NCBI GenBank assembly: GCA_021816935.1
Contig: JAKAWR010000001.1
Location: forward strand, 186,001-250,000
Length of the DNA: 64,000 nucleotides
Origin: Actinomycetes bacterium
GTDB taxonomy: Bacteria; Actinomycetota; Acidimicrobiia; Acidimicrobiales; JAMCPL01
Direction of reading: 5' to 3'
Position 1 is the stretch's first letter. Every line of letters begins with the position of its first letter. The notes under the pieces were generated by a model. It searched no databases. It was not told where the DNA came from and saw only the letters and a program-made list of their open reading frames with translations. A program made the position numbers and the translations under genes. Shown here piece after piece: positions 1-64,000 of this stretch.

Positions 1-1
1 G

Positions 2-679
2 GGGCGTCCCGCAGCGCCGGGTCGCCCAGAGCGCACCACCGGGGCATACGCCGTGCGCAGCACCGGTGGGCAAAGATCCGCCTCCGCACCGCACTCTACC
101 CAGAACCCGCGATCACCCGACCGCCGGGTAGACCGGAGTAGCAGCCAGCCGCCCGCGCCCGCAAGACAATCTGCTACGCCGCCACGGAGAGCCGCCCGCG
201 ATATTCCGGAGGGACCCTTTACTCCTGGTGCAGCTGATCGGGCGGAGATGGAGGCTTTGCGTCTGAGCGTTCAGCGCCCAGCCGATATGGCTCCGTACCT
301 TGACGACGTCCTTTTCGTCAACCCGTTCCTAAAGGATGCTCTGGATCTACTAGCGTCACACGGTACGCTCGTGGCGGCCATTGATGCGGCGTCCGGCGTG
401 CGCCCCGACCTCGCCGGGCTACTCACTCGATTGGACATGGAGGAGACGTCGTCGGACCCCGAAGGCGTCGCACGCAAGCTCATTACGGCAAAGGCGACCG
501 GTCTTCTTTCGGAGATCGCAACCCAGGCCAGACGCGATCCCGGGACCAGCGGGAGAATGTCAGGCCTTTCCCGTTACATTAAGGGCATACTGGAAGAGAT
601 GGCAGATACCGGGAACGACAAAGGACGACTTGTGGAGGTCATCGCCGCGATACGTGAAATCGACCGGGAGCTCGCGTGA
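2..679 (+). CDS. dnaG: DNA primase DnaG, C-terminal part (5' end cut by window edge)
   Basis: Frame is open back to base 2. The C-terminal region resembles the DnaG helicase-interaction domain and lies immediately upstream of, and overlapping, rpoD (macromolecular synthesis operon order). Confidence 0.7.
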   Translation, partial: GRPAAPGRPERTTGAYAVRSTGGQRSASAPHSTQNPRSPDRRVDRSSSQPPAPARQSATPPRRAARDIPEGPFTPGAADRAEMEALRLSVQRPADMAPYLDDVLFVNPFLKDALDLLASHGTLVAAIDAASGVRPDLAGLLTRLDMEETSSDPEGVARKLITAKATGLLSEIATQARRDPGTSGRMSGLSRYIKGILEEMADTGNDKGRLVEVIAAIREIDRELA

Positions 680-1719
680 ACGAGAAATCACGAAACGGTG
701 CCGGCAGGCGCACCGGCATACCGAAGGCGGCTCCGGCGGCAAGGCGAAAGCCGCGCCGGGGTCTTGACGGCGAGGACGCCGATGATCGCCGGGAGTCCGA
801 GGACGGCTTCGCTGACCCCGTGCATACCTACCTGCGCGATATCGGCAAGGTGTCCCTGCTGGACGCCGCGCTCGAGGTCGACCTGGCCCAGCGGATGGAG
901 GAGGGAGTCCTGGCTGCCAAGCGTCTTGAAGATGAGCAAGACCTTCCTGCGGAGGAGAAGGCTCAGCTCGTACGTGCAGTCGACCGTGGCCAGGAGGCAA
1001 AGGATGCTCTGATCGAGGCCAACCTGCGGCTTGTCGTCTCTATCGCCAAGCGCTACCGCAACAAGCGGCTCGCCTTTCTCGACCTCATCCAGGAGGGCAA
1101 CATCGGTCTGATGAGGGCCGTCGAGAAGTTCGACCATCACAAGGGGTTCAAGTTCTCGACGTACGCGACGTGGTGGATACGCCAGTCGATCCTCAGGGCA
1201 CTTGCCGACCAGTCGCGGACGATCCGCATACCGGTGCACGTGGTCGAAGACATGAACAAAGTCCTTCGTGCTCAGCGAATATACGTCCAGGAGATGGGTC
1301 GCCAGCCGACTCCGGAGGACCTCGGGAGTCGCCTCGGCATGCCGCCTGAGAGGGTCCGTGAGATGTTGAGGATGAACCTGGACACCCTCTCGCTCGAACA
1401 GCCCGTGGGCGCTCAGGAGATGCCTCTTTCCGACGTCCTCGAGGATCGTCGTCTCGACGAACCGAACGAGATTGCTTCCCGCGCCATGCTCCACGACGCC
1501 GTCCGGGATGCCCTCGCAGCACTGAACGAACGGGACAGGCAAGTCATGCAGATGCGGTTCGGCCTGCTGGAGGACGGGAAACGCTACACCCTGGAAGAAG
1601 TCGCGCGGGCCTGCGGCGTCACGAGAGAGCGGATCCGCCAAATCGAGATCAAGACGCTCGCCAAGCTCCGCAAGCCCGATGTGACCCACACCCTCAGGGA
1701 GTTCCTCGACGAGCCCTGA
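676..1719 (+). CDS. rpoD: Primary RNA polymerase sigma factor (sigma-70/RpoD)
   Basis: [58 protein letters not shown] and C-terminal [20 protein letters not shown] motifs. Confidence 0.97.
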
Positions 1720-1780
1720 TAGGGCAGGGCCACACGTGGGTCGCCCCGCGCGGTAGGCTGAGTGGTCGGCGTCGGCACCT

Positions 1781-1854
1781 TCCGGGGTAGCTCAATTAGG
1801 CAGAGCGAGCGGCTGTTAACCGCTGGGTTGAGAGTTCGAGTCTCTCCCCCGGAG
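1781..1854 (+). tRNA. tRNA-Asn (anticodon GTT)
   Basis: Cloverleaf by eye: acceptor TCCGGGG/CCCCGGA, D-arm GCTCAATTAGGCAGAGC, anticodon arm AGCGG-CTGTTAA-CCGCT, T-arm GAGAG-TTCGAGT-CTCTC, discriminator G. Confidence 0.95.
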
Positions 1855-1896
1855 CTAACAACGGTCCCTGACCGTCGAAGAGAGGAGATACCGGCA

Positions 1897-2193
1897 GTGA
1901 CTATTACCAGTACGGGCGATCCGCAGGCATTGAGTCGAGACGCCATTCTTGCGATGGTACGCCACCATCTCGGAGAGATCCTTGAGATCGACCCTACGGG
2001 CATCGGCGAGTCAGCGTCATTCTCCGACGACTTGGGGGCCGACTCCCTCGCTCTGATCGAGCTTGTCGAGGCTCTCGAGGAGGACCTCGGAGATCGCATC
2101 CCGGACTTCCGCATCGAGGACGAAGAGCTGGAAGAGCTGCGCACCGTGAGGGACGCTGTCGACTACCTCTCCGAGAGGGTAGAGCAGTACTGA
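1897..2193 (+). CDS. acpP: Acyl carrier protein (ORF-track start at 1762 runs through the tRNA and is wrong; GTG at 1897 preferred)
   Basis: FSDDLGADSLALIELVEALEEDLGDRIPD carries the DSL phosphopantetheine site. Confidence 0.9.
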   Translation: MTITSTGDPQALSRDAILAMVRHHLGEILEIDPTGIGESASFSDDLGADSLALIELVEALEEDLGDRIPDFRIEDEELEELRTVRDAVDYLSERVEQY

Positions 2194-2216
2194 CCACCGG
2201 GAACAAAGCGGACCGC

Positions 2217-3065
2217 TTGTCCGGGTCCGCCGGAGGCGCAACGCCACTCGAGAGTATCGGCTACGACTTTCACGATAAGCGGCTCCTCGAACTCGCACTG
2301 ACTCACCGCTCCTTCGCTTCCGACAACGGGCTTGCCGAGTCGAACGAGCGTCTCGAGTACCTCGGCGATGCCGTCCTTTCGTTCGTCGTCGCAGCGCTTT
2401 CGTACTCCATGTGGCCCGATCTTCCCGAAGGATCCCTTGCCAAGATCCGTGCCGACGTGGTGAGGGAGCCGGCACTCGCCGAGATCGCTGTCGAGATAGG
2501 CCTGCCGGCGCACATCAAGCTATCGAAGAGCGAGATGGCGAACGGTGGGTGCAATAAGGCATCCATCCTCGCCGACACACTCGAGGCCGTCATCGGCGCA
2601 ATTTTCCTCGACTGCAAGCCCATGGGGGATACACTCGGCACGTCGCTCACGCTCCTCGAGCCCGGCACTCCCCCCACGTACCACAGCCACACCGGCACGA
2701 GTCCCGATTCCTCCGAACGTCCCGCGGGCCTGGAGGTGCTCTATGAGCTCATCTCGCGATGGTTCCTATCCCGCCTCGAGGCGGCTTCTACGGACCCCGG
2801 AATGTCCGAGTACAAGGGTCGCCTGCAGGAGATGGTCCAGAAGGCGACAGGCAACCTACCCGAGTACGTCCTGGCCACAACCGGACCCGAGCATGCACGC
2901 AGCTACGACGCTACAGTTTTCGTCGAAGGCCGGGAAGCAGGCCGCGGAACAGGTCGCTCCAAGAAGCTTGCCGAGCAGGAGGCGGCAAGGATGGCCCTCG
3001 ACCAACTGGAGAACGGCACCGCGACTCTCTCGGGTTCTGGCCACCTACCTGAAGGCAGTCGCTGA
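2217..3065 (+). CDS. rnc: Ribonuclease III
   Basis: NERLEYLGDAVLSFVVAALSYSMWP signature and C-terminal dsRBD-like GRSKKLAEQEAARMAL. Start codon uncertain. Confidence 0.93.
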   Translation: MSGSAGGATPLESIGYDFHDKRLLELALTHRSFASDNGLAESNERLEYLGDAVLSFVVAALSYSMWPDLPEGSLAKIRADVVREPALAEIAVEIGLPAHIKLSKSEMANGGCNKASILADTLEAVIGAIFLDCKPMGDTLGTSLTLLEPGTPPTYHSHTGTSPDSSERPAGLEVLYELISRWFLSRLEAASTDPGMSEYKGRLQEMVQKATGNLPEYVLATTGPEHARSYDATVFVEGREAGRGTGRSKKLAEQEAARMALDQLENGTATLSGSGHLPEGSR

Positions 3066-3145
3066 CCACCTCCCGCTAGTGTGCTGGACACCGGCCTGGC
3101 GTCAGACCCGGGCAGTCGGCCCGCGCATTGAGTTAGAATCGCTTC

Positions 3146-3985
3146 GTGCCTGAGCTCCCCGAAGTGGAGACCATCCGTAGGGATCTGGAACGGGAGGTCA
3201 TGGGGAAACGGGTCAAGTCGATCGAGATCCTGAACGAGCGCACGGCGCGGCGTCGCTCGAATCCACACGATCTGGAGACCCTGCTCCCGGGACAGCGACT
3301 GTCCGGCGTCAGGCGGCGGGGCAAGTACCTCCTTTTCGACCTTGACTCCCAGATGATCCTCGTGGTGCATCTCGGCATGACAGGCCAACTGCTCCACGTG
3401 AAGGGGACGCGTGAGCCGGTTGCCGAGCACACCCGGGCAATCATCACCCTGGCACAGGGCGGCCAGTTGCGGTTCGTGGACCAGCGAACCTTTGGCGAGC
3501 TGTTCATCGCCGAGTCCTGCGGTAAAGGCGGCATCCCTGCCGAGCTGTCCCATCTTGGTTTCGATCCGCTGGCGAACGAGATCACATGGGCCGGGTTCGC
3601 CACCATGCTGGCTTCACGCGACACGCGCCTCAAGGCGCTGCTCGTGGACCAGTCGTTCGTCGCGGGGATCGGGAATATCTACTCCGACGAGATACTTTTC
3701 GCATCGGGACTCCGCTACGACCGCCGGGCCGGTTCCATCTCGGCTCAGGAGGCGCGCCGCCTCTACAGGGCAATGATCGAGCTCCTGAACGAAGCCGTGG
3801 CACAGCGAGGCTCGTCGCTGGCCGATGAAGCCTACCGGGATCTTTATGGTGAGACCGGCAATTACCAGGGACAGCACAATGTCTACGACCGAGAAGGTAA
3901 ACCCTGCCCCCGCTGCAAGCACCCCATCGCCCGCGACAAGGTAAACGGTCGGTCGACTTTCTACTGCCCGCACTGCCAGCTATGA
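3146..3985 (+). CDS. mutM: Formamidopyrimidine-DNA glycosylase
   Basis: N-terminal PELPEVETIRRDLE and C-terminal zinc finger CPRCKHPI...STFYCPHCQ. Confidence 0.97.
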   Translation: MPELPEVETIRRDLEREVMGKRVKSIEILNERTARRRSNPHDLETLLPGQRLSGVRRRGKYLLFDLDSQMILVVHLGMTGQLLHVKGTREPVAEHTRAIITLAQGGQLRFVDQRTFGELFIAESCGKGGIPAELSHLGFDPLANEITWAGFATMLASRDTRLKALLVDQSFVAGIGNIYSDEILFASGLRYDRRAGSISAQEARRLYRAMIELLNEAVAQRGSSLADEAYRDLYGETGNYQGQHNVYDREGKPCPRCKHPIARDKVNGRSTFYCPHCQL

Positions 3986-4055
3986 ACCCCCGGGCCCATA
4001 CGGGCACTGCGGCCGGCCCACGCCAGCGATCGACCGGTCGGCTAAGCTTGTTGTT

Positions 4056-4274
4056 ATGCCAATGGTAATACTCGCATTGACAGCGAGCGCAGCCAGGAAG
4101 TTGGAAGAGGTGGGAGGCTTGGCAGGCGCGGTCGGTGCGGTAGCGCTGGTGTTTGCCGCCCTCACCGGTCTTGGTGGATCGCGTGGTGGGGCTGGCCGGC
4201 TCCTCGGTGTGCTTTCCGGGATCCTGATTGCGGCTGCCTTCGTCCTGTTCATCGTCGGTATCCACTACGGTTAA
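4056..4274 (+). CDS. Small two-TM membrane protein of unknown function
   Basis: 72-aa ORF with two hydrophobic stretches. A TANNNT box lies 7 nt before the ATG. Confidence 0.6.
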   Translation: MPMVILALTASAARKLEEVGGLAGAVGAVALVFAALTGLGGSRGGAGRLLGVLSGILIAAAFVLFIVGIHYG

Positions 4275-4296
4275 GAGCCTCAGCGGATAGGGACCT
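4275..4296 (+). repeat. Copy of ~22-bp dispersed repeat, directly after stop codon
   Basis: GAGCCTCAGCGGATAGGGACCT directly follows the TAA of 4056..4274. Confidence 0.6.
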
Positions 4297-4403
4297 CGCG
4301 ATCCGGCCGGGCTGACCACCAGGCGACCGACCGAGCTTCGGAGCCTGACAGGCGGGGCAAACACCCGACGGATGTACGAATCCCGGATGTGGGCCGCGAT
4401 GCC

Positions 4404-6266
4404 TCAGATGTGAGCAAGCAGGTCGACGAGCAACCTGACGCCGAAGCCGGTGCCTCCCTTGTGCAGGTAGCCCTTGCCGGTGGCCGCACGGGCCGTCCCC
4501 GCCATGTCCAAGTGCGCCCACGGAACGTCGCCCGTGAACCGCCGGAGGAACATTGCTGCCGCAATCGCTCCCGCCTCTCCCCCGGGATTGCCCGTATTCC
4601 TGAGGTCGGCCACGTCTGAATCGAGGTGATCCGAGTAGCCGTCAGGGAGCGGCATCCGCCATACGGCTTCACCTGTTCGCTCCGACGAATCCTCGATACG
4701 CTCCAGCAGGTCCCGTGAGCTGCCGAAGAGCCCGGCGACGCCGTTACCCAGGGCCACCACCGCAGCACCGGTCAGCGTCGCCACGTCCACCACTGCATCG
4801 GGTGCCTCCTCGACTGCAAGGCTCAGTGCATCGGCGAGGACGAGACGCCCTTCCGCGTCGGTGTTGAGCACTTCGATCGTGGTTCCGTTGCGCGCAGTCA
4901 GGACGTCTCCCGGCTTGGTGGCACCGCCGCCGGGCATATTCTCCGCGAGCGGCGCGATCGCCGTCACGCGTACAGCCAGTCGCAGTTTAGCCGCCAGGAT
5001 AGTCGCGCAGCAGACAGCAGCTGCACCGCTCATGTCCGTCTTCATGGTCGTCATCGAGTTCGCAGCCTTCAGAGACAGCCCGCCCGAGTCGAAAGTGATT
5101 CCCTTGCCAACCAACACCACATGAGCCAGGTTCCGTCTTGACCGCGCAGCACTCCCCTGCCGCTTGCTCGCACTCGGTGTACTCACCCTTTCCGGCTCTC
5201 CCCCGGAGTACCGCAGGATCACCAGTCTCGGCGTCTCCACCGATCCTCGAGCTACGCCAAGTAAGGCCCCCATGCGTTCCTTCACCAGCCGCCGATCGTC
5301 CCACGACTCCACAATGACGCCCTGGGAGCGGGCCTCGCTGCCGATTCGCTTTGCGAAGCCGCCAGGGCCGAGCGATCCTGCGGGCAGGTTGACAAGGTCC
5401 CGTGCGAAGCTGACGTAATTGCACACGTCCTCCGCACGCGAAAGAGCGTCCCGGGCGGACGACCGAACGCTCCGCGAGCCGGTAGCGCCGCGCCGGCCAC
5501 CCTGTTCATCATCCAGATTGAAACGCAGCTCTGCGAAAACGAGACGCTCCCCATTGCAGCCGCCGCCCGGCTCGCTCTTGAACTCGTCGAATCTGTAGCA
5601 GGCGAGGCACAGACCCTCCGCCAACCCCGACAGCGCTTCGTTCCTTTCGTCCCCCTCGCCACAGGTGATCTCCGGCGGGAGCAGAAGCGCTCCGGCAGTC
5701 CCTCCGGCCGCGACGCAGGCGAATGCCGCGCCCGCAGCCCTGAAGCGCTCTGCCCTGGACGTTGCTGGATGGTCGACTGCGAAGTGGGAACCCTGATAGC
5801 GACGCGACCTGCCGCCTTCCAGCCCGTCCTCCGGGCCTGCAGTATCCTTCGCGGAAGCACCCTCGCCCATGGTTACCTCAGCACCGACTGCTCGGCCCGT
5901 CCCGATCAGTACAACCCATTCCATGCTGCATGGAGCCCCCCCAGCCGCCCCTTTCCCCGATGACGGACCCCCCGTCATCCGGCACCTCCCCAGGGCAAGC
6001 GACTGCCCCGCTGCGCCAGTGAAGCGCTCCCTTTCGAGAATCCCCCACTCCCCAATACTGGCAAGTTCCGGAAAGATACCGAGCTCGCTCGAGGGTATGA
6101 CCGGTGAACCGTTGCCCTCCTCTACAAGAACGCCCACGACCCCCTTCCCGCTCTCCGTGGCGCTTCCGAAGAGCAAGCGTGGCGAAACAGCCGGCACGTC
6201 GATAACAACGTAGCCAATCCGCCTGGATCTGCGCGACGACACGGCCCCGGCGCTTCCGGCGACCAT
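4404..6266 (-). CDS. pepA: Leucyl aminopeptidase (M17)
   Basis: VGKGITFDSGGLSLKAANSMTTMKTDMSGAAAV and NTDAEGRLVLADAL motifs. Start chosen next to the stop of the upstream gene. Confidence 0.93.
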   Translation of the reverse strand: MVAGSAGAVSSRRSRRIGYVVIDVPAVSPRLLFGSATESGKGVVGVLVEEGNGSPVIPSSELGIFPELASIGEWGILERERFTGAAGQSLALGRCRMTGGPSSGKGAAGGAPCSMEWVVLIGTGRAVGAEVTMGEGASAKDTAGPEDGLEGGRSRRYQGSHFAVDHPATSRAERFRAAGAAFACVAAGGTAGALLLPPEITCGEGDERNEALSGLAEGLCLACYRFDEFKSEPGGGCNGERLVFAELRFNLDDEQGGRRGATGSRSVRSSARDALSRAEDVCNYVSFARDLVNLPAGSLGPGGFAKRIGSEARSQGVIVESWDDRRLVKERMGALLGVARGSVETPRLVILRYSGGEPERVSTPSASKRQGSAARSRRNLAHVVLVGKGITFDSGGLSLKAANSMTTMKTDMSGAAAVCCATILAAKLRLAVRVTAIAPLAENMPGGGATKPGDVLTARNGTTIEVLNTDAEGRLVLADALSLAVEEAPDAVVDVATLTGAAVVALGNGVAGLFGSSRDLLERIEDSSERTGEAVWRMPLPDGYSDHLDSDVADLRNTGNPGGEAGAIAAAMFLRRFTGDVPWAHLDMAGTARAATGKGYLHKGGTGFGVRLLVDLLAHI

Positions 6267-6267
6267 T

Positions 6268-6957
6268 TCAGCCTCCCCCTTGCGCCGACATCGGCCCATC
6301 GACGATCCTTGCCAGCACCCAAAGCAGATCCGACAGCCGGTTCAGGTACCGGATCCCGTACGACGTACGCTGTTCCTTGCCGTCGCCTCCGGCACCGATC
6401 CCCGGATCTGCCACCGACCCTGGGCTTCCTCGCGATAGAGCCGGCTCTCCCCCTTCGCCGAGGCGGCCGGCTGCGACGACATAACGCTCAGCCCTTCTCG
6501 CTGCCGCCCTCGCCGCATCGAGCAATGCTCCGCCGAGGCTTCCTCCCGGCACCGCAAAGCCCCGATCGACAACCAGACCCGCTCCCAACGCCTCGATCCG
6601 CTCCTCCAATGCCTCGACCATGGCGGCAGTAACGGCAGTCTTGCCAGGCTCCAGCCGGGAGCGATTCGTTCCGGCCGACACCTCGGCCATTAGAATCCAG
6701 AGGTCACGCTCAACCCGTACGAGCAGAGCGTCGAATCGGGGAACCTCTCTCGTTTCGACGGACGCCTGTGCCTCCCCGAAGTCCTTCCCAAGGTAGGCCC
6801 TCGCCACGCCGATTGCCGCCTGCGCCTCGTCAACGGCACCAACGGCCTTGATCCCGGCACTGTCCTTTGTCACACGCCCCCCGAACAGCACGCCAGTCGT
6901 CCCGTCGTCACCCTTTCTTGTCGTGATGCGCACCGCGGCCTCGGACGGTCTCTTCAT
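6268..6957 (-). CDS. PduO-type cob(I)yrinic acid a,c-diamide adenosyltransferase
   Basis: VRITTRKGDDGTTGVLFGGRVTKDS...GAVDEAQAAIGVARA and C-terminal IRYLNRLSDLLWVLAR. Start set at MKRPSEAAVRI. Confidence 0.9.
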   Translation of the reverse strand: MKRPSEAAVRITTRKGDDGTTGVLFGGRVTKDSAGIKAVGAVDEAQAAIGVARAYLGKDFGEAQASVETREVPRFDALLVRVERDLWILMAEVSAGTNRSRLEPGKTAVTAAMVEALEERIEALGAGLVVDRGFAVPGGSLGGALLDAARAAARRAERYVVAAGRLGEGGEPALSRGSPGSVADPGIGAGGDGKEQRTSYGIRYLNRLSDLLWVLARIVDGPMSAQGGG

Positions 6958-7080
6958 CGCCACGATCTTAACGTGCATCCACGACGCCGCTGCGTAACTC
7001 GAGCAGCTGGAATCCACCCAGGTGGCCTCCTGGGACGACCACGCGGGATGCCGATACCGAGCGCTCGGCACAACTTACCC

Positions 7081-7109
7081 TGGACATCTCGCCAGACCGG
7101 CCGTATAAT
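7081..7109 (+). promoter_or_regulatory. Sigma-70-type promoter upstream of metH leader (TGGACA-N17-TATAAT)
   Basis: TGGACA at 7081-7086, 17-bp spacer, TATAAT at 7104-7109. Confidence 0.6.
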
Positions 7110-7124
7110 GGAATTGCGAGCTCA

Positions 7125-7282
7125 GGCGAAGTCGACCGATTAGTCGGCGTTGAGAAGGTCCGAACCGGCCACCCAGGTGGGCAAAGCCCGTAGAGCGGTC
7201 CCTCACTGACAGCCTGTGCTCGCGCGCACGGAGCCTCCCGAGCTGGCGGGTCGATAACCAACCTACGGGATCGTGCTTCGCC
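7125..7282 (+). ncRNA. Candidate structured 5' leader of metH (unassigned class)
   Basis: Nested complementary 7-mers GGCGAAG(7125-7131)/CTTCGCC(7276-7282) and CCCGTAG(7187-7193)/CTACGGG(7263-7269), downstream of TGGACA-N17-TATAAT. No known riboswitch motif recognised. Confidence 0.3.
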
Positions 7283-7338
7283 ATTCGGTCACTCGGACGT
7301 CGATCGGACGTCGTCGCCCCGCCGGTTAATGTATCGAT

Positions 7339-10300
7339 ATGGGACCCGCTCCAACGTCCGCCAGCCGGAGGAATGCTGCCGGCGTTATGTACGCGCGGGA
7401 CGTTGAGACCACATCGTCAACCGCAGTACAGGTCGAATCGCTGGATTACCCGGAGGGGGGAACAGAATATCTCGATGCGGCAGCCAATCGACTGCTGATC
7501 TTTGACGGCGCTACGGGAACGAACCTTCAGCTCCTCGGCCTGACACCGGAAGACTTCGGAGGAAGGGACCTGGATGGCTGCAACGAGATGCTCTGCCTGT
7601 CCAAGCCGGAAGTTATCCACGATCTCCACGAGCGTTTCTTTGCGGCCGGATCGAGGGTTGTCGAAACCGATACCTTTGGAGCCAACGAGATCGTCCTCTC
7701 CGAATACGGCATCTCCGGCCGAGCCAGGGATATCAACCTCGCGGCTGCTCGGATTGCCCGGAGCGCTGCTGACGCGGCGACGGCTCGAGAAAGAGCGTCT
7801 ACGCACGGGCGCTTCCCTGCTCGCCGCTTCGTTGCCGGATCGATGGGCCCCGGAACCAAATCACCAAGTCTTGGACAGACCACCTACGCCATCCTCCGAT
7901 GCATGTACCAGGCTCAAGCGGAAGCACTCATCGAGGGCGGCGTCGACGTACTGCTCGTAGAGACGATTTTCGACATCCTCCAGGCGAAGGCCGCCATCGA
8001 GGGCACTCGGCGCGCCATGCTCGCCCTCGGTCTGAGGCTCCCGATCCAGGTCCAGGTCACGATCGAGTCAACCGGGAGGATGCTCGCTGGCACGGAGATA
8101 TCCGCCGCTCTCACGTCCCTATCCGCACTAACCCCGGACATCATCGGCATGAACTGCGCCACAGGACCCCAGGAGATGGGCGAGCATGTCCGCTACCTTT
8201 CCCGCTACTCCAGATATCCGATCTCGGTTCAACCCAATGCCGGCCTTCCCTCCGTCGTGGACGGCCGGATGCACTACGACCTCACGCCCGAGGACCTGGC
8301 CTCGCACCTTCATCGCTTCGTGACCGAGTATGGCGTCTCCATCGTCGGCGGCTGCTGCGGAACGACACCCGAACACATCGAGGCGGTCGTTGCGAGGCTT
8401 GCCGATGTTCACCCGGCATCCCGGAGCCCACAGCCGGAGCCGGGCATCTCGTCCCTCTTTGCCCACGTGCCCTATCGCCAGGAGACCTCTTTTCTCGTCA
8501 TCGGGGAACGTGCGAACGCCAATGGCTCCAAGCGCTTCAGGGACGCAGTACTCGCGGCGGATCACGATCTGGCCGCCTCAATCGCCAGGGAGCAGGAGCG
8601 TGGCGGAGCGCACGTACTCGACGTGTGCGTCGACTACACCGGTCGAGACGGTACTGCAGATATCCAGGCGGTCGTGTCGAGACTTGCGTCCCGGGCAACC
8701 GCTCCGTTGATGATCGATACAACCGAGGCAAACGTTGCCAAGACCGCCCTGGAACTGCTCGGCTCCAAGCCAATCCTGAACTCGGTGAACCTCGAAGACG
8801 GTGACGCTCGCGGCACGCGCCTCGACCTGTTCCTGTCCCTTGCACGCGACTACGGGGCAGCAGTGGTGGCAACCTGCATCGACTCCGAGGGCCAGGCACG
8901 TAACGCCGCCTGGAAGCTTCGCGCGGCAAGGTCCATCAGCTCACTGGCTACCGGTCGTTACGGCCTCGACCCTCACGACGTCTTGGTAGACCCACTCGTA
9001 CTTCCCATCACCACCGGAATGGAGGAGTCCCGCAGGGACGGTCTGGAGACCATCGAGGCCATTCGCCTGATCAAGGAGGCGCTTCCTGACGCGTCAACCG
9101 TAATCGGCCTGTCCAACATTTCCTTCGGACTTACACCCGGCGTGCGCCCCATCCTCAACTCGGTTTTCCTCCACGAGTGCATCGAAGCAGGACTCGACGC
9201 CGCCATCCTCCATGCCGGCAACATCTCCCCGCTGAGCCGCATTCCTGAAGAGGCTGTCACAGCCGCACTTGATCTTGTCTACGACCGGCGCAGGCCCGGC
9301 TACGACCCTCTAGAAGCGCTGATGCTCCTCGATCCCGGCTCGGTTCCGTCGCCCGCGGAACAGGCTGAGGACCGCTCCTCCTGGCCGGTAGAGCGCCGCC
9401 TCTCCCAACGCATAGTCGATGGTGACCGCAACGGCATCGAGGGCGACCTGGACGCGGCTATGGACGGTGGCTTCGACCCGCTCGCAATCATCAACGACCA
9501 TCTTCTCGCAGGCATGAAGGTAGTCGGTGAGCTGTTCGGTTCGGGCAGGATGCAGCTACCCTACGTCCTCCAGTCTGCCGAGACCATGAAGGCGGCGGTG
9601 GCCTACCTCGAGACTCGCATGGACAGGGACGCCGGGTCGCAGCGGGGCACAATTGTGCTTGCGACCGTAAAGGGCGACGTTCACGATATCGGCAAGAACC
9701 TCGTCGACATCATCATGACCAACAACGGTTACAAGGTGGTAAACCTCGGAACGAAGGTAGGGCTGTCGCAGATGCTGGACGCGTTCGAAGAGCACGGGGC
9801 CGACGCTATCGGTATGAGCGGTTTGCTCGTAAAGTCAACCATCGTAATGCGAGATAGCCTCGTCGAGCTCAACGAACGCTCTCTTGCCGCCATCCCCGTG
9901 ATCCTCGGTGGGGCAGCCTTGACACGCGGTTACGTGGAGAGGGACCTCCGGGAGGTCTATGAAGGCCGCGTCTTCTATGGAAAGGACGCGTTCGAGGGCC
10001 TATCGGTGATGGATCGCCTCATGTCGCTCAAGAGATCCGAAGTCGACGATCCCGCCTTCGGACGGGAACAGAGCGCAGCACGATCGTCATCGAGACGCCG
10101 CCTGGCTCCGGGAGGAGAGGATCCAGCCCTCGCGGCGTCCGGCGGGAACACGGGGACAGCCGCGACCCTGCCCTCCCGTTCCCCGGAGGTCATATCCACT
10201 AACCCCGTTTTCCCGCCCCCGTTCACGGGCTCCCGGATCGCCAAAGGCATTCCCCTCGATGAGATAGTCCCGTACCTGAACAAGACTGCCCTCTACCGCA

Positions 10301-10998
10301 ATCAATGGGGCTTCCGGCCGGACAAGGAATCGGCGGAAACCGATTCCCGGTTCAAGGAGCGGATTGACCACGTGCTGCGCTCCGAGCTTACACTCGCGCG
10401 CGAGAAGGACCTCCTCGTGCCACAGGTCGCATGGGGATATTTTCCGGCCGCCTCTGAAGCTGACGACGTCGTGATCTACTCCGACGACAAGCGCCGTGAG
10501 GAGCGGCAGAGGTTCCGCTTTCCCCGCCAACAGGAACCGCCGTACCTGTGCATCGCGGATTTCTTCCGACCCGTGGACTGTGGTGAAACCGACTGGGCAG
10601 CGTTCCAGCTCGTAACCATGGGCAACCAGGTAACGCTCGAGGCGGGCCGCCTTTTTGAGGCTAACGAGTACGGGGCATACGTGCGCCTGCACGGCCTCGG
10701 GGTCGAGCTCACCGAGGCTCTGGCCGAATACTGGCACAAGCGCATCCGCCAGGAATGGGGCTTCGGGGTGGAGGACGGAGGCAGCGTAGCCGATCTTTTC
10801 AGGCAGCGCCACCGTGGGGGCCGGTATTCCTGGGGCTACCCGGCCTGCCCCGACCTGACGGACAACGAAAAGGCCTACAACCTTCTAGAAGGAGCCCGGA
10901 TCGGTGTCGAGCTGACAGAAACCTTCCAGTTCGTACCCGAACAGTCCACCATCGCCATCATCTGCCACCACCCCCAGGCGAAGTATTTCGTTGCCTGA
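7339..10998 (+). CDS. metH: Cobalamin-dependent methionine synthase (all four modules)
   Basis: N-terminal Hcy module ([11 protein letters not shown]...[11 protein letters not shown]), pterin module, B12 motif [28 protein letters not shown], reactivation domain [20 protein letters not shown]. Confidence 0.97.
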   Translation: [1219 protein letters not shown]

Positions 10999-11016
10999 CC
11001 AGCGGGCAGTGGCTAC

Positions 11017-11036
11017 GCTCCGGTCCAAGCCGGAGC
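11017..11036. terminator. Possible bidirectional terminator hairpin between convergent metH and YfhO-like gene
   Basis: GCTCCGG-TCCAAG-CCGGAGC, a 7-bp perfect stem. There is no T-tract. Confidence 0.4.
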
Positions 11037-11072
11037 TTCGCCGTTCGATCGCTCGTGCGTCCACCCGGCGCG

Positions 11073-13550
11073 TCAGCCCGCCAGCACCGAGCGTGCCCGG
11101 GCGGCATGGCGCGCTCCCTTGCTGCGCTCGACGGGCAGCGCCCCGTAGGTAACAGCAAGCATCGCGAGGATGATCAAGACCCCGCCAATTGCCAGAACAA
11201 TGCCACCCGTCAGAGCGGCCGGCCAGTAGGTGAGCGTAACCCGACTACGTCCCTTTGGCACAGACAGGGAGAGCATGGTGCCCACGGCTTTTCGAACGGG
11301 CACACTCCGGCCGTTCACGACGGCATGCCATCCCGGAAGGTACGTAAAGCGCGCCAGCAGCGTGGCAGCCTCTGTGGCCTTGACGCTGGCGGTTATCGAG
11401 TTGTTCGAGGACCATCGCCACGACAGTACCCGTCCGGCACTCGTATCGCCGGCCTCAGCACTCTTGACCACGGACGACTTCGGCTCGACCGACAGGCGAA
11501 CCGCCCCTGGAACGCTGAAAATCGAGAAGCTATCCTTCCTCATGGCAAGGGTCGTCCCAGACGGTACGGTTATGCCGCCACCCGGGCCAACTTGCGAAAG
11601 TATGTACCGAACTCCATAGAGCCGGGCGATGGACGCGGAACCTATCGCCGGATCGAGAATCCCCGGGCTAAGGACAGTGCTGCTCGGGACGCCACCGAAG
11701 CGTTCCAAGGACTTAAGGTACTCCTTCTGGGTCATGGGGTCGTATGATGCGAATACCGCAACGCTGTAGGCAATGTTCGTCTCGGGCAGGAATCCGATCG
11801 AGGGATTGGATACCGTGGCTGGGATTGCCGCGACGCCCGGTGGCGCGGGACCGGCGGCAAGAGCATGGTTGCCGACGAGCTTCTGAACCTGATTCACCGT
11901 CCGATCCGTAGGGAAATACCGGTGGCTGTAACTCGCTGCATCTGCCGGTACCGGCATGAGCAATGCCACCTGAGCGAGAACCGCCGCGGCGAACGTCATG
12001 ACCTGCCAGAGAGCGGCACCCTGCAGAGCAGCGTGCCGCTCACGACTGTCAGTAGCAGTCAGCTGCGCTTCCCGCAGAAACGTCCACACCGCAAGAAGCG
12101 TCGAGCCCGCTACGAGCGAGGCGAGCGCGAATCCGAGCGCGTTGAGTTGGATACGCCTGTCAGCCACGGAAATGTCGTGTCCGAACTCACGATGGATGAT
12201 CAAGACCCCTATAACTACGAGCATTGCAAGGGCTGCTGAAATGAACACCACCCGATCGAAGAGGTAGGGGTTGCGTCGTGGCCGATCCGAAGCTCTCACG
12301 GCCCCGTCGGCACCCGAAGCGCCCGGCGAGGACACGCCTCTCGGCGGCGACGAGGCCGACATGAGCCGGCTGAACCCCAGGCCTGCAAGTACGGCGATGC
12401 AGAACCCGATCGGCATCAACAGGCGCGTCATCGCGATTCCATGAGTGGCCGGGATTGCACGGATTAGCCTGACCAGTGGAGGCGGAGCGTACACGATCAC
12501 CCCGAGCAGAACGGCTGTAGCGCCCAGAGCGAGCGGAGCCAAGCGCTTCCGGAGCCGCAGAAGTGCAACAGCGGCCAGCGCAACCGCGAGTGGGCCAACG
12601 GCGGAACTGATCTCGAAAAAATTTGAAGGTCCGAAGTAGTGGCTGCCCGTATTGGGGTAACCGACGTAACCCGGAACCAGTAGGAGAATGATGCCGCTGA
12701 ATGGGAGGGAATTATACGGTCCCGCTCCCGTCGCATGCGTAGAGCTGTCAAGGAGCTGGGCACCGGGCAGCCACAGCGGGGCGGACAGCATTGCACCCAT
12801 CGCAGCACCCAGGGCCACCCTCATCCCACCCGCCACGGCCCGGCTTCGGTCGATCCGTCCCGTGAAGAGCGCAGCAGCCGCCGCCAGCGCCCCTGCAAGG
12901 GCAACAGCCGTGCCGTCGAGCAGGATCGACTCGGGGTGCCCCGCGTATACAAGGAACGCCGTAGACACCGCGAGGCCGGAAATCGACCAAGCCGGTCTCC
13001 TCCCCCTCCAGGCCAAGACGGCGAAGAACACTATCCAACCGATCCAGGCCGTAGCCTGACCCTGCGGCCAACCCATCCAGTTCGCCAGCGATCCCGAGAA
13101 CTCGAAGGTTACACCCGCGACGAGTCCGCCCGCGATGCTCGTTCCGAGTACCCTCGATGCCGCATACGCTCCCGATCCCGCGATGAACAGACCCACGAAC
13201 ATCGACACCGTGTAGCCGAACGAGGCAGGGAACAGATACGAGATCAGGTGCGGCAGGGAGAACGGCGCCGACTGGAAGTTGAGGAACTGTGGCATCCCGA
13301 GAAGGTTGTAGTGGTTAAGGAGCGGAATCTGCATCGAGCGGACAGCCTGGCGATCAAGAAGCAGCCACGGAGCCGTCTGAGCGACCTGGTCCGAGGTGAC
13401 AATAGTGTGCACGTGGCTGAACATGTGCGACGTGACTGGATAAACGTTCATGAAAGCCATGTTCCCGAACACCGCTCCCCGCCCGATTGCCGGATAGAAG
13501 AACGTCGCCGTGAGAACTGCCTGCATCGCCAGCGCAAGTAGGTCGCCCAT
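11073..13550 (-). CDS. Large multispanning membrane protein, YfhO-like / GT-C-like
   Basis: About 825 aa, many TM helices, long extracytoplasmic C-terminal part ending with VPKGRSRVTLTYWPAALTGGIVLAIGGVLIIL, typical of YfhO-family proteins. Start assigned to MGDLLAL. Confidence 0.7.
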   Translation of the reverse strand: MGDLLALAMQAVLTATFFYPAIGRGAVFGNMAFMNVYPVTSHMFSHVHTIVTSDQVAQTAPWLLLDRQAVRSMQIPLLNHYNLLGMPQFLNFQSAPFSLPHLISYLFPASFGYTVSMFVGLFIAGSGAYAASRVLGTSIAGGLVAGVTFEFSGSLANWMGWPQGQATAWIGWIVFFAVLAWRGRRPAWSISGLAVSTAFLVYAGHPESILLDGTAVALAGALAAAAALFTGRIDRSRAVAGGMRVALGAAMGAMLSAPLWLPGAQLLDSSTHATGAGPYNSLPFSGIILLLVPGYVGYPNTGSHYFGPSNFFEISSAVGPLAVALAAVALLRLRKRLAPLALGATAVLLGVIVYAPPPLVRLIRAIPATHGIAMTRLLMPIGFCIAVLAGLGFSRLMSASSPPRGVSSPGASGADGAVRASDRPRRNPYLFDRVVFISAALAMLVVIGVLIIHREFGHDISVADRRIQLNALGFALASLVAGSTLLAVWTFLREAQLTATDSRERHAALQGAALWQVMTFAAAVLAQVALLMPVPADAASYSHRYFPTDRTVNQVQKLVGNHALAAGPAPPGVAAIPATVSNPSIGFLPETNIAYSVAVFASYDPMTQKEYLKSLERFGGVPSSTVLSPGILDPAIGSASIARLYGVRYILSQVGPGGGITVPSGTTLAMRKDSFSIFSVPGAVRLSVEPKSSVVKSAEAGDTSAGRVLSWRWSSNNSITASVKATEAATLLARFTYLPGWHAVVNGRSVPVRKAVGTMLSLSVPKGRSRVTLTYWPAALTGGIVLAIGGVLIILAMLAVTYGALPVERSKGARHAARARSVLAG

Positions 13551-13813
13551 TATGCTCGATCCCCGCCTTCTATGACTGGAGACGGTGGGACCTGGCCGGA
13601 TTTCGTTGGAGTAGGCCCCGCTCCGACTGGCCACCGCCGTCCCGGTTGCCCCTGTGCCCCGCAGGGGCGCGCTCAGCGAAGAGCCCGGCGCAGGCGAACG
13701 GAATACCGGCACTTCAGCAGCATCCTGGCCGGCTCCCGTGGCGTCCACGACTGCGCAAGGGCAAAGTGGCACTGCCGGCTCGGTCAGGAAGGCGTGTCGC
13801 AGACGTCACTCGA

Positions 13814-15547
13814 TCAGGATACTTCACTCGTGCTCGAGCTCCCTCTCGCCGCGTATCCTTCGCGGGCATGATAGCTGGACCGAGCGAGCGGGGCCGCGGC
13901 AACATGGGAGAATCCCATGCCATATCCCGCAGAGGCGATATGGCCGAACTCCTCCGGCTCCCACCACCGGACCACGGCAACTTTCGATCGAGACGGTCTG
14001 AGGTACTGCCCGACGGTCAGCATGGTGGCACCGGCCGCGCGAATGTCCTCCATAGCCTGCATGAGCTCGCCGTAGGTCTCTCCCAGACCGACCATGAGCC
14101 CGGACTTCACGACCAACCCCGCCTGTGCCGCCCTGGCGAGCACGGCCAGGCTCCGAGCGTAGCCTGCCTGTGGCCTGACAGCGCGCTGGAGGCGTGCCAC
14201 GGTTTCAAGGTTGTGGTTCAGCACGTCCGGGAGGGCTGCGAACACAGTATCGAGTGCCCTCCGGTCGCCCTTGAGATCCGAAATGAGAAGCTCAACGACG
14301 GCCCTGGGTGCTACAAGCCGGACCTGCTTGACGACCTCCGCCATCGCACCGGCACCACCGTCCACAAGATCGTCTCTCGCTACGGTGGTCACCACTACAT
14401 GGCCGAGCCCCATTGCCCTTACAGCCCGGGCCACCCGCGAAGGTTCGTCGGGGTCCTGAGCCAGCGGCCTCCGGGTATCGACCAAGCAGAAGCCGCAATT
14501 GCGGGTGCAGCGGTCACCGTTCATCATGAATGTTGCGGTACCGGCGGAGTAGCATTCGAAAATGTTGGGGCAGCCTGCCTCCTCGCAGACTGTCACGATC
14601 CCGCTTCCACTTAGGTGCGCCTTTAGCCCCGCGAAAGCCGGACCCATGGACGCCTTCGGCCGCATCCATGGCGGCTTCCGCGAAACCGGTGCCGCTAACG
14701 GTATACGCCCCTGTACCGGCGAGACGTCATGCGCAGCGACTGGCCCAAGAGCTTCCGCGGATAGGGATCTCGGAAGGAGTGGCGCTTCGCCACTCCTTCC
14801 TTTCGCCATCCCACCGGACCGAGACCGGTCGTGGCTGCGCCGCTCGCCCTCATTCGCCGTCCCACCGGACTGCGTCAGCGGCCAGCCCACGGAGGCAAAA
14901 TCAACCCCGCCGCAGCCCCATATCCCTCCAGCCTCCTCTGATACCGCTGAAACAATTTCCGCCATCGACGCCTGCGAGCCCTCGCTCCTGACCGATGTCA
15001 TCTCAACCCCCTCGATTCCACATGGCATGATCGGCTCGAACCGGACGAGGTCGGTACTCACGTTAAGTGCGAACCCGTGGAGCGTCCTGCCCCGCTGGAG
15101 TCTTGTACCCACAGAACAGATCTTGCGAGGGGCGCTACCGGCGACCCAGACCCCGTGAAGCCCCGCACGACGCTGCGCGTCAATTCCCAGCCGCCCGAGT
15201 ACCCTGATCACCAGCTGCTCGATATTGGCAGTGTGATCGGCGACACCATAGTCGCGCCCCACTTGAACGATCGGATAACCTACCAACTGGCCCGGCCCGT
15301 GGTAGGTGACATCGCCACCCCTGTCCACGCGTAGGAGCCCTCCCTCGAGCTCCGAAACGCCCACGAGAACGTTCGAAGGTGCTCCGTGACGACCGGTCGT
15401 ATAAACGTGCGGATGCTCCATGAGAAGCAGGTAATCCGACGCAGACCTGCGGGCGACGGCCCTCTGCAACCACAGCGCCTCCTCGTAGCGAACCCTGCCA
15501 AGCCATCTGGCGTGCAGCACCGCCTCACAGCTCCGACTGGAAATCAT
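13814..15547 (-). CDS. lipBA: Fused octanoyltransferase (LipB) - lipoyl synthase (LipA)
   Basis: LipB: RGGDVTYHGPGQLVGYPIV, RKICSVGTR, LHGFALNVSTDL, MPCGIEG. LipA: CEEAGCPNIFEC, CTRNCGFC, TVGQYLRPS, ARSSYHARE. There is no stop codon between the two parts. Confidence 0.92.
   Translation of the reverse strand: MISSRSCEAVLHARWLGRVRYEEALWLQRAVARRSASDYLLLMEHPHVYTTGRHGAPSNVLVGVSELEGGLLRVDRGGDVTYHGPGQLVGYPIVQVGRDYGVADHTANIEQLVIRVLGRLGIDAQRRAGLHGVWVAGSAPRKICSVGTRLQRGRTLHGFALNVSTDLVRFEPIMPCGIEGVEMTSVRSEGSQASMAEIVSAVSEEAGGIWGCGGVDFASVGWPLTQSGGTANEGERRSHDRSRSGGMAKGRSGEAPLLPRSLSAEALGPVAAHDVSPVQGRIPLAAPVSRKPPWMRPKASMGPAFAGLKAHLSGSGIVTVCEEAGCPNIFECYSAGTATFMMNGDRCTRNCGFCLVDTRRPLAQDPDEPSRVARAVRAMGLGHVVVTTVARDDLVDGGAGAMAEVVKQVRLVAPRAVVELLISDLKGDRRALDTVFAALPDVLNHNLETVARLQRAVRPQAGYARSLAVLARAAQAGLVVKSGLMVGLGETYGELMQAMEDIRAAGATMLTVGQYLRPSRSKVAVVRWWEPEEFGHIASAGYGMGFSHVAAAPLARSSYHAREGYAARGSSSTSEVS
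14749..14770 (+). repeat. Copy of ~22-bp dispersed repeat inside the lipBA linker
   Basis: GAGCTTCCGCGGATAGGGATCT, 19/22 identical to GAGCCTCAGCGGATAGGGACCT. Confidence 0.6.
14772..14800. repeat. Perfect 13-bp inverted repeat with 3-nt loop in lipBA linker
   Basis: GGAAGGAGTGGCG-CTT-CGCCACTCCTTCC. Confidence 0.85.
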
Positions 15548-17078
15548 GGCCTCCGAGAACGTTGGCGATTTCTTTCAGGAATGCCGCAGCATAGGCACCA
15601 TCGACGGCCCGGTGGTCAAAAGAGATCGCAAGCATCCCCATGGATCTGATCGCAACGGACTCTTCCCCGTCCTTTCCCGTCACAACCACCGGCTTCCGGG
15701 ATACTCCATCCGTCGACAGGATTGCCACCTGGGGTTGGTTGATGATGGCCACCGTCATGAACGTACCGTAGGGACCAGGATTGGTTATGGTAAAAGTCCC
15801 GCCAGCAATGTCGCCAGGCGTCAACTGCCTTGAGCGGGCTCTTGTGACGGCCGTATGAATTGAGCGTGCCATCCCCCTGAGGCCGAGGTCGTCCGCCCGG
15901 TGAAGGACTGGGACGATCAGCCCGTTGTGGTCGAGGTCAACCGCGATTCCCAAATTGATCTCATGGTGAATAACGAGCGAATCCCCCTGCACCGAGGCAT
16001 TCAGCCTCGGCCACCGCTTCAGCGCCTCAACGCAGGCCCGAGCGGCAAACGGCAAGTAACCCAGCGAGAATCCCTCTTCCTCGCTAAAACGGGGACCGAC
16101 CTCCCTACGAACCTTCTCAACAGCCTGGTACCCGGCCTCGAGGGATACAAGCGTATGCGCCGCAGCCGCCTTCGATCGCACCATGCGCTCTGCCGTCAAG
16201 CGTCGGATGCTGTCGAAAGGCACCACCTCGTCCACCGGCAGGCTTGCCGTACTGCCCACGAATCCGGCCGCCGCCGGAGCGGTCGGCGGCGCTCCGCCTC
16301 CCTCGCGTCCAGCCTCCACCGTCCCAGCGGGAAACACTTCCCCATGCACCGGCCCTCTCTCGTAGGAGGTCCGATCGATATAGGACAGCACATCGCTCCT
16401 CGTAACCAAGCCGCCTGGACCCGACCCGGCGACCGACGCCGGCTCGATTCCCCGCTCACGCATCAGCCTCCTTACGATGGGCGAACCCGTCAGGTCGGGA
16501 CCCTGGCCGGCCCGACCGGCCACACCACGCACCTCGCCCGGGCCCTCAACGCGCAATGCGCTCCCTGCTCTGCCCTCGACGCCGATGCCAACCTCTCCCG
16601 TAGCCTCAGCAGCGCCTCCCACTGCAGCCTCCAATGTCGCACTTGCAACCCCTACTTGACCTTGAGCATCAACCTTTCCTGCAGCGTTAGCCTCGTCGAG
16701 ATCGGCTACCGGTCCCTCCGAGCCCGTGGGCGCTTTCCTGGCCTGAGCCATCGTCATGCTGCCAGTGCTGCCCGTGCCGCCGGTACCGTCCACCAGGCTG
16801 CCGGAGTCATCCATGAGCTCTATGATCGCAAGCAACGCTCCGGACGCAACCGTTTCGCCCTCTGTAGCCAGAATCGCTGCCAGCCTACCCGTAGCAGGCG
16901 ACGGAACCTCCATATCGATTTTGTCGGATGAGACCTCCAGAAGTGCTTCGCCCTCCTCCACATGGTCGTCGACTGCTCTCAACCACCTCGAAACCGTCGC
17001 CTCGGCGACGGTTTCCCCGAGTTGAGGCATCGTGACGTCCACCTCAACTCCCCGTTCTAAATGGGACTCATCCGGCAT
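15525..17078 (-). CDS. 2-oxo acid dehydrogenase E2 component (dihydrolipoamide acyltransferase)
   Basis: Lipoyl domain EVSSDKIDMEVPSPATGRL, peripheral-subunit-binding-like SPIVRRLMRERGIEPASVAGSGPGGLVTRSDVL, catalytic core SFDHRAVDGAYAAAFL. Confidence 0.93.
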   Translation of the reverse strand: MPDESHLERGVEVDVTMPQLGETVAEATVSRWLRAVDDHVEEGEALLEVSSDKIDMEVPSPATGRLAAILATEGETVASGALLAIIELMDDSGSLVDGTGGTGSTGSMTMAQARKAPTGSEGPVADLDEANAAGKVDAQGQVGVASATLEAAVGGAAEATGEVGIGVEGRAGSALRVEGPGEVRGVAGRAGQGPDLTGSPIVRRLMRERGIEPASVAGSGPGGLVTRSDVLSYIDRTSYERGPVHGEVFPAGTVEAGREGGGAPPTAPAAAGFVGSTASLPVDEVVPFDSIRRLTAERMVRSKAAAAHTLVSLEAGYQAVEKVRREVGPRFSEEEGFSLGYLPFAARACVEALKRWPRLNASVQGDSLVIHHEINLGIAVDLDHNGLIVPVLHRADDLGLRGMARSIHTAVTRARSRQLTPGDIAGGTFTITNPGPYGTFMTVAIINQPQVAILSTDGVSRKPVVVTGKDGEESVAIRSMGMLAISFDHRAVDGAYAAAFLKEIANVLGGHDFQSEL

Positions 17079-18531
17079 GAAGTCTCCTTCCGGTGAGTGC
17101 AATGGCGGCCTCGCCGAACGCCTCCGCAAGCGTTGGGTGAGCCTGCATCAGCGAGGCCACGTCGGATGCGGTAGCCTCCCAGTTCACCGCCAGGTAGCCT
17201 GCCGGCAACATCTCCGTCGCCCATGGCCCAGCGATATGAACTCCAAGAATCCGCCCGTTCCGGTCTTCGGCTCCATCTACTACGAGTTTCACCATGCCTT
17301 CAGTATCCCCAATAACCCTCGCCCGGGAATTGCCCCTGAGTGGCACCCTCGTAGTTCTCACGGTGAAGCCCAGCTCCGTCGCCTTGCGCTCTGTCAGCCC
17401 TGCGAAGGCCACTTCCGGATGGCTATAGACCGCCCACGGCACCCGCGAGTAGTCGATGGGCACCACCGGCTCGCGCAGTATGCCCCGAATAGCCAGAATC
17501 GCCTCGGCGAACGCCACGTGAGCGAGTTGCGGGGTTGCAATCACGTCGCCTATGGCCCAGATCCCGTCCCGCCCCGTATGGCAGAGCGGATCGACCACGA
17601 CATAGCCCTTCTCGTCGACCTCGACACCGCTTTCCGGATCGATCGCACCCGCTGCCACAGGCCTCCTGCCCACGGCAACGATGACCCGTTCTACGGCCAA
17701 CAGTTCCCCCCCTGCCTCGACCACGGTAATGTCCCCTTCAAGCGCATGGCCTTCGACCGGAGTGCTTGTTCGCACCTGTATGCCGCGCTTCTTAAAGGAG
17801 CGCTGAAGGACGGCCGAGACGTCTTCGTCGCAACCGGGCAGGAGCGACGGAAGCATCTCCAGGATTGTCACATCCGAGCCGAGATCCGAGAAGAGGGACG
17901 CGAACTCTACGCCCACCGCACCCCCACCTATGACCGCCAGTGTCGACGGAACGCTCTCGAGCGAGAACACCCCATCGGATGAGATGATCCGATCACCGTC
18001 AATGTCGAAGCCGGGAATCGAAAGCGGCTCCGATCCCGTCGCAAGGATCACGTTCGCGCCTTGGAGCACTTGGGAGTCACCGGCCCGCCCGGTTACTCTC
18101 ACCCTCCTTCCGGCAAGTAGCGTTCCGGTGCCCTCGATGATCTCGACATGCCTCCCTTCGAGTAGCCCCCTAAGCCCCCGTGTGAGCTCGGACACGATCC
18201 GGTCCTTCCGCCCCTGGCTCCTCGTGAAGTCCAGGGTCGCCGTCCCAGCGGTCTCGATCCCGAAATCCCCGGCCCCGGTGACGTGTCGCATCATCGAGGC
18301 CGTCTCGAGAAGGGCCTTGGCCGGTACGCATCCACGCTGAAGGCATGTACCCCCGAGCTTGTCGCGCTCGATCAGTGCCACCCGCAGCCCCGCCGATGCG
18401 CCGTAGAGGGCGGCTGCGTAGCCCCCCGGGCCCGCCCCGACGATGACGACGTCGAAGTCCCCATCCCTTTGGGGAGCGCCCCCCTCACATCGAACCTGTA
18501 GTACCTCCGACACGGACTCCGACATCACCAC
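17068..18531 (-). CDS. lpdA: Dihydrolipoamide dehydrogenase (E3)
   Basis: GAGPGGYAAALYGASAGLRVALIERDKLGGTCLQRGCVPAKALL, plus C-terminal HAHPTLAEAF-type motif (QAHPTLAEAFGEAA). Confidence 0.96.
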   Translation of the reverse strand: MVMSESVSEVLQVRCEGGAPQRDGDFDVVIVGAGPGGYAAALYGASAGLRVALIERDKLGGTCLQRGCVPAKALLETASMMRHVTGAGDFGIETAGTATLDFTRSQGRKDRIVSELTRGLRGLLEGRHVEIIEGTGTLLAGRRVRVTGRAGDSQVLQGANVILATGSEPLSIPGFDIDGDRIISSDGVFSLESVPSTLAVIGGGAVGVEFASLFSDLGSDVTILEMLPSLLPGCDEDVSAVLQRSFKKRGIQVRTSTPVEGHALEGDITVVEAGGELLAVERVIVAVGRRPVAAGAIDPESGVEVDEKGYVVVDPLCHTGRDGIWAIGDVIATPQLAHVAFAEAILAIRGILREPVVPIDYSRVPWAVYSHPEVAFAGLTERKATELGFTVRTTRVPLRGNSRARVIGDTEGMVKLVVDGAEDRNGRILGVHIAGPWATEMLPAGYLAVNWEATASDVASLMQAHPTLAEAFGEAAIALTGRRLHAG

Positions 18532-18538
18532 TACCTTA

Positions 18539-18560
18539 GAGCCTCAGCGGATAGAGAGGT
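18539..18560 (+). repeat. Copy of ~22-bp dispersed repeat between cobT and lpdA
   Basis: GAGCCTCAGCGGATAGAGAGGT. Confidence 0.6.
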
Positions 18561-18651
18561 GGGACAAGGGAGTCGTTGGCTCCCGTGCGTTCGGACCTGG
18601 CCTCTCTTGCCCCGTCGACATCTATCCGCCGCCATCTATCGCCCGGCCGGC

Positions 18652-19719
18652 TCAGACTTCTGCCACACCCGCACTTTCGAAGGTGGCCATCTCGCAGAGA
18701 AGTCGTGCGGCCGCCCCCACGATCGGCACCGCCAACGCAGCGCCCGTTCCCTCGCCCAACCGCATCGACAGGTCCAGCAACGGCCTCAGCCCCAACGACC
18801 GCAATGCCGCACGCGCACCGGGTTCGACGGACAGGTGCCCGGCAATACAGTAACCCCCTGCCGCTGGGCAGATCGAGGCGGCCACAAGCGCCCCCGCGGC
18901 CGCGATCACCCCGTCGATCAGTACCGGAACTCGCCTCGACGCGGCGCCGATCACAAGACCCGCTATCCCGGCTATCTCCAGACCCCCGAGCTGTCCAAGC
19001 ACCGAGAGCCCATCACTTCGCACCATCCCCGCCGACGTCGCGCGCGACAACGCCTTTCGTACAACCTCTAGCTTCCGGGAGAACGTATCGTCATCAATCC
19101 CCGTGCCTCGCCCGGTCACCTCCGCCACGTCCGAACCGGTGAGCACCGCTATCACCGCTGCCGACGGCGTCGTGTTGCCTATGCCCATGTCCCCAGTAAC
19201 CAGCAGATCCGCGCCCCCACCGGTAAGCTCGTGAGCCACCGCGACGCCGGCGTCGAGGGCGACCGAGGCTTCCTCCCTGGACATTGCCTGCTCCCGTGCA
19301 ATGTTGCCCGTTCCGTTCCTGACTCGTGCCTTCACCACGTCGACCTCGCCCGGCAGGTCCGTAGCCATTCCGATGTCGACAACCTTCACCGAAGCACCGA
19401 CCGTCCGCGCTATCACGTTGATGGCCGCGCCACCTCTGGCAAAGTTCCGGACCATCTGACCCGTGACCTCCTGAGGCCAAGGCGAGACTCCCTCGGCAAG
19501 AACACCGTGATCCGACGCGAAAACCACCACCCACGGCGTTACAGGAACGGGCGGCGGGCACCGTCCAGCGATGGCCGACAGCTGGTTGCCGACTTCCTCG
19601 AGCATGCCCAGCGCTCCCGGCGGCTTCGTCAGGCTTAGCTGCCGCCTGGCCGCCTCAGCTCGTGCCTCCTCGTCGACGGGGACCACCTCACGGCCTGCCG
19701 ATTCGTACCTCTGCATCAC
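18652..19719 (-). CDS. cobT: Nicotinate-nucleotide--dimethylbenzimidazole phosphoribosyltransferase
   Basis: LTKPPGALGMLEEVGNQLSAI, FASDHGV, GDMGIGNTTPSAAV, and C-terminal LRPLLDLSMRLGEGTGAALAVPIVGAAARLL. Confidence 0.96.
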   Translation of the reverse strand: MMQRYESAGREVVPVDEEARAEAARRQLSLTKPPGALGMLEEVGNQLSAIAGRCPPPVPVTPWVVVFASDHGVLAEGVSPWPQEVTGQMVRNFARGGAAINVIARTVGASVKVVDIGMATDLPGEVDVVKARVRNGTGNIAREQAMSREEASVALDAGVAVAHELTGGGADLLVTGDMGIGNTTPSAAVIAVLTGSDVAEVTGRGTGIDDDTFSRKLEVVRKALSRATSAGMVRSDGLSVLGQLGGLEIAGIAGLVIGAASRRVPVLIDGVIAAAGALVAASICPAAGGYCIAGHLSVEPGARAALRSLGLRPLLDLSMRLGEGTGAALAVPIVGAAARLLCEMATFESAGVAEV

Positions 19720-21308
19720 TTTGCTCCTTTTCCAGCGGCAGCTTTACGCAGCACTGCCGACGCGTGGCCGTTCATTCCAGTCCCCTGCAACGCCGGCACC
19801 GCCGCCGTCTCTTCAAGACCGGTATCCGCTTGTGTCACGCTCCCCGTCACTCCGACCTGCCTACTACTGGCAGAATGCACCCTCCGCACCAAACTCATCC
19901 CTCCTGCAGCTACAGCGAAAACCGAGGCCGCCACAGCCATTGCAACCGGAAGGGACAGGCTTGACTGAGCGAAAATGCCTCGCGCCAGCGGGCCCGTGTA
20001 AAGTGGCGACGCGCTTGTCAGGATGCCCGCAAGGGATCCGGCCAGGAACCCGCTAATCGCCGGCCAGCCGACCCCCCTCGTCACGATCGAGGTCGAGACA
20101 TCCGGCGAGTAGATCACCGCAAGATCGGCTGTGGACGGCCTGCCGCTAGGCCACGCCCATGCGGCAACGAACACACCGGCCCACGCCGCAAGCCCGACGC
20201 CGAGGATCAAGATAAACGAGGTGAACGGAGTGAGAAAGTTTCTTGCAATGAACAATACGTATATAGATCCGGCAAGCATTATCGCAGCATCGATCAGTAC
20301 GCTCCTCGACCGGCGCATCCGCACGCGAAGGTTCAGCAGGTTCATGCCCGAAGAGTACAGCCCCAGGTCTGCCTGAACCACCATCCCAGCTGCCGCCGTC
20401 AGCAGGTACGGCACCGCCATCCAGCCTGGCAGCGCATGCCGGATGGCATCGACGGGATTAGGCGACGAAGCCAAGCTGGCATCCCTCGACCCTGCCAGTA
20501 CGCCTGCGAAAAGCAACAGGACCATCGGAACCGACGCACCCGCCACGCCGGCAAGAAACACCCGGCGCCTGCCCGCCACAGCGGTCGTATACCGGCTGTA
20601 ATCCGCTGCGGCATTCGACCAGCTGAGCCCCGTCGATGCCACCACAATCGACATAGCAGGAAGCACCGCCCCGAGGAACGAACCTCCCCTTGCCGTAGCG
20701 ACCTGATGCCACCCAGCGCCCCGAACAAGCTCGCCCGCCACCAGGCAGGTAAGTCCTCCCAGTATCCAGCTTCCCCACCGCTGCACTACCACGAGAGTCG
20801 CCTGGCCGAGAAGGCCGAAGGCTACCGACATGCCGCCTACCACCGCAAGCGACACCAGGCCGCTGGCAACTCCTCCCAGGTGCGCCACCATCTGAAGAAC
20901 GCCCATCACGGCCAAAGTTCCCGTGATGACGGCAAGCGTCTCCCAGCCGGCAAGCGATACCCAGCTCACGAAACCCGGCACCAGATTCCCGCGCAACCCG
21001 AAGACGCGGCGCGACAGCGTCATCATAGGAGCCCTGCCCAACAGCCCCGCCACCGACAGAACCCCCACGAGCGCAAACGACGCCACGGTGCCACCCACCA
21101 CCACCACCACCATCTCGAACAGGCTGAGCCGGAAGGTATAGACGATGCCGCCGATAATCACATCGAGCACCCCGACGTTCGCAGCAAACCAGACCCAGAA
21201 AAGGTCACGCGCCGTACCGCTGCACTGATCCTCGCCAAGCACATTGATGCCGTTCGTCTCCACCCGCCACGGTACGTTGGAACCCGGATCGTCGGGCAAT
21301 TCGTGCAT
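19716..21308 (-). CDS. NCS1-family (cytosine/purine/thiamine-type) permease, candidate B12-pathway transporter
   Basis: About 12 hydrophobic segments; GLRGNLVPGFVSWVSLAGWETLAVITGT and STGLSWSNAAADYSRY are CodB/NCS1-like. 3' end overlaps the cobT start (translational coupling). Start set at MHELPDD. Confidence 0.8.
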   Translation of the reverse strand: MHELPDDPGSNVPWRVETNGINVLGEDQCSGTARDLFWVWFAANVGVLDVIIGGIVYTFRLSLFEMVVVVVGGTVASFALVGVLSVAGLLGRAPMMTLSRRVFGLRGNLVPGFVSWVSLAGWETLAVITGTLAVMGVLQMVAHLGGVASGLVSLAVVGGMSVAFGLLGQATLVVVQRWGSWILGGLTCLVAGELVRGAGWHQVATARGGSFLGAVLPAMSIVVASTGLSWSNAAADYSRYTTAVAGRRRVFLAGVAGASVPMVLLLFAGVLAGSRDASLASSPNPVDAIRHALPGWMAVPYLLTAAAGMVVQADLGLYSSGMNLLNLRVRMRRSRSVLIDAAIMLAGSIYVLFIARNFLTPFTSFILILGVGLAAWAGVFVAAWAWPSGRPSTADLAVIYSPDVSTSIVTRGVGWPAISGFLAGSLAGILTSASPLYTGPLARGIFAQSSLSLPVAMAVAASVFAVAAGGMSLVRRVHSASSRQVGVTGSVTQADTGLEETAAVPALQGTGMNGHASAVLRKAAAGKGAK

Positions 21309-21329
21309 GAGAAGACCTCCGCTTCCTAG

Positions 21330-21600
21330 CGGTCGTTGCCACGACCGCCAACCAGGACAAGGCCGGTCTCCTGACTGAGGATCAACGCCCTCCATCGCCT
21401 TCCCGGCCAGCGCTCAGGCGCTCGGCCAGTGGCCAGCTGCGGCGAGGACGGTCAGTTCACCTGAGCCGGCCTGCCCGCAGGATGGGTGGCTACCCTTTCA
21501 CAGTGGCGGGTCCGTGCCGGATTCACACCGGCTTCCCGATTCTCCATTTCCGGCCCGGCTGCTGCTCGCGCGGGAAATGGCACCTTGTCGTTGTAACAGG
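21330..21600 (-). promoter_or_regulatory. Cobalamin (B12) riboswitch
   Basis: Minus strand: GGGAAGCCGGTGTGAATCCGGCACGGACCCGCCACTGTGA core (+ strand about 21490-21540), and B12-box-like CAGTCAGGAGACCGGCC (+ strand about 21355-21375), followed by a GCGGTCGT-GGCA-ACGACCGC hairpin before the permease start. Confidence 0.93.
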
Positions 21601-21605
21601 ATGGC

Positions 21606-21634
21606 ATTATACACTGCTCGCAACCCCTACGCAA
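21606..21634 (-). promoter_or_regulatory. Promoter driving the riboswitch (TTGCGT-N17-TATAAT)
   Basis: Minus-strand TATAAT at 21606-21611, 17-bp spacer, TTGCGT at 21629-21634. Confidence 0.65.
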
Positions 21635-21658
21635 CAGTTCGCCTCGCCCGCTGAGGCT

Positions 21659-22966
21659 CTACGGGAAGAGCCGGTTGGGACCCCTGTAGAGGAACGTAAC
21701 TTCACGCACGTTCGCCATCCCGAGAAGGATCATGAGCACCCTTGTGAGCCCAAGCCCGAAGCCGCCATGCGGCGGGCAGCCATAGCGGAAGAAGTCGAGG
21801 TAGTAGGCCAGGCCTTCCTCAGGAATCCCCTTTTCCCTCACTTGGCTCACCAGCTGCTCCGGACGGTGCTCCCGCTGCGCCCCCGTGGTGATCTCCAGGC
21901 CCTTCCACAGTAGGTCGAAGCTCTTTGTCAGTTCCGGGTTCCCAGCTTGGCGCATGTGATAGAACGGCCTTACAGACACGGGGTAGTCCGTTACGAACAC
22001 GAACTCGTGGCCGGCCGTCTCCTGTATATATGCCGCCAGCTGGCGCTCGCCTTCCGGATCGAGGTCGCCTGCCTCCCGGCGAACCTCGTAGCCGCGAGCT
22101 CTGATCGCCTGGAGCGCGTCTGCCAGGCTGATCCTCGGGAACGGGACTGTCGGTACCCGCACCTCCGTACCAAAGGTCTCCCGAATCCGCTCACCGAATA
22201 CCCCCGACACGTCGGCCAGCATGTTGGCGACGAGCCGCTCTTCGAACGCCATCACATCCTCGTGGGACTCAACCCACGAGATCTCGACGTCAACGCTCGT
22301 GAACTCCGTATCGTGGCGCGATGTAAATGAAGGGTTCGCCCGGAACACCGGACCTATCTCGAACACCCTTCCAAAGCCTGCCGCCATGGCCATCTGCTTG
22401 TAGAACTGGGGCGACTGGGCGAGGTACGCCGACGTATCGAAGTAGTCCACCCGGAACAACTCAGCACCCGACTCACTGGCGCCCGCCATCAGCTTGGGCG
22501 AATGCAGTTCGAGGAATCCATCCGCTTGCCACGTCCGCCGGAAGGACTGCTCCACCGCAGTCTGGATCTCGAAAATCAACCTGTTCTCCGGTCGACGTAG
22601 GTCCACGAAACGCCAGTCCAGCCGCGTATCCAGTGCCGACTCGGCGTTCAGGGGCAAGGCCGGCGCGGCGGATGAGAGCACCTCCAACGAAGCGAGACGG
22701 ACCTCCAAGCCTCCGAGCTTGACCCGATCGTTCAGCTCTACCGTGCCGATAGCCCGGACCGTGCTGTCAAGGGTCAATCCGGCGATCGTTTCCGCAATCC
22801 CGGCGCTCGCATCCCGGTCGTTGACAAGCTGGACTTTACCGGACTCGTCACGCAGGACGATGAACTGCACCGCCTTCTGGTCCCGGACGACATCTACCCA
22901 GCCGTACAGCGTCACCTCCTTGCCGGCTGCACCGGCAAGCGTAGACACCATCGTACGTTGGTCCAT
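21659..22966 (-). CDS. aspS: Archaeal-type (probably non-discriminating) aspartyl-tRNA synthetase
   Basis: 435 aa, lacking the GAD insertion expected of bacterial AspRS. Motif 2 FEIGPVFRANPSFTSRHDTEFTSVDVEISW and motif 3 HGGFGLGLTRVLMILLG are archaeal-genre. Confidence 0.85.
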   Translation of the reverse strand: MDQRTMVSTLAGAAGKEVTLYGWVDVVRDQKAVQFIVLRDESGKVQLVNDRDASAGIAETIAGLTLDSTVRAIGTVELNDRVKLGGLEVRLASLEVLSSAAPALPLNAESALDTRLDWRFVDLRRPENRLIFEIQTAVEQSFRRTWQADGFLELHSPKLMAGASESGAELFRVDYFDTSAYLAQSPQFYKQMAMAAGFGRVFEIGPVFRANPSFTSRHDTEFTSVDVEISWVESHEDVMAFEERLVANMLADVSGVFGERIRETFGTEVRVPTVPFPRISLADALQAIRARGYEVRREAGDLDPEGERQLAAYIQETAGHEFVFVTDYPVSVRPFYHMRQAGNPELTKSFDLLWKGLEITTGAQREHRPEQLVSQVREKGIPEEGLAYYLDFFRYGCPPHGGFGLGLTRVLMILLGMANVREVTFLYRGPNRLFP

Positions 22967-22988
22967 AATCGACTCCTCTCCCGCCGAA

Positions 22989-24323
22989 TCAGCTATCAGC
23001 CGGACCGGCGTCCCGACCCACCGGGGCCCGGACGAGCCGCCCGATGGCAGCCACCATCTCGCCTCGGGGTACCGTCACCTGCTCCCCCTGGCCCCGCAGC
23101 GGCTTGACCGTAACCGTCCCATCGTCCAACTCCCTCCTGCCGATGATAAGCGCTGCTGCTGCCCCCAGTCCATCCGCAGTACGCAGCAGGCCCTTCAAGG
23201 ACCGCTCCTCGAATGAGCAATCCACTGAAAACCCTGCACGCCGGAGCTCGGAGGCCACAGTCAGCTGCGCGCTTCCCGCGGTCAGATCAGCCACGAAAAT
23301 CCGATCGCTCCCGCCACCCTCGCCAGCGCCCTTACCGGCATCCGACGCCAGCAGGAGCCGCTCTATTCCAATTCCGAAACCGATCGATGGGGCAGCGGGA
23401 CCCCCGAGTATCTCCGACAGGCCGTCATAACGGCCACCGCCTCCGATGGCGTCCTGAGCGGCATCGAGCGCAGGCGAGACGAACTCAAAGGTTGTCCGAG
23501 TGTAGTAGTCGAACCCTCTCACAAGCCGATGGTCGCGCTCGTAATTCACACCAAGTGCATCGAGCCCCGCCGTAACGAACGAGGCGTGTTCCCTGCACGC
23601 ATCACACAGTCCCGCCGCGAGGCGCGGGGCGTCCCCGGTGGATCGCCTGCAGCTCTCACGCTTGCAGTCGAGGACTCGCAGGGGCGCTTCCCGATAGGTC
23701 GCCGCATGATATTCGCACAGGGCATTCGCCCCCCCGATCTCCTCGCGAGCCTCAGCACTACCGGGCAGAGCAGCAAGATAGTTCCTCAGTTGCTCCTCGT
23801 AGTCAGGCCTGCAGTCGCGACAGCCCATCGAGTTCAGGAGGAGCCGCGTGCCAGTGATACCCAGACCCTCGACGAAGCGAACTGCGCACTCGATCACCTC
23901 GACATCTACGGCAGGCGATGACGAGCCGATCACCTCCACGCCGAGCTGATGGTGCTGCCGGTAGCGACCCGCCTGCGGTCGCTCGTAGCGAAAGGCCGGC
24001 GTTACGTACCATACCTTCCAGGGGACCGGTGGTCGGTGCTGAATGAAGGAGCGAACAACAGGTGCCGTTCCCTCCGGACGGAGAGTGACCGACCGTCCGC
24101 CCCGATCCTGGAAGACGTACATCTCCTTGCCCACCACGTCGCTTTCCTCGCCTATCCCACGTGAAAAAAGGCGTGTCTCCTCGATAACCGGGGTGATGAG
24201 CAGCCTGAAGCCGTAACTGCGCACGTGTTGGGCGAACCCGGAGATCAGCCGTTCCCACCGCTCGGACTCAGGCCAAAGCACATCGTGCGTACCCGTCAGC
24301 GATCTGACTTCACCCTTGAGCAC
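22989..24323 (-). CDS. hisS: Histidyl-tRNA synthetase
   Basis: TLRPEGTAPVVRSF, RYERPQAGRYRQHHQLGVEVIG, GGGRYDGL, GFGIGIERLLL. Confidence 0.95.
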   Translation of the reverse strand: MLKGEVRSLTGTHDVLWPESERWERLISGFAQHVRSYGFRLLITPVIEETRLFSRGIGEESDVVGKEMYVFQDRGGRSVTLRPEGTAPVVRSFIQHRPPVPWKVWYVTPAFRYERPQAGRYRQHHQLGVEVIGSSSPAVDVEVIECAVRFVEGLGITGTRLLLNSMGCRDCRPDYEEQLRNYLAALPGSAEAREEIGGANALCEYHAATYREAPLRVLDCKRESCRRSTGDAPRLAAGLCDACREHASFVTAGLDALGVNYERDHRLVRGFDYYTRTTFEFVSPALDAAQDAIGGGGRYDGLSEILGGPAAPSIGFGIGIERLLLASDAGKGAGEGGGSDRIFVADLTAGSAQLTVASELRRAGFSVDCSFEERSLKGLLRTADGLGAAAALIIGRRELDDGTVTVKPLRGQGEQVTVPRGEMVAAIGRLVRAPVGRDAGPADS

Positions 24324-24331
24324 CGCAGGCC

Positions 24332-26665
24332 TCAGCGGGGGGTCCGCGGCGTCTTTGCTCCGGCTGATCTCGGCCCACCCATCGAACGAAACCCGTCGCC
24401 ACCCAATCGACCGTTCCGGCGCGGCGCCTGCGACCGCCCCGGAATCAGGCGGTAGGCATCCATCACACCGTCGAGACGCTCCAGGGCAGCGAGAACCAGG
24501 GGCAGCTGCCCCGGATCCCCCACCGAAATCTCGAAAACCATCCTGTGCATCCTATCAACGCCAGTCCCGGTTCTCGACGAGAGAATATCCGCGTGATGAT
24601 CGGACAGCACCTTCGCTACGTCTGCAAGAACGTGCTGACGCTCCCCCGCGACCACGGCAATACCTGCGACGAGAGCGCCACCCGATCCCGCACTCCATTC
24701 CACCTCCACGAGGCGCACCCTGTCGGCGTCACACAAAGCCCTTACGTTGGGACATTCGCTGCGGTGGACCGTCACACCACGCCCCCTCGTAATGAACCCG
24801 ACGACGGCGTCGCCCGGTAGCGGCGAGCAGCATCGAGCAGGATGAACGACCACGCCCCCCAGACCCTGGACGGACGCGCCCGTTTGGCCGGCAGCTTCCA
24901 CTCTTCGCGACGCTCTAGGCGTCTCGGCCAGCACGGAAGTCTCTTCCGCCTCGCCATCGCCCAGTACCGTTCGGGCAATGTAGCCCGCAACGGCCACCGC
25001 AGACTGGTGCCCAGCTCCTACCGCGGCGAACAGGCCGTCGACGGATCCCTGCCCGTAGTGCCGTACCGCTTCTTCGAGCGCCTTCGAAGACGTTGCCCGC
25101 TGCAGGGATACACCCTCACGCCGGAGAGCCTTCACAACGTGCTCCCTCCCCGCAACGATGCTGTCCTCTCGCAACTCGCGACTGAACCACTGCCGGATCT
25201 TGTTGCGTGCCCGGCTCGAGACGGCAAACCCGAGCCAGTCCCGCGACGGACCCGAAGTTCCCGCCTTGGACGTCACGATCTCAACGTGGTCCGCAGACTT
25301 GAGGCGCGTGTCCAACGGGACCAGCCGACCGTTCACTTTCGCGCCCACGCAGCGGTGACCCACATCGGTGTGGATAGTGTACGCAAAATCGATCGGGGTA
25401 GCGCCGGCGGGCAACTCGATCAGCTTCCCTTTGGGCGAGAAAACGAAAACCTGCTTTCTGGCCAGATCCAGTTTCAGGTCGTCCATGAACTCGATCGGGT
25501 CGTCGCTGCCCCCCTCGTAGTGATCGGCGATAAGGCCGCCCAGCCACTCCATCTCATCCTTACGCAGTGCCGCAGAGCCCTGACCTCTCTCTTTGTACTC
25601 CCAGTGCGCGGCAATTCCCTTCTCGGCGCGCTCGTGCATCTCAGCCGTCCGGATCTGGACCTCGACGTGTTTACCTTCGTGGCCCACGACCGCAGTATGG
25701 ATTGATTGGTACTTATTGGACTTAGGCGCGTTTACGTAGTCTTTGAACCGGCCGGCGACAGGTGTCCACTGCGAATGGATTGCCCCCAGTGCTGCCCAGC
25801 AATCCTTCTCGCTCTCGGTGATCACGCGAACGCCTACCAGGTCGTAGATCTCGCTGAACTCCTTGCTGCCACTTGCCATCTTCTCCGCGATCGACCACAG
25901 ATGCTTCGGCCTGCCCTCTACCTTGGCCGTAATTCCCTCTCGAGCCAGCACTTTCCCAAGAGCTTCAACCGCACGCCGCAACTGTTCGTCGCGCTCAGGT
26001 GTCCGAATTGCAACCATCCGGGCAATCTGGGCGTAGCGCTGCGGATCAAGCGTTGCGAACGACAAGTCCTCCAGCTGCCACTTGATCTCCTCGATCCCGA
26101 GTCTGTGGGCGAGCGGCGCGTAAATGTCCAACGTCTCCTGGGCCGTCCTCCGCTGGGTCGCCGGAGGCATAACAGCGATCGTACGAAGATTATGCAGGCG
26201 ATCTGCGAGCTTGATCACGAGCACTCTTGAGTTCTGGCCAATCGCGAAGAGCATTTTTCGAATCGTCGCGGCCTGCCGCTCAACTTCCGACGCAAACTGC
26301 AACCTGTCGATCTTTGTCAGTGAGTCAACCATGAATGCGACTTCACGCCCCACGGCATCCTCAACCGCCGATACGGTAACGTCCGTATCCTCCACGACGT
26401 CGTGCAGCAACGCAGCAGCAACAGCCGCCTCGCCGCCTCTCAAGCGTTCCACTGTCCGAGCAACCTCGACCGGATGAGAGATGAAGGGCTCCCCGGAACG
26501 CCGAAACTGGCCATCATGGGCCTTACACGCCAGCGCGTATGCCCTCTCGATCAGCGGATGCTTCGCGAGTCCATCGGAGAGCCCCGCTCCGTCGCCATAC
26601 TCCTGAAACGGCGCGCCAACGAGCAAAGCCGGCTCACCCTTCACGGCAACGGCCTTCCCGGACAT
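24332..26665 (-). CDS. relA: Bifunctional (p)ppGpp synthetase/hydrolase (RelA/SpoT, Rel)
   Basis: HD domain (HPVEVARTVERLRGGEAAVAAALLHDVVEDT), synthetase YQSIHTAVVGHEGKHVEVQIRT, TGS PKGKLIELPAGATPIDFAYTIHTDVGHRCVGAKVNGRLVPL, C-terminal ACT. Confidence 0.96.
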   Translation of the reverse strand: MSGKAVAVKGEPALLVGAPFQEYGDGAGLSDGLAKHPLIERAYALACKAHDGQFRRSGEPFISHPVEVARTVERLRGGEAAVAAALLHDVVEDTDVTVSAVEDAVGREVAFMVDSLTKIDRLQFASEVERQAATIRKMLFAIGQNSRVLVIKLADRLHNLRTIAVMPPATQRRTAQETLDIYAPLAHRLGIEEIKWQLEDLSFATLDPQRYAQIARMVAIRTPERDEQLRRAVEALGKVLAREGITAKVEGRPKHLWSIAEKMASGSKEFSEIYDLVGVRVITESEKDCWAALGAIHSQWTPVAGRFKDYVNAPKSNKYQSIHTAVVGHEGKHVEVQIRTAEMHERAEKGIAAHWEYKERGQGSAALRKDEMEWLGGLIADHYEGGSDDPIEFMDDLKLDLARKQVFVFSPKGKLIELPAGATPIDFAYTIHTDVGHRCVGAKVNGRLVPLDTRLKSADHVEIVTSKAGTSGPSRDWLGFAVSSRARNKIRQWFSRELREDSIVAGREHVVKALRREGVSLQRATSSKALEEAVRHYGQGSVDGLFAAVGAGHQSAVAVAGYIARTVLGDGEAEETSVLAETPRASRRVEAAGQTGASVQGLGGVVVHPARCCSPLPGDAVVGFITRGRGVTVHRSECPNVRALCDADRVRLVEVEWSAGSGGALVAGIAVVAGERQHVLADVAKVLSDHHADILSSRTGTGVDRMHRMVFEISVGDPGQLPLVLAALERLDGVMDAYRLIPGRSQAPRRNGRLGGDGFRSMGGPRSAGAKTPRTPR

Positions 26666-26933
26666 ATATCCAGTGTAGTGTCGGCCTAGTCATCCAGTAC
26701 CGCCCCGACGCCCCGCAGCGCTACCTGGCATCCCGGAGCGCCCGGAGTGCAAGCGATTAGCCGGGTACGTCTACCCCACGCGAGGCACCTCGCTCTCGCT
26801 GGCTACGGAAGAGCGTTTGGTTCCCGCGCGCGCCTACGTCGACCGTGTCAACCCGGTTGGCGACAGCTTTGCGGGGGCAATAGGTGCAGCGCCCGGCGTC
26901 CGGTTGGCCCTCACGCTGCACGCAGGCCACGTC

Positions 26934-28592
26934 TCAGCGCCGCTTCCCGCCCTTTCGCCGATTCCCTCCCGGGCGAGCCTGGGATCCGCTCCGAGACCCG
27001 CCGGCCGTGCCCGCTCCAGCTCCGGACCCCGACCTACCACCCAATCCCACTCCGGTATCGCCAGACGATCCATCCACAACGCCACTCTTCACGGCATCTG
27101 CGGCCTCCCTCCCGGATCTTTCGTCACCGCCGCCGCCTGTACCCCCCTCGCCCGCCGAGCTAAGCCTCGCTAGTTCGGCTTCCAACTCGGCAATCCGGGC
27201 ATCCTTCAGGCTTCCCGCGGCGCTCTCGTCTCCAGATGCACCCACCACGGGCAACGCGGTTCCCTTACGGGTAGCTCCGGGACGCATCGGCGCACCCGGC
27301 CGCAGGGGGGCACCACCGCGCCCGCCGGGCCCGACCCGCTGAGGTCGCCCGCCTGGCCGGCTGGCGCGTGGATCTCCGCCTCCAACCCCGGATGCACGAA
27401 GTAACGCCGCCTCCTTGGGTGTGAGTAGCGCAATCCGCTCGGCCCGCGCCTCAAGTCTCGCCCGGAGCGTCTGGTAGCGCTTCTCCCGCTCCTTCATGCC
27501 CGAGAGCAGCGGCGACGCAATGAAAATCGAAGAGTACGCTCCTGATGTCAGCCCGATCACGAGGGCAAGGCCAAAGTACTGCAGCGTCGTTGCTCCCAGA
27601 ATCTGTGCACCGATAACCAAGACCGACAGGACCGGCAGGATCGCCACGAGCGACGTGTTGATGGAGCGTGCAAGCACCTGGTTCATCGAGAGGTTAACGA
27701 CGCCCTCGTAGGTCATGCGCCCCTGAGCGCCCAGGCCCTTCGTGTTCTCTCCGACCCGGTCGAACACCACAACCGTATCGTAGAGCGAGTAACCAAGGAT
27801 AGTCAGAACTGCAATCACCGTGTCGGGCGTCACCTGGAAGCCGCTCAGGGAGTACACACCGATCACAACCAGCAGGTCATGTATCACCGCCGCAAGGGCT
27901 GCAATGGCCATCTTCCATTCGAACCTGAACGATATGTAGACCACGACAGCGATAAGGAAGGCCATGAGCGCGATGATCGCCTTCTGGCTTACCTGGCCTC
28001 CCCAGGTGGGACCCACATCCGTTCTGGAAACGCCGTTCACGGCCGAGACGTGCGCAAGCCGGGCGAGCGAATCGGTGACCGCAGTCTTGATCGCAGACTG
28101 CCTGGATTGCGGGAGCGCTAGAAGGTCAGCCTCCACCTGAACCGTCTTTCCTCCCAAGATCTCAACGGTCGCACCGTGGAGCCCCGCTGCCCGCACCGCG
28201 CTCTGTACTTCCGGAACCGTCTTTCCCGGAGCCGCAACCGTCCACGACGTGCCACCCCGGAAGTCGATACCGAAATTGAGACCTCTCACCCCGATAGACA
28301 CGAGCCCGGCAATGATGACAAGCAGCGAAGCCGTATACCAGACACGCCTGCGACCGACGAAGTCGAAATGCGTCTCGCCCCGATACAGCCGCCCGAAGGC
28401 ACCGCCGAGACCGGTGAGCAGCCCACCGCCGGTTGGGCGCCCGTCGTTGCCATCGCCGCCCTTGCCGTTGCCGTTGCGGGCCGCCACGTCCGGACCAGCA
28501 ACGCCACTGCCAACCCCCGCCTCCGGGGTTCCATCCGTCACCGCAGTCAGCCCTGCTCCTCCCGCATCGATCTCCTGCTCGCGAGCCGTCAT
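26934..28592 (-). CDS. secF: Protein translocase subunit SecF with long low-complexity basic C-terminal tail
   Basis: GIDFRGGTSW and LTILGYSLYDTVVVFDRVGEN motifs. Confidence 0.95.
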   Translation of the reverse strand: MTAREQEIDAGGAGLTAVTDGTPEAGVGSGVAGPDVAARNGNGKGGDGNDGRPTGGGLLTGLGGAFGRLYRGETHFDFVGRRRVWYTASLLVIIAGLVSIGVRGLNFGIDFRGGTSWTVAAPGKTVPEVQSAVRAAGLHGATVEILGGKTVQVEADLLALPQSRQSAIKTAVTDSLARLAHVSAVNGVSRTDVGPTWGGQVSQKAIIALMAFLIAVVVYISFRFEWKMAIAALAAVIHDLLVVIGVYSLSGFQVTPDTVIAVLTILGYSLYDTVVVFDRVGENTKGLGAQGRMTYEGVVNLSMNQVLARSINTSLVAILPVLSVLVIGAQILGATTLQYFGLALVIGLTSGAYSSIFIASPLLSGMKEREKRYQTLRARLEARAERIALLTPKEAALLRASGVGGGDPRASRPGGRPQRVGPGGRGGAPLRPGAPMRPGATRKGTALPVVGASGDESAAGSLKDARIAELEAELARLSSAGEGGTGGGGDERSGREAADAVKSGVVDGSSGDTGVGLGGRSGSGAGAGTAGGSRSGSQARPGGNRRKGGKRR

Positions 28593-30112
28593 ACCTTTGC
28601 CTCCACCGCCAGACCGCGCGCCATGCCGATGACCCGGGCGTCGGTAACCGCTCTCGACCTACCCAGCGCTATCACGAACGGACGCGTAAAGAAGTATGTC
28701 GTAAAAATGTCCATCAGCGTCGACAAGCCCAGGAAGAAAGCGAAACCCTTCACCGTCCCGATCGCAAGGAACCACAGGAGCGCCGCGGCGAGCAACGACA
28801 CCAAGTCGGCGGCGAGCACCGTCCGGAACGCTCCCCTGAAACCCGCCTCCACCCCTGTCCGGATGGACCTACCCGACCTCGCCTCGTCCTTCAGCCGCTC
28901 GAAGTATACGACGTATGAGTCGACCGTTATACCGATCGACACGATAATCCCCGTCACCCCTGCCAGGTCCAGCGTCAGGCCGTTCGTGTGTGCGATCAGC
29001 GAAACGATTCCCCACAGTAATGCCGCCGTAAGCACCAGCCCGGCAAGTACGACCACCCCAAGGATGCGGTAGTAGGCAACCATGTACAGGAGCACCAGAA
29101 GAAGCCCGCCAATTCCCGCGAGAAGCCCCGCCGTCAGCGATGAGTGGCCCAATGATGCAGAGACCGTCTCGCTGGTAAGGATCTTGAGTGACACGGGAAG
29201 GGACCCGTACTGCAGGACCAGGGCCAGGTTCTTGGCCGTGGTTTCGGTAAAGTTGCCGGATATCTCGCCGGAGCCGCCGAAGGACGAGAACGATGCCTGC
29301 CCCGGTTGGATGATCGGCGCCGACTCGATAATCCCGTCCAGGTCGATCGCCACCTCCGCATGAAAGTTCTTCTGGGCAACGTTGTCCCATGCCGCGGAGC
29401 CCGCCGAAGTCAGGTTGTACTGAACCGCCCAACCGCTCGTGGTTGTCAGTTGAGCGCTCGCCGAGTGTATCGCGGAACCCGGCAACTGTGACGGCCCCAG
29501 GAGAAATCGTGCCGTGGCAGCACTGCCCGATCCGAGTACCGGTAGTATGACTGGGTTCGAAGGGTTGTCCGCGCCGGGCGACGTAGTAGGCTGCGACGCC
29601 AGCGAGGGATCAGGCTGCAGCGGATTGGTTGTCACACTGCCGTTGGCGCTCACTTTCGGCTGAAGGTTCGAAGCCGTGTATGCATACTGCGATCCGCATG
29701 TGGACGGGAGCGGACCGGGAGGCGCCGCAGGCTTGCCGTTGACTGCAGCGGGCTTCTGGTATGGAGGCGCCTCGCAGAGAACCGGCCTGAAATAAAGCTG
29801 CGCCGTCTCGCTGAGGGTGTTGATAACGCCCTGTGGGTTCTTCACTCCCGGCAGCTGGACCACGATGTCCTGACCCTGGTTACCGACCTGCGCACCCGAG
29901 ATACCGAGCCCGTCGACCCGGTTCCTGATGATATTGATCGCCTCGTTCAGGGTGTTGCCATTCACCTGGTGTGCAGGCTTGAGCACGACCTCCTCGCCGC
30001 CTGCGAGGTCCAGGCCGAGCTTCGGTGCCCAGCCCGCTGCCATCACGGAGCCGAATACCGCTACAGCCAGGATGATCGCACCCGCAAGCGAGATCACATG
30101 GGAACGCTTCAC
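28589..30112 (-). CDS. secD: Protein translocase subunit SecD
   Basis: LGLDLAGGEEVVLK, NRVDGLGISGAQVGNQGQDIVVQLPGV, GVTGIIVSIGITVDSYVVYFERLKDE. Confidence 0.95.
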   Translation of the reverse strand: MKRSHVISLAGAIILAVAVFGSVMAAGWAPKLGLDLAGGEEVVLKPAHQVNGNTLNEAINIIRNRVDGLGISGAQVGNQGQDIVVQLPGVKNPQGVINTLSETAQLYFRPVLCEAPPYQKPAAVNGKPAAPPGPLPSTCGSQYAYTASNLQPKVSANGSVTTNPLQPDPSLASQPTTSPGADNPSNPVILPVLGSGSAATARFLLGPSQLPGSAIHSASAQLTTTSGWAVQYNLTSAGSAAWDNVAQKNFHAEVAIDLDGIIESAPIIQPGQASFSSFGGSGEISGNFTETTAKNLALVLQYGSLPVSLKILTSETVSASLGHSSLTAGLLAGIGGLLLVLLYMVAYYRILGVVVLAGLVLTAALLWGIVSLIAHTNGLTLDLAGVTGIIVSIGITVDSYVVYFERLKDEARSGRSIRTGVEAGFRGAFRTVLAADLVSLLAAALLWFLAIGTVKGFAFFLGLSTLMDIFTTYFFTRPFVIALGRSRAVTDARVIGMARGLAVEAKV

Positions 30113-30642
30113 AGATCCCCCCGCTTCGTTCCGGCGCCGTCTTCGTCAGCCTCTCCAGCGTCCTCATCTGATCGGCCTCCGTTCTCCGAGTCCTCCTCGG
30201 CAACCTCCGCATCCACTTCGCCGCCATCCTCACCTCGCTCCGGCGAATTCTCCACAACCGAGCTGGAGAGCTTCTGGCCCACGGCTGTGCGGGCGAACGT
30301 CATTATCACGCCTTCGCTGACTTCGAGATGGATCCTCGCAACCTCTATAGACCGCACAACCCCATATATCCCGGAGTTCGTAACCACTTCGTCACCCTCC
30401 GACAATTCCGACTGCAGGGCGCGCTGTGCCTTCGCGCGCTCTGACTGAGGCTTGAACAGGAGCCGCCAGCCGAAGTACACAATGACCACGAGAAAGAGCA
30501 GGTAGACAATAGTTCCGGTAGCGGATGAACTGCTTGTCTTGCTCTTCGGCTTCGAGAGCGCCAGATGGACAGCTGTGCCTGTAAGCAACTTCCCAGCCGC
30601 TGTCCAATCCACGGCGGCGACCGTATGTGCTATGTGAATCAT
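30109..30642 (-). CDS. yajC: Preprotein translocase accessory subunit YajC with acidic C-terminal extension
   Basis: Single TM plus LQSELSEGDEVVTNSGIYGVVRSIEVARIHLEVSEGVIMTFARTAV; lies upstream of secDF. Confidence 0.88.
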   Translation of the reverse strand: MIHIAHTVAAVDWTAAGKLLTGTAVHLALSKPKSKTSSSSATGTIVYLLFLVVIVYFGWRLLFKPQSERAKAQRALQSELSEGDEVVTNSGIYGVVRSIEVARIHLEVSEGVIMTFARTAVGQKLSSSVVENSPERGEDGGEVDAEVAEEDSENGGRSDEDAGEADEDGAGTKRGDL

Positions 30643-30981
30643 TTTCAGAGATACCCTTAGTCCCGACTTCGCCTACTGCCTGGCCAACTTGCTTTCAGAC
30701 AATCGCCTCAACGTCCACCCCTGCCGACTGGCACGGCCACCCGGACGCCATCCTGGTGCACAATCGCAATGGGGGTTCACGCCCCTCTCGCCCCGCTGGC
30801 GACCTTACGCGACCGGACACTGGCGGTCACAGCATACAACCTCACACGCCTCGAGGCGAGACATCGCGAATCAAGCCTGGCCGCACTACAAACCTATCAC
30901 GCCCTGCCACTGCCTCGAGATCCCCTGCCGCTGCGGCTTCGGGCTTGTGATTAACGGCTGACCCTGGGGTCTCATCGCAAA

Positions 30982-32115
30982 TCAAGGCTCCCGAGCAAAC
31001 CCGGGAAGCATAAGAGCCCCGGACGGCGCCACAGCAATTGGCAGCCCGAGGTGCTCGAACGCAAGCGCTGTCGCTACTCGCCCGCGCGGCGTGCGATGCA
31101 GGAGTCCGCATTGCAAGAGGTACGGCTCGTACGCGTCTTCCAGCGTCTCGGGATCCTCACCCACGCACTGCGACAACGTCGTGAGACCAACCGGCCCGCC
31201 GCCGAACTTCGTGCACAGGGCGTCGAGGATCGCCCGGTCGATCTTGTCCAGCCCCAACTCGTCGATCCGCAAGAGCTCGAGCGCTGACCTCGCAACGTCC
31301 AGGCTTACCACGCCGTCTGCACGCACCTCAGCGTAGTCCCGGACCCTCCGTAACAACCGGTTGGCAATTCGCGGCGTGCCCCGCGCTCGCGATGCAATTT
31401 CCACAGCGGCCTCCCCGGCCAGAGGTATCGCCAGGATCTCGGCCGATCTCACGACGATGCCGGCAAGGGCGACCGGAGAGTACAACTCGAGCCGCCCGAG
31501 AAAACCGAATCGATCGCGCAATGGCCCGGCGAGCATCCCCGCCCGCGTAGTCGCCCCGATCAGGGAAAACCGGGGTACGTCTATCCTGATCGTCCGTGCA
31601 CTGGGCCCTTTCCCGAGGATCACGTCCAGCTTGAACTCCTCCATCGCCGGATACAGGATCTCTTCCACGGTTGGTGGCAGCCGGTGAACCTCGTCCACGA
31701 ATAGCACATCCCCCTCCTGGAGATCCGTGAGTATGGCTGCAAGGTCGCCTCCCCGAACAAGGCTTGGCCCCGACGTGATCCGCATGCCGGCACCCATCTC
31801 GCCAGCGACGATACCCGCCAGCGACGTCTTGCCCAGGCCGGGAGGTCCAGCGAATAGGATATGGTCGGGCGGCTGGCTCCGCCTCCTGGCCGCCTCGAGA
31901 ATGATCCCAAGGTGCTCCGTTAACTCCGGCTGACCATGGAAGTCCGCCAGCCTGCGCGGGCGCAGGCGCGCCTCCTCGTTCGGTTCGTCCGGCTGAACTG
32001 CGGTGACGCTGAGATCGCCCCTGCCGTCGCCACCATCCCCCCGGGCGTCAACCCTGCCCGGACTGCCGCCTCCTCCCCCACGATGACCCGCAATCACCTC
32101 TCTCCGTTCGCTCAT
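30982..32115 (-). CDS. ruvB: Holliday junction branch migration ATPase RuvB
   Basis: [67 protein letters not shown]. Confidence 0.97.
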
Positions 32116-32765
32116 CTGCTTCGAGACAACTCCTTCAACGCTAGTTTTAGGCCCTCCTCGACGGTGTCGCAGCCCGCCAGGTGCCCAACTACCCCGCGCA
32201 ACTCCTCATCCGTATAGCCAAGCTGCTTCAACGCGGATCGGACCTGCGAGCGCACCTCCGCTACCTGTACCGCCCCCCCGGCGCGTTCGAGGCCCCCTCC
32301 CTGTCCGGTCTGCGTCGCGTCCGGATCACCGGCTGGCCCGAACAACCCTGCTCCACCGAGTAGCTCCTGGCAACCCTTGAGCTCGATCATCAGCCGTTCG
32401 GCAGTCTTTCGCCCCACCCCGGGTACGCTGCAGAAGGCATCCACATCGCCAAGCTCCACTATCGCGTACAGATCCTCCGGAGCGAGAGCGCCCATGATCG
32501 CCAGCGCCAGCGACGGCCCGACGCCATGCACGTCCAGCAGTATCTCGAAGGTGCGCCTCTGGCGCGCCGAGCGAAACCCGTAAAGCGTTATCGCGTCCTC
32601 CCGGACATGAGTGTGGATGTGAATCTCTACTTCATTGCCGGGGTTACCCAGGGTAGCGATCACCGCAGCCGCCATTGTCACCTCGTAGCCCACCCCTCCG
32701 ACGCCGACCAACACCCTTCCGCCGTCCTCGATTCCGATGAGCGTGCCACGCAGCCATCCGATCAC
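32112..32765 (-). CDS. ruvA: Holliday junction DNA helicase subunit RuvA
   Basis: [11 protein letters not shown]...VGGVGYEV and [18 protein letters not shown]. Confidence 0.96.
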
Positions 32766-33355
32766 AAGAGACCTCCCGCTAGTCCCGCACCTGCCAACGC
32801 CGACTTGCAGCGGGAGGCAGCCTCAACGGCAGCTGCCATCGGGGCTCTCGTCAGATGGCAAATAGCGAGGCCCAGCGCGTCGGCGACATCCGGAGGCGAC
32901 GGCACCGCCTGGAGTCCCAGCAGGCGCGCCACCATTTCCTGAACCTGCCGCTTGGTCGCGGCACCGTAACCGGCGACGACCTGCTTCACTTCGTTGGCAC
33001 TGTACTGGGCCACCTCGCAGCCTGCCCGGTCGGCTACAACCAAGGCAAGGCCGCCGGCTTGGCCGATCGACACGGCCGTACGGGCATTTGTCTGGAAGAA
33101 CAACCGCTCAACGACAACTACCTCCGGCTCGAACTCGCACACGAGCGATTCGAGCTCCCCGAAAAGCTCCGCGAGCCGCCTCTGCACGGACAACTGCCGA
33201 TCCGTCGTGATCACGCCCGCAGCCTCGATATGAAGAGCCCGCGGTGCGCTGACACTCCGAGCATCCCGAGCCCCGGTGCTCAAAGCCTCGGCTGAGGATC
33301 TAACCAGGCCGTAACCGCAACGCGAAAGTCCGGGGTCGATCCCAAGAACGAACAT
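32762..33355 (-). CDS. ruvC: Crossover junction endodeoxyribonuclease RuvC
   Basis: MFVLGIDPGLSRCGYGLV, VVVVERLFFQTNARTAVSIGQAGG. Start set at MFVLGIDPG. Confidence 0.95.
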   Translation of the reverse strand: MFVLGIDPGLSRCGYGLVRSSAEALSTGARDARSVSAPRALHIEAAGVITTDRQLSVQRRLAELFGELESLVCEFEPEVVVVERLFFQTNARTAVSIGQAGGLALVVADRAGCEVAQYSANEVKQVVAGYGAATKRQVQEMVARLLGLQAVPSPPDVADALGLAICHLTRAPMAAAVEAASRCKSALAGAGLAGGLL

Positions 33356-33470
33356 GTATTCGATGTTATCTCCGGTCCTCACCGATGTGGTGGACCGTCA
33401 CGCTCCCCGACGCCCAAGATTCGCGCTCACCACCCGATCGGCCGTGGCTGATCGAGCCCGCCGGATCCGA

Positions 33471-34853
33471 TCAGCCCGGAGACGATACCACTGCAGACGG
33501 GGGCGGGATAGTACCTTCCGTCCCCGGCAGACAGGCGTTCGAAAGAATGCTGGGCGGGCTTGCCAGCGACGGTGCTGTCGCGAACGCCGGGCTGCCAGTG
33601 AAGTCCACCATATCAAGTAGGTTGCTCGCGGCAGCGTCCCTGTTGGTAAGAGCCGGGAGGTTCCACTTCGTCTCAATCATGCGAAGAATCGACGTATGGT
33701 CCGATACCGCGTGCGATACATAGCCTGGCTTCGCATACGGGGACGCAATCACAAGGGGCACCCTTATCCCGTAGATGTTGAAACTGCCGGCCACGTCGGA
33801 CGATGAAAGAGAGGGCTGGATATTGTCGGGCTCGGGTGCAGCCGGCGGTGCCACGTGGTCGTAGTAGCCGCCTCCTTCGTCGTAAGTCCAGACAAGCAGC
33901 GTCTTGCCCCACCCCGGGCCTGCCATCACCGCATTCACAACCGATGCAAGGAAGCCGTCCCCAACCTGGATGTCCTGCCCCTCTCCCTCGCTGTTCGTAA
34001 GGTAATCCGTGTCGACCAACGATACGGCCGGCAGATTACCCGACTTCGCGTCGGAGTAGAAAGAAAGGATATTGGCAAGGTTCAGGGGGTATTTCGTGAG
34101 CAGCTCCGGATACAGCGCCATCGTGGGGAACGTACTGAAATAGTTCTTGAACGAGATCCCGTTCTTGTTGAGAATATCGAAGATCGTACCATTCGGGGGC
34201 GATGCCGCCAGATCGCTCGGTATGTCGTAGAAAGTGGTGAAATCGTCGATCAAACCCATCGACGTGCCAGCGATCAGGTAGCGCCGGTTGGGGAAGGTCG
34301 GTCCGAGCACCGAGCAAAAGTACCTGTCGCAGATCGCAAAAGTACCAGCAAAGCTGTACGTGAAAGGAATATCCTCAGAATCGTAGTAGCCCATAGACGC
34401 AGCGGTATTACCGTTCGTGACGAACCCGTTCATCTTCCCGCCGTCGTACGCCTCGTGAGTCAGGTTCCAACTGTTGCCAGGTACCGTGTAGGAACGGCAC
34501 TCACTCGGCATGTGAAACGATCGAATGTACTGCCCGTTGCCGTTCGGATTGGTGTTGGTCGGCTGCCCGCTCGAGTTGAGCGTCAGCCCGTCCCCGTGCC
34601 CCAACATACCCAAGATGTGATCATACGCACGGTTCTCGCTCATGAGGATCACGATGTGCTCGATCTGGGGAATCGTGTCCGTGCCCTCAGGAAGGGATGG
34701 ATTGGGCAGCGTATTCGGAGCGCCGCCCCCTCCCCCACCTCCACCGAACAGGCTGCATGACGACAGCGCCATCCCACCGGCACCTGCGACAGCCCCGCCG
34801 AGCAGGCTCCTCCGCGTGAACTTCGCCTTCATCAGCCGCTCGCCACCCGTCAT
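33471..34853 (-). CDS. Exported phosphoesterase (phospholipase C / AcpA-like family), Tat-type lipoprotein signal
   Basis: TRRSLLGGAVAGAGGMALSSC Tat-like signal plus lipobox; IEHIVILMSENRAYDHILGML and DEGGGYYDHVAPP motifs. Confidence 0.85.
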   Translation of the reverse strand: MTGGERLMKAKFTRRSLLGGAVAGAGGMALSSCSLFGGGGGGGGAPNTLPNPSLPEGTDTIPQIEHIVILMSENRAYDHILGMLGHGDGLTLNSSGQPTNTNPNGNGQYIRSFHMPSECRSYTVPGNSWNLTHEAYDGGKMNGFVTNGNTAASMGYYDSEDIPFTYSFAGTFAICDRYFCSVLGPTFPNRRYLIAGTSMGLIDDFTTFYDIPSDLAASPPNGTIFDILNKNGISFKNYFSTFPTMALYPELLTKYPLNLANILSFYSDAKSGNLPAVSLVDTDYLTNSEGEGQDIQVGDGFLASVVNAVMAGPGWGKTLLVWTYDEGGGYYDHVAPPAAPEPDNIQPSLSSSDVAGSFNIYGIRVPLVIASPYAKPGYVSHAVSDHTSILRMIETKWNLPALTNRDAAASNLLDMVDFTGSPAFATAPSLASPPSILSNACLPGTEGTIPPPSAVVSSPG

Positions 34854-35148
34854 TATCCCTACCTCTCCACATTCACACCACTGCACTGACCTGGAGTGGC
34901 CCTCTGACGCACCCCGGCGACAACGCCACCCAGACCCTGGCACACGGCCTACGGCAACCGACTTGGCGATCCGCACCCAAATGTACCAGCGCGGCCATCT
35001 TAACCCATCCCGCTTCTCCAGTCAAGCAAGCCGCGCCCAACATTCGACGCTCCGCCTACGAGCCCACGCCGTGCGTTACGTTACGCACTACTGGCGGTTA
35101 GCCGCCTGTCGCCACTGTTACCACGCCCGGCCTTGCTAGCATATCTAC

Positions 35149-36756
35149 ATGCCGGGGATACGTGATTTCCTGCGGTCCCTACTGCCCGAGGAGCGCGACG
35201 CGGTCGCATACGGCGCCTCGGGGATTTTCGCGCTGTGCGTTGCGATGTTCTCCGGGATTGCCCTTTACAGGCAATGGGGAGAGATCGCCGCGGGACCGTA
35301 TCTTGCCGGGTGCGTTTTCTCGCTTCTCATCGCACGGTATCGTCGCCGTAGCCGCGACCCCGGCGATGCGCACCGGGTGCGGCACGCCCCGAGAGCCCGG
35401 TCCCTCTCGATCTCCGCGGCGCCCCGGCCTGCAATCCTCCGACGGGTAAACCACACCCTACTTGCGATCCGACAGACGCTTTCTCGCTCGGCCGGGCCGC
35501 GTTCCGCACCCTCCCTTACCCTTGCAAGAGTCGCGATCATGGCCGGCGTGCTTGCCGGTGCCATGGCCCTGCCGCTTGCCCTGGAAGTCGCCTGGGAGAC
35601 GAGCTCACCCGCTGTCGCTCAGACCACGACGCACATCCAGCCGGAAGGCCTTGTAATCGAGAACGGCGGCAGGGCCATACTTAGTGGTCACCATCTCTAC
35701 ACCCCTATGCCCACTGCAAAGGCTTCCACACCAGCCCGCCCGCACGAGGGCGCGTCAGGCCCGCGGGCTGGTCCGACTGCCTCCACCGGCACCGCCTCCC
35801 CGCCCTCATCGGCCTCGTCCACCCCAGGGCCGGGCAAGGGCCACGGCGGTCAACCGTCCTACGACCGGTACTTCCCCTACCTGCCGGGAATGGCCGGGCT
35901 CGGTACGCTGAGCGGCACCCATGCTCCCCGATCGATCAGCGACGCAAGGGTTACCTTCTCGATCCTCTCGATCCTGATCGTGCTTGCCGCCCTCTGGCTC
36001 AACGGAGCGGGGGGTGAGCCTGCCGTGCTTGCGTTCCAAGCGTTGACGATGCTCCCGGCCACAGCGTTGCCACTCGTCACCGGCGGTGACGACATCCCGG
36101 TGGTCGCATTCATGCTTCTCGCTCTCGTCCTTCTCAGGAGGCGCAACATGCTGGCAGCCGGGATAGTCCTCGGCGCCGCGTTCTCCCTCAAGTTCACCGC
36201 ATGGCCTCTTGCGGCATTGGCCCTGGTGGCGGCATACCAGATCGGATCAAAGAAAGCCGCTGCCAAACTCGCTGGCGGCATCGCCCTGGTCTCGGTACCG
36301 GTGATAGCACCGTCACTGGCCACGAACGTCCGCGCCTTTGTAGACGATGCCATCCTCTATCCCCTCGGACTCACCAAGGTTCACTCGCCGGCCGCCAGCC
36401 CGTTGCCGGGCCATCTGATCGTGTCCCTGATTCCCTCCGTTCACGGAGCGTACGTACTTGCGCTCGCCTTCACGGGCATCGTGCTGCTCGTCGCAGCGCT
36501 CAGACGATGGCGACTGACCGAAGCGGCGACACTCGCCAAGCTCACAGGCTACGCCTTCCTCGTGGCTGTGATGCTGGCTCCCTCGACACGCTTCGGCTAC
36601 CTCCTCTACCCCTTGGATCTTCTTGTCTGGGCGCCCCTTCTCAGCGCGCCCGTTGCCCGCCGGATAGGCTGGTCGGGAAGGCTGGTGAGCTCGGAGCAGC
36701 CCGGCACCGGCAATCAACTTCTTGACGGCGAAGCGCGGCTCCCGGTCATCGCGTAG
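35149..36756 (+). CDS. Polytopic membrane protein, GT-C / GT87-like
   Basis: 535 aa, multiple TM helices, LAAGIVLGAAFSLKFTAWPL resembles DUF2029/GT87 mannosyltransferase-type proteins. Low-complexity Pro/Ser/Thr loop. Confidence 0.6.
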   Translation: MPGIRDFLRSLLPEERDAVAYGASGIFALCVAMFSGIALYRQWGEIAAGPYLAGCVFSLLIARYRRRSRDPGDAHRVRHAPRARSLSISAAPRPAILRRVNHTLLAIRQTLSRSAGPRSAPSLTLARVAIMAGVLAGAMALPLALEVAWETSSPAVAQTTTHIQPEGLVIENGGRAILSGHHLYTPMPTAKASTPARPHEGASGPRAGPTASTGTASPPSSASSTPGPGKGHGGQPSYDRYFPYLPGMAGLGTLSGTHAPRSISDARVTFSILSILIVLAALWLNGAGGEPAVLAFQALTMLPATALPLVTGGDDIPVVAFMLLALVLLRRRNMLAAGIVLGAAFSLKFTAWPLAALALVAAYQIGSKKAAAKLAGGIALVSVPVIAPSLATNVRAFVDDAILYPLGLTKVHSPAASPLPGHLIVSLIPSVHGAYVLALAFTGIVLLVAALRRWRLTEAATLAKLTGYAFLVAVMLAPSTRFGYLLYPLDLLVWAPLLSAPVARRIGWSGRLVSSEQPGTGNQLLDGEARLPVIA

Positions 36757-36803
36757 CGCTCTGCGGGTGATCCCGGTTCCTCGCCCAACGACCAGGGAAC
36801 CTT

Positions 36804-37535
36804 TCAGCTGCCGTCGCTCTCCGGTGCAAGTTGAATCGCCAGCGGGGTGAGGCTTCCTACCCCTTGCGCCTTGTCGCCCGGCACCCGCCCCTTGCCGGCC
36901 GATCCTGCAGCGCCCGAACTGCTGCTGCCGATCATTACCGCTACGTCCCAGTAACGGGAGTCGCTCGCGGCTCTCCTTGCGAGGAGTTCGTACCCGCCAC
37001 CGCCGAACGGGAACGGGCCGCTCGTTGCCGACCTACCAGACGCTCCTCGGTCCTGACCTGGCGCCGCGCCGGCAAGCCGCTCCGTCTCATGAAAGGAGGC
37101 GACTTTGCCCTTGAACGTCAGTGACCACCCGCCGCCGCTCAGCGCGCGCCCGAAGAAGCTCTCGAGACGGCCAGATGCATCCCTCGTCGCCAGTTCCGCT
37201 ATCGTGTCGTAGCTGAGCCCACCACTGGCTCCGGGAAACACTCTTTCCACCGAGGCACCCTGCGGCACGGGCACCGCGTCGAGAACGTCCGGCGGCGGCT
37301 GCCCGTTCTTCACCATCGTCCAGAGTACTGTCGCGCTTCTGTTCCCGCCGGCCCCAGCCTGCCCGCCACGGGCGCCCGAGATGCTTCCCCCACTCCGACG
37401 CCCTCCGGTACTGCCGGTAAGAAGCCCGGTAGCCACCGTGCCCGCGACGAAGATCATCAGCGCCAAGCCGGCGACGAAAAGCGCCGGTCTGAGACTCGGC
37501 GCCAGCGCCGCCCCGGGCGCCTTGGACGTCCTCAA
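36804..37535 (-). CDS. Membrane-anchored hypothetical protein
   Basis: Single N-terminal TM (PALFVAGLALMIFVAGTVATGLL) followed by a Gly/Ser-rich extracytoplasmic domain. 3' of, and overlapping, the nuclease gene. Confidence 0.6.
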   Translation of the reverse strand: MRTSKAPGAALAPSLRPALFVAGLALMIFVAGTVATGLLTGSTGGRRSGGSISGARGGQAGAGGNRSATVLWTMVKNGQPPPDVLDAVPVPQGASVERVFPGASGGLSYDTIAELATRDASGRLESFFGRALSGGGWSLTFKGKVASFHETERLAGAAPGQDRGASGRSATSGPFPFGGGGYELLARRAASDSRYWDVAVMIGSSSSGAAGSAGKGRVPGDKAQGVGSLTPLAIQLAPESDGS

Positions 37536-38044
37536 GAGGTGCCGAAATCCTCGGGCCTGATATGCTCCAGGAACTCCCTGAACTGCCCGACCAGCTCCTC
37601 TGCGTTCTCGGGCGAATCCCCCTCACCATCCTCGAGCTCCAGCGCTATCATTATCCCCTCCGAGTCCATCAGCTCATCCGAGACAAATATCGGGCTCTCC
37701 ATGCGCAGGGCGATCGCAACGGCGTCCGACGGTCGCGACGAGATCACCTGCGATTCCTTGCCGTATTTCAGATGGAGCTCCGCGAAGTACGTCGAAGCGC
37801 TCAACTCCGTTACCACCACTCGGTCAAGCCTGGCGCCAAGGGCCACCAGGATATCTCTCATCAGGTCGTGTGTCAGCGGCCGGGGCGGTTCGATTCCCTG
37901 AGCCGCTATCGCTATAGAGGTAGCTTCCGGCGGGCCCACGAAGATCGGTAAGGTCCTCCCAAGACCGTCGGTTTCCGTAAGAAGGAGCACCGGAGTACTG
38001 GACTGCAGGTCCACTCTTACCGCGCTCAGCCTGACTTGGATCAT
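37532..38044 (-). CDS. Bifunctional nuclease family (DUF151)
   Basis: LPIFVGPPEATSIAIAAQGIEPPRPLTHDLM and SRPSDAVAIALRMESPIFVSDELM. Start set at MIQVRLS. Confidence 0.88.
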   Translation of the reverse strand: MIQVRLSAVRVDLQSSTPVLLLTETDGLGRTLPIFVGPPEATSIAIAAQGIEPPRPLTHDLMRDILVALGARLDRVVVTELSASTYFAELHLKYGKESQVISSRPSDAVAIALRMESPIFVSDELMDSEGIMIALELEDGEGDSPENAEELVGQFREFLEHIRPEDFGTS

Positions 38045-38130
38045 ACTTGAACGATACCCCGCCTGGGTTGCCTTCGGAAACCGCCCGTCGTCCCCGAAGT
38101 CATCAGCTTCTTTGGGACCGCAATGCGTGG

Positions 38131-39132
38131 TCAGAGTCCCAGCAGCTTCTCCAACCTCGCCTCCAGCAGCTTCCCGTGAAACGACTCGCAAGTCTTGAGA
38201 AGGGCCCTCGCTCTCTCCGCCGCCCGTGCCCGCGCCTCCGGGTTCCGCTGCAGCAGCAACGGCGTAACCGCCTGCTCGACAATTCCGGCTTCCCTCTCGG
38301 CCGCATGCCTGAAGACCGCAAGGTGCCGGGCATCGAACCCGTAGCCAGCCAACTCCGAGGCGAGGCGCGCTATCGTCAGGGCCGCTTCCCGGTACGAGAC
38401 CACCCCCCCAACCCGCTCGCCCGAGATCAGGCCGTATGCCTCGAGGTCGCTCAGGACCTCCGTCTTTACCCCCGCCTCCTCGGCCAGCTCCTCACGCGCC
38501 ATGATCCACGGATCGGAGGAGCCGTCGGAAGCGTCCCTGTAGGCACCCTCATTGGCCGAACCTCCAATGTCGACGGAGCCGGGAACCCGCGATCCGTCAT
38601 CGACGCCCGCTTGCGGCGATCCGTCACCGGAGCCGCGGGCCGGCAATCCGTCACCGGAGCCGACCGACAACGATACATCGCTGGGGCTGGCTAGCCCTAC
38701 GGATTCCGCTACCTCCCGGGACCCCACTCGGTCGTCTCCGCTGGACAGCCGGGCCGGGGACGACCGTCCACGGCGCCTGCCGACCGGGGCAACCGGACCG
38801 ACCGGACTGCTTGCGATCGGTGCCATTGGAAAAAGCTGCTGTTCCTCGTCCTCACGTGGCCGTCCGCCGGATTCGAGCCTTCCGCGGATAACCTTCAACG
38901 GCAGATAGTGCTCTCTCTGCTGGCGCAGAACCCAGCGAAGCCGGGCGACATCCTCATCGAAGAACTTCCGGTAACCCGATGGCGTCCTCTCCGGCGTAAC
39001 GAGACCCTGACTTTCGAGAAAGCGGATCTTCGAGATCGTTACGTCGGGAAACTCAGCCCTCAACAACTCCAGTACCTCCCCTATAGAGAGAAAACCTCCC
39101 TCGGCCGGGCCCCGCTCTTCACCTGGCATCAC
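38131..39132 (-). CDS. MerR-family transcriptional regulator with repetitive linker
   Basis: SIGEVLELLRAEFPDVTISKIRFLESQGLVTPERTPSGYRKF. Confidence 0.88.
   Translation of the reverse strand: MMPGEERGPAEGGFLSIGEVLELLRAEFPDVTISKIRFLESQGLVTPERTPSGYRKFFDEDVARLRWVLRQQREHYLPLKVIRGRLESGGRPREDEEQQLFPMAPIASSPVGPVAPVGRRRGRSSPARLSSGDDRVGSREVAESVGLASPSDVSLSVGSGDGLPARGSGDGSPQAGVDDGSRVPGSVDIGGSANEGAYRDASDGSSDPWIMAREELAEEAGVKTEVLSDLEAYGLISGERVGGVVSYREAALTIARLASELAGYGFDARHLAVFRHAAEREAGIVEQAVTPLLLQRNPEARARAAERARALLKTCESFHGKLLEARLEKLLGL
38592..38680. repeat. 27-bp tandem repeat (3 clear + 1 degenerate units) in MerR linker
   Basis: ATCCGTCA recurs at 38592, 38619, 38646; degenerate ATACATCG at 38673. Encodes 9-residue repeats GSGDGLPAR/GSGDGSPQA/GVDDGSRVP. 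Confidence 0.8.
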
Positions 39133-39713
39133 CCGGCACCGCCTGCTGTGCTGCGTCCCGCACCACCGCCACCGGCCCCACCGCCAGCGCCCTGCCCGAT
39201 ATCACCGGCCCCGGATCCACCACCTACGTCGTCGCCCATCGGTGCCGTGTACACGAGGCGGAACTTCCCGATCTGCACCTCGTCGCCATGCTCGAGAACC
39301 GCCTCATCAACTCTCTCGCGGTTGACATAGGTGCCGTTCAGCGATCCGGCATCCTGAATGATGAAGACACCGTTTCCCTGCCGCCGTACTTCGGCATGCC
39401 GCCTGGAAACCGTGATGTCGTCGAGGAAAACGTCACTGTCCGGGTGCCTACCCACCCTGGTCACTTCCTGGTCCAGCAGGTATCCGGTCCCAGCGTTCGG
39501 CCCGCGGCGCACGGCCAGGATCGGCTGGTCACGCCTCTCGGGCTCGGTACCTGCTTGAGATCCTCTCAGCTCCATCCCACCACTCTCTTCTCCGACATCG
39601 GCCAAGACGACCGCAATGGTCGCTTCCGGGGATTCCTCGATAAGAGCAGCCCCGCAGGACGAACAGAAGCTGGACCCCCTGGGGTTCCGGTGGCCACAAC
39701 TGGGACAGAACAC
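39129..39713 (-). CDS. Zinc-ribbon FHA protein, GarA/OdhI-like
   Basis: CPSCGHRNPRGSSFCSSCG zinc ribbon; RRGPNAGTGYLLDQEVTRVGRHPDSDVFLDDITVSRRHAEV...GSLNGTYVNRERVDEAVLEHGDEVQIGKFRLVY is GarA-like. GTG start at 39713. Confidence 0.88.
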   Translation of the reverse strand: MFCPSCGHRNPRGSSFCSSCGAALIEESPEATIAVVLADVGEESGGMELRGSQAGTEPERRDQPILAVRRGPNAGTGYLLDQEVTRVGRHPDSDVFLDDITVSRRHAEVRRQGNGVFIIQDAGSLNGTYVNRERVDEAVLEHGDEVQIGKFRLVYTAPMGDDVGGGSGAGDIGQGAGGGAGGGGAGRSTAGGAG

Positions 39714-39760
39714 GATCCTGATCCTACCCCTCTTCCGCTCCCCGCCGCCGTCCCCCCGAG

Positions 39761-40141
39761 CTAACCATTCGTAATCGCTCCATAGGCTGCGGCATCCATA
39801 AGACCTTCCGGGCCTCCCGCGTCCCCGATCTCCATCACGCAAAGCCAACCCTCCCCATAGGGGTCGCTGTTCACGAGCTCCGGGGCCTCATCGAGCAGTC
39901 CGTTCACCTCGACCACGGTACCGGCAACAGGGGCGTACACCTCAGAGACGGACTTGGTCGATTCGATCTCACCGAGAATGTCGCCTTCGGCAAGACTCTT
40001 ACCGACCTCCGGCAAGTCCACATAGACGACATCACCCAGAGCATCCTGAGCGTAATCTGTAATACCCACTCTGACCAACGAGCCCGTGGCGGCCACCCAC
40101 TCGTGCTCCTTCGTGTACTGCAACTCTTCCGGGATTCGCAT
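39761..40141 (-). CDS. gcvH: Glycine cleavage system H protein
   Basis: YTKEHEWV...[23 protein letters not shown]...[15 protein letters not shown]. Confidence 0.96.
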
Positions 40142-40177
40142 GAGCCTTAATCTTACTCGCTGTAACACCGCGACGCC

Positions 40178-40882
40178 TCAGGCCCGCGCGGCGGCTTTCC
40201 GCAGCTGCCGTACCGCCACGCCAGGCGAGACCGAGCCATGGAACACGGCGGATCCGGCGACCAGCACGCCCGCACCCGCCCGCACGCACGCTTCCGCCGT
40301 GCCGGCTGCGATCCCTCCGTCCACCTCCACAAGCACCTCGCGCCCCCGGTGCCTACCGGCTGCGCAGGCCATTTCCCCGACCTCGGCAAGCTTGGGCAGC
40401 ATCTCTACCATAAAGGCCTGCCCGCCGAAGCCAGGATGAACTGTCATCACGAGCACAAGGTCGACGATGTCCACGATTCCGGCAAGTGCAGCCGCGGGCG
40501 TCTCGGGATTGATCGCAGCGCCAATACCCTTCCCCGCACGCCTCGCCTGCTCGACCGCGAGCTCAACCCCTCCTGCCTCCACGTGAACGATACACCGGGA
40601 GGCGCCCACCTCGAAGAACGCAGGCATCATATCGAGTGGGTTGTCGATCATCAGATGACACTCAATGGCGAGCCGGGTATGCGAGACCAGCGACTTGACT
40701 ACAGGCGGCCCGACGGTCAGGTTGGGCACGAAATGGCCGTCCATCACGTCAACATGAATCAGGTCGGCATAACGCTCAACCGCCCGCACAGCATCGCCGA
40801 GGGCGGCGAAGTCTGCCGACAGGATCGACGGTGCCACGAGCACCGTACCGGAAGTGCCCGAGCCTTCCGTTCTCGGGATCAC
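40178..40882 (-). CDS. rpe: Ribulose-phosphate 3-epimerase
   Basis: VAPSILSADFAALG, HVDVMDGHFVPNLTVGPPVV, VMTVHPGFGGQAF. The longer ORF in the track is an upstream extension; GTGA overlap with fmt. Confidence 0.95.
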   Translation of the reverse strand: MIPRTEGSGTSGTVLVAPSILSADFAALGDAVRAVERYADLIHVDVMDGHFVPNLTVGPPVVKSLVSHTRLAIECHLMIDNPLDMMPAFFEVGASRCIVHVEAGGVELAVEQARRAGKGIGAAINPETPAAALAGIVDIVDLVLVMTVHPGFGGQAFMVEMLPKLAEVGEMACAAGRHRGREVLVEVDGGIAAGTAEACVRAGAGVLVAGSAVFHGSVSPGVAVRQLRKAAARA

Positions 40883-41877
40883 GCTCCCAGCCTTTCCCCG
40901 GGAACGATCCGAGCTCCCCGTGCCCAGTCCACAGCCGCCATAGTGTCTCGCCCTTCGCCCTGCACCTGAACAATCTTCAGCCTCCCTGATCCGGTTTGCA
41001 CCGTCACCCCGTCCTGGAACACTTCGATCGAACCGGGAAGAGCCGGGCTGGCAGGCCGGGCACCTTCCGCACGCCCTTCTCCGGTCGCCGGCTCGCCGCT
41101 GTCCCCGGAGGAACTCAATCGGTCGAAGCTCGTTCCGTTGGCCCGGCCGCCCTCCGGACTTGCAGAGTCCGGCTGCTCGCCAGCCTGCCTGATGAGCAGC
41201 CTCCTGCCCCTGAATGCCGTCCACGCCCTCTCCAGGCGCACGAGCCTGGCAATGGAGACGCAGTCCCGGCTCCAGTCGATCTCCAATTCGCCCGACTCCA
41301 GCTTGGCCGCGTAGGTTGCCTCCCCCGCCTGGGCTCGTGCGACCGGAAGATCGCCGGCACCACCTGCCAGCACTTCCACGATCAGCTCCGCCCCGGCAAT
41401 CGCCAGGCTTGCAGTGAGTTCTCCCACCGTCTCGCACGCACCAATCCCGATCGTTCTCGTCGCCAGCACCGGACCGGTGTCGAGACCCTCATCCAGTTCC
41501 ATAATGCTCACCCCGGTAACCTCGTCTCCCGCCATGATCGCCCGTTCGACCGGGGCGGCACCCCGCCACCGCGGAAGCAGCGAGAAATGCACGTTCAACA
41601 TCTTCACCCTGCGCAGCACCTCTCCCGGAATAATCCTGCCGTATGCAACCACCACCCCCAGGTCGAGAGGCACCTCCGTGACAGGCTCCAACGAGTGATA
41701 CACCGGGAGGCCGAGATCTACGGCCCTGGTCTTCACCGCTGTCGCCGACAGCTCGCCCCTCCGCCCTCTCCGCTTATCGGCCTGCGTAACCACGGCAACG
41801 ATCTCGTGACCTGCCTCTGCGAGCGCGTCGAGGCACACAACTGCAGCCGACGGGCTCCCGAGAAACGCCAACCTCAT
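40879..41877 (-). CDS. fmt: Methionyl-tRNA formyltransferase
   Basis: MRLAFLGSPSAAV, VVVAYGRIIPGEVL, LNVHFSLLPRWRGAAPVERAIMAGD. Confidence 0.95.
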   Translation of the reverse strand: MRLAFLGSPSAAVVCLDALAEAGHEIVAVVTQADKRRGRRGELSATAVKTRAVDLGLPVYHSLEPVTEVPLDLGVVVAYGRIIPGEVLRRVKMLNVHFSLLPRWRGAAPVERAIMAGDEVTGVSIMELDEGLDTGPVLATRTIGIGACETVGELTASLAIAGAELIVEVLAGGAGDLPVARAQAGEATYAAKLESGELEIDWSRDCVSIARLVRLERAWTAFRGRRLLIRQAGEQPDSASPEGGRANGTSFDRLSSSGDSGEPATGEGRAEGARPASPALPGSIEVFQDGVTVQTGSGRLKIVQVQGEGRDTMAAVDWARGARIVPGERLGA

Positions 41878-41945
41878 AAGAGCCTCAGCAGCCCTTCAAG
41901 CGGGCCTGCCTATCCGGGCGGCGCCCGGCGCGATAGGCTGGATTC

Positions 41946-42179
41946 ATGGTCGAAGAGCTACCCGGATCCGACAAGCATCCGTCGGTGAAGAGACTGGCCG
42001 TCGATGTGGTTCTCGCCGGAGCCGGCCTTGTCGCCGTCGTCGCCGTAGTGCTCTGGGTCGTCAACGCCTTCGTCGGCTTGATTCTCTGGGGCGTCAAGAT
42101 CGTCGCCATCGTCGCCGTAGTCGTGCTCATCGCCAGGCTGCTGTTTCGCTCCAAGCGGCGCGGCACTTCTTCCGCCTGA
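41946..42179 (+). CDS. Small membrane protein
   Basis: 77 aa, two TM-like segments; TAGGCT box 6 nt before the ATG. Confidence 0.6.
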   Translation: MVEELPGSDKHPSVKRLAVDVVLAGAGLVAVVAVVLWVVNAFVGLILWGVKIVAIVAVVVLIARLLFRSKRRGTSSA

Positions 42180-42204
42180 TTGAGTTTAGTTTCCACCAAG
42201 TAGA

Positions 42205-42759
42205 TCAGATAACTGTAACCGCCGTCGAGCCAGGCGATGGAACGGCGATGGGTCCGCCGGAGGTGGCGAAAGTACCCAGATTCCTCTCCCGTAGGATTCT
42301 GATCGCCTCCCTACGCTGGTCATCGTCAAGGCGCTCCAGGAGAAGCACCCCGTCCAGATGATCAACCTCGTGCTGAAACAGACGGGCAAGCAGTTCGTCC
42401 GCTTCAATCGAGACCTCGTTACCGTCGAGATCATAGCCGGTCAGGTGCACCTCCTTCGGTCGAGTGATGTCCCACGAAAGACCGGGCACCGAAAGGCAAC
42501 CCTCCGTATAGGTCCATTCCCCATGCGCCTCAACCACGACCGGATTGATCACCACTCCCTGCGCCCCGTCCAGATCGTAGACGAACATCCTTCTCGAGAT
42601 GCCCACCTGCGGAGCCGCAAGCCCCACTCCCGGCGCCTCGCGGGTTGTGAAAAGCATGGCGTCAGCCAGTTCCTTCAGCCTCCCGTCCACGTCCGCCACC
42701 TCGGACGCGCGCTTCTTCAACACCGGGTCGCCGTAGGTCCGTATCGCCAGCGCGTCCAT
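42205..42759 (-). CDS. def: Peptide deformylase
   Basis: GVGLAAPQVG, EGCLSVPG, LLARLFQHEVDHLDG. Confidence 0.96.
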   Translation of the reverse strand: MDALAIRTYGDPVLKKRASEVADVDGRLKELADAMLFTTREAPGVGLAAPQVGISRRMFVYDLDGAQGVVINPVVVEAHGEWTYTEGCLSVPGLSWDITRPKEVHLTGYDLDGNEVSIEADELLARLFQHEVDHLDGVLLLERLDDDQRREAIRILRERNLGTFATSGGPIAVPSPGSTAVTVI

Positions 42760-42909
42760 CACACCGCTCCGATGCGTACCCGAACTCGAATCGCCTGCCA
42801 GTCCATCGCCCTCCATTCTACTGGCCGCCAATCTCCTGCCCGCCACCGCTGACCACAGGGGGATCCCCCGTTGCCAGAAGCCGGACGAGACGCAACCAAC
42901 GTGCCACGA

Positions 42910-45168
42910 TCAGATTGCCGGTGGATCCACCTCTACACGCAACCGTTCCCCTCTCGGGCGGGACACCGAGGCAAGCAGATCGCACAGCACCCGGTGGTCC
43001 GGTGCTCGCAAGCTCCACTTGCCGTCGAGCGGACCCGACAATTCGACACTCTCTACCAGCGCGGCGCTCTTGGAGATCCGTGCCGCGTAGGTGCCGGCGC
43101 CCGAGCCGCTGATTGAAGCAACGGCCGAGAAGGGCGGAAGACCGGTTCTAAGGCGCATCTCCTTCTCGACGCCCGCCAGCACGCCAGGATCGCCTTCCAG
43201 TACGGACCGCAGGACGGCGTTGTCCGGATCGCGGGTCTGGATGACCAGCCTTCCCGAGGCCCTACCCGAACCGTCCCGATCCCTGTGTCCCGATGGCGGC
43301 TGCGCCGCGGACCCCCGAAGCAGCATCGCCGCTCGCGCTATCCTCGATGCTGTCCTCTCCGGAGCGTCGAGACGCGCCGAAAGCATATCCACATCGATAT
43401 CGGCAAAAGCCACGACGTCAGCCCGTTCGTACCGGTACAGCAAGGCCTCCGTCCCGGCCACGACCTGAGCTCCCGCCCGCCCGCCTTCTTGCGCCGCCGC
43501 CCAGCCACCCGCCTGGCCAGCCTCGCAGGCACCAGCGTTCCCGCCCTCTCTGGCGCCCCCTCTCCCGCCGCCGGACACTACGGGTACGCCGACCCCCAGC
43601 GCCCGCTCCAGTTCCCTACGCAGCCGATCCAACCCGGCACCCACCTGCCTGAAGGCGGACGTAGCGCATCGGTCGCATCTCGCCACCCTGGCGCTGCCGC
43701 AGTAGCCGCAGTGCACGACAACAGCGCCACCACCCGCGCTACGAGCTGCACCCGCCTCCGTCGCCGGTGCCACGGCCATACCACCCCCGACAGTTGACCC
43801 GCCTCCGCCGTAATCGGCGCCCACGCCCCCTCCCGCCTCGACCTGCGGCAGCCACACGCCCCGGACGCAATCGCTGCAGCGCAACAGGTCTCCACATCCC
43901 CGGCAGGCTAGCAGGCTACCCTTGGGGCGCCTGTTCAGCACGCAAAGCCCCCTGCGTCCCTTTTCCCGCAACACCCAGCGCATGGCGTGAAGCAGGTCGT
44001 CTGAGACAAGCCCCCCATAGGGGTCAGCATCTCTCGTATCGACAACCACGGCAGCCGGCCACCCTGCCCGTTCGACGCCGGCGGGCGGAGTGAGCAGCCT
44101 CGCCCCTTGGAGCATCTCCTGAGTAGGTACGCTGCTTACGAGCAAGCACGGGACGCCATCCCTGCTTGCCCTCTCGGCGGCAACACGCCACCCCGACCAT
44201 GCCGGGCCACTCTCCTCTCTGTAGAGATCGTCGTCGGCCTGCAGCACGAGTACCGCCGCCAGCTTGTCCGCAGGAGCGAAGGCCGCCGATCTTGTGCCCA
44301 CGGCAACGCAGCCACCGCCACGGACGGCAGCCCAGTCCCGCGGCAATAGCGCCACCGGCAGGTTCCAGCCGGCCAGCCATGCAGTGGTCCGCTCCGCCTC
44401 CGCATGGGTCGGAACCAACACCAGGACCACTCGCGATCCGTGTGGTCCGGTAGCCACGCTTCTCCCGCCGGCTCCACCGGTTACGCCGGCTGCCTCACCG
44501 TCCCCGCCTCCCCCGGTTCTATTCTCAGCGTCACCGGACATCCCCGTCGTCAGATAGATCCCGGCAGCCTCGACTACGATCCCCAATGCGTCCATTGCCG
44601 GTGGCATCCTCACGACATGAGTGCCCGCCGCCAGCGCCGGCGCCCACCAGCGCTCGCCGGTACCCGCCGCCGCCCCCGACAGCCCGCCGCCCCCTCGCGA
44701 CCCGCAACGCTCCGATACGCCGTCAAGATGCTCACCCGGAACCACGATTCGCCTTCCGGACGTGCCGCTACCCTCTCTTGATTGCGCGTTGGCATCCGTC
44801 GACGTGTCGCTACCTTCTGACTCAGCCTGCGCCCGGTCCGGAACAAGCGCTCGCAACGGCACGACCCTGGGGGGAGACGCCAACCGCATGAAACGCGCGC
44901 GCCTGCCGGCCCAGCGCCAAGCCGCCCACCTCGCCAGATCGACCATCCCAGCAGGCGGGCCCGCGGAGCGCAGCCTCACAACTTCCAGCGGTTCGACTCC
45001 TGCCGGAGGATCCACCCCAACCGCCGTCACCCAGCCATTCACCCTCCGCTTGCGGAACAGCACCACCACTTCGACGCCCACCGCGCAGCCCGCACGCAGG
45101 CGTTCCGGCACGACGTAGTCGAACTCGCCATCGACACCCGACACTTCCGGCAGGACCCTCACGTACAT
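42910..45168 (-). CDS. priA: Primosomal protein N' (PriA), actinobacterial-type with degenerate ATPase motifs
   Basis: VRVLPEVSGVDGEFDYVVPERLRAGCAVGVEVVVLFRKRRVNGWV, zinc-binding CRGCGDLLRCSDC...CGYCGSARVARCDRC. No Walker A (GxTGSGKT). Confidence 0.85.
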   Translation of the reverse strand: MYVRVLPEVSGVDGEFDYVVPERLRAGCAVGVEVVVLFRKRRVNGWVTAVGVDPPAGVEPLEVVRLRSAGPPAGMVDLARWAAWRWAGRRARFMRLASPPRVVPLRALVPDRAQAESEGSDTSTDANAQSREGSGTSGRRIVVPGEHLDGVSERCGSRGGGGLSGAAAGTGERWWAPALAAGTHVVRMPPAMDALGIVVEAAGIYLTTGMSGDAENRTGGGGDGEAAGVTGGAGGRSVATGPHGSRVVLVLVPTHAEAERTTAWLAGWNLPVALLPRDWAAVRGGGCVAVGTRSAAFAPADKLAAVLVLQADDDLYREESGPAWSGWRVAAERASRDGVPCLLVSSVPTQEMLQGARLLTPPAGVERAGWPAAVVVDTRDADPYGGLVSDDLLHAMRWVLREKGRRGLCVLNRRPKGSLLACRGCGDLLRCSDCVRGVWLPQVEAGGGVGADYGGGGSTVGGGMAVAPATEAGAARSAGGGAVVVHCGYCGSARVARCDRCATSAFRQVGAGLDRLRRELERALGVGVPVVSGGGRGGAREGGNAGACEAGQAGGWAAAQEGGRAGAQVVAGTEALLYRYERADVVAFADIDVDMLSARLDAPERTASRIARAAMLLRGSAAQPPSGHRDRDGSGRASGRLVIQTRDPDNAVLRSVLEGDPGVLAGVEKEMRLRTGLPPFSAVASISGSGAGTYAARISKSAALVESVELSGPLDGKWSLRAPDHRVLCDLLASVSRPRGERLRVEVDPPAI

Positions 45169-45253
45169 CGCTAACCGTCGACTATCCGGAGACAAGCCGC
45201 TTCACCGCTCACCGTTACCTACCCGCCGGGGAGTTCACCCACTGGCGGTATCG

Positions 45254-46453
45254 CTACGCTCCGACGGCCTGCCTGAAATCGTCGAGCCGCGACGTGATCT
45301 CCCAGGACAGTTCCTTGTCTGATCGCCCGAAATGTCCGTAGGACGCCGTCTTCTGGTAGATCGGCCGCAACAGGTCCAGGTCCCGGATGATCGCTGCGGG
45401 CCGCAGGTCGAACACCTCACGCACGGCCTCGCCAATCTTCTCCGGGGAAACGTTTTCCGTACCGAAGGTGTCGATCAGGATAGAGATAGGCTGAGCGACG
45501 CCGATTGCGTACGCTATCTCCAGCTCGCAGCGCGATGCAGCCCCCGATGCGACCACGTGCTTCGCCACCCACCGTGCCGCATACGCGCCCGATCGGTCGA
45601 CCTTGGAAGGATCTTTACCCGAAAACGCCCCGCCACCGTGGCGTGCCATTCCCCCGTAGGTGTCCACGATGATCTTCCTGCCGGTAAGGCCCGTATCTGC
45701 AGCGGGCCCACCCTGCTCGAACTTACCCGTAGGATTCGCCAGAACCCGCATCGCCGAGTGCTCCAACTGCGGGGGCATGAGCGGCTCGATGACGTGCTCC
45801 CGGAGGTCCGGCAGGAGAAGCGTCTCGGTGTCGAGTCCCGGAGCGTGCTGGGTCGAAACCAGCACCGAGTCCACCGACAGCGGCTTCCTGCCCTCGTACT
45901 CTATCGTCACCTGCGTCTTGCCGTCGGGTTTCAGGTATGGAAGGACCCCTACGCGGCGCACCTGCGCAAGGCGTTGCGCCAGCCGATGGGCCAGCCAGAT
46001 CGGCATCGGCATCAGATCCGGCGTCTCATCGCACGCATAGCCGAATACCATCCCCTGGTCGCCCGCTCCCTGCGAAATCAGCCCATCGTCCTCGGCGATA
46101 TGGGAGCGCACCTCGTAGGCCTTTGTCACGCCCTGACTTATGTCCGGAGACTGCTCGTCCACTGACACCACCACCCCGCAGGTGTGCCCGTTGAAGCCGG
46201 CCTGGTCGCTGTCGTAACCGATGTCACAGATCGTCTCGCGAACGATCCGCGGGATCTCGACATAGCATGTCGTGGAGATTTCACCTGCGACGACCACAAG
46301 GCCCGTCGTCAGCATACACTCACACGCGACCCTTGCCGCCTGATCCTGCTCCAGGATCGAGTCGAGCACCGCGTCCGATATCTGATCCGCGATCTTGTCT
46401 GGATGACCCTCCGTCACCGACTCGGACGTAAACAGCCACTTACCCGTGCTCAC
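45254..46453 (-). CDS. metK: S-adenosylmethionine synthetase
   Basis: [59 protein letters not shown]. Confidence 0.98.
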
Positions 46454-46620
46454 CAGTTTGCTCCTTCCGGTTCGTCCATACTCTCACCCGCCAATACAGG
46501 TTAGCGCCTCGGCAAATAAAGACCCGGCCTCACCGCCGGTGCCTGGTCCACGGCAATGCCCCCGGGCGGCCGCCGATGCACCGGGCCATGCCCATGCGCA
46601 TGCAGCCTCGGTCGAGCCTT

Positions 46621-47943
46621 TCAGCCGTGCCCCCGCTCACCGAGCAGTTCCACCACGTTGTCCCAGATCAAGTGAGCCACGACATCCTTTCCCGTCCTCG
46701 GGACCTCCACCCTCCGGCCATCGCTCCCGAAAATGATCGCCCTGTTCACGTCCGAGTCGAACGCGCAGTCCCGTGCTGAGATATCGTTCAGCACGATCAG
46801 GTCCGCCTTCTTCGCATCCAGTTTCGCGGCTGCGCCCGCTTCGTCCATCCCGACCTCAGCGGCAAAACCAACGAGCACTAGGCCCGGCCGGGCCTGCTCC
46901 CCAAGCCCCGCCAGGATATCGGGGTTCGCCACCAGCCTCAACATCACCTCGCCGTCGCCCCGATGGATCTTGCCGGCAACGGGCTCAGCTGGCCTGAAGT
47001 CCGCCACCGCTGCTGCCATCACAATCACATCAGCCGTGGCTGCCAGGGGCACAACCGCCGCCTCCATGTCCAGAGCGCTTTCGACTCTCACGACAGCTAT
47101 CCCGGCGTCACAGGTGCGATCGGCCGCTGTCACAAGCGTCACCTCGGCTCCCCGCAGGCGTGCGGCCTCCGCTATCGCGTAACCCTGCTTACCCGACGAC
47201 CGGTTCGTCAGCACCCTGGCTGCGTCCACTGCCTCCCGCGTGCCGCCCGCAGTCACCACGACCTTGCATCCGGCCAGATCCTGCTTAACCGCCGCCCCGG
47301 CATCTCCACCGGCCGCTCCGGTACCGCGCTCCCAAGCAAGTAGCCGGAACACCTCAGCTGCAATCGTCTCCGGCTCGGCAAGTCTCCCTATACCCTCGTC
47401 GCCACCGGCAAGCCTCCCAACCTCGGGCGGGACGATCCTCACCCCCAGGCGCCCGAGCGTCTCCACATTCCTGCTCACCGCGACGTTCTCCCACATCTCC
47501 GTGTGCATGGCCGGACAGACCACCACCGGCGCTTTCGTCGCAACTGCCGTTGCCAGAAGAAGATTTTCCGGGATACCGGCTGCCAGCAACCCGATGAACC
47601 GGGCCGTAGCCGGCGCCACCACCACGAGATCAGCTCTCCTCGCCAGCGATGTGTGAGGACTCGCGTCCGGCCCTCCAAAAATCCCCACCAAGGCCGGTTC
47701 GGAGGCAAGCGCCGAGAACGTGACCGGACCCACGAACCTTGCCGCGTCCTCCGTGAGGACCGGTATCACGTGGAGACCTGCATCCATCAGGATACGGAGC
47801 AACTCGACGGCCTTGTATGCGGCAATGCCCCCCGTGACGCCCAGCACCACCGTCGATGGCCTCGCCGGATCGGATTCGCTGAGTAGATCCTTACCGGCCA
47901 CGCCGTTCACAACCTCGGCTTCTCTCCCGTGCCGCCCCGGCAC
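46621..47943 (-). CDS. coaBC: Phosphopantothenoylcysteine decarboxylase/synthase
   Basis: VTGGIAAYKAVELLR, CPAMHTEMWENVA, VTAGGTREAVDAARVLTNRSSGKQGYAIAEAA. Confidence 0.96.
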   Translation of the reverse strand: MPGRHGREAEVVNGVAGKDLLSESDPARPSTVVLGVTGGIAAYKAVELLRILMDAGLHVIPVLTEDAARFVGPVTFSALASEPALVGIFGGPDASPHTSLARRADLVVVAPATARFIGLLAAGIPENLLLATAVATKAPVVVCPAMHTEMWENVAVSRNVETLGRLGVRIVPPEVGRLAGGDEGIGRLAEPETIAAEVFRLLAWERGTGAAGGDAGAAVKQDLAGCKVVVTAGGTREAVDAARVLTNRSSGKQGYAIAEAARLRGAEVTLVTAADRTCDAGIAVVRVESALDMEAAVVPLAATADVIVMAAAVADFRPAEPVAGKIHRGDGEVMLRLVANPDILAGLGEQARPGLVLVGFAAEVGMDEAGAAAKLDAKKADLIVLNDISARDCAFDSDVNRAIIFGSDGRRVEVPRTGKDVVAHLIWDNVVELLGERGHG

Positions 47944-47961
47944 CAGGCCTCCCGCTAAGTA

Positions 47962-48399
47962 TCAGCCTGGCTCCGCCTGTCCCTCGCCATCGCCCTCTAC
48001 GTCCCCATCGCTGGCCAGACCACTCACCGCTTCATCTTCAGGTCCCTCGTCACCCGCATGCTCGGGAAGAAGGCCCACAACTTCACCCTCCGTCCCGCCC
48101 GCTTGATCGCCGGCTACACCACCGACCGGGGTCTCTAGCGCCTCTTCCTCTACGGACTCGACATGGCCATCTGCGATCTCTTCGAAGGCAATCGTCAGGG
48201 CCTTTCCCGACAACGAAGCCACCTGCGGAGGTACGACCCCCCTTCTCGACTGCCCAAGGCTCGAATAGTACTCGTTGATCTGCCTCGCACGCTTGCCGGC
48301 GACCACAACCAGCTCGAACCTTGAATCGATCCTGCTCAGCAGGCTCTCTAACGACGGGTACACGAGATCTACGCCGTGACCGACCCCAATCTTGTTCAT
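47962..48399 (-). CDS. rpoZ: RNA polymerase omega subunit with long acidic C-terminal tail
   Basis: YPSLESLLSRIDSRFELVVVAGKRARQINEYYSSLG, KALTIAFEEIADG; lies next to gmk and coaBC. Confidence 0.9.
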   Translation of the reverse strand: MNKIGVGHGVDLVYPSLESLLSRIDSRFELVVVAGKRARQINEYYSSLGQSRRGVVPPQVASLSGKALTIAFEEIADGHVESVEEEALETPVGGVAGDQAGGTEGEVVGLLPEHAGDEGPEDEAVSGLASDGDVEGDGEGQAEPG

Positions 48400-48975
48400 T
48401 CAGCTCTCCTTCACCGGCACGTCGGGCACGTACCCGCGCTCATTACGCCGCGATTCGATAATACCAGCTATCTCGGTTGCCGCCCGCTCAACGGTATCGT
48501 TCACCACCTCGTAGTCGGCTATCAAGCGCGCACGACTGGCCTCGATCTCCGCGGCTTGGAGGCGCTTCATGACATGCTCCTCGCTGTCTCCCCTGCTACG
48601 CAGCCGCGCTTCCTGCTCTCCTGCGGTCGGGGGCAGCAACAGTATCACCAGCGCCTGAGAATCCCGGGAACGCACCTGCTCAGCGCCCTGGACATCTATC
48701 TCCAGGAGAACATCCATACCCTCTCCGGCGTCTACGGGCCACGGCGTGCCGTAGAGGTTGCCCAGGAACTCGGCCCACTCGAGGAAACCGCCGCTCTGAG
48801 CGTGGCCATCGAAGGCCGCGCGATCAACGAAGATATAAGCGTCCGCTGGCTCTCCGGACCGTCTCGCCCTGGTCGTCCACGACCTGCTCAGCCAGAGCTT
48901 CGGCACCGCCGCCACAAGGCGCGCGGCAACAGTGCCCTTACCGGCACCACCGGGACCGCACAGCACTACGAGCAA
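48400..48975 (-). CDS. gmk: Guanylate kinase
   Basis: VVLCGPGGAGKGTVAARL, SRSWTTRARRSGE, GNLYGTPW, LLEIDVQGAEQV. Confidence 0.95.
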   Translation of the reverse strand: MLVVLCGPGGAGKGTVAARLVAAVPKLWLSRSWTTRARRSGEPADAYIFVDRAAFDGHAQSGGFLEWAEFLGNLYGTPWPVDAGEGMDVLLEIDVQGAEQVRSRDSQALVILLLPPTAGEQEARLRSRGDSEEHVMKRLQAAEIEASRARLIADYEVVNDTVERAATEIAGIIESRRNERGYVPDVPVKES

Positions 48976-49113
48976 CTCGCTCCCCCGATCTCAGCTCCAA
49001 CCGCCGCGCGCTCCATTCCGGTCACCGCCGGTCTGTACGATCTGCACGGCCACGATGACGCGCCCACTCCGTCTCCGGATGCAGGGTGCGCCACAGGGAG
49101 CGGAAGCGCAGTG

Positions 49114-49431
49114 CTACTTATTGATGTGCTTGATCAGCGCTTCGCGCTGGTTGGCACCCAGGCCCTGCAGTCTCCGCGTTTCGCTGATGCCCACTTCGTC
49201 CATCAGTTTGCGCGCTTTGACTTTGCCGAGCCCCGGAAGCGATTCGAGCACCGAGACGACCTTCATCTTCCCGGCTACCTCGTCCTTTTCGGCCTTCTTC
49301 AGGAGTTCGGCCAACGAGATATTGCCCATCTTCAGCTTTTCTTTGAGCTCGGCCCTCTCCTTCCGGACCTTCGCGGCCTTCTTGAGAGCTGCTTGGCGCT
49401 GTTCCGCTGTCAACTTAGGTGGGTTTGGCAT
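49114..49431 (-). CDS. mihF: Actinobacterial integration host factor
   Basis: LAELLKKAEKDEVAGKMKVVSVLESLPGLGKVKARKLMDEVGISETRRLQGLGANQREAL. Confidence 0.96.
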   Translation of the reverse strand: MPNPPKLTAEQRQAALKKAAKVRKERAELKEKLKMGNISLAELLKKAEKDEVAGKMKVVSVLESLPGLGKVKARKLMDEVGISETRRLQGLGANQREALIKHINK

Positions 49432-49437
49432 GCCGTC

Positions 49438-49466
49438 ATATTAACAAGGATCTTCGCGCTTGTCAC
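49438..49466 (-). promoter_or_regulatory. mihF promoter (GTGACA-N17-TAATAT), predicted leaderless
   Basis: TAATAT ends 6 nt before the mihF ATG. Confidence 0.6.
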
Positions 49467-49602
49467 GCAATTCCTCCGGAATCGTCCTCGGCTCTACCAG
49501 GAGCAGGCTCGGCGCAGTCCACCCGATCAGCTCCGGTACCCACCTCGAACCGGGCGCCCGGCACCGACCAACCTCCGGAACCGGGCGCGTCATCTTTGCC
49601 CA

Positions 49603-49624
49603 AGGTCCCTATCCGCTGAGGATC
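49603..49624 (-). repeat. Copy of ~22-bp dispersed repeat, directly after pyrF stop
   Basis: Minus strand GATCCTCAGCGGATAGGGACCT, 21/22 identical to the copy at 4275-4296; follows the pyrF TGA. Confidence 0.65.
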
Positions 49625-50464
49625 TCAGCTGCCGGCAAGGACGCTCCGTACCTCCTCGTATACAGCCGTAGCTGCAGCCTTCGGATCGGCCGCTGCCGTA
49701 ACGGCCCTCCCGACGACGAGCAGTCCCGCTCCCGCCGCTATTGCAGCTCCCGGCGTCCCCGTGCGCACCTGATCCTGAGTCCCCCCCCGTAAGCCGCCTG
49801 CATTCCCGGTGCCACCACTCCAGCTACCCCCGCGACCCTCCGAGTCAACACCAGCACCCCGGCCGGCCGCACCGCCGCCCTCACTGAGGCGAATACCGGG
49901 TACCACCGTCGCCAGGTCCGGGAACCTCCCCGAAAGGAGGGCAAGGTCGGGCACCCCGCATACCACGCCTGCACAACCTGCCTCCGCTGCAAGCGACGCT
50001 CTCTCCAAGAGATCCGCCTCGCTCGCTTCCTCACTGGTGAGGACGGTCACCGCTATAACCGCCGTTCCCCCGCTCCCGCCAGCGCCCGGAGACGCTCCTC
50101 CCTCGGCAGCGCCCTCCACTGCGGCCCGCATGCACCGGAGTCCACCGGCACTGTGGACAGTGATCAACGACGCACCGACGTCTGCAAGCGTTGAGGCAGC
50201 ACGGTACACGGTGTTCGGGATATCGTAAAGCTTCAGGTCGACAAAAATCCTGAAGCCCGAGTCTCGCAGCTCCTCCACCACCTCGGGCCCGCACGACGAG
50301 AAGAGCTCGAGACCAATCTTCGCCACCCCGAAACGGCCCCTCACAACCTCTGCCATCTGGAGAGCGTGTGCCCGGTCCGGATAGTCGAGAGCGATGGCCA
50401 GGCAGTCCTCCGGCACCCGGTCACCCGGCCTCGTGAGCAGATCATTCATCGGAGACGGTCCCAT
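49625..50464 (-). CDS. pyrF: Orotidine 5'-phosphate decarboxylase (with Gly-rich insertion)
   Basis: LAIALDYPDRAHAL, FVDLKLYDIPNTVYRAA, VVPGIRLSEGG...AIAAGAGLLVVGRAV. Confidence 0.95.
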   Translation of the reverse strand: MGPSPMNDLLTRPGDRVPEDCLAIALDYPDRAHALQMAEVVRGRFGVAKIGLELFSSCGPEVVEELRDSGFRIFVDLKLYDIPNTVYRAASTLADVGASLITVHSAGGLRCMRAAVEGAAEGGASPGAGGSGGTAVIAVTVLTSEEASEADLLERASLAAEAGCAGVVCGVPDLALLSGRFPDLATVVPGIRLSEGGGAAGRGAGVDSEGRGGSWSGGTGNAGGLRGGTQDQVRTGTPGAAIAAGAGLLVVGRAVTAAADPKAAATAVYEEVRSVLAGS

Positions 50465-50501
50465 CGATCCACGGGAGCCATCTCAATTACCGCGGTCTTC
50501 A

Positions 50502-51527
50502 TCAATCCCCGTCCACGCCCCTCCATCGCCCGGGCGGCCCATCCGCCCCCAGGGCCTCATCGGTCCCCAGCGAGTCACCTGGGCCCCCATCCGGGCCCCC
50601 TCTATGCACCGCGCTGACCAGATCTCTCACGCGCCCGACCCCATTCCACGCACACCACCGCCTGAGCTCTTTGCGCACCCTGGCAACCGCCGAGGGATCC
50701 AGCAGCGTAGCCGTTCCCACCTCGACAGCGTCAGCCCCGGCCATCATCAGCTCGACTGCGTGGCGTCCCTTCGACACCCCGCCCACTCCTACGATCCCGG
50801 CTCGGGGAAAGGCCGCCCGACAGTCGTGTACGGCCCTCACCGCAACCGGGCGGAGAGCCGGTCCCGACACTCCCCCACCCGCCGATCCGGACCCCAGCGC
50901 GTAGGTCTGGGTTTTCACATCCACTGCCATTCCGAGCAGCGTGTTAACCAGAACGACGCCTTCCGCACCCGCCCCGAGCGCAGCGCCGGCTACAGCGACA
51001 ATGTCAGGCGTGTTGGGCGAGAGTTTGGCCCACACAGGCATCCCCGCTGCCAGAGAGGCCCATACGACGTCGGCCACCGCAGCCGGGGAATGAGCGAAAA
51101 TCCTGCTACGGTCCTCCACGTTCGGGCAACTCATGTTCACCTCGATCGCTACGATTCCCTCCACGCCGTTCAGGATCCCCGCCGCCTCGCCGAACTCGGC
51201 AACGTTCCTGCCCCAGATACTCGCAACCACCCTCACGCCCCTCCGCAGCAACTCGGGAAGCTCTTTGTCCAACCACGGACCCAGGCCGGGACCCTGCAAC
51301 CCCACCGAATTGAGCATCGAGGCGGGTCCTGAGACCACTCTCGGGGCCGGATTCCCAGGCCATGCAAACGGGGCCAGCGACTTCGTCACCACTGCGCCTA
51401 ATGCCGAGAGGTCCACGTAGGGTGCCAGCTCCGCCCCGTACCCCGAGGTCCCCGACGCAGTCATCACCGGGTTCGCCAGCTCCACGGAACCCACATGTGT
51501 GGACATGTCAATGGCCAGCCGCCTCAT
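50502..51527 (-). CDS. pyrD: Dihydroorotate dehydrogenase
   Basis: ELANPVMTASGTSGYG, EVNMSCPNV, WAKLSPNTPDIVAVA, VGVGGVSKGRHAVELMMAGADAVEVGTATL. Start set at MRRLAID. Confidence 0.94.
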   Translation of the reverse strand: MRRLAIDMSTHVGSVELANPVMTASGTSGYGAELAPYVDLSALGAVVTKSLAPFAWPGNPAPRVVSGPASMLNSVGLQGPGLGPWLDKELPELLRRGVRVVASIWGRNVAEFGEAAGILNGVEGIVAIEVNMSCPNVEDRSRIFAHSPAAVADVVWASLAAGMPVWAKLSPNTPDIVAVAGAALGAGAEGVVLVNTLLGMAVDVKTQTYALGSGSAGGGVSGPALRPVAVRAVHDCRAAFPRAGIVGVGGVSKGRHAVELMMAGADAVEVGTATLLDPSAVARVRKELRRWCAWNGVGRVRDLVSAVHRGGPDGGPGDSLGTDEALGADGPPGRWRGVDGD

Positions 51528-51635
51528 GAGACGCAATAGCCCATCTCTAGTGCACCGGGTAATCAGCGCTCTCTCGCTGCCCAGGCTACGCCCCTGGCTC
51601 GCCTGATAGCATCGCACCACTTGGCGGACACTACA

Positions 51636-54600
51636 CTATCCGTGCAGGTCTTGCAGGCTTACGACCTCGATGCCACCCCTCGCCGCGTAGTCGCCCATAG
51701 CCCTCACCGCCGCCCTCGCTGCCGCCATCGTCGTGATGCATGGCACCCGGTGTGCAATCGCAGCATTGCGGATATACTGCCCGTCCGCCTTCGGGCGCCG
51801 GCCTTCGCGCGGGGTATTGATCACCAGTTGGATGCGGTCGCCCGCTATCAGGTCGACCGCATTGTCGGGACCGCCCTCCTCGCCCAGCTTCGCCACGGTC
51901 ATGGCGACCCCGACCCCGCCCGACTCCAGGTACGCGGCCGTGCCACCGGTTGCCGCAAGCGAGAAGCCCAGATCCACAAGCGACCTGGCCACGCTAAGCC
52001 CCGCCTCCTTGTCCCTATCCGCCAACGACATGAACACGGCACCGTTTTCCGGCAGCCTGGATGACGCGGCAATCTGGCTCTTGGCGAACGCGACGCCGAA
52101 ACTCCTCCCGATCCCCATTACCTCACCAGTAGACCTCATCTCCGGTCCGAGCAGGCTGTCAACCCCCGGAAAACGCGTGAAGGGCAACACGGCCTCCTTC
52201 ACGCTCGTATATTCGAGCACGCCGTAGGGCGTATACACTCCCGCCTCCCGAAGCGTTCGCAACGACTCGCCCAGCATTACCCTCGCGGCAAGCTTCGCCA
52301 GTGGCACGCCGGTGGCCTTCGACACGAAGGGCACCGTACGGCTCGCTCGCGGGTTCGCCTCCAGCACGTACACTGTCCCATCCTTCACTGCGTATTGCAC
52401 GTTGATGAGGCCAACTACTGACAACGCATCGGCCATTTGAGCCGTATAGTCCTCGATCACCTTCACGACCGCCCCGGCGAGCGTCGGCGGCGGTATCGCA
52501 CAAGCCGAATCCCCTGAATGTATCCCTGCCTCCTCGACGTGCTCCATGATGCCCCCGATATAGATCTCTCCGGTGGCGTCCCTCACCGCATCCACGTCCA
52601 CCTCGACAGCATCCTCGAGGAACTTGTCAACGAGGACCGGCCGGGCACTTGCCGTCTCACCCTCCCGTTCCAGCGCTCCCTGCAACTCGGCAACGACCTC
52701 CCGAAGGCGAGTCACATCGTAGACGATCTCCATCGCCCTTCCCCCGAGCACGTAGCTGGGCCTCACGAGCACCGGGTAGCCGACCTCTTCCGCAATAGCC
52801 TCCGCCTCCCGAGCCACGGTCGCCAGACCGCCCGGTGGCTGCGGAATGCCCAGTCCCTCGAGCAACTCGCTCCACAGTCCACGGTCCTCAGCTATATTGA
52901 TCGACGCAGCCGACGTTCCCAGCACGACATCAGGGTCGAGCCGGCCCGCCAACTTCAGCGGCGTTTGACCACCCATCGTCATGACAACGCCTGCGACATG
53001 ACCCGCCCCGGCGCAGGCCGCGCGCTCGGCTCGGACTATCGCGTCGACGCTCTCGAGATCGATCGGCTCGAAGTAAAGGCGATTGCTCGTGTCATAGTCG
53101 GTCGACACGGTCTCGGGGTTACAGTTCACCATGATCGTCTCGTAACCCGCCTCGGCCAGCGCAAGCGCCGTGTGCACGCAGCAGTAATCGAACTCGATGC
53201 CCTGGCCGATCCGATTGGGCCCTGAGCCGAGGATGATCACCCTGTCCTTCGTCGAAGGGCTCAACTCTCCCGTGTCTTCGTATGCCGAATAGTAGTAGGG
53301 GGTGAAGGCCTCGAACTCCCCCGCACAGGTGTCAACTGTCTTGAACGTCACCTCGACCCCGTGCCCGAGCCGCGCCGCCCTCGCTACGTCCTCGCTGTCG
53401 CGCAGGACGTAGGCGATCTGCCCGTCGGAGAAGCCGAGCGCCTTGAGCCTGCGCCAGTCCTCCCTCGAAAGATCCTCTGCGCTCAAACCAACGCCCGCCA
53501 TCGCCTCCAGTCCCATCCGTGCGGCGGATATCAGCTGAACCTGGTGAAGAAACCACGGGTCGATCCCGCATCTCCGGTTGACCTCCTCGCGCGACGCCCC
53601 GCGGCGCATCGCGGCCTCCACCATGAACAGCCTGTCCGGTGTCGGCACCTCGATTGCGCGGAGCAACTCGTCAAGGCTCATCGACTCGTAGCGCCGTTCT
53701 TGTGGATCGCAGTTCAGCCCCCAGTTGCCCTGTTCGAGCGATCGCATCGCCTTCTGGATCGACTCGGGAAAAGTCCTGCCGATCGCCATGGCTTCTCCGA
53801 CAGACTGCATCACGGTCCCCAGGTGGGCATCTGCTCCCGGCAGCTTTTCGAAAGCCCATCTGGGAACCTTCGTGACGACGTAGTCGATCACCGGCTCGAA
53901 AGAGGCAGGGGTCTTCTGCGTGATGTCGTTCGGTATCTCGTCAAGGGTGTAGCCCACCGCGAGGCGGGCCGCAATCTTCGCAATCGGGAAACCCGTCGCC
54001 TTCGACGCAAGTGCCGAGGATCGCGACACGCGGGGGTTCATCTCGATGATGAGCCGCTCGCCGTTGCGGGGATCGACGGCGAACTGGACATTCGATCCAC
54101 CCGTCGCGACACCGACCCGCCGCATGCAGGCAAAGGCGTCGTCACGCATGGCCTGGTACTCCCCGTCTGACAGCGTCTGGGCGGGTGCCACCGTTATGGA
54201 GTCCCCCGTATGCACGCCCATCGGGTCGAGGTTCTCTATCGAGCAGATGACCACGCAGTTGCCTGCGCAGTCTGTCATCACCTCGAGCTCGTACTCCTTC
54301 CACCCCGCAACAGACCGCTCGACGAGTATCGCCCCTGTAGGGCTCTCCTCGATGCCCATCGCCGCAATCCTCTCCAGCGCATCGCGTGAGCGTGCGGTTC
54401 CTGTGCCCGCGCCGCCCAGTACGAACGACGGCCGCACCATCACCGGATAGCCCAGCGTCCCGGCGACGTCCAAGGCCTCCTCGACACTGTGGGCGTATCC
54501 GGCCGCCGGGACCTTCAGCCCTATTTCCTCCATGGCCGCCCTGAACGTATCACGCTCCTCGGCGACCGCTATCGCGTCCCTGCCCGCTCCGATCAACTCA

Positions 54601-54938
54601 ACCCCGTTAGCCTCCAGGACACCCGACGTCGAGAGCTCCATCGCCAGGTTCAGAGCGGTCTGCCCCCCCACGGTCGGGAGCAGCGCGTCCGGACGCTCCC
54701 GTTCGATGATCGCTGCCAGTGTCTCTGGCTCCAGCGGCTCCAGGTAAGTACGGTCCGCAGTTCCCGGATCGGTCATAATCGTGGCCGGATTCGAATTGAC
54801 CAGCACCACCCTGTACCCCTCCGACCGCAGGACCTTGCACGCCTGCGTTCCCGAGTAATCGAATTCGCAGGCCTGCCCTATGACGATCGGCCCCGACCCG
54901 ATGACGAGGATAGATTCGATATCGTCCCGGCGCGGCAT
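51636..54938 (-). CDS. carB: Carbamoyl-phosphate synthase large subunit
   Basis: [27 protein letters not shown], two ATP-grasp halves, C-terminal MGS domain. Confidence 0.98.
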
Positions 54939-55034
54939 AGCCCTACTCTCCCACTCCCCCGCTACCCACTCGCCCGCGCCTCGTTCCCGGCCCCGATACC
55001 CTGGACCCCATTCCGCCGGGAATGCCGGACCGCC

Positions 55035-56195
55035 TCATTGACCACTCCCGGCCATCTGTCGATCAAGGATCGAGAAGAGATATGCGCCGTCATGCGGCCC
55101 CGGAGCCGCCTCCGGATGGTACTGCACGGACATCGCACAGGCGCTCGCCGACCTCATTCCCTCGACAACGCCGTCGTTCAGATTCGTATGGGTCACTTCG
55201 ATCCCGGCCCGTTTCGCGGACACGCCGTCCACTGCGTAGTTGTGGTTCTGGCTGGTAATCTCCACCTTCCGGGTTCCGACGTCCATAACAGGATGGTTCC
55301 CGCCGTGATGACCGAAGCGTAGCTTGTAGGTGCTCGCTCCGAGGGCGTGTGCCAGGATCTGGTGGCCCAGACAGATCCCGAAGAGCGGCACCTTCCCTAC
55401 CAGGTCCGAGACGATGCCGGCCTGGACCGGGAGCGCCGCGGGATCGCCCGGACCGTTCGAGAGGAAAACCAGGTCCGGTTCCCAGGCCAGAACCTCGCCT
55501 GCCGGGCTGCCCGCCGGCACCACCAGCAGCCTCGCGGACAATCCAAGCTTCTCGAGCATTGCCCGCTTCACCCCGAAGTCGTACACGACCACGCGGCGAT
55601 CCCCCTCGCCCATCTCGTAATGCGACTCGATCGTGACGCCGGACACGAGGTCGCGGCCCTCGGTACCGGGGTCGCTCCTGGCAGCCGCCAGCAGTTCCGC
55701 CGCCTCACCGTCGCCGAAAGCACAGCGCAGTGAGCCTCTCTCTCTCAGATGCAACACCAGGCGTCGGGTGTCCACGCCGGTGATCGCCGGCACGCCCTCT
55801 GCCTCCAGCCATTCATCCAGGCCACCCTCCGCCCTCCAGGACGATGGCGGGCCTCCGACCTCCCGGCCAACCACGCCGTTCAGCCATGCACGCCGCGACT
55901 CGCAGTCATCCCTGTTCACGCCGTAGTTGCCGATATGAGGGTAGGTGAACGCGACGACCTGACCCGCGTACGACGGATCGGTCATCACCTCCTGGTAGCC
56001 CGCCATGACCGTGTTGAAGACCAACTCCCCCGTTGCGACCCGTGGCGTGCCGCCGGCCTGTGGCGAGCAGGCGACCCCGGCCGCCCCGCCGGTCCCGAAA
56101 GCCCCTGCGGCGAACCCCTGGAACACTTCGCCGTCCTCCAATACCAGGAGGATACGGCGCCTCGCCTTCTCCGGCACTCCGGCCTCCGGCCTCAT
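55035..56195 (-). CDS. carA: Carbamoyl-phosphate synthase small subunit
   Basis: GYQEVMTDPSYAGQVVAFTYPHIGNYG, LSNGPGDPAAL, PLFGICLGHQILAHALGASTYKLRFGHHGGNHPV. Start set by ATGA overlap with pyrC. Confidence 0.97.
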   Translation of the reverse strand: MRPEAGVPEKARRRILLVLEDGEVFQGFAAGAFGTGGAAGVACSPQAGGTPRVATGELVFNTVMAGYQEVMTDPSYAGQVVAFTYPHIGNYGVNRDDCESRRAWLNGVVGREVGGPPSSWRAEGGLDEWLEAEGVPAITGVDTRRLVLHLRERGSLRCAFGDGEAAELLAAARSDPGTEGRDLVSGVTIESHYEMGEGDRRVVVYDFGVKRAMLEKLGLSARLLVVPAGSPAGEVLAWEPDLVFLSNGPGDPAALPVQAGIVSDLVGKVPLFGICLGHQILAHALGASTYKLRFGHHGGNHPVMDVGTRKVEITSQNHNYAVDGVSAKRAGIEVTHTNLNDGVVEGMRSASACAMSVQYHPEAAPGPHDGAYLFSILDRQMAGSGQ

Positions 56196-57616
56196 CGTTG
56201 CGCCTCGCCGGCGATCACGACAGGCTCCCCCTCGAAGATCGTATGGCGTACCCGACCCGTCATCCGCCGCCCGGCAAAGCCCGTATTGCGAGACAGGGAG
56301 CTCATCCGGCCCGGCTCGACCGTCCACTCCGCAGCCGGATCTACAACTGCGATGTTTGCGGGAGCTCCCTGCTCGATAACCCCTCCCTGCCTCCCCTCCG
56401 ACGCCACATCGAGCCCGGCGATCTTCGCTGGATTCCGGCTCAGCAGGGCAACAAGGGCGTCCGACGTCAGCGCTGCAATTACACTTCCGCCCCCGTCGCC
56501 CCTGTCAGCGCCGGAGCCCGACTCACCGCAGGTGTCACCGTTCTCTGTGCCGTACGGCCGGGTTCCCTTCACAAGCGCCTCGATCGCGACGGGAAGTGCC
56601 GTCTCGAGCCCGATCATCCCGGGCGGAGCGTCCGGCAACGGCATCTCCTTGTCCTCGGCGGGGTGGGGGGCATGGTCGGTGGCGATCGCATCTATCACTC
56701 CTGCGGCGATCCCCTCCCGAAGGGCCATCACATCGCGCTCGTCCCGTAGGGGCGGAGACACCTTGAACACCGGATCGAAGCCAGTAAGGAGAGCTTCCGT
56801 CAGCATGATGTGATGCGGCGTCACCTCGGCGCTGACGTTGAGCCCCTCCCTCTTCGCTGCTGCCACCAGCGATACCGAACCCGCACAGGAAAGGTGCATG
56901 AGATGCAGCCTCGCGCCCTCGCCTGCACGGCGCGCCAACGCAATGTCTCTCGCCACCATTATCTCCTCCGCCTCAGCCGGTATGCCCGTGATGCCCAGGA
57001 GAGATGAGGTCCTTCCCTCGTTCATCGATCCGCCGGCGGAAAGCTCCTCCACCTCGCAGTGATCGGCAATCGTCACGCCAAGGCCTGCTGCATACTCCAG
57101 GGCTCGCCGCATGACACCCGCATCCTGCACTCCCCTGCCGTCATCGGTGAACAACCGTACCCCGAGCTCCCGCATTTCCCCGATTGGTGCGAGTCGCTCT
57201 CCCTGCCGACCGACGGTGATGGTCCCTGCCACAGCGACCTGGCACAGCGCCTTCTCGCCCAGTGCAAGCACATCCCTTACGACAGCGGCGCTGTCCGCGG
57301 GCGGATCGGTATTCGGCATCGCCACGACGGCGGTGTAGCCCCCGAGTGCTGCAGCCCTCGATCCGGCAATCACCGTCTCAGCGCCCTCCGCACCCGGCTC
57401 TCTCAGGTGCGTATGGATGTCGACGAACCCGGGCGACACGACGCAGCCGGCGCAGTCGAGCACTCTCGCTCCGCTGGCGTGCACCAACCCAGTGCCCACG
57501 GCAATGATCGTCCGCCCCTCTACCAGGACATCGCCCTCGCGCTCCCCGCTTCCGTCTACTATCATCCCACCTCTCAGTAGAACCTGGAGACCCCCTGTGC
57601 CGGCAGTGCCGCTCAC
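56192..57616 (-). CDS. pyrC: Dihydroorotase
   Basis: PGFVDIHTHLREPGAEGAETV, VAMPNTDPPADS, ATDHAPHPAEDKE. Confidence 0.97.
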   Translation of the reverse strand: MSGTAGTGGLQVLLRGGMIVDGSGEREGDVLVEGRTIIAVGTGLVHASGARVLDCAGCVVSPGFVDIHTHLREPGAEGAETVIAGSRAAALGGYTAVVAMPNTDPPADSAAVVRDVLALGEKALCQVAVAGTITVGRQGERLAPIGEMRELGVRLFTDDGRGVQDAGVMRRALEYAAGLGVTIADHCEVEELSAGGSMNEGRTSSLLGITGIPAEAEEIMVARDIALARRAGEGARLHLMHLSCAGSVSLVAAAKREGLNVSAEVTPHHIMLTEALLTGFDPVFKVSPPLRDERDVMALREGIAAGVIDAIATDHAPHPAEDKEMPLPDAPPGMIGLETALPVAIEALVKGTRPYGTENGDTCGESGSGADRGDGGGSVIAALTSDALVALLSRNPAKIAGLDVASEGRQGGVIEQGAPANIAVVDPAAEWTVEPGRMSSLSRNTGFAGRRMTGRVRHTIFEGEPVVIAGEAQR

Positions 57617-58632
57617 CGGTCAGCTCCTGGGAATCCTGGCGCGCCGATTGCCGGCCCGCCGTCCGCCTCCTTGCCGACTGCACCGCCTCCTGCCACGAGC
57701 AGGTATAGCACGGCCATCCTTACAGCGACACCGTTATGCACCTGGTCGAGAGCGAGCGACCGGTCCGAGTCAGCCACGGCCGAGGTCATCTCGACGCCCC
57801 TGTTGACTGGGCCGGGATGCATTATCACTGCCTTGCCTGCCAGCATCCCGAGGCGCCTCTCGTCGATACCGTAGAGGTGTGCGAACTCCCTCTCGGACGG
57901 CACGAATACTCCCGCACCCCGTTCCCGCTGCATCCTCAGCAGGTAGAGCACGTCCGTCTCGTACAGGACCGGTTCAAGCTCGCAGGACAGCTCCGCGGGC
58001 CATTCCCCGGCGAACGTAGGAAGAAGCGTCTTCGGCCCTGCCAGCGTCACCCTCGCCCCCAGAGACACAAACGCCTTCGTACACGACCGGGCCACCCTCG
58101 AATGCAGGATGTCACCGACAATAGCGACCCGCGCCCCTTCGAGGAAACCCTGCCCCCCACCGCCGCCTGCTCCACCTCCGAAGTGCCTCTGCAACGTGAA
58201 ACAGTCGAGCAGCGCCTGCGTCGGGTGCTCGTGGCAGCCGTCGCCAGCGTTCACCACGGACGCCTCCGTCCAACGGGCAACCTGCACTGGGACTCCCTCG
58301 GCCGGGTGCCTCACCACCAGAGCGTCCGCTCCGATCGCCCGGAGCGTCCGGACGGTATCCTTCACCGATTCGCCCTTTGCCATCGACGACGCAACCGTAG
58401 TCAGGCTCAGTACGTCTGCTGACAGGCGTTTTGCGGCTGTCTCGAAAGAGGACCGCGTCCGCGTGGAACTCTCGGCGAAGAGCGTCGCCACCATCCTGCC
58501 CTTGAGGGCCGGCACCTTGGGGATGTCACGGGTTACCACTTCTGCGAACGATGCCGCAATCTCGAGCAGCCCTTCGATACCGCTCCTGCCCAGATCGTCA
58601 ATGGAGAGGAGGTGACGCCCGAGTGCGCTCAA
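57613..58632 (-). CDS. pyrB: Aspartate carbamoyltransferase catalytic subunit
   Basis: FAESSTRTRSSFETAAKRL, DGCHEHPTQALLDCFTL, MHPGPVNRGVE. Confidence 0.98.
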   Translation of the reverse strand: MSALGRHLLSIDDLGRSGIEGLLEIAASFAEVVTRDIPKVPALKGRMVATLFAESSTRTRSSFETAAKRLSADVLSLTTVASSMAKGESVKDTVRTLRAIGADALVVRHPAEGVPVQVARWTEASVVNAGDGCHEHPTQALLDCFTLQRHFGGGAGGGGGQGFLEGARVAIVGDILHSRVARSCTKAFVSLGARVTLAGPKTLLPTFAGEWPAELSCELEPVLYETDVLYLLRMQRERGAGVFVPSEREFAHLYGIDERRLGMLAGKAVIMHPGPVNRGVEMTSAVADSDRSLALDQVHNGVAVRMAVLYLLVAGGGAVGKEADGGPAIGAPGFPGADR

Positions 58633-59198
58633 CGTCTCACCACGTCCCCGATAACCACGCCGTCGAGGGAGACATCAACCTGCTCGGTAAGGCGGGTTGG
58701 TAGGTTCTTGCCCACGTAATCCGGCCTCACCGGTACCTCCCTGTGGCCCCGATCGACGACCACCGCAAGCTGGACAAGCCTTGCCCTCCCATGGTCCGCC
58801 AGCGCCGCCATAGCCGCCCGCACGGTACGCCCCGTGAAGATCACGTCGTCAACCAGGATCACGACCTTGCCCGTCAGGTCGCAGGGGATGTCGGTGGCAG
58901 CTTGGGGAACCACGGGTCGCAGTGAGAGGTCGTCCCTGTAGAAGGCTACATCGAGCGTGCCCACCGGAACGGAGCTACCCTCGCTCTCCTCAAGCACCGA
59001 GGCAATACGTCGCGCCGGCTCCGCACCTCCGGTCTGAAGCCCGACAACGACGAGATCGTCTGCGCCCCTGTTTCGCTCGATAATCTCGTGGGCGATCCGG
59101 ACCAACGCACGCGACACGTCCTCCGGGGAAAGCACCTGGGTTCGGGGGATGAAGGTACCGCCCCTCGGCCCGGCAAGCTTCCGCTCACGTTCAGCCAT
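58629..59198 (-). CDS. pyrR: Pyrimidine operon regulator / uracil phosphoribosyltransferase PyrR
   Basis: VVVGLQTGG, VILVDDVIFTGRTVRAAMAAL, NLPTRLTEQVDVSLDGVVIGDVV. Confidence 0.97.
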   Translation of the reverse strand: MAERERKLAGPRGGTFIPRTQVLSPEDVSRALVRIAHEIIERNRGADDLVVVGLQTGGAEPARRIASVLEESEGSSVPVGTLDVAFYRDDLSLRPVVPQAATDIPCDLTGKVVILVDDVIFTGRTVRAAMAALADHGRARLVQLAVVVDRGHREVPVRPDYVGKNLPTRLTEQVDVSLDGVVIGDVVRR

Positions 59199-59221
59199 CA
59201 CGGCTCCATCACTCCTCCGTC

Positions 59222-59239
59222 CGGGCCTCACAGGACCCG
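59222..59239 (-). promoter_or_regulatory. Probable PyrR-binding loop in pyr operon leader
   Basis: Minus strand CGGG-UCCUGUGAGG-CCCG stem-loop containing the UCCNGNGAGGC motif of PyrR-binding loops, just upstream of GGAGGA and the pyrR start. Confidence 0.7.
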
Positions 59240-59302
59240 CTTCACGGTTGGGCGGCATACTCGCTGTACGCCGCGGGCGTCCCGGTTACCGGGCCCCACA
59301 CT

Positions 59303-59331
59303 ATGATACGCCCGAACTCGCCGCCGTGCAA
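59303..59331 (-). promoter_or_regulatory. pyr operon promoter (TTGCAC-N17-TATCAT)
   Basis: Minus strand TTGCAC 59326-59331, 17-bp spacer, TATCAT 59303-59308. Confidence 0.6.
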
Positions 59332-59599
59332 CCGGCACCGATAATCACCGGTCGAATGGGCGCCCGCCGGAGGTGCAGGTAGCAGCCCGTCGATCAGAAC
59401 GGCAAGGCACCGATCTTATTGCCCGTCGGTACTCCGGTGGTGTGGCGGAGGGGACGGGGACATCCTGGCCTCTGGCGCCCGCGATGGCCGTTCGTCGGAA
59501 TGGTCTTGTAGTACGATCCTTCGGTGGATGCCCTCCGGTCAGCGTTCCGTCACGGCATCGACCTGGAGGATACATTGCACGCGGTACACGACAGGGGCG

Positions 59600-60223
59600 T
59601 CAATCCTCCGGAACCGCACCGCCCTCCGGCGCCCTCACCGCCTCCCCGGTGCGTACCTCGCGAGCGGCGGCCGAAAGCACGCCGTTGACGAACCGGCCGG
59701 AGTCCTCCGTCGAATACTGTTTCGCAAGCTCGACCGCCTCGTCGATCACGACAGCAAGCGGCACGCCCGGTTCCTCCATCAGCTCCCAGATGCCAATGCG
59801 CAGCACGGCCCTGTCCATAGCCGGCATCCTTCTCACGTCCCAACCTGCGGCAAGCTCGCCCAGGAGCCCGTCGATACATCCCAGGTTCGCGGTTACGCCT
59901 TCGGCAATCCTGCGGGCGTAGGTATCCGGCGCGACTCTCAAACCTGAGAGGACCAAGTCCATAACGCCCCCCTTCGACTCCCACTCGTAAAGAAGCTCCA
60001 GCGCCCTCACCCTCGCGTCATGCCGCGGAAGCTCGGGGCGCTCCGGCCGTTCTCCAAAGCCGGAATCGGAGACACTGCGAAAAGCTGCTGCAGCCGGCAT
60101 CCCGGCGGATCTCTCCCGGTTCGCCAGCTCTTCCCCCGATGTCGTCACCCGCGACTTGCCACGACTCGCAAGCAACCCTTCTCCCGGCAATTGCTCGTCC
60201 CCACGCCGCGTGCGGGCGGGCAT
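59600..60223 (-). CDS. nusB: Transcription antitermination factor NusB
   Basis: RVRALELLYEWESKGG, DGLLGELAAGWDVRRMPAMDRAVLRIGIWELMEEPGVPLAVVIDEAVELAKQYSTEDSGRFVNGVL. Start uncertain (long N-terminal extension). Confidence 0.93.
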   Translation of the reverse strand: MPARTRRGDEQLPGEGLLASRGKSRVTTSGEELANRERSAGMPAAAAFRSVSDSGFGERPERPELPRHDARVRALELLYEWESKGGVMDLVLSGLRVAPDTYARRIAEGVTANLGCIDGLLGELAAGWDVRRMPAMDRAVLRIGIWELMEEPGVPLAVVIDEAVELAKQYSTEDSGRFVNGVLSAAAREVRTGEAVRAPEGGAVPED

Positions 60224-60241
60224 GTAATCAGTACCGTGCTC

Positions 60242-60805
60242 TCAGGCCCGCGTGATGTACTCGCCCGTTCTCGTATCGACCTTCACCCGGTCTCCGGTCG
60301 AGACGAAGAGCGGGACCTGCACCACGATGCCCGTCTCCAGTGTCGCCGGCTTCCTCGCCCCCGACACCCTGTCACCCTGCAAGCCTGGATCCGTCTGAGT
60401 CACAAGCAGCTCCACGGAAGCGGGCAAATCCACTGAAAGCACGTCGTCCCCATGCACCTGAAGGATCACGGTGTCGCCGTCCTTCATGTATTCGACCGCA
60501 CTGCCGAGCACGTCGCGACCAACCGGCATCTGGTCATAAGAGCTCGTGTCCATGAACACAAGTGACCCTTCCTCAGCATAAAGCAGCTGCATCTCGCGCT
60601 TGTCGACGATTGCCTGCTCCACCTTCTCGTCAGCCCTGAACGTCTTGTCGACGACCGCACCAGTGCGAACGTTCTTCAGCTTCGTCCGGACGAACGCACC
60701 ACCCTTGCCGGGTTTGACGTGCTGGAACTCGACGACGCGAAAGAGCCCCTCTCCCAGCTCCAGCGTCATCCCGTTCTCGATATCGTTCGTCGTAGTGGTC
60801 GGCAT
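60242..60805 (-). CDS. efp: Elongation factor P
   Basis: DIENGMTLELGEGLFRVVEFQHVKPGKGGAFVRTKLKNVRTGAVVDKTFRADEKVEQA. Confidence 0.97.
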   Translation of the reverse strand: MPTTTTNDIENGMTLELGEGLFRVVEFQHVKPGKGGAFVRTKLKNVRTGAVVDKTFRADEKVEQAIVDKREMQLLYAEEGSLVFMDTSSYDQMPVGRDVLGSAVEYMKDGDTVILQVHGDDVLSVDLPASVELLVTQTDPGLQGDRVSGARKPATLETGIVVQVPLFVSTGDRVKVDTRTGEYITRA

Positions 60806-61956
60806 CAGCGCCATATCTCCTTCGTGTATCCGGTTACAACCCTCGTGCCGGCCGGCCCCACCACCACCATGTCCTCTATCCGCACCCCACCGATACCCGG
60901 AAGGTAGATACCCGGCTCGACGGTCACAGCATGGCCCTCTTCAAGGGTATCATCCGACCGCGGCCCCACGACCGGAGCCTCATGAACCTCCAGGCCCACA
61001 CCATGGCCCGTCCCATGCCCGAATGCGTCTCCGTAGCCGGCAGCCTTGATCACATCCCTGCACGCCTCGTCGACATCTTTCGCAGCAACGCCCGGACCTG
61101 CTGCAGCCAGGCCCGCTGCCTGGGCCTCCAGTACAACCTTGTAGACCTCTGCCATCTGGCCGTGAAGCTCCCCTCCCGGGCACAGCGTCCTCGTCATGTC
61201 GGAATGGTACCCGTCGAAGGTCGCCCCGAAATCGATCACCACGGTTTCGCCGGGGGAGATGCGCCGATCCGACGGCCGGGCATGCGGTTTCGCTCCGTTC
61301 GGTCCCGACGCCACGATCGTATCGAAGGACCTATCCTCTGCCCCGAGCCTGCGCATAGCTGTCTCCAGCTCGAGGGCCACCTCGCTCTCCGTGGGGCCAT
61401 CAGCCAGCATACCTGCAGTCGACAGCAACGCCTCATCCGCTATCGACGCCGCTCGTTCGAGGCGGGCGAGCTCACCTCGGTCCTTGCACCGTCTCAGGCG
61501 CTCCACGAGTTCGGTCGTTGCCACGACATCGCAGCCGGCACCGCCTGCACTCGCCGCCCCGGCCACGGACTTCGCCCACTTCTCCTTCGCTGCCCAGCTG
61601 ACGTGCTCCGCTTCCAGCCCGACCCGTAGCGCCCCGGCTTTACGGACCGCCGCCACGATCGCGCTCTCCTGCTCCTTCAGGTTGCCCACCACCACCTTTA
61701 CCTCCCCTCCAAGCCCCGCCTCTCTTAGCTCCTCCTCGATCTGCACCGCATAACGGCTGTCAGTGCACGCCACTGACCCAGAGCCGGTCACGATCAGTAC
61801 GCAAGCCGAGCCGCTGAACCCCGTCAGGTAACGTATGTTTGCAGGCACAGTCACTATGATGGCGTCCACGCCGGCCCCGTCCAGCGCATAACGAAGCCGA
61901 TCAAGCCGCGTAGCCGTACTCATCGACTCGGGCCCGTTCCCGTTTCCGGCAAGCAT
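60805..61956 (-). CDS. pepQ: Xaa-Pro aminopeptidase-like M24 peptidase
   Basis: VIDFGATFDGYHSDMTRTLCPGG, FGHGTGHGVGLEVHEAPVVG, VTVEPGIYLPGIGGVRIED. Start may be 61923. Confidence 0.92.
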   Translation of the reverse strand: MLAGNGNGPESMSTATRLDRLRYALDGAGVDAIIVTVPANIRYLTGFSGSACVLIVTGSGSVACTDSRYAVQIEEELREAGLGGEVKVVVGNLKEQESAIVAAVRKAGALRVGLEAEHVSWAAKEKWAKSVAGAASAGGAGCDVVATTELVERLRRCKDRGELARLERAASIADEALLSTAGMLADGPTESEVALELETAMRRLGAEDRSFDTIVASGPNGAKPHARPSDRRISPGETVVIDFGATFDGYHSDMTRTLCPGGELHGQMAEVYKVVLEAQAAGLAAAGPGVAAKDVDEACRDVIKAAGYGDAFGHGTGHGVGLEVHEAPVVGPRSDDTLEEGHAVTVEPGIYLPGIGGVRIEDMVVVGPAGTRVVTGYTKEIWR

Positions 61957-62157
61957 GCACAGAGTCTACGCGATGCTTCATGATCCGGAGGCGAGCACGC
62001 CTATGTGGCGGGTTGCCCGCATCACCCCCGTGTTGCCGTTCGGCGGTGTCCGGGTACCCGGCAATTCTTCTTCCTCGTTTGCATCTTGGCCTCGTTCGAA
62101 GGTGGGCAGCCACCGGCACAGCGACCTATGATTGACAATGTGTTACAACAACCTGGT

Positions 62158-63192
62158 ATGAGGCAGGTATCACCGAGACTTTTCCGCCGCCTTTCACTGG
62201 CCGCCGTCCTCGCCTCCTTGGCGCTTCTGGCGTCAGGGGCTTGGGTCCGCCTGTCGGAGTCGGGGCTCGGCTGCTCGGCCTGGCCCGCTTGCACCCATCA
62301 CCGCCTCGTCGCCCCCGATCGGTACCACTCCCTGATCGAGTTCAGCAACAGGATGCTCATCACTGCGATGGCCGTGATCTTCCTCGCCGTCCTCGCGGCC
62401 GCAATTGCCAGGTCTCCACGCCGTCGCGACCTGCTCTGGCTCTCCACCGGCCTTGCAATCGGTTACGCGGCCGAAGCGGTCCTGGGCGGAATAGCCGTCC
62501 TCGCAAAGCTCGCGCCAGCACTCGTGGCCGCGCACCTGATCCTGTCTCTTGTCATCCTTTCCTGCGCCACCGCCCTGCATTGGCGGTCAGCGATCCCCGA
62601 CGAGGCTGCCGGCAAGCGCCCCGAACCGGTCCTTCCCCAGCCCGCCATGCTGGGCGCCTACGGCCTGATACCACTATTCTGGGCCTCCGTTGTGATGGGC
62701 ACGATCGTCACAGGCAGCGGTCCACACAGCGGGAAGCCAGGTACGCCGCGTTTTCACCTCTCGCTCGGGGGCATGGTGCAGATCCACGCTGCGATCGGCC
62801 TTCTCTCCTATGGCCTGGCCCTTGGCCTACTTGCGGCGGTGCTCGCCCAACATTGTCCCCCCCCCGTACAGCGGCGCGCCTTAGCGGTCGTGGTGCTGCT
62901 CACCCTCCAGGGTGCCCTGGGATACTCGGTTTGGTTCAGCGCGTTCTCCGTCATTCCGTCCGAACTTCACATTGCCGGGGCCGGATTCGTTCTTGTAGCC
63001 ATCGAACGGTTCAACCTCGGGCTGTTAGCGCACTGCGGCCGACCGGGTAGCGCCGGACTGGCCGAGGCACCCCCAGCGCCCTCCGGTTACGAAGTGCCGG
63101 CGGTACTGGAGACCGCGGAGCCCAGCAGCGCCGCCAACGCGTTCCTTGCCTTCACGAGCTCGCTGACAGAGACCCGCTCGTGCGGGGTGTGA
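62158..63192 (+). CDS. ctaA: Heme A synthase (CtaA/COX15)
   Basis: GAWVRLSESGLGCSAWPACTHH, EFSNRMLITAMAVIFL, MGTIVTGSGPHSG, 8 TM-like segments. Start set at MRQVSPR. Confidence 0.9.
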   Translation: MRQVSPRLFRRLSLAAVLASLALLASGAWVRLSESGLGCSAWPACTHHRLVAPDRYHSLIEFSNRMLITAMAVIFLAVLAAAIARSPRRRDLLWLSTGLAIGYAAEAVLGGIAVLAKLAPALVAAHLILSLVILSCATALHWRSAIPDEAAGKRPEPVLPQPAMLGAYGLIPLFWASVVMGTIVTGSGPHSGKPGTPRFHLSLGGMVQIHAAIGLLSYGLALGLLAAVLAQHCPPPVQRRALAVVVLLTLQGALGYSVWFSAFSVIPSELHIAGAGFVLVAIERFNLGLLAHCGRPGSAGLAEAPPAPSGYEVPAVLETAEPSSAANAFLAFTSSLTETRSCGV

Positions 63193-64000
63193 GCAAGCTC
63201 AGGATCGCCCGGCCCGAAGTTGCACGCCGGGATCCCGGCCTCGAAAAACGTTGCTGCGTCGGTCCAGCCGAGCTTTCCCTTCGGCGGCGCCCCAACCAAC
63301 GACACCAGTGCCGCCAGGAACGGGTTGTCGAGTGAAGGCGGTGCCCCTGATGCCACTTCGATCAGTTCGAAGCTCGCCCGATCCACCCAGTCGAGAGCCG
63401 GAACGCCCGCCCGCCCGGTACCTCCGAAAATGAACGACTCCAGGGCTTCCACCGCAACGGCCGCGTCGCGATCCGGCGCGAAGCGGTAGTTGAGCACGCA
63501 TGACGCCCGGTCCGGCACGACGTTCGTCACCCCTCCACCGTCGACATGCACGGCCTGAAGCTGCTCGTAGTACGTGCAGCCGGCCATCCGCACCTCACGC
63601 CCCGGAAACTCCAGCACCCGCTCGAGAAGGCTGCCCAGCAGGTGAACCGCGTTGACACCGCGCCATGGCCTCGCGGTGTGGGCACTCGCGCCGGCGATGC
63701 GGATCCGCGCCAGCATAGTTCCCTGACAGCCGGCTTCGACCAACCCTCCCGTGGGCTCGCCCACGACCGCAGCGTCCGCCTCGAAGATGTCCGGCCGGGA
63801 AGCTACTAGCCGCCGCAGGCCATTCTCCTCCCGTGTCACCTCCTCGCACGGGTAGAAAATACAGGTGAGCCCAACACTCGGATCGGGTGGGTACATCAAC
63901 AAGTCCAGAAGCACCGCAACAGACGCCTTCGTATCGACCGCGCCCAGCCCGCCGATCCAGGTTTCGCCCGCCCCGCTCGGCTCCCCGCCAGTCCCGCTCC
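63087..64000 (-). CDS. dapE: M20 metallopeptidase, succinyl-diaminopimelate desuccinylase-like (5' end beyond window)
   Basis: GGLGAVDTKASVAVLLDLLMYPP (frame open to 64000), FYPCEEVTREENGLRRL, EPTGGLVEAGCQGTM. Confidence 0.85.
   Translation of the reverse strand, partial: SGTGGEPSGAGETWIGGLGAVDTKASVAVLLDLLMYPPDPSVGLTCIFYPCEEVTREENGLRRLVASRPDIFEADAAVVGEPTGGLVEAGCQGTMLARIRIAGASAHTARPWRGVNAVHLLGSLLERVLEFPGREVRMAGCTYYEQLQAVHVDGGGVTNVVPDRASCVLNYRFAPDRDAAVAVEALESFIFGGTGRAGVPALDWVDRASFELIEVASGAPPSLDNPFLAALVSLVGAPPKGKLGWTDAATFFEAGIPACNFGPGDPELAHTPHERVSVSELVKARNALAALLGSAVSSTAGTS

Follow-up and report, generated by a model that had tools for sequence, protein, structure and literature searches.

Introduction

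Among the described systems closest to the locus studied here is the CblT-CblS pair of Firmicutes, in which a riboswitch-controlled transporter is accompanied by CblS, an enzyme that forms alpha-ribazole phosphate without CobT (PMC6461909, PMC9600662). The present locus is similar in that a transporter under riboswitch control would supply nucleotide-loop assembly, and different in that this transporter is an NCS1 permease whose partner is CobT or, in a sister genus, a ribokinase-like PfkB kinase. To our knowledge, CblT and CblS are unrelated to any of these three proteins. The permease shares its fold and its NCS1 family membership with CodB (cytosine) and Mhp1 (hydantoin), although it differs from both in lying under a B12 riboswitch. 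CytX, the hydroxymethylpyrimidine (HMP) transporter found under TPP riboswitches, offers another parallel: it, too, is an NCS1 permease whose riboswitch senses the very vitamin for which it presumably imports a precursor, although the vitamin is a different one. Related NCS1 proteins (33–45% identical) are also paired with PfkB kinases in GntR-ADP-ribosylglycohydrolase-NCS1-PfkB cassettes, which differ from the present locus in having a third enzyme and no cobT. In the literature searched, we found no named transporter for the free-base lower ligand of B12 and nothing relevant on the ADP-ribosylglycohydrolase-NCS1-PfkB cassette, and the open-access literature searched contained no report of a B12-regulated NCS1 permease.

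Operon structure and regulation

The window, i.e., the whole stretch of 64,000 nucleotides that was analysed, corresponds to positions 186001–250000 of contig 3 in a 2.32-Mb assembly of 18 contigs (85.5% complete). On its minus strand, the Cobalamin riboswitch, the NCS1 permease gene, and cobT follow one another in the 5' to 3' direction, and two B12-related genes lie elsewhere in the window:

21606–21634, minus strand: promoter-like element TTGCGT-N17-TATAAT
21344–21602, minus strand: Cobalamin riboswitch aptamer (RF00174), with orthologous riboswitches 5' of NCS1 in L035, L036, L037 (= L004), L038, and L039
21329–21348, minus strand: P13-like hairpin GCGGUCGU-GGCA-ACGACCGC, 100% paired in 6 sequences
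21316–21321, minus strand: Shine-Dalgarno sequence GGAGGU, 7 nt before ATG 21308, with GCGGAGGU invariant in six clade-A leaders
19716–21308, minus strand: NCS1 permease, proposed lower-ligand importer (PF02133; AlphaFold model; tree position)
18652–19719, minus strand: cobT, overlapping the permease stop
7339–10998, plus strand: metH, B12-dependent methionine synthase, a B12 user (PF02574, PF00809, PF02607, PF02310, and PF02965)
6268–7071, minus strand: PduO-type cobalamin adenosyltransferase (PF01923, 129.1 bits)

An earlier note, made from the sequence alone, had described a cobalamin riboswitch with its own promoter ahead of a permease gene overlapping cobT, as well as the B12-related genes metH and a PduO-type adenosyltransferase, and nearly all of this description was borne out. 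The aptamer matched the full RF00174 model with 98.9 bits (cut-off, 31.5; E 1.7e-23), the permease matched PF02133 with 119.7 bits (cut-off, 23.5), and CobT matched TIGR03160 with 425.8 bits (cut-off, 319.3). Regarding the promoter, the −10 element TATAAT (21606–21611) is a perfect match and lies 17 nt from the −35 element TTGCGT, but the latter is weak (three of six positions matched) and the promoter scan reported no site.

In the six clade-A leaders (clades are defined below), an 8-bp hairpin with constant GUGGCAAC is placed between the aptamer and the constant GCGGAGGU. All 48 of its 48 cells were paired, four of the eight pairs had changed on both sides, and its covariation score exceeded those of all 500 shuffles and all slides. 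As read from the sequence, GUGGC of the hairpin is complementary to GCCAC of aptamer loop L5, giving a possible kissing loop; an L13 able to pair with L5, as expected of an RF00174 expression platform, is thus present. The L13 hairpin and the adjoining Shine-Dalgarno sequence would be in keeping with a kissing-loop switch that turns translation off. A longer permease ORF (559 codons, ATG 21395) begins within the aptamer, and ATG 21308, 7 nt after GGAGGT, is likely the better start. At the other end of the gene, the cobT start overlaps the permease stop and is preceded by AAGGAG, and the two genes are likely translationally coupled.

The only other Cobalamin riboswitch of the genome was observed on contig 11 (180567–182650; L033 1501–1683 and L002 28–1628), upstream of a gene for a CbpB-family radical SAM enzyme (TIGR04163, 642 bits against a cut-off of 375). 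The stop codon of this gene is directly followed, in frame, by approximately 46 codons that lack a start codon and resemble the N-terminal end of CobT (50% identical over 40 residues); they may be read as a remnant or an unusual mini-CobT. Separately, one ORF of the window (13814–15547, minus strand), read by eye, has a lipoyl(octanoyl) transferase-like N-terminus and a lipoate synthase-like C-terminus, an apparent LipB-LipA fusion.

Cobamide genes and lower-ligand supply

The best PDB match of CobT was the Thermus thermophilus CobT structure 1wx1 (E 1.3e-80), and the LGEGTGA motif is retained. The earlier statement that no corrin-ring biosynthesis genes are visible holds within the window but not for the genome, where a block at approximately 151–174 kb of contig 3, outside the window, encodes CobN, a ChlI/D-like protein, CbiA/CobQ-type amidotransferases, CobS, CobO, tetrapyrrole methylases, CbiD, CbiG, and CbiC-CbiX. 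No BluB above the cut-off was found in the window genome (best, 19 bits vs 150), and the same was true of all six genomes of the family, this one included. BzaA, BzaB, and BzaF of the anaerobic bza route are ThiC paralogues; the window genome has only one ThiC and thus gives no sign of that route. The five other family genomes also contain one ThiC each, one of them with an additional 37-residue ThiC fragment. Since the genome combines corrin-ring genes and CobS with a single ThiC and no BluB, an outside base makes sense, and the bacterium looks like a corrinoid producer that needs an outside lower ligand or uses a purine. Because the assembly is 85.5% complete, the missing bluB is no proof of absence; moreover, purinyl cobamides may simply be what a genome with CobT but no BluB makes. 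We also know of no importer in bacteria that use DMB added to cultures, which counts against the need for one.

Family and phylogeny of the permease

The AlphaFold model of the permease (pLDDT 84) has Mhp1 and CodB as its closest PDB folds, which together with the PF02133 match places it in the NCS1 superfamily. A phmmer search of the PDB with the single permease sequence gave no match, whereas a profile search did recover Mhp1. Its best NCBIfam match was CytX (TIGR02358), at 56.6 bits against a cut-off of 309.9, and its scores were well under both the CytX and ncs1 cut-offs. Compared with the CodB residues given in PMC9379551, the permease retains the stacking Trp108 of TM3 but has Leu at the position of Gln105 and Gly at that of Phe204, with a Trp three residues on. 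The sodium-site pair Thr278/Thr279 is replaced by Val311/Gln312, so that these Na2-site residues of CodB are not retained, and the permeases of the sister genomes have Glu at the position of Thr279; the protein may not be sodium-coupled. With Gln105 and Phe204 replaced, the permease does not qualify as a CodB-type cytosine permease, and Escherichia coli CodB and AllW are both remote from it in the NCS1 tree. The note had named clustering with characterised cytosine, allantoin, or thiamine clades as a refuting outcome; the tree showed no clustering with CodB, AllW, or the NCS1 permeases under TPP riboswitches. The latter form a separate clade (support, 98) and, of the groups whose regulon is known, stand nearest to the permease. 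By tree position, pocket residues, and scores, the protein falls outside the cytosine, allantoin, and TPP-linked NCS1 groups. In three loci of the TPP-linked clade (L047, L048, and L050), the TPP riboswitch lies directly 5' of the permease gene, in one case near a ThiG-like gene; these permeases are candidate thiamine-precursor importers.

Conservation was examined with a scan of GTDB genomes that used an alignment of three relatives and two peptide patterns and yielded at least 27 loci, plus a search of the class. A Cobalamin riboswitch directly upstream of an NCS1 gene was present in the window and in L035, L036, L037 (= L004), L038, L039, L044, L045, L052, and L009; thus, the pairing is not unique to this genome. 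These loci form two clades of the NCS1 tree, each with a support of 99 (L049 counted with clade B). Clade A comprises the window and five genomes of one sister genus of the same family, and clade B comprises L044, L045, L052, L009, and L049. The last of these has a tight NCS1-cobU-cobS-cobT operon, with cobU above the equivalog cut-off, a cobS ORF at 8038–8889, and CobS and CobT of the genome confirmed by profile. No Cobalamin riboswitch was found upstream of NCS1 in L049 or L053, even at E 5. Linkage of NCS1 to nucleotide-loop genes was accordingly seen twice, to cobT in the window and to cobU-cobS-cobT in L049. Three of the four clade-B genomes with the riboswitch-NCS1 pair contain BluB, so import would not be needed there, which counts against base import. 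In five genomes (L068/L097, L067/L099, L070/L100, L065/L101, and L071/L098), CobT and BluB matches adjoin in a common open frame of approximately 600 codons; these are probable CobT-BluB fusions, judging from the reading frames.

Relatives without a B12 link were found in GntR-ADP-ribosylglycohydrolase-NCS1-PfkB cassettes of Thermogemmatispora, Paraburkholderia, and a Plesiomonas plasmid, and a Limosilactobacillus plasmid carries an ADP-ribosylglycohydrolase gene with an NCS1-PfkB pair. No Cobalamin riboswitch was seen in the three Thermogemmatispora loci, which were the cassettes covered by the scan. Because these relatives lack a B12 link, the ancestor of the permease probably had a different substrate, and the B12-linked clades look as if such a transporter of ribosides or bases had been recruited for the salvage of cobamides. 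The plasmid-borne cassettes are those of Plesiomonas, Limosilactobacillus, and Paraburkholderia (L142, L143, and L144), two of the three with a GntR regulator. Permease and PfkB kinase were also observed fused in a single ORF (L054 5992–8424, L056 1604–4165, and L057 1860–3709).

Exchange of partner genes

In the five genomes of the sister genus, the riboswitch and an NCS1 gene (product 55% identical to the window permease) are followed by a PfkB kinase gene in place of cobT. Neither CobT nor BluB is present in any of the five, and CobS and CbiC were each found in four; the completeness of these genomes is 93, 92, 91, 77, and 67%. Conversely, CobT is present in all five riboswitch-NCS1 genomes without an adjacent PfkB gene, and a search of these five for an orthologue of the sister-genus kinase gave only remote PfkB proteins. 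A kinase elsewhere in the window genome was likewise rejected (best match, 21.7 bits). In its fold, the kinase comes closest to ribokinase; adenosine kinase also appeared among the matches, and the fold does not separate ribose from riboside substrates. Alpha-ribazole 5'-phosphate would be the product both of CobT from a base and of a kinase from alpha-ribazole, the kinase route being described for Firmicutes (PMC6461909). This convergence of the two locus types argues more strongly than any other point that lower-ligand material is what the permease handles. The sister-genus genomes belong to one lineage, and in an independent-pairs test, approximately 2.8 of 4 pairs on supported branches went in the expected direction (p 0.25); with relatedness taken into account, the switch between CobT and kinase does not reach significance. 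As 12 of the 86 CobS-bearing genomes of the class have no CobT, loss of CobT alone is not rare.

Discussion

The operon is real, conserved, and functionally coherent, with lower-ligand material as the putative substrate of its permease. We consider it moderately probable that the locus is a B12-repressed lower-ligand salvage operon in which the permease is a base importer feeding CobT; for this reading, we infer the substrate, the direction of transport, the repression by B12, and the coupling ion. When cobamide is scarce, the riboswitch would leave the Shine-Dalgarno sequence open, and permease and CobT would be co-produced via translational coupling. The base brought in by the permease would most likely be 5,6-dimethylbenzimidazole (DMB) or a related benzimidazole, CobT would convert it to alpha-ribazole 5'-phosphate, and CobS would attach this product to the genome's own corrinoid. 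When cobamide is plentiful, the L5–L13 kissing loop beside the ribosome site would turn the operon off.

The earlier note had proposed import of a benzimidazole-type base, which is partly supported: the missing BluB, the single ThiC, and the pairing with cobT agree with it. Since the sister genomes exchange cobT for a PfkB kinase, however, alpha-ribazole has to be weighed seriously as another possible substrate of the permease family. The permease would then import this riboside rather than the free base, the kinase of the sister genus would phosphorylate it, and the window bacterium would use another route or run CobT in parallel. Five genomes without CobT and BluB, most of them with CobS and CbiC, and the ribokinase-like fold of their kinase speak for riboside import, as does the finding that alpha-ribazole is dissolved in seawater and has been proposed as a salvage substrate (PMC9296465). 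Against it, the window genome has no kinase orthologue, its permease is paired with the base-using CobT, and the NCS1 pockets solved to date contain bases or hydantoins, and for the window we regard it as fairly unlikely. A DMB-type base beside CobT, and probably a riboside beside the kinase, would be the best reading of the gene neighbourhoods. We tentatively extend this, with less confidence than we place in base import at the window, to one B12-riboswitch NCS1 clade of lower-ligand importers with exchangeable partners, in which CobT would go with the free base and the ribokinase-like PfkB with alpha-ribazole, making CobT dispensable.

Functions unrelated to the lower ligand seem unlikely even when taken together. 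The permease might instead serve the uptake of a thiamine precursor (HMP, as CytX does) or of ordinary nucleobases, its B12 riboswitch having been acquired for some unconnected reason, in keeping with CytX as its best, if far too low, NCBIfam match and with the TPP-linked clade as its nearest group with a known regulon; however, that clade is separate, and the linkage to cobT and to cobU-cobS-cobT and the two B12-riboswitch clades would be left unexplained, which makes this improbable. Import of nucleosides as a bypass for an idle B12-dependent ribonucleotide reductase, modelled on other B12 riboswitches that control B12-independent isozymes and suggested by the likeness of the ADP-ribosylglycohydrolase cassettes to nucleoside salvage, is highly improbable, as it explains neither the cobT overlap nor the L049 operon.

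DMB is a weak base with a pKa near 6. Many of the relatives apparently come from acid environments, and it may be speculated that DMB would be charged outside the cell there and would hardly diffuse in. The locus and its relatives provide a short gene list with a natural contrast, CobT versus kinase as the partner, which makes lower-ligand uptake a question that can be tested in the laboratory. If the reading with exchangeable partners is true, the permease family would include the first dedicated importer for a B12 base, and the kinase-bearing loci would add a second route to the alpha-ribazole salvage already described for CblT-CblS. Lower-ligand import, if true, would also allow the bacteria that trade parts of B12 to be better predicted.
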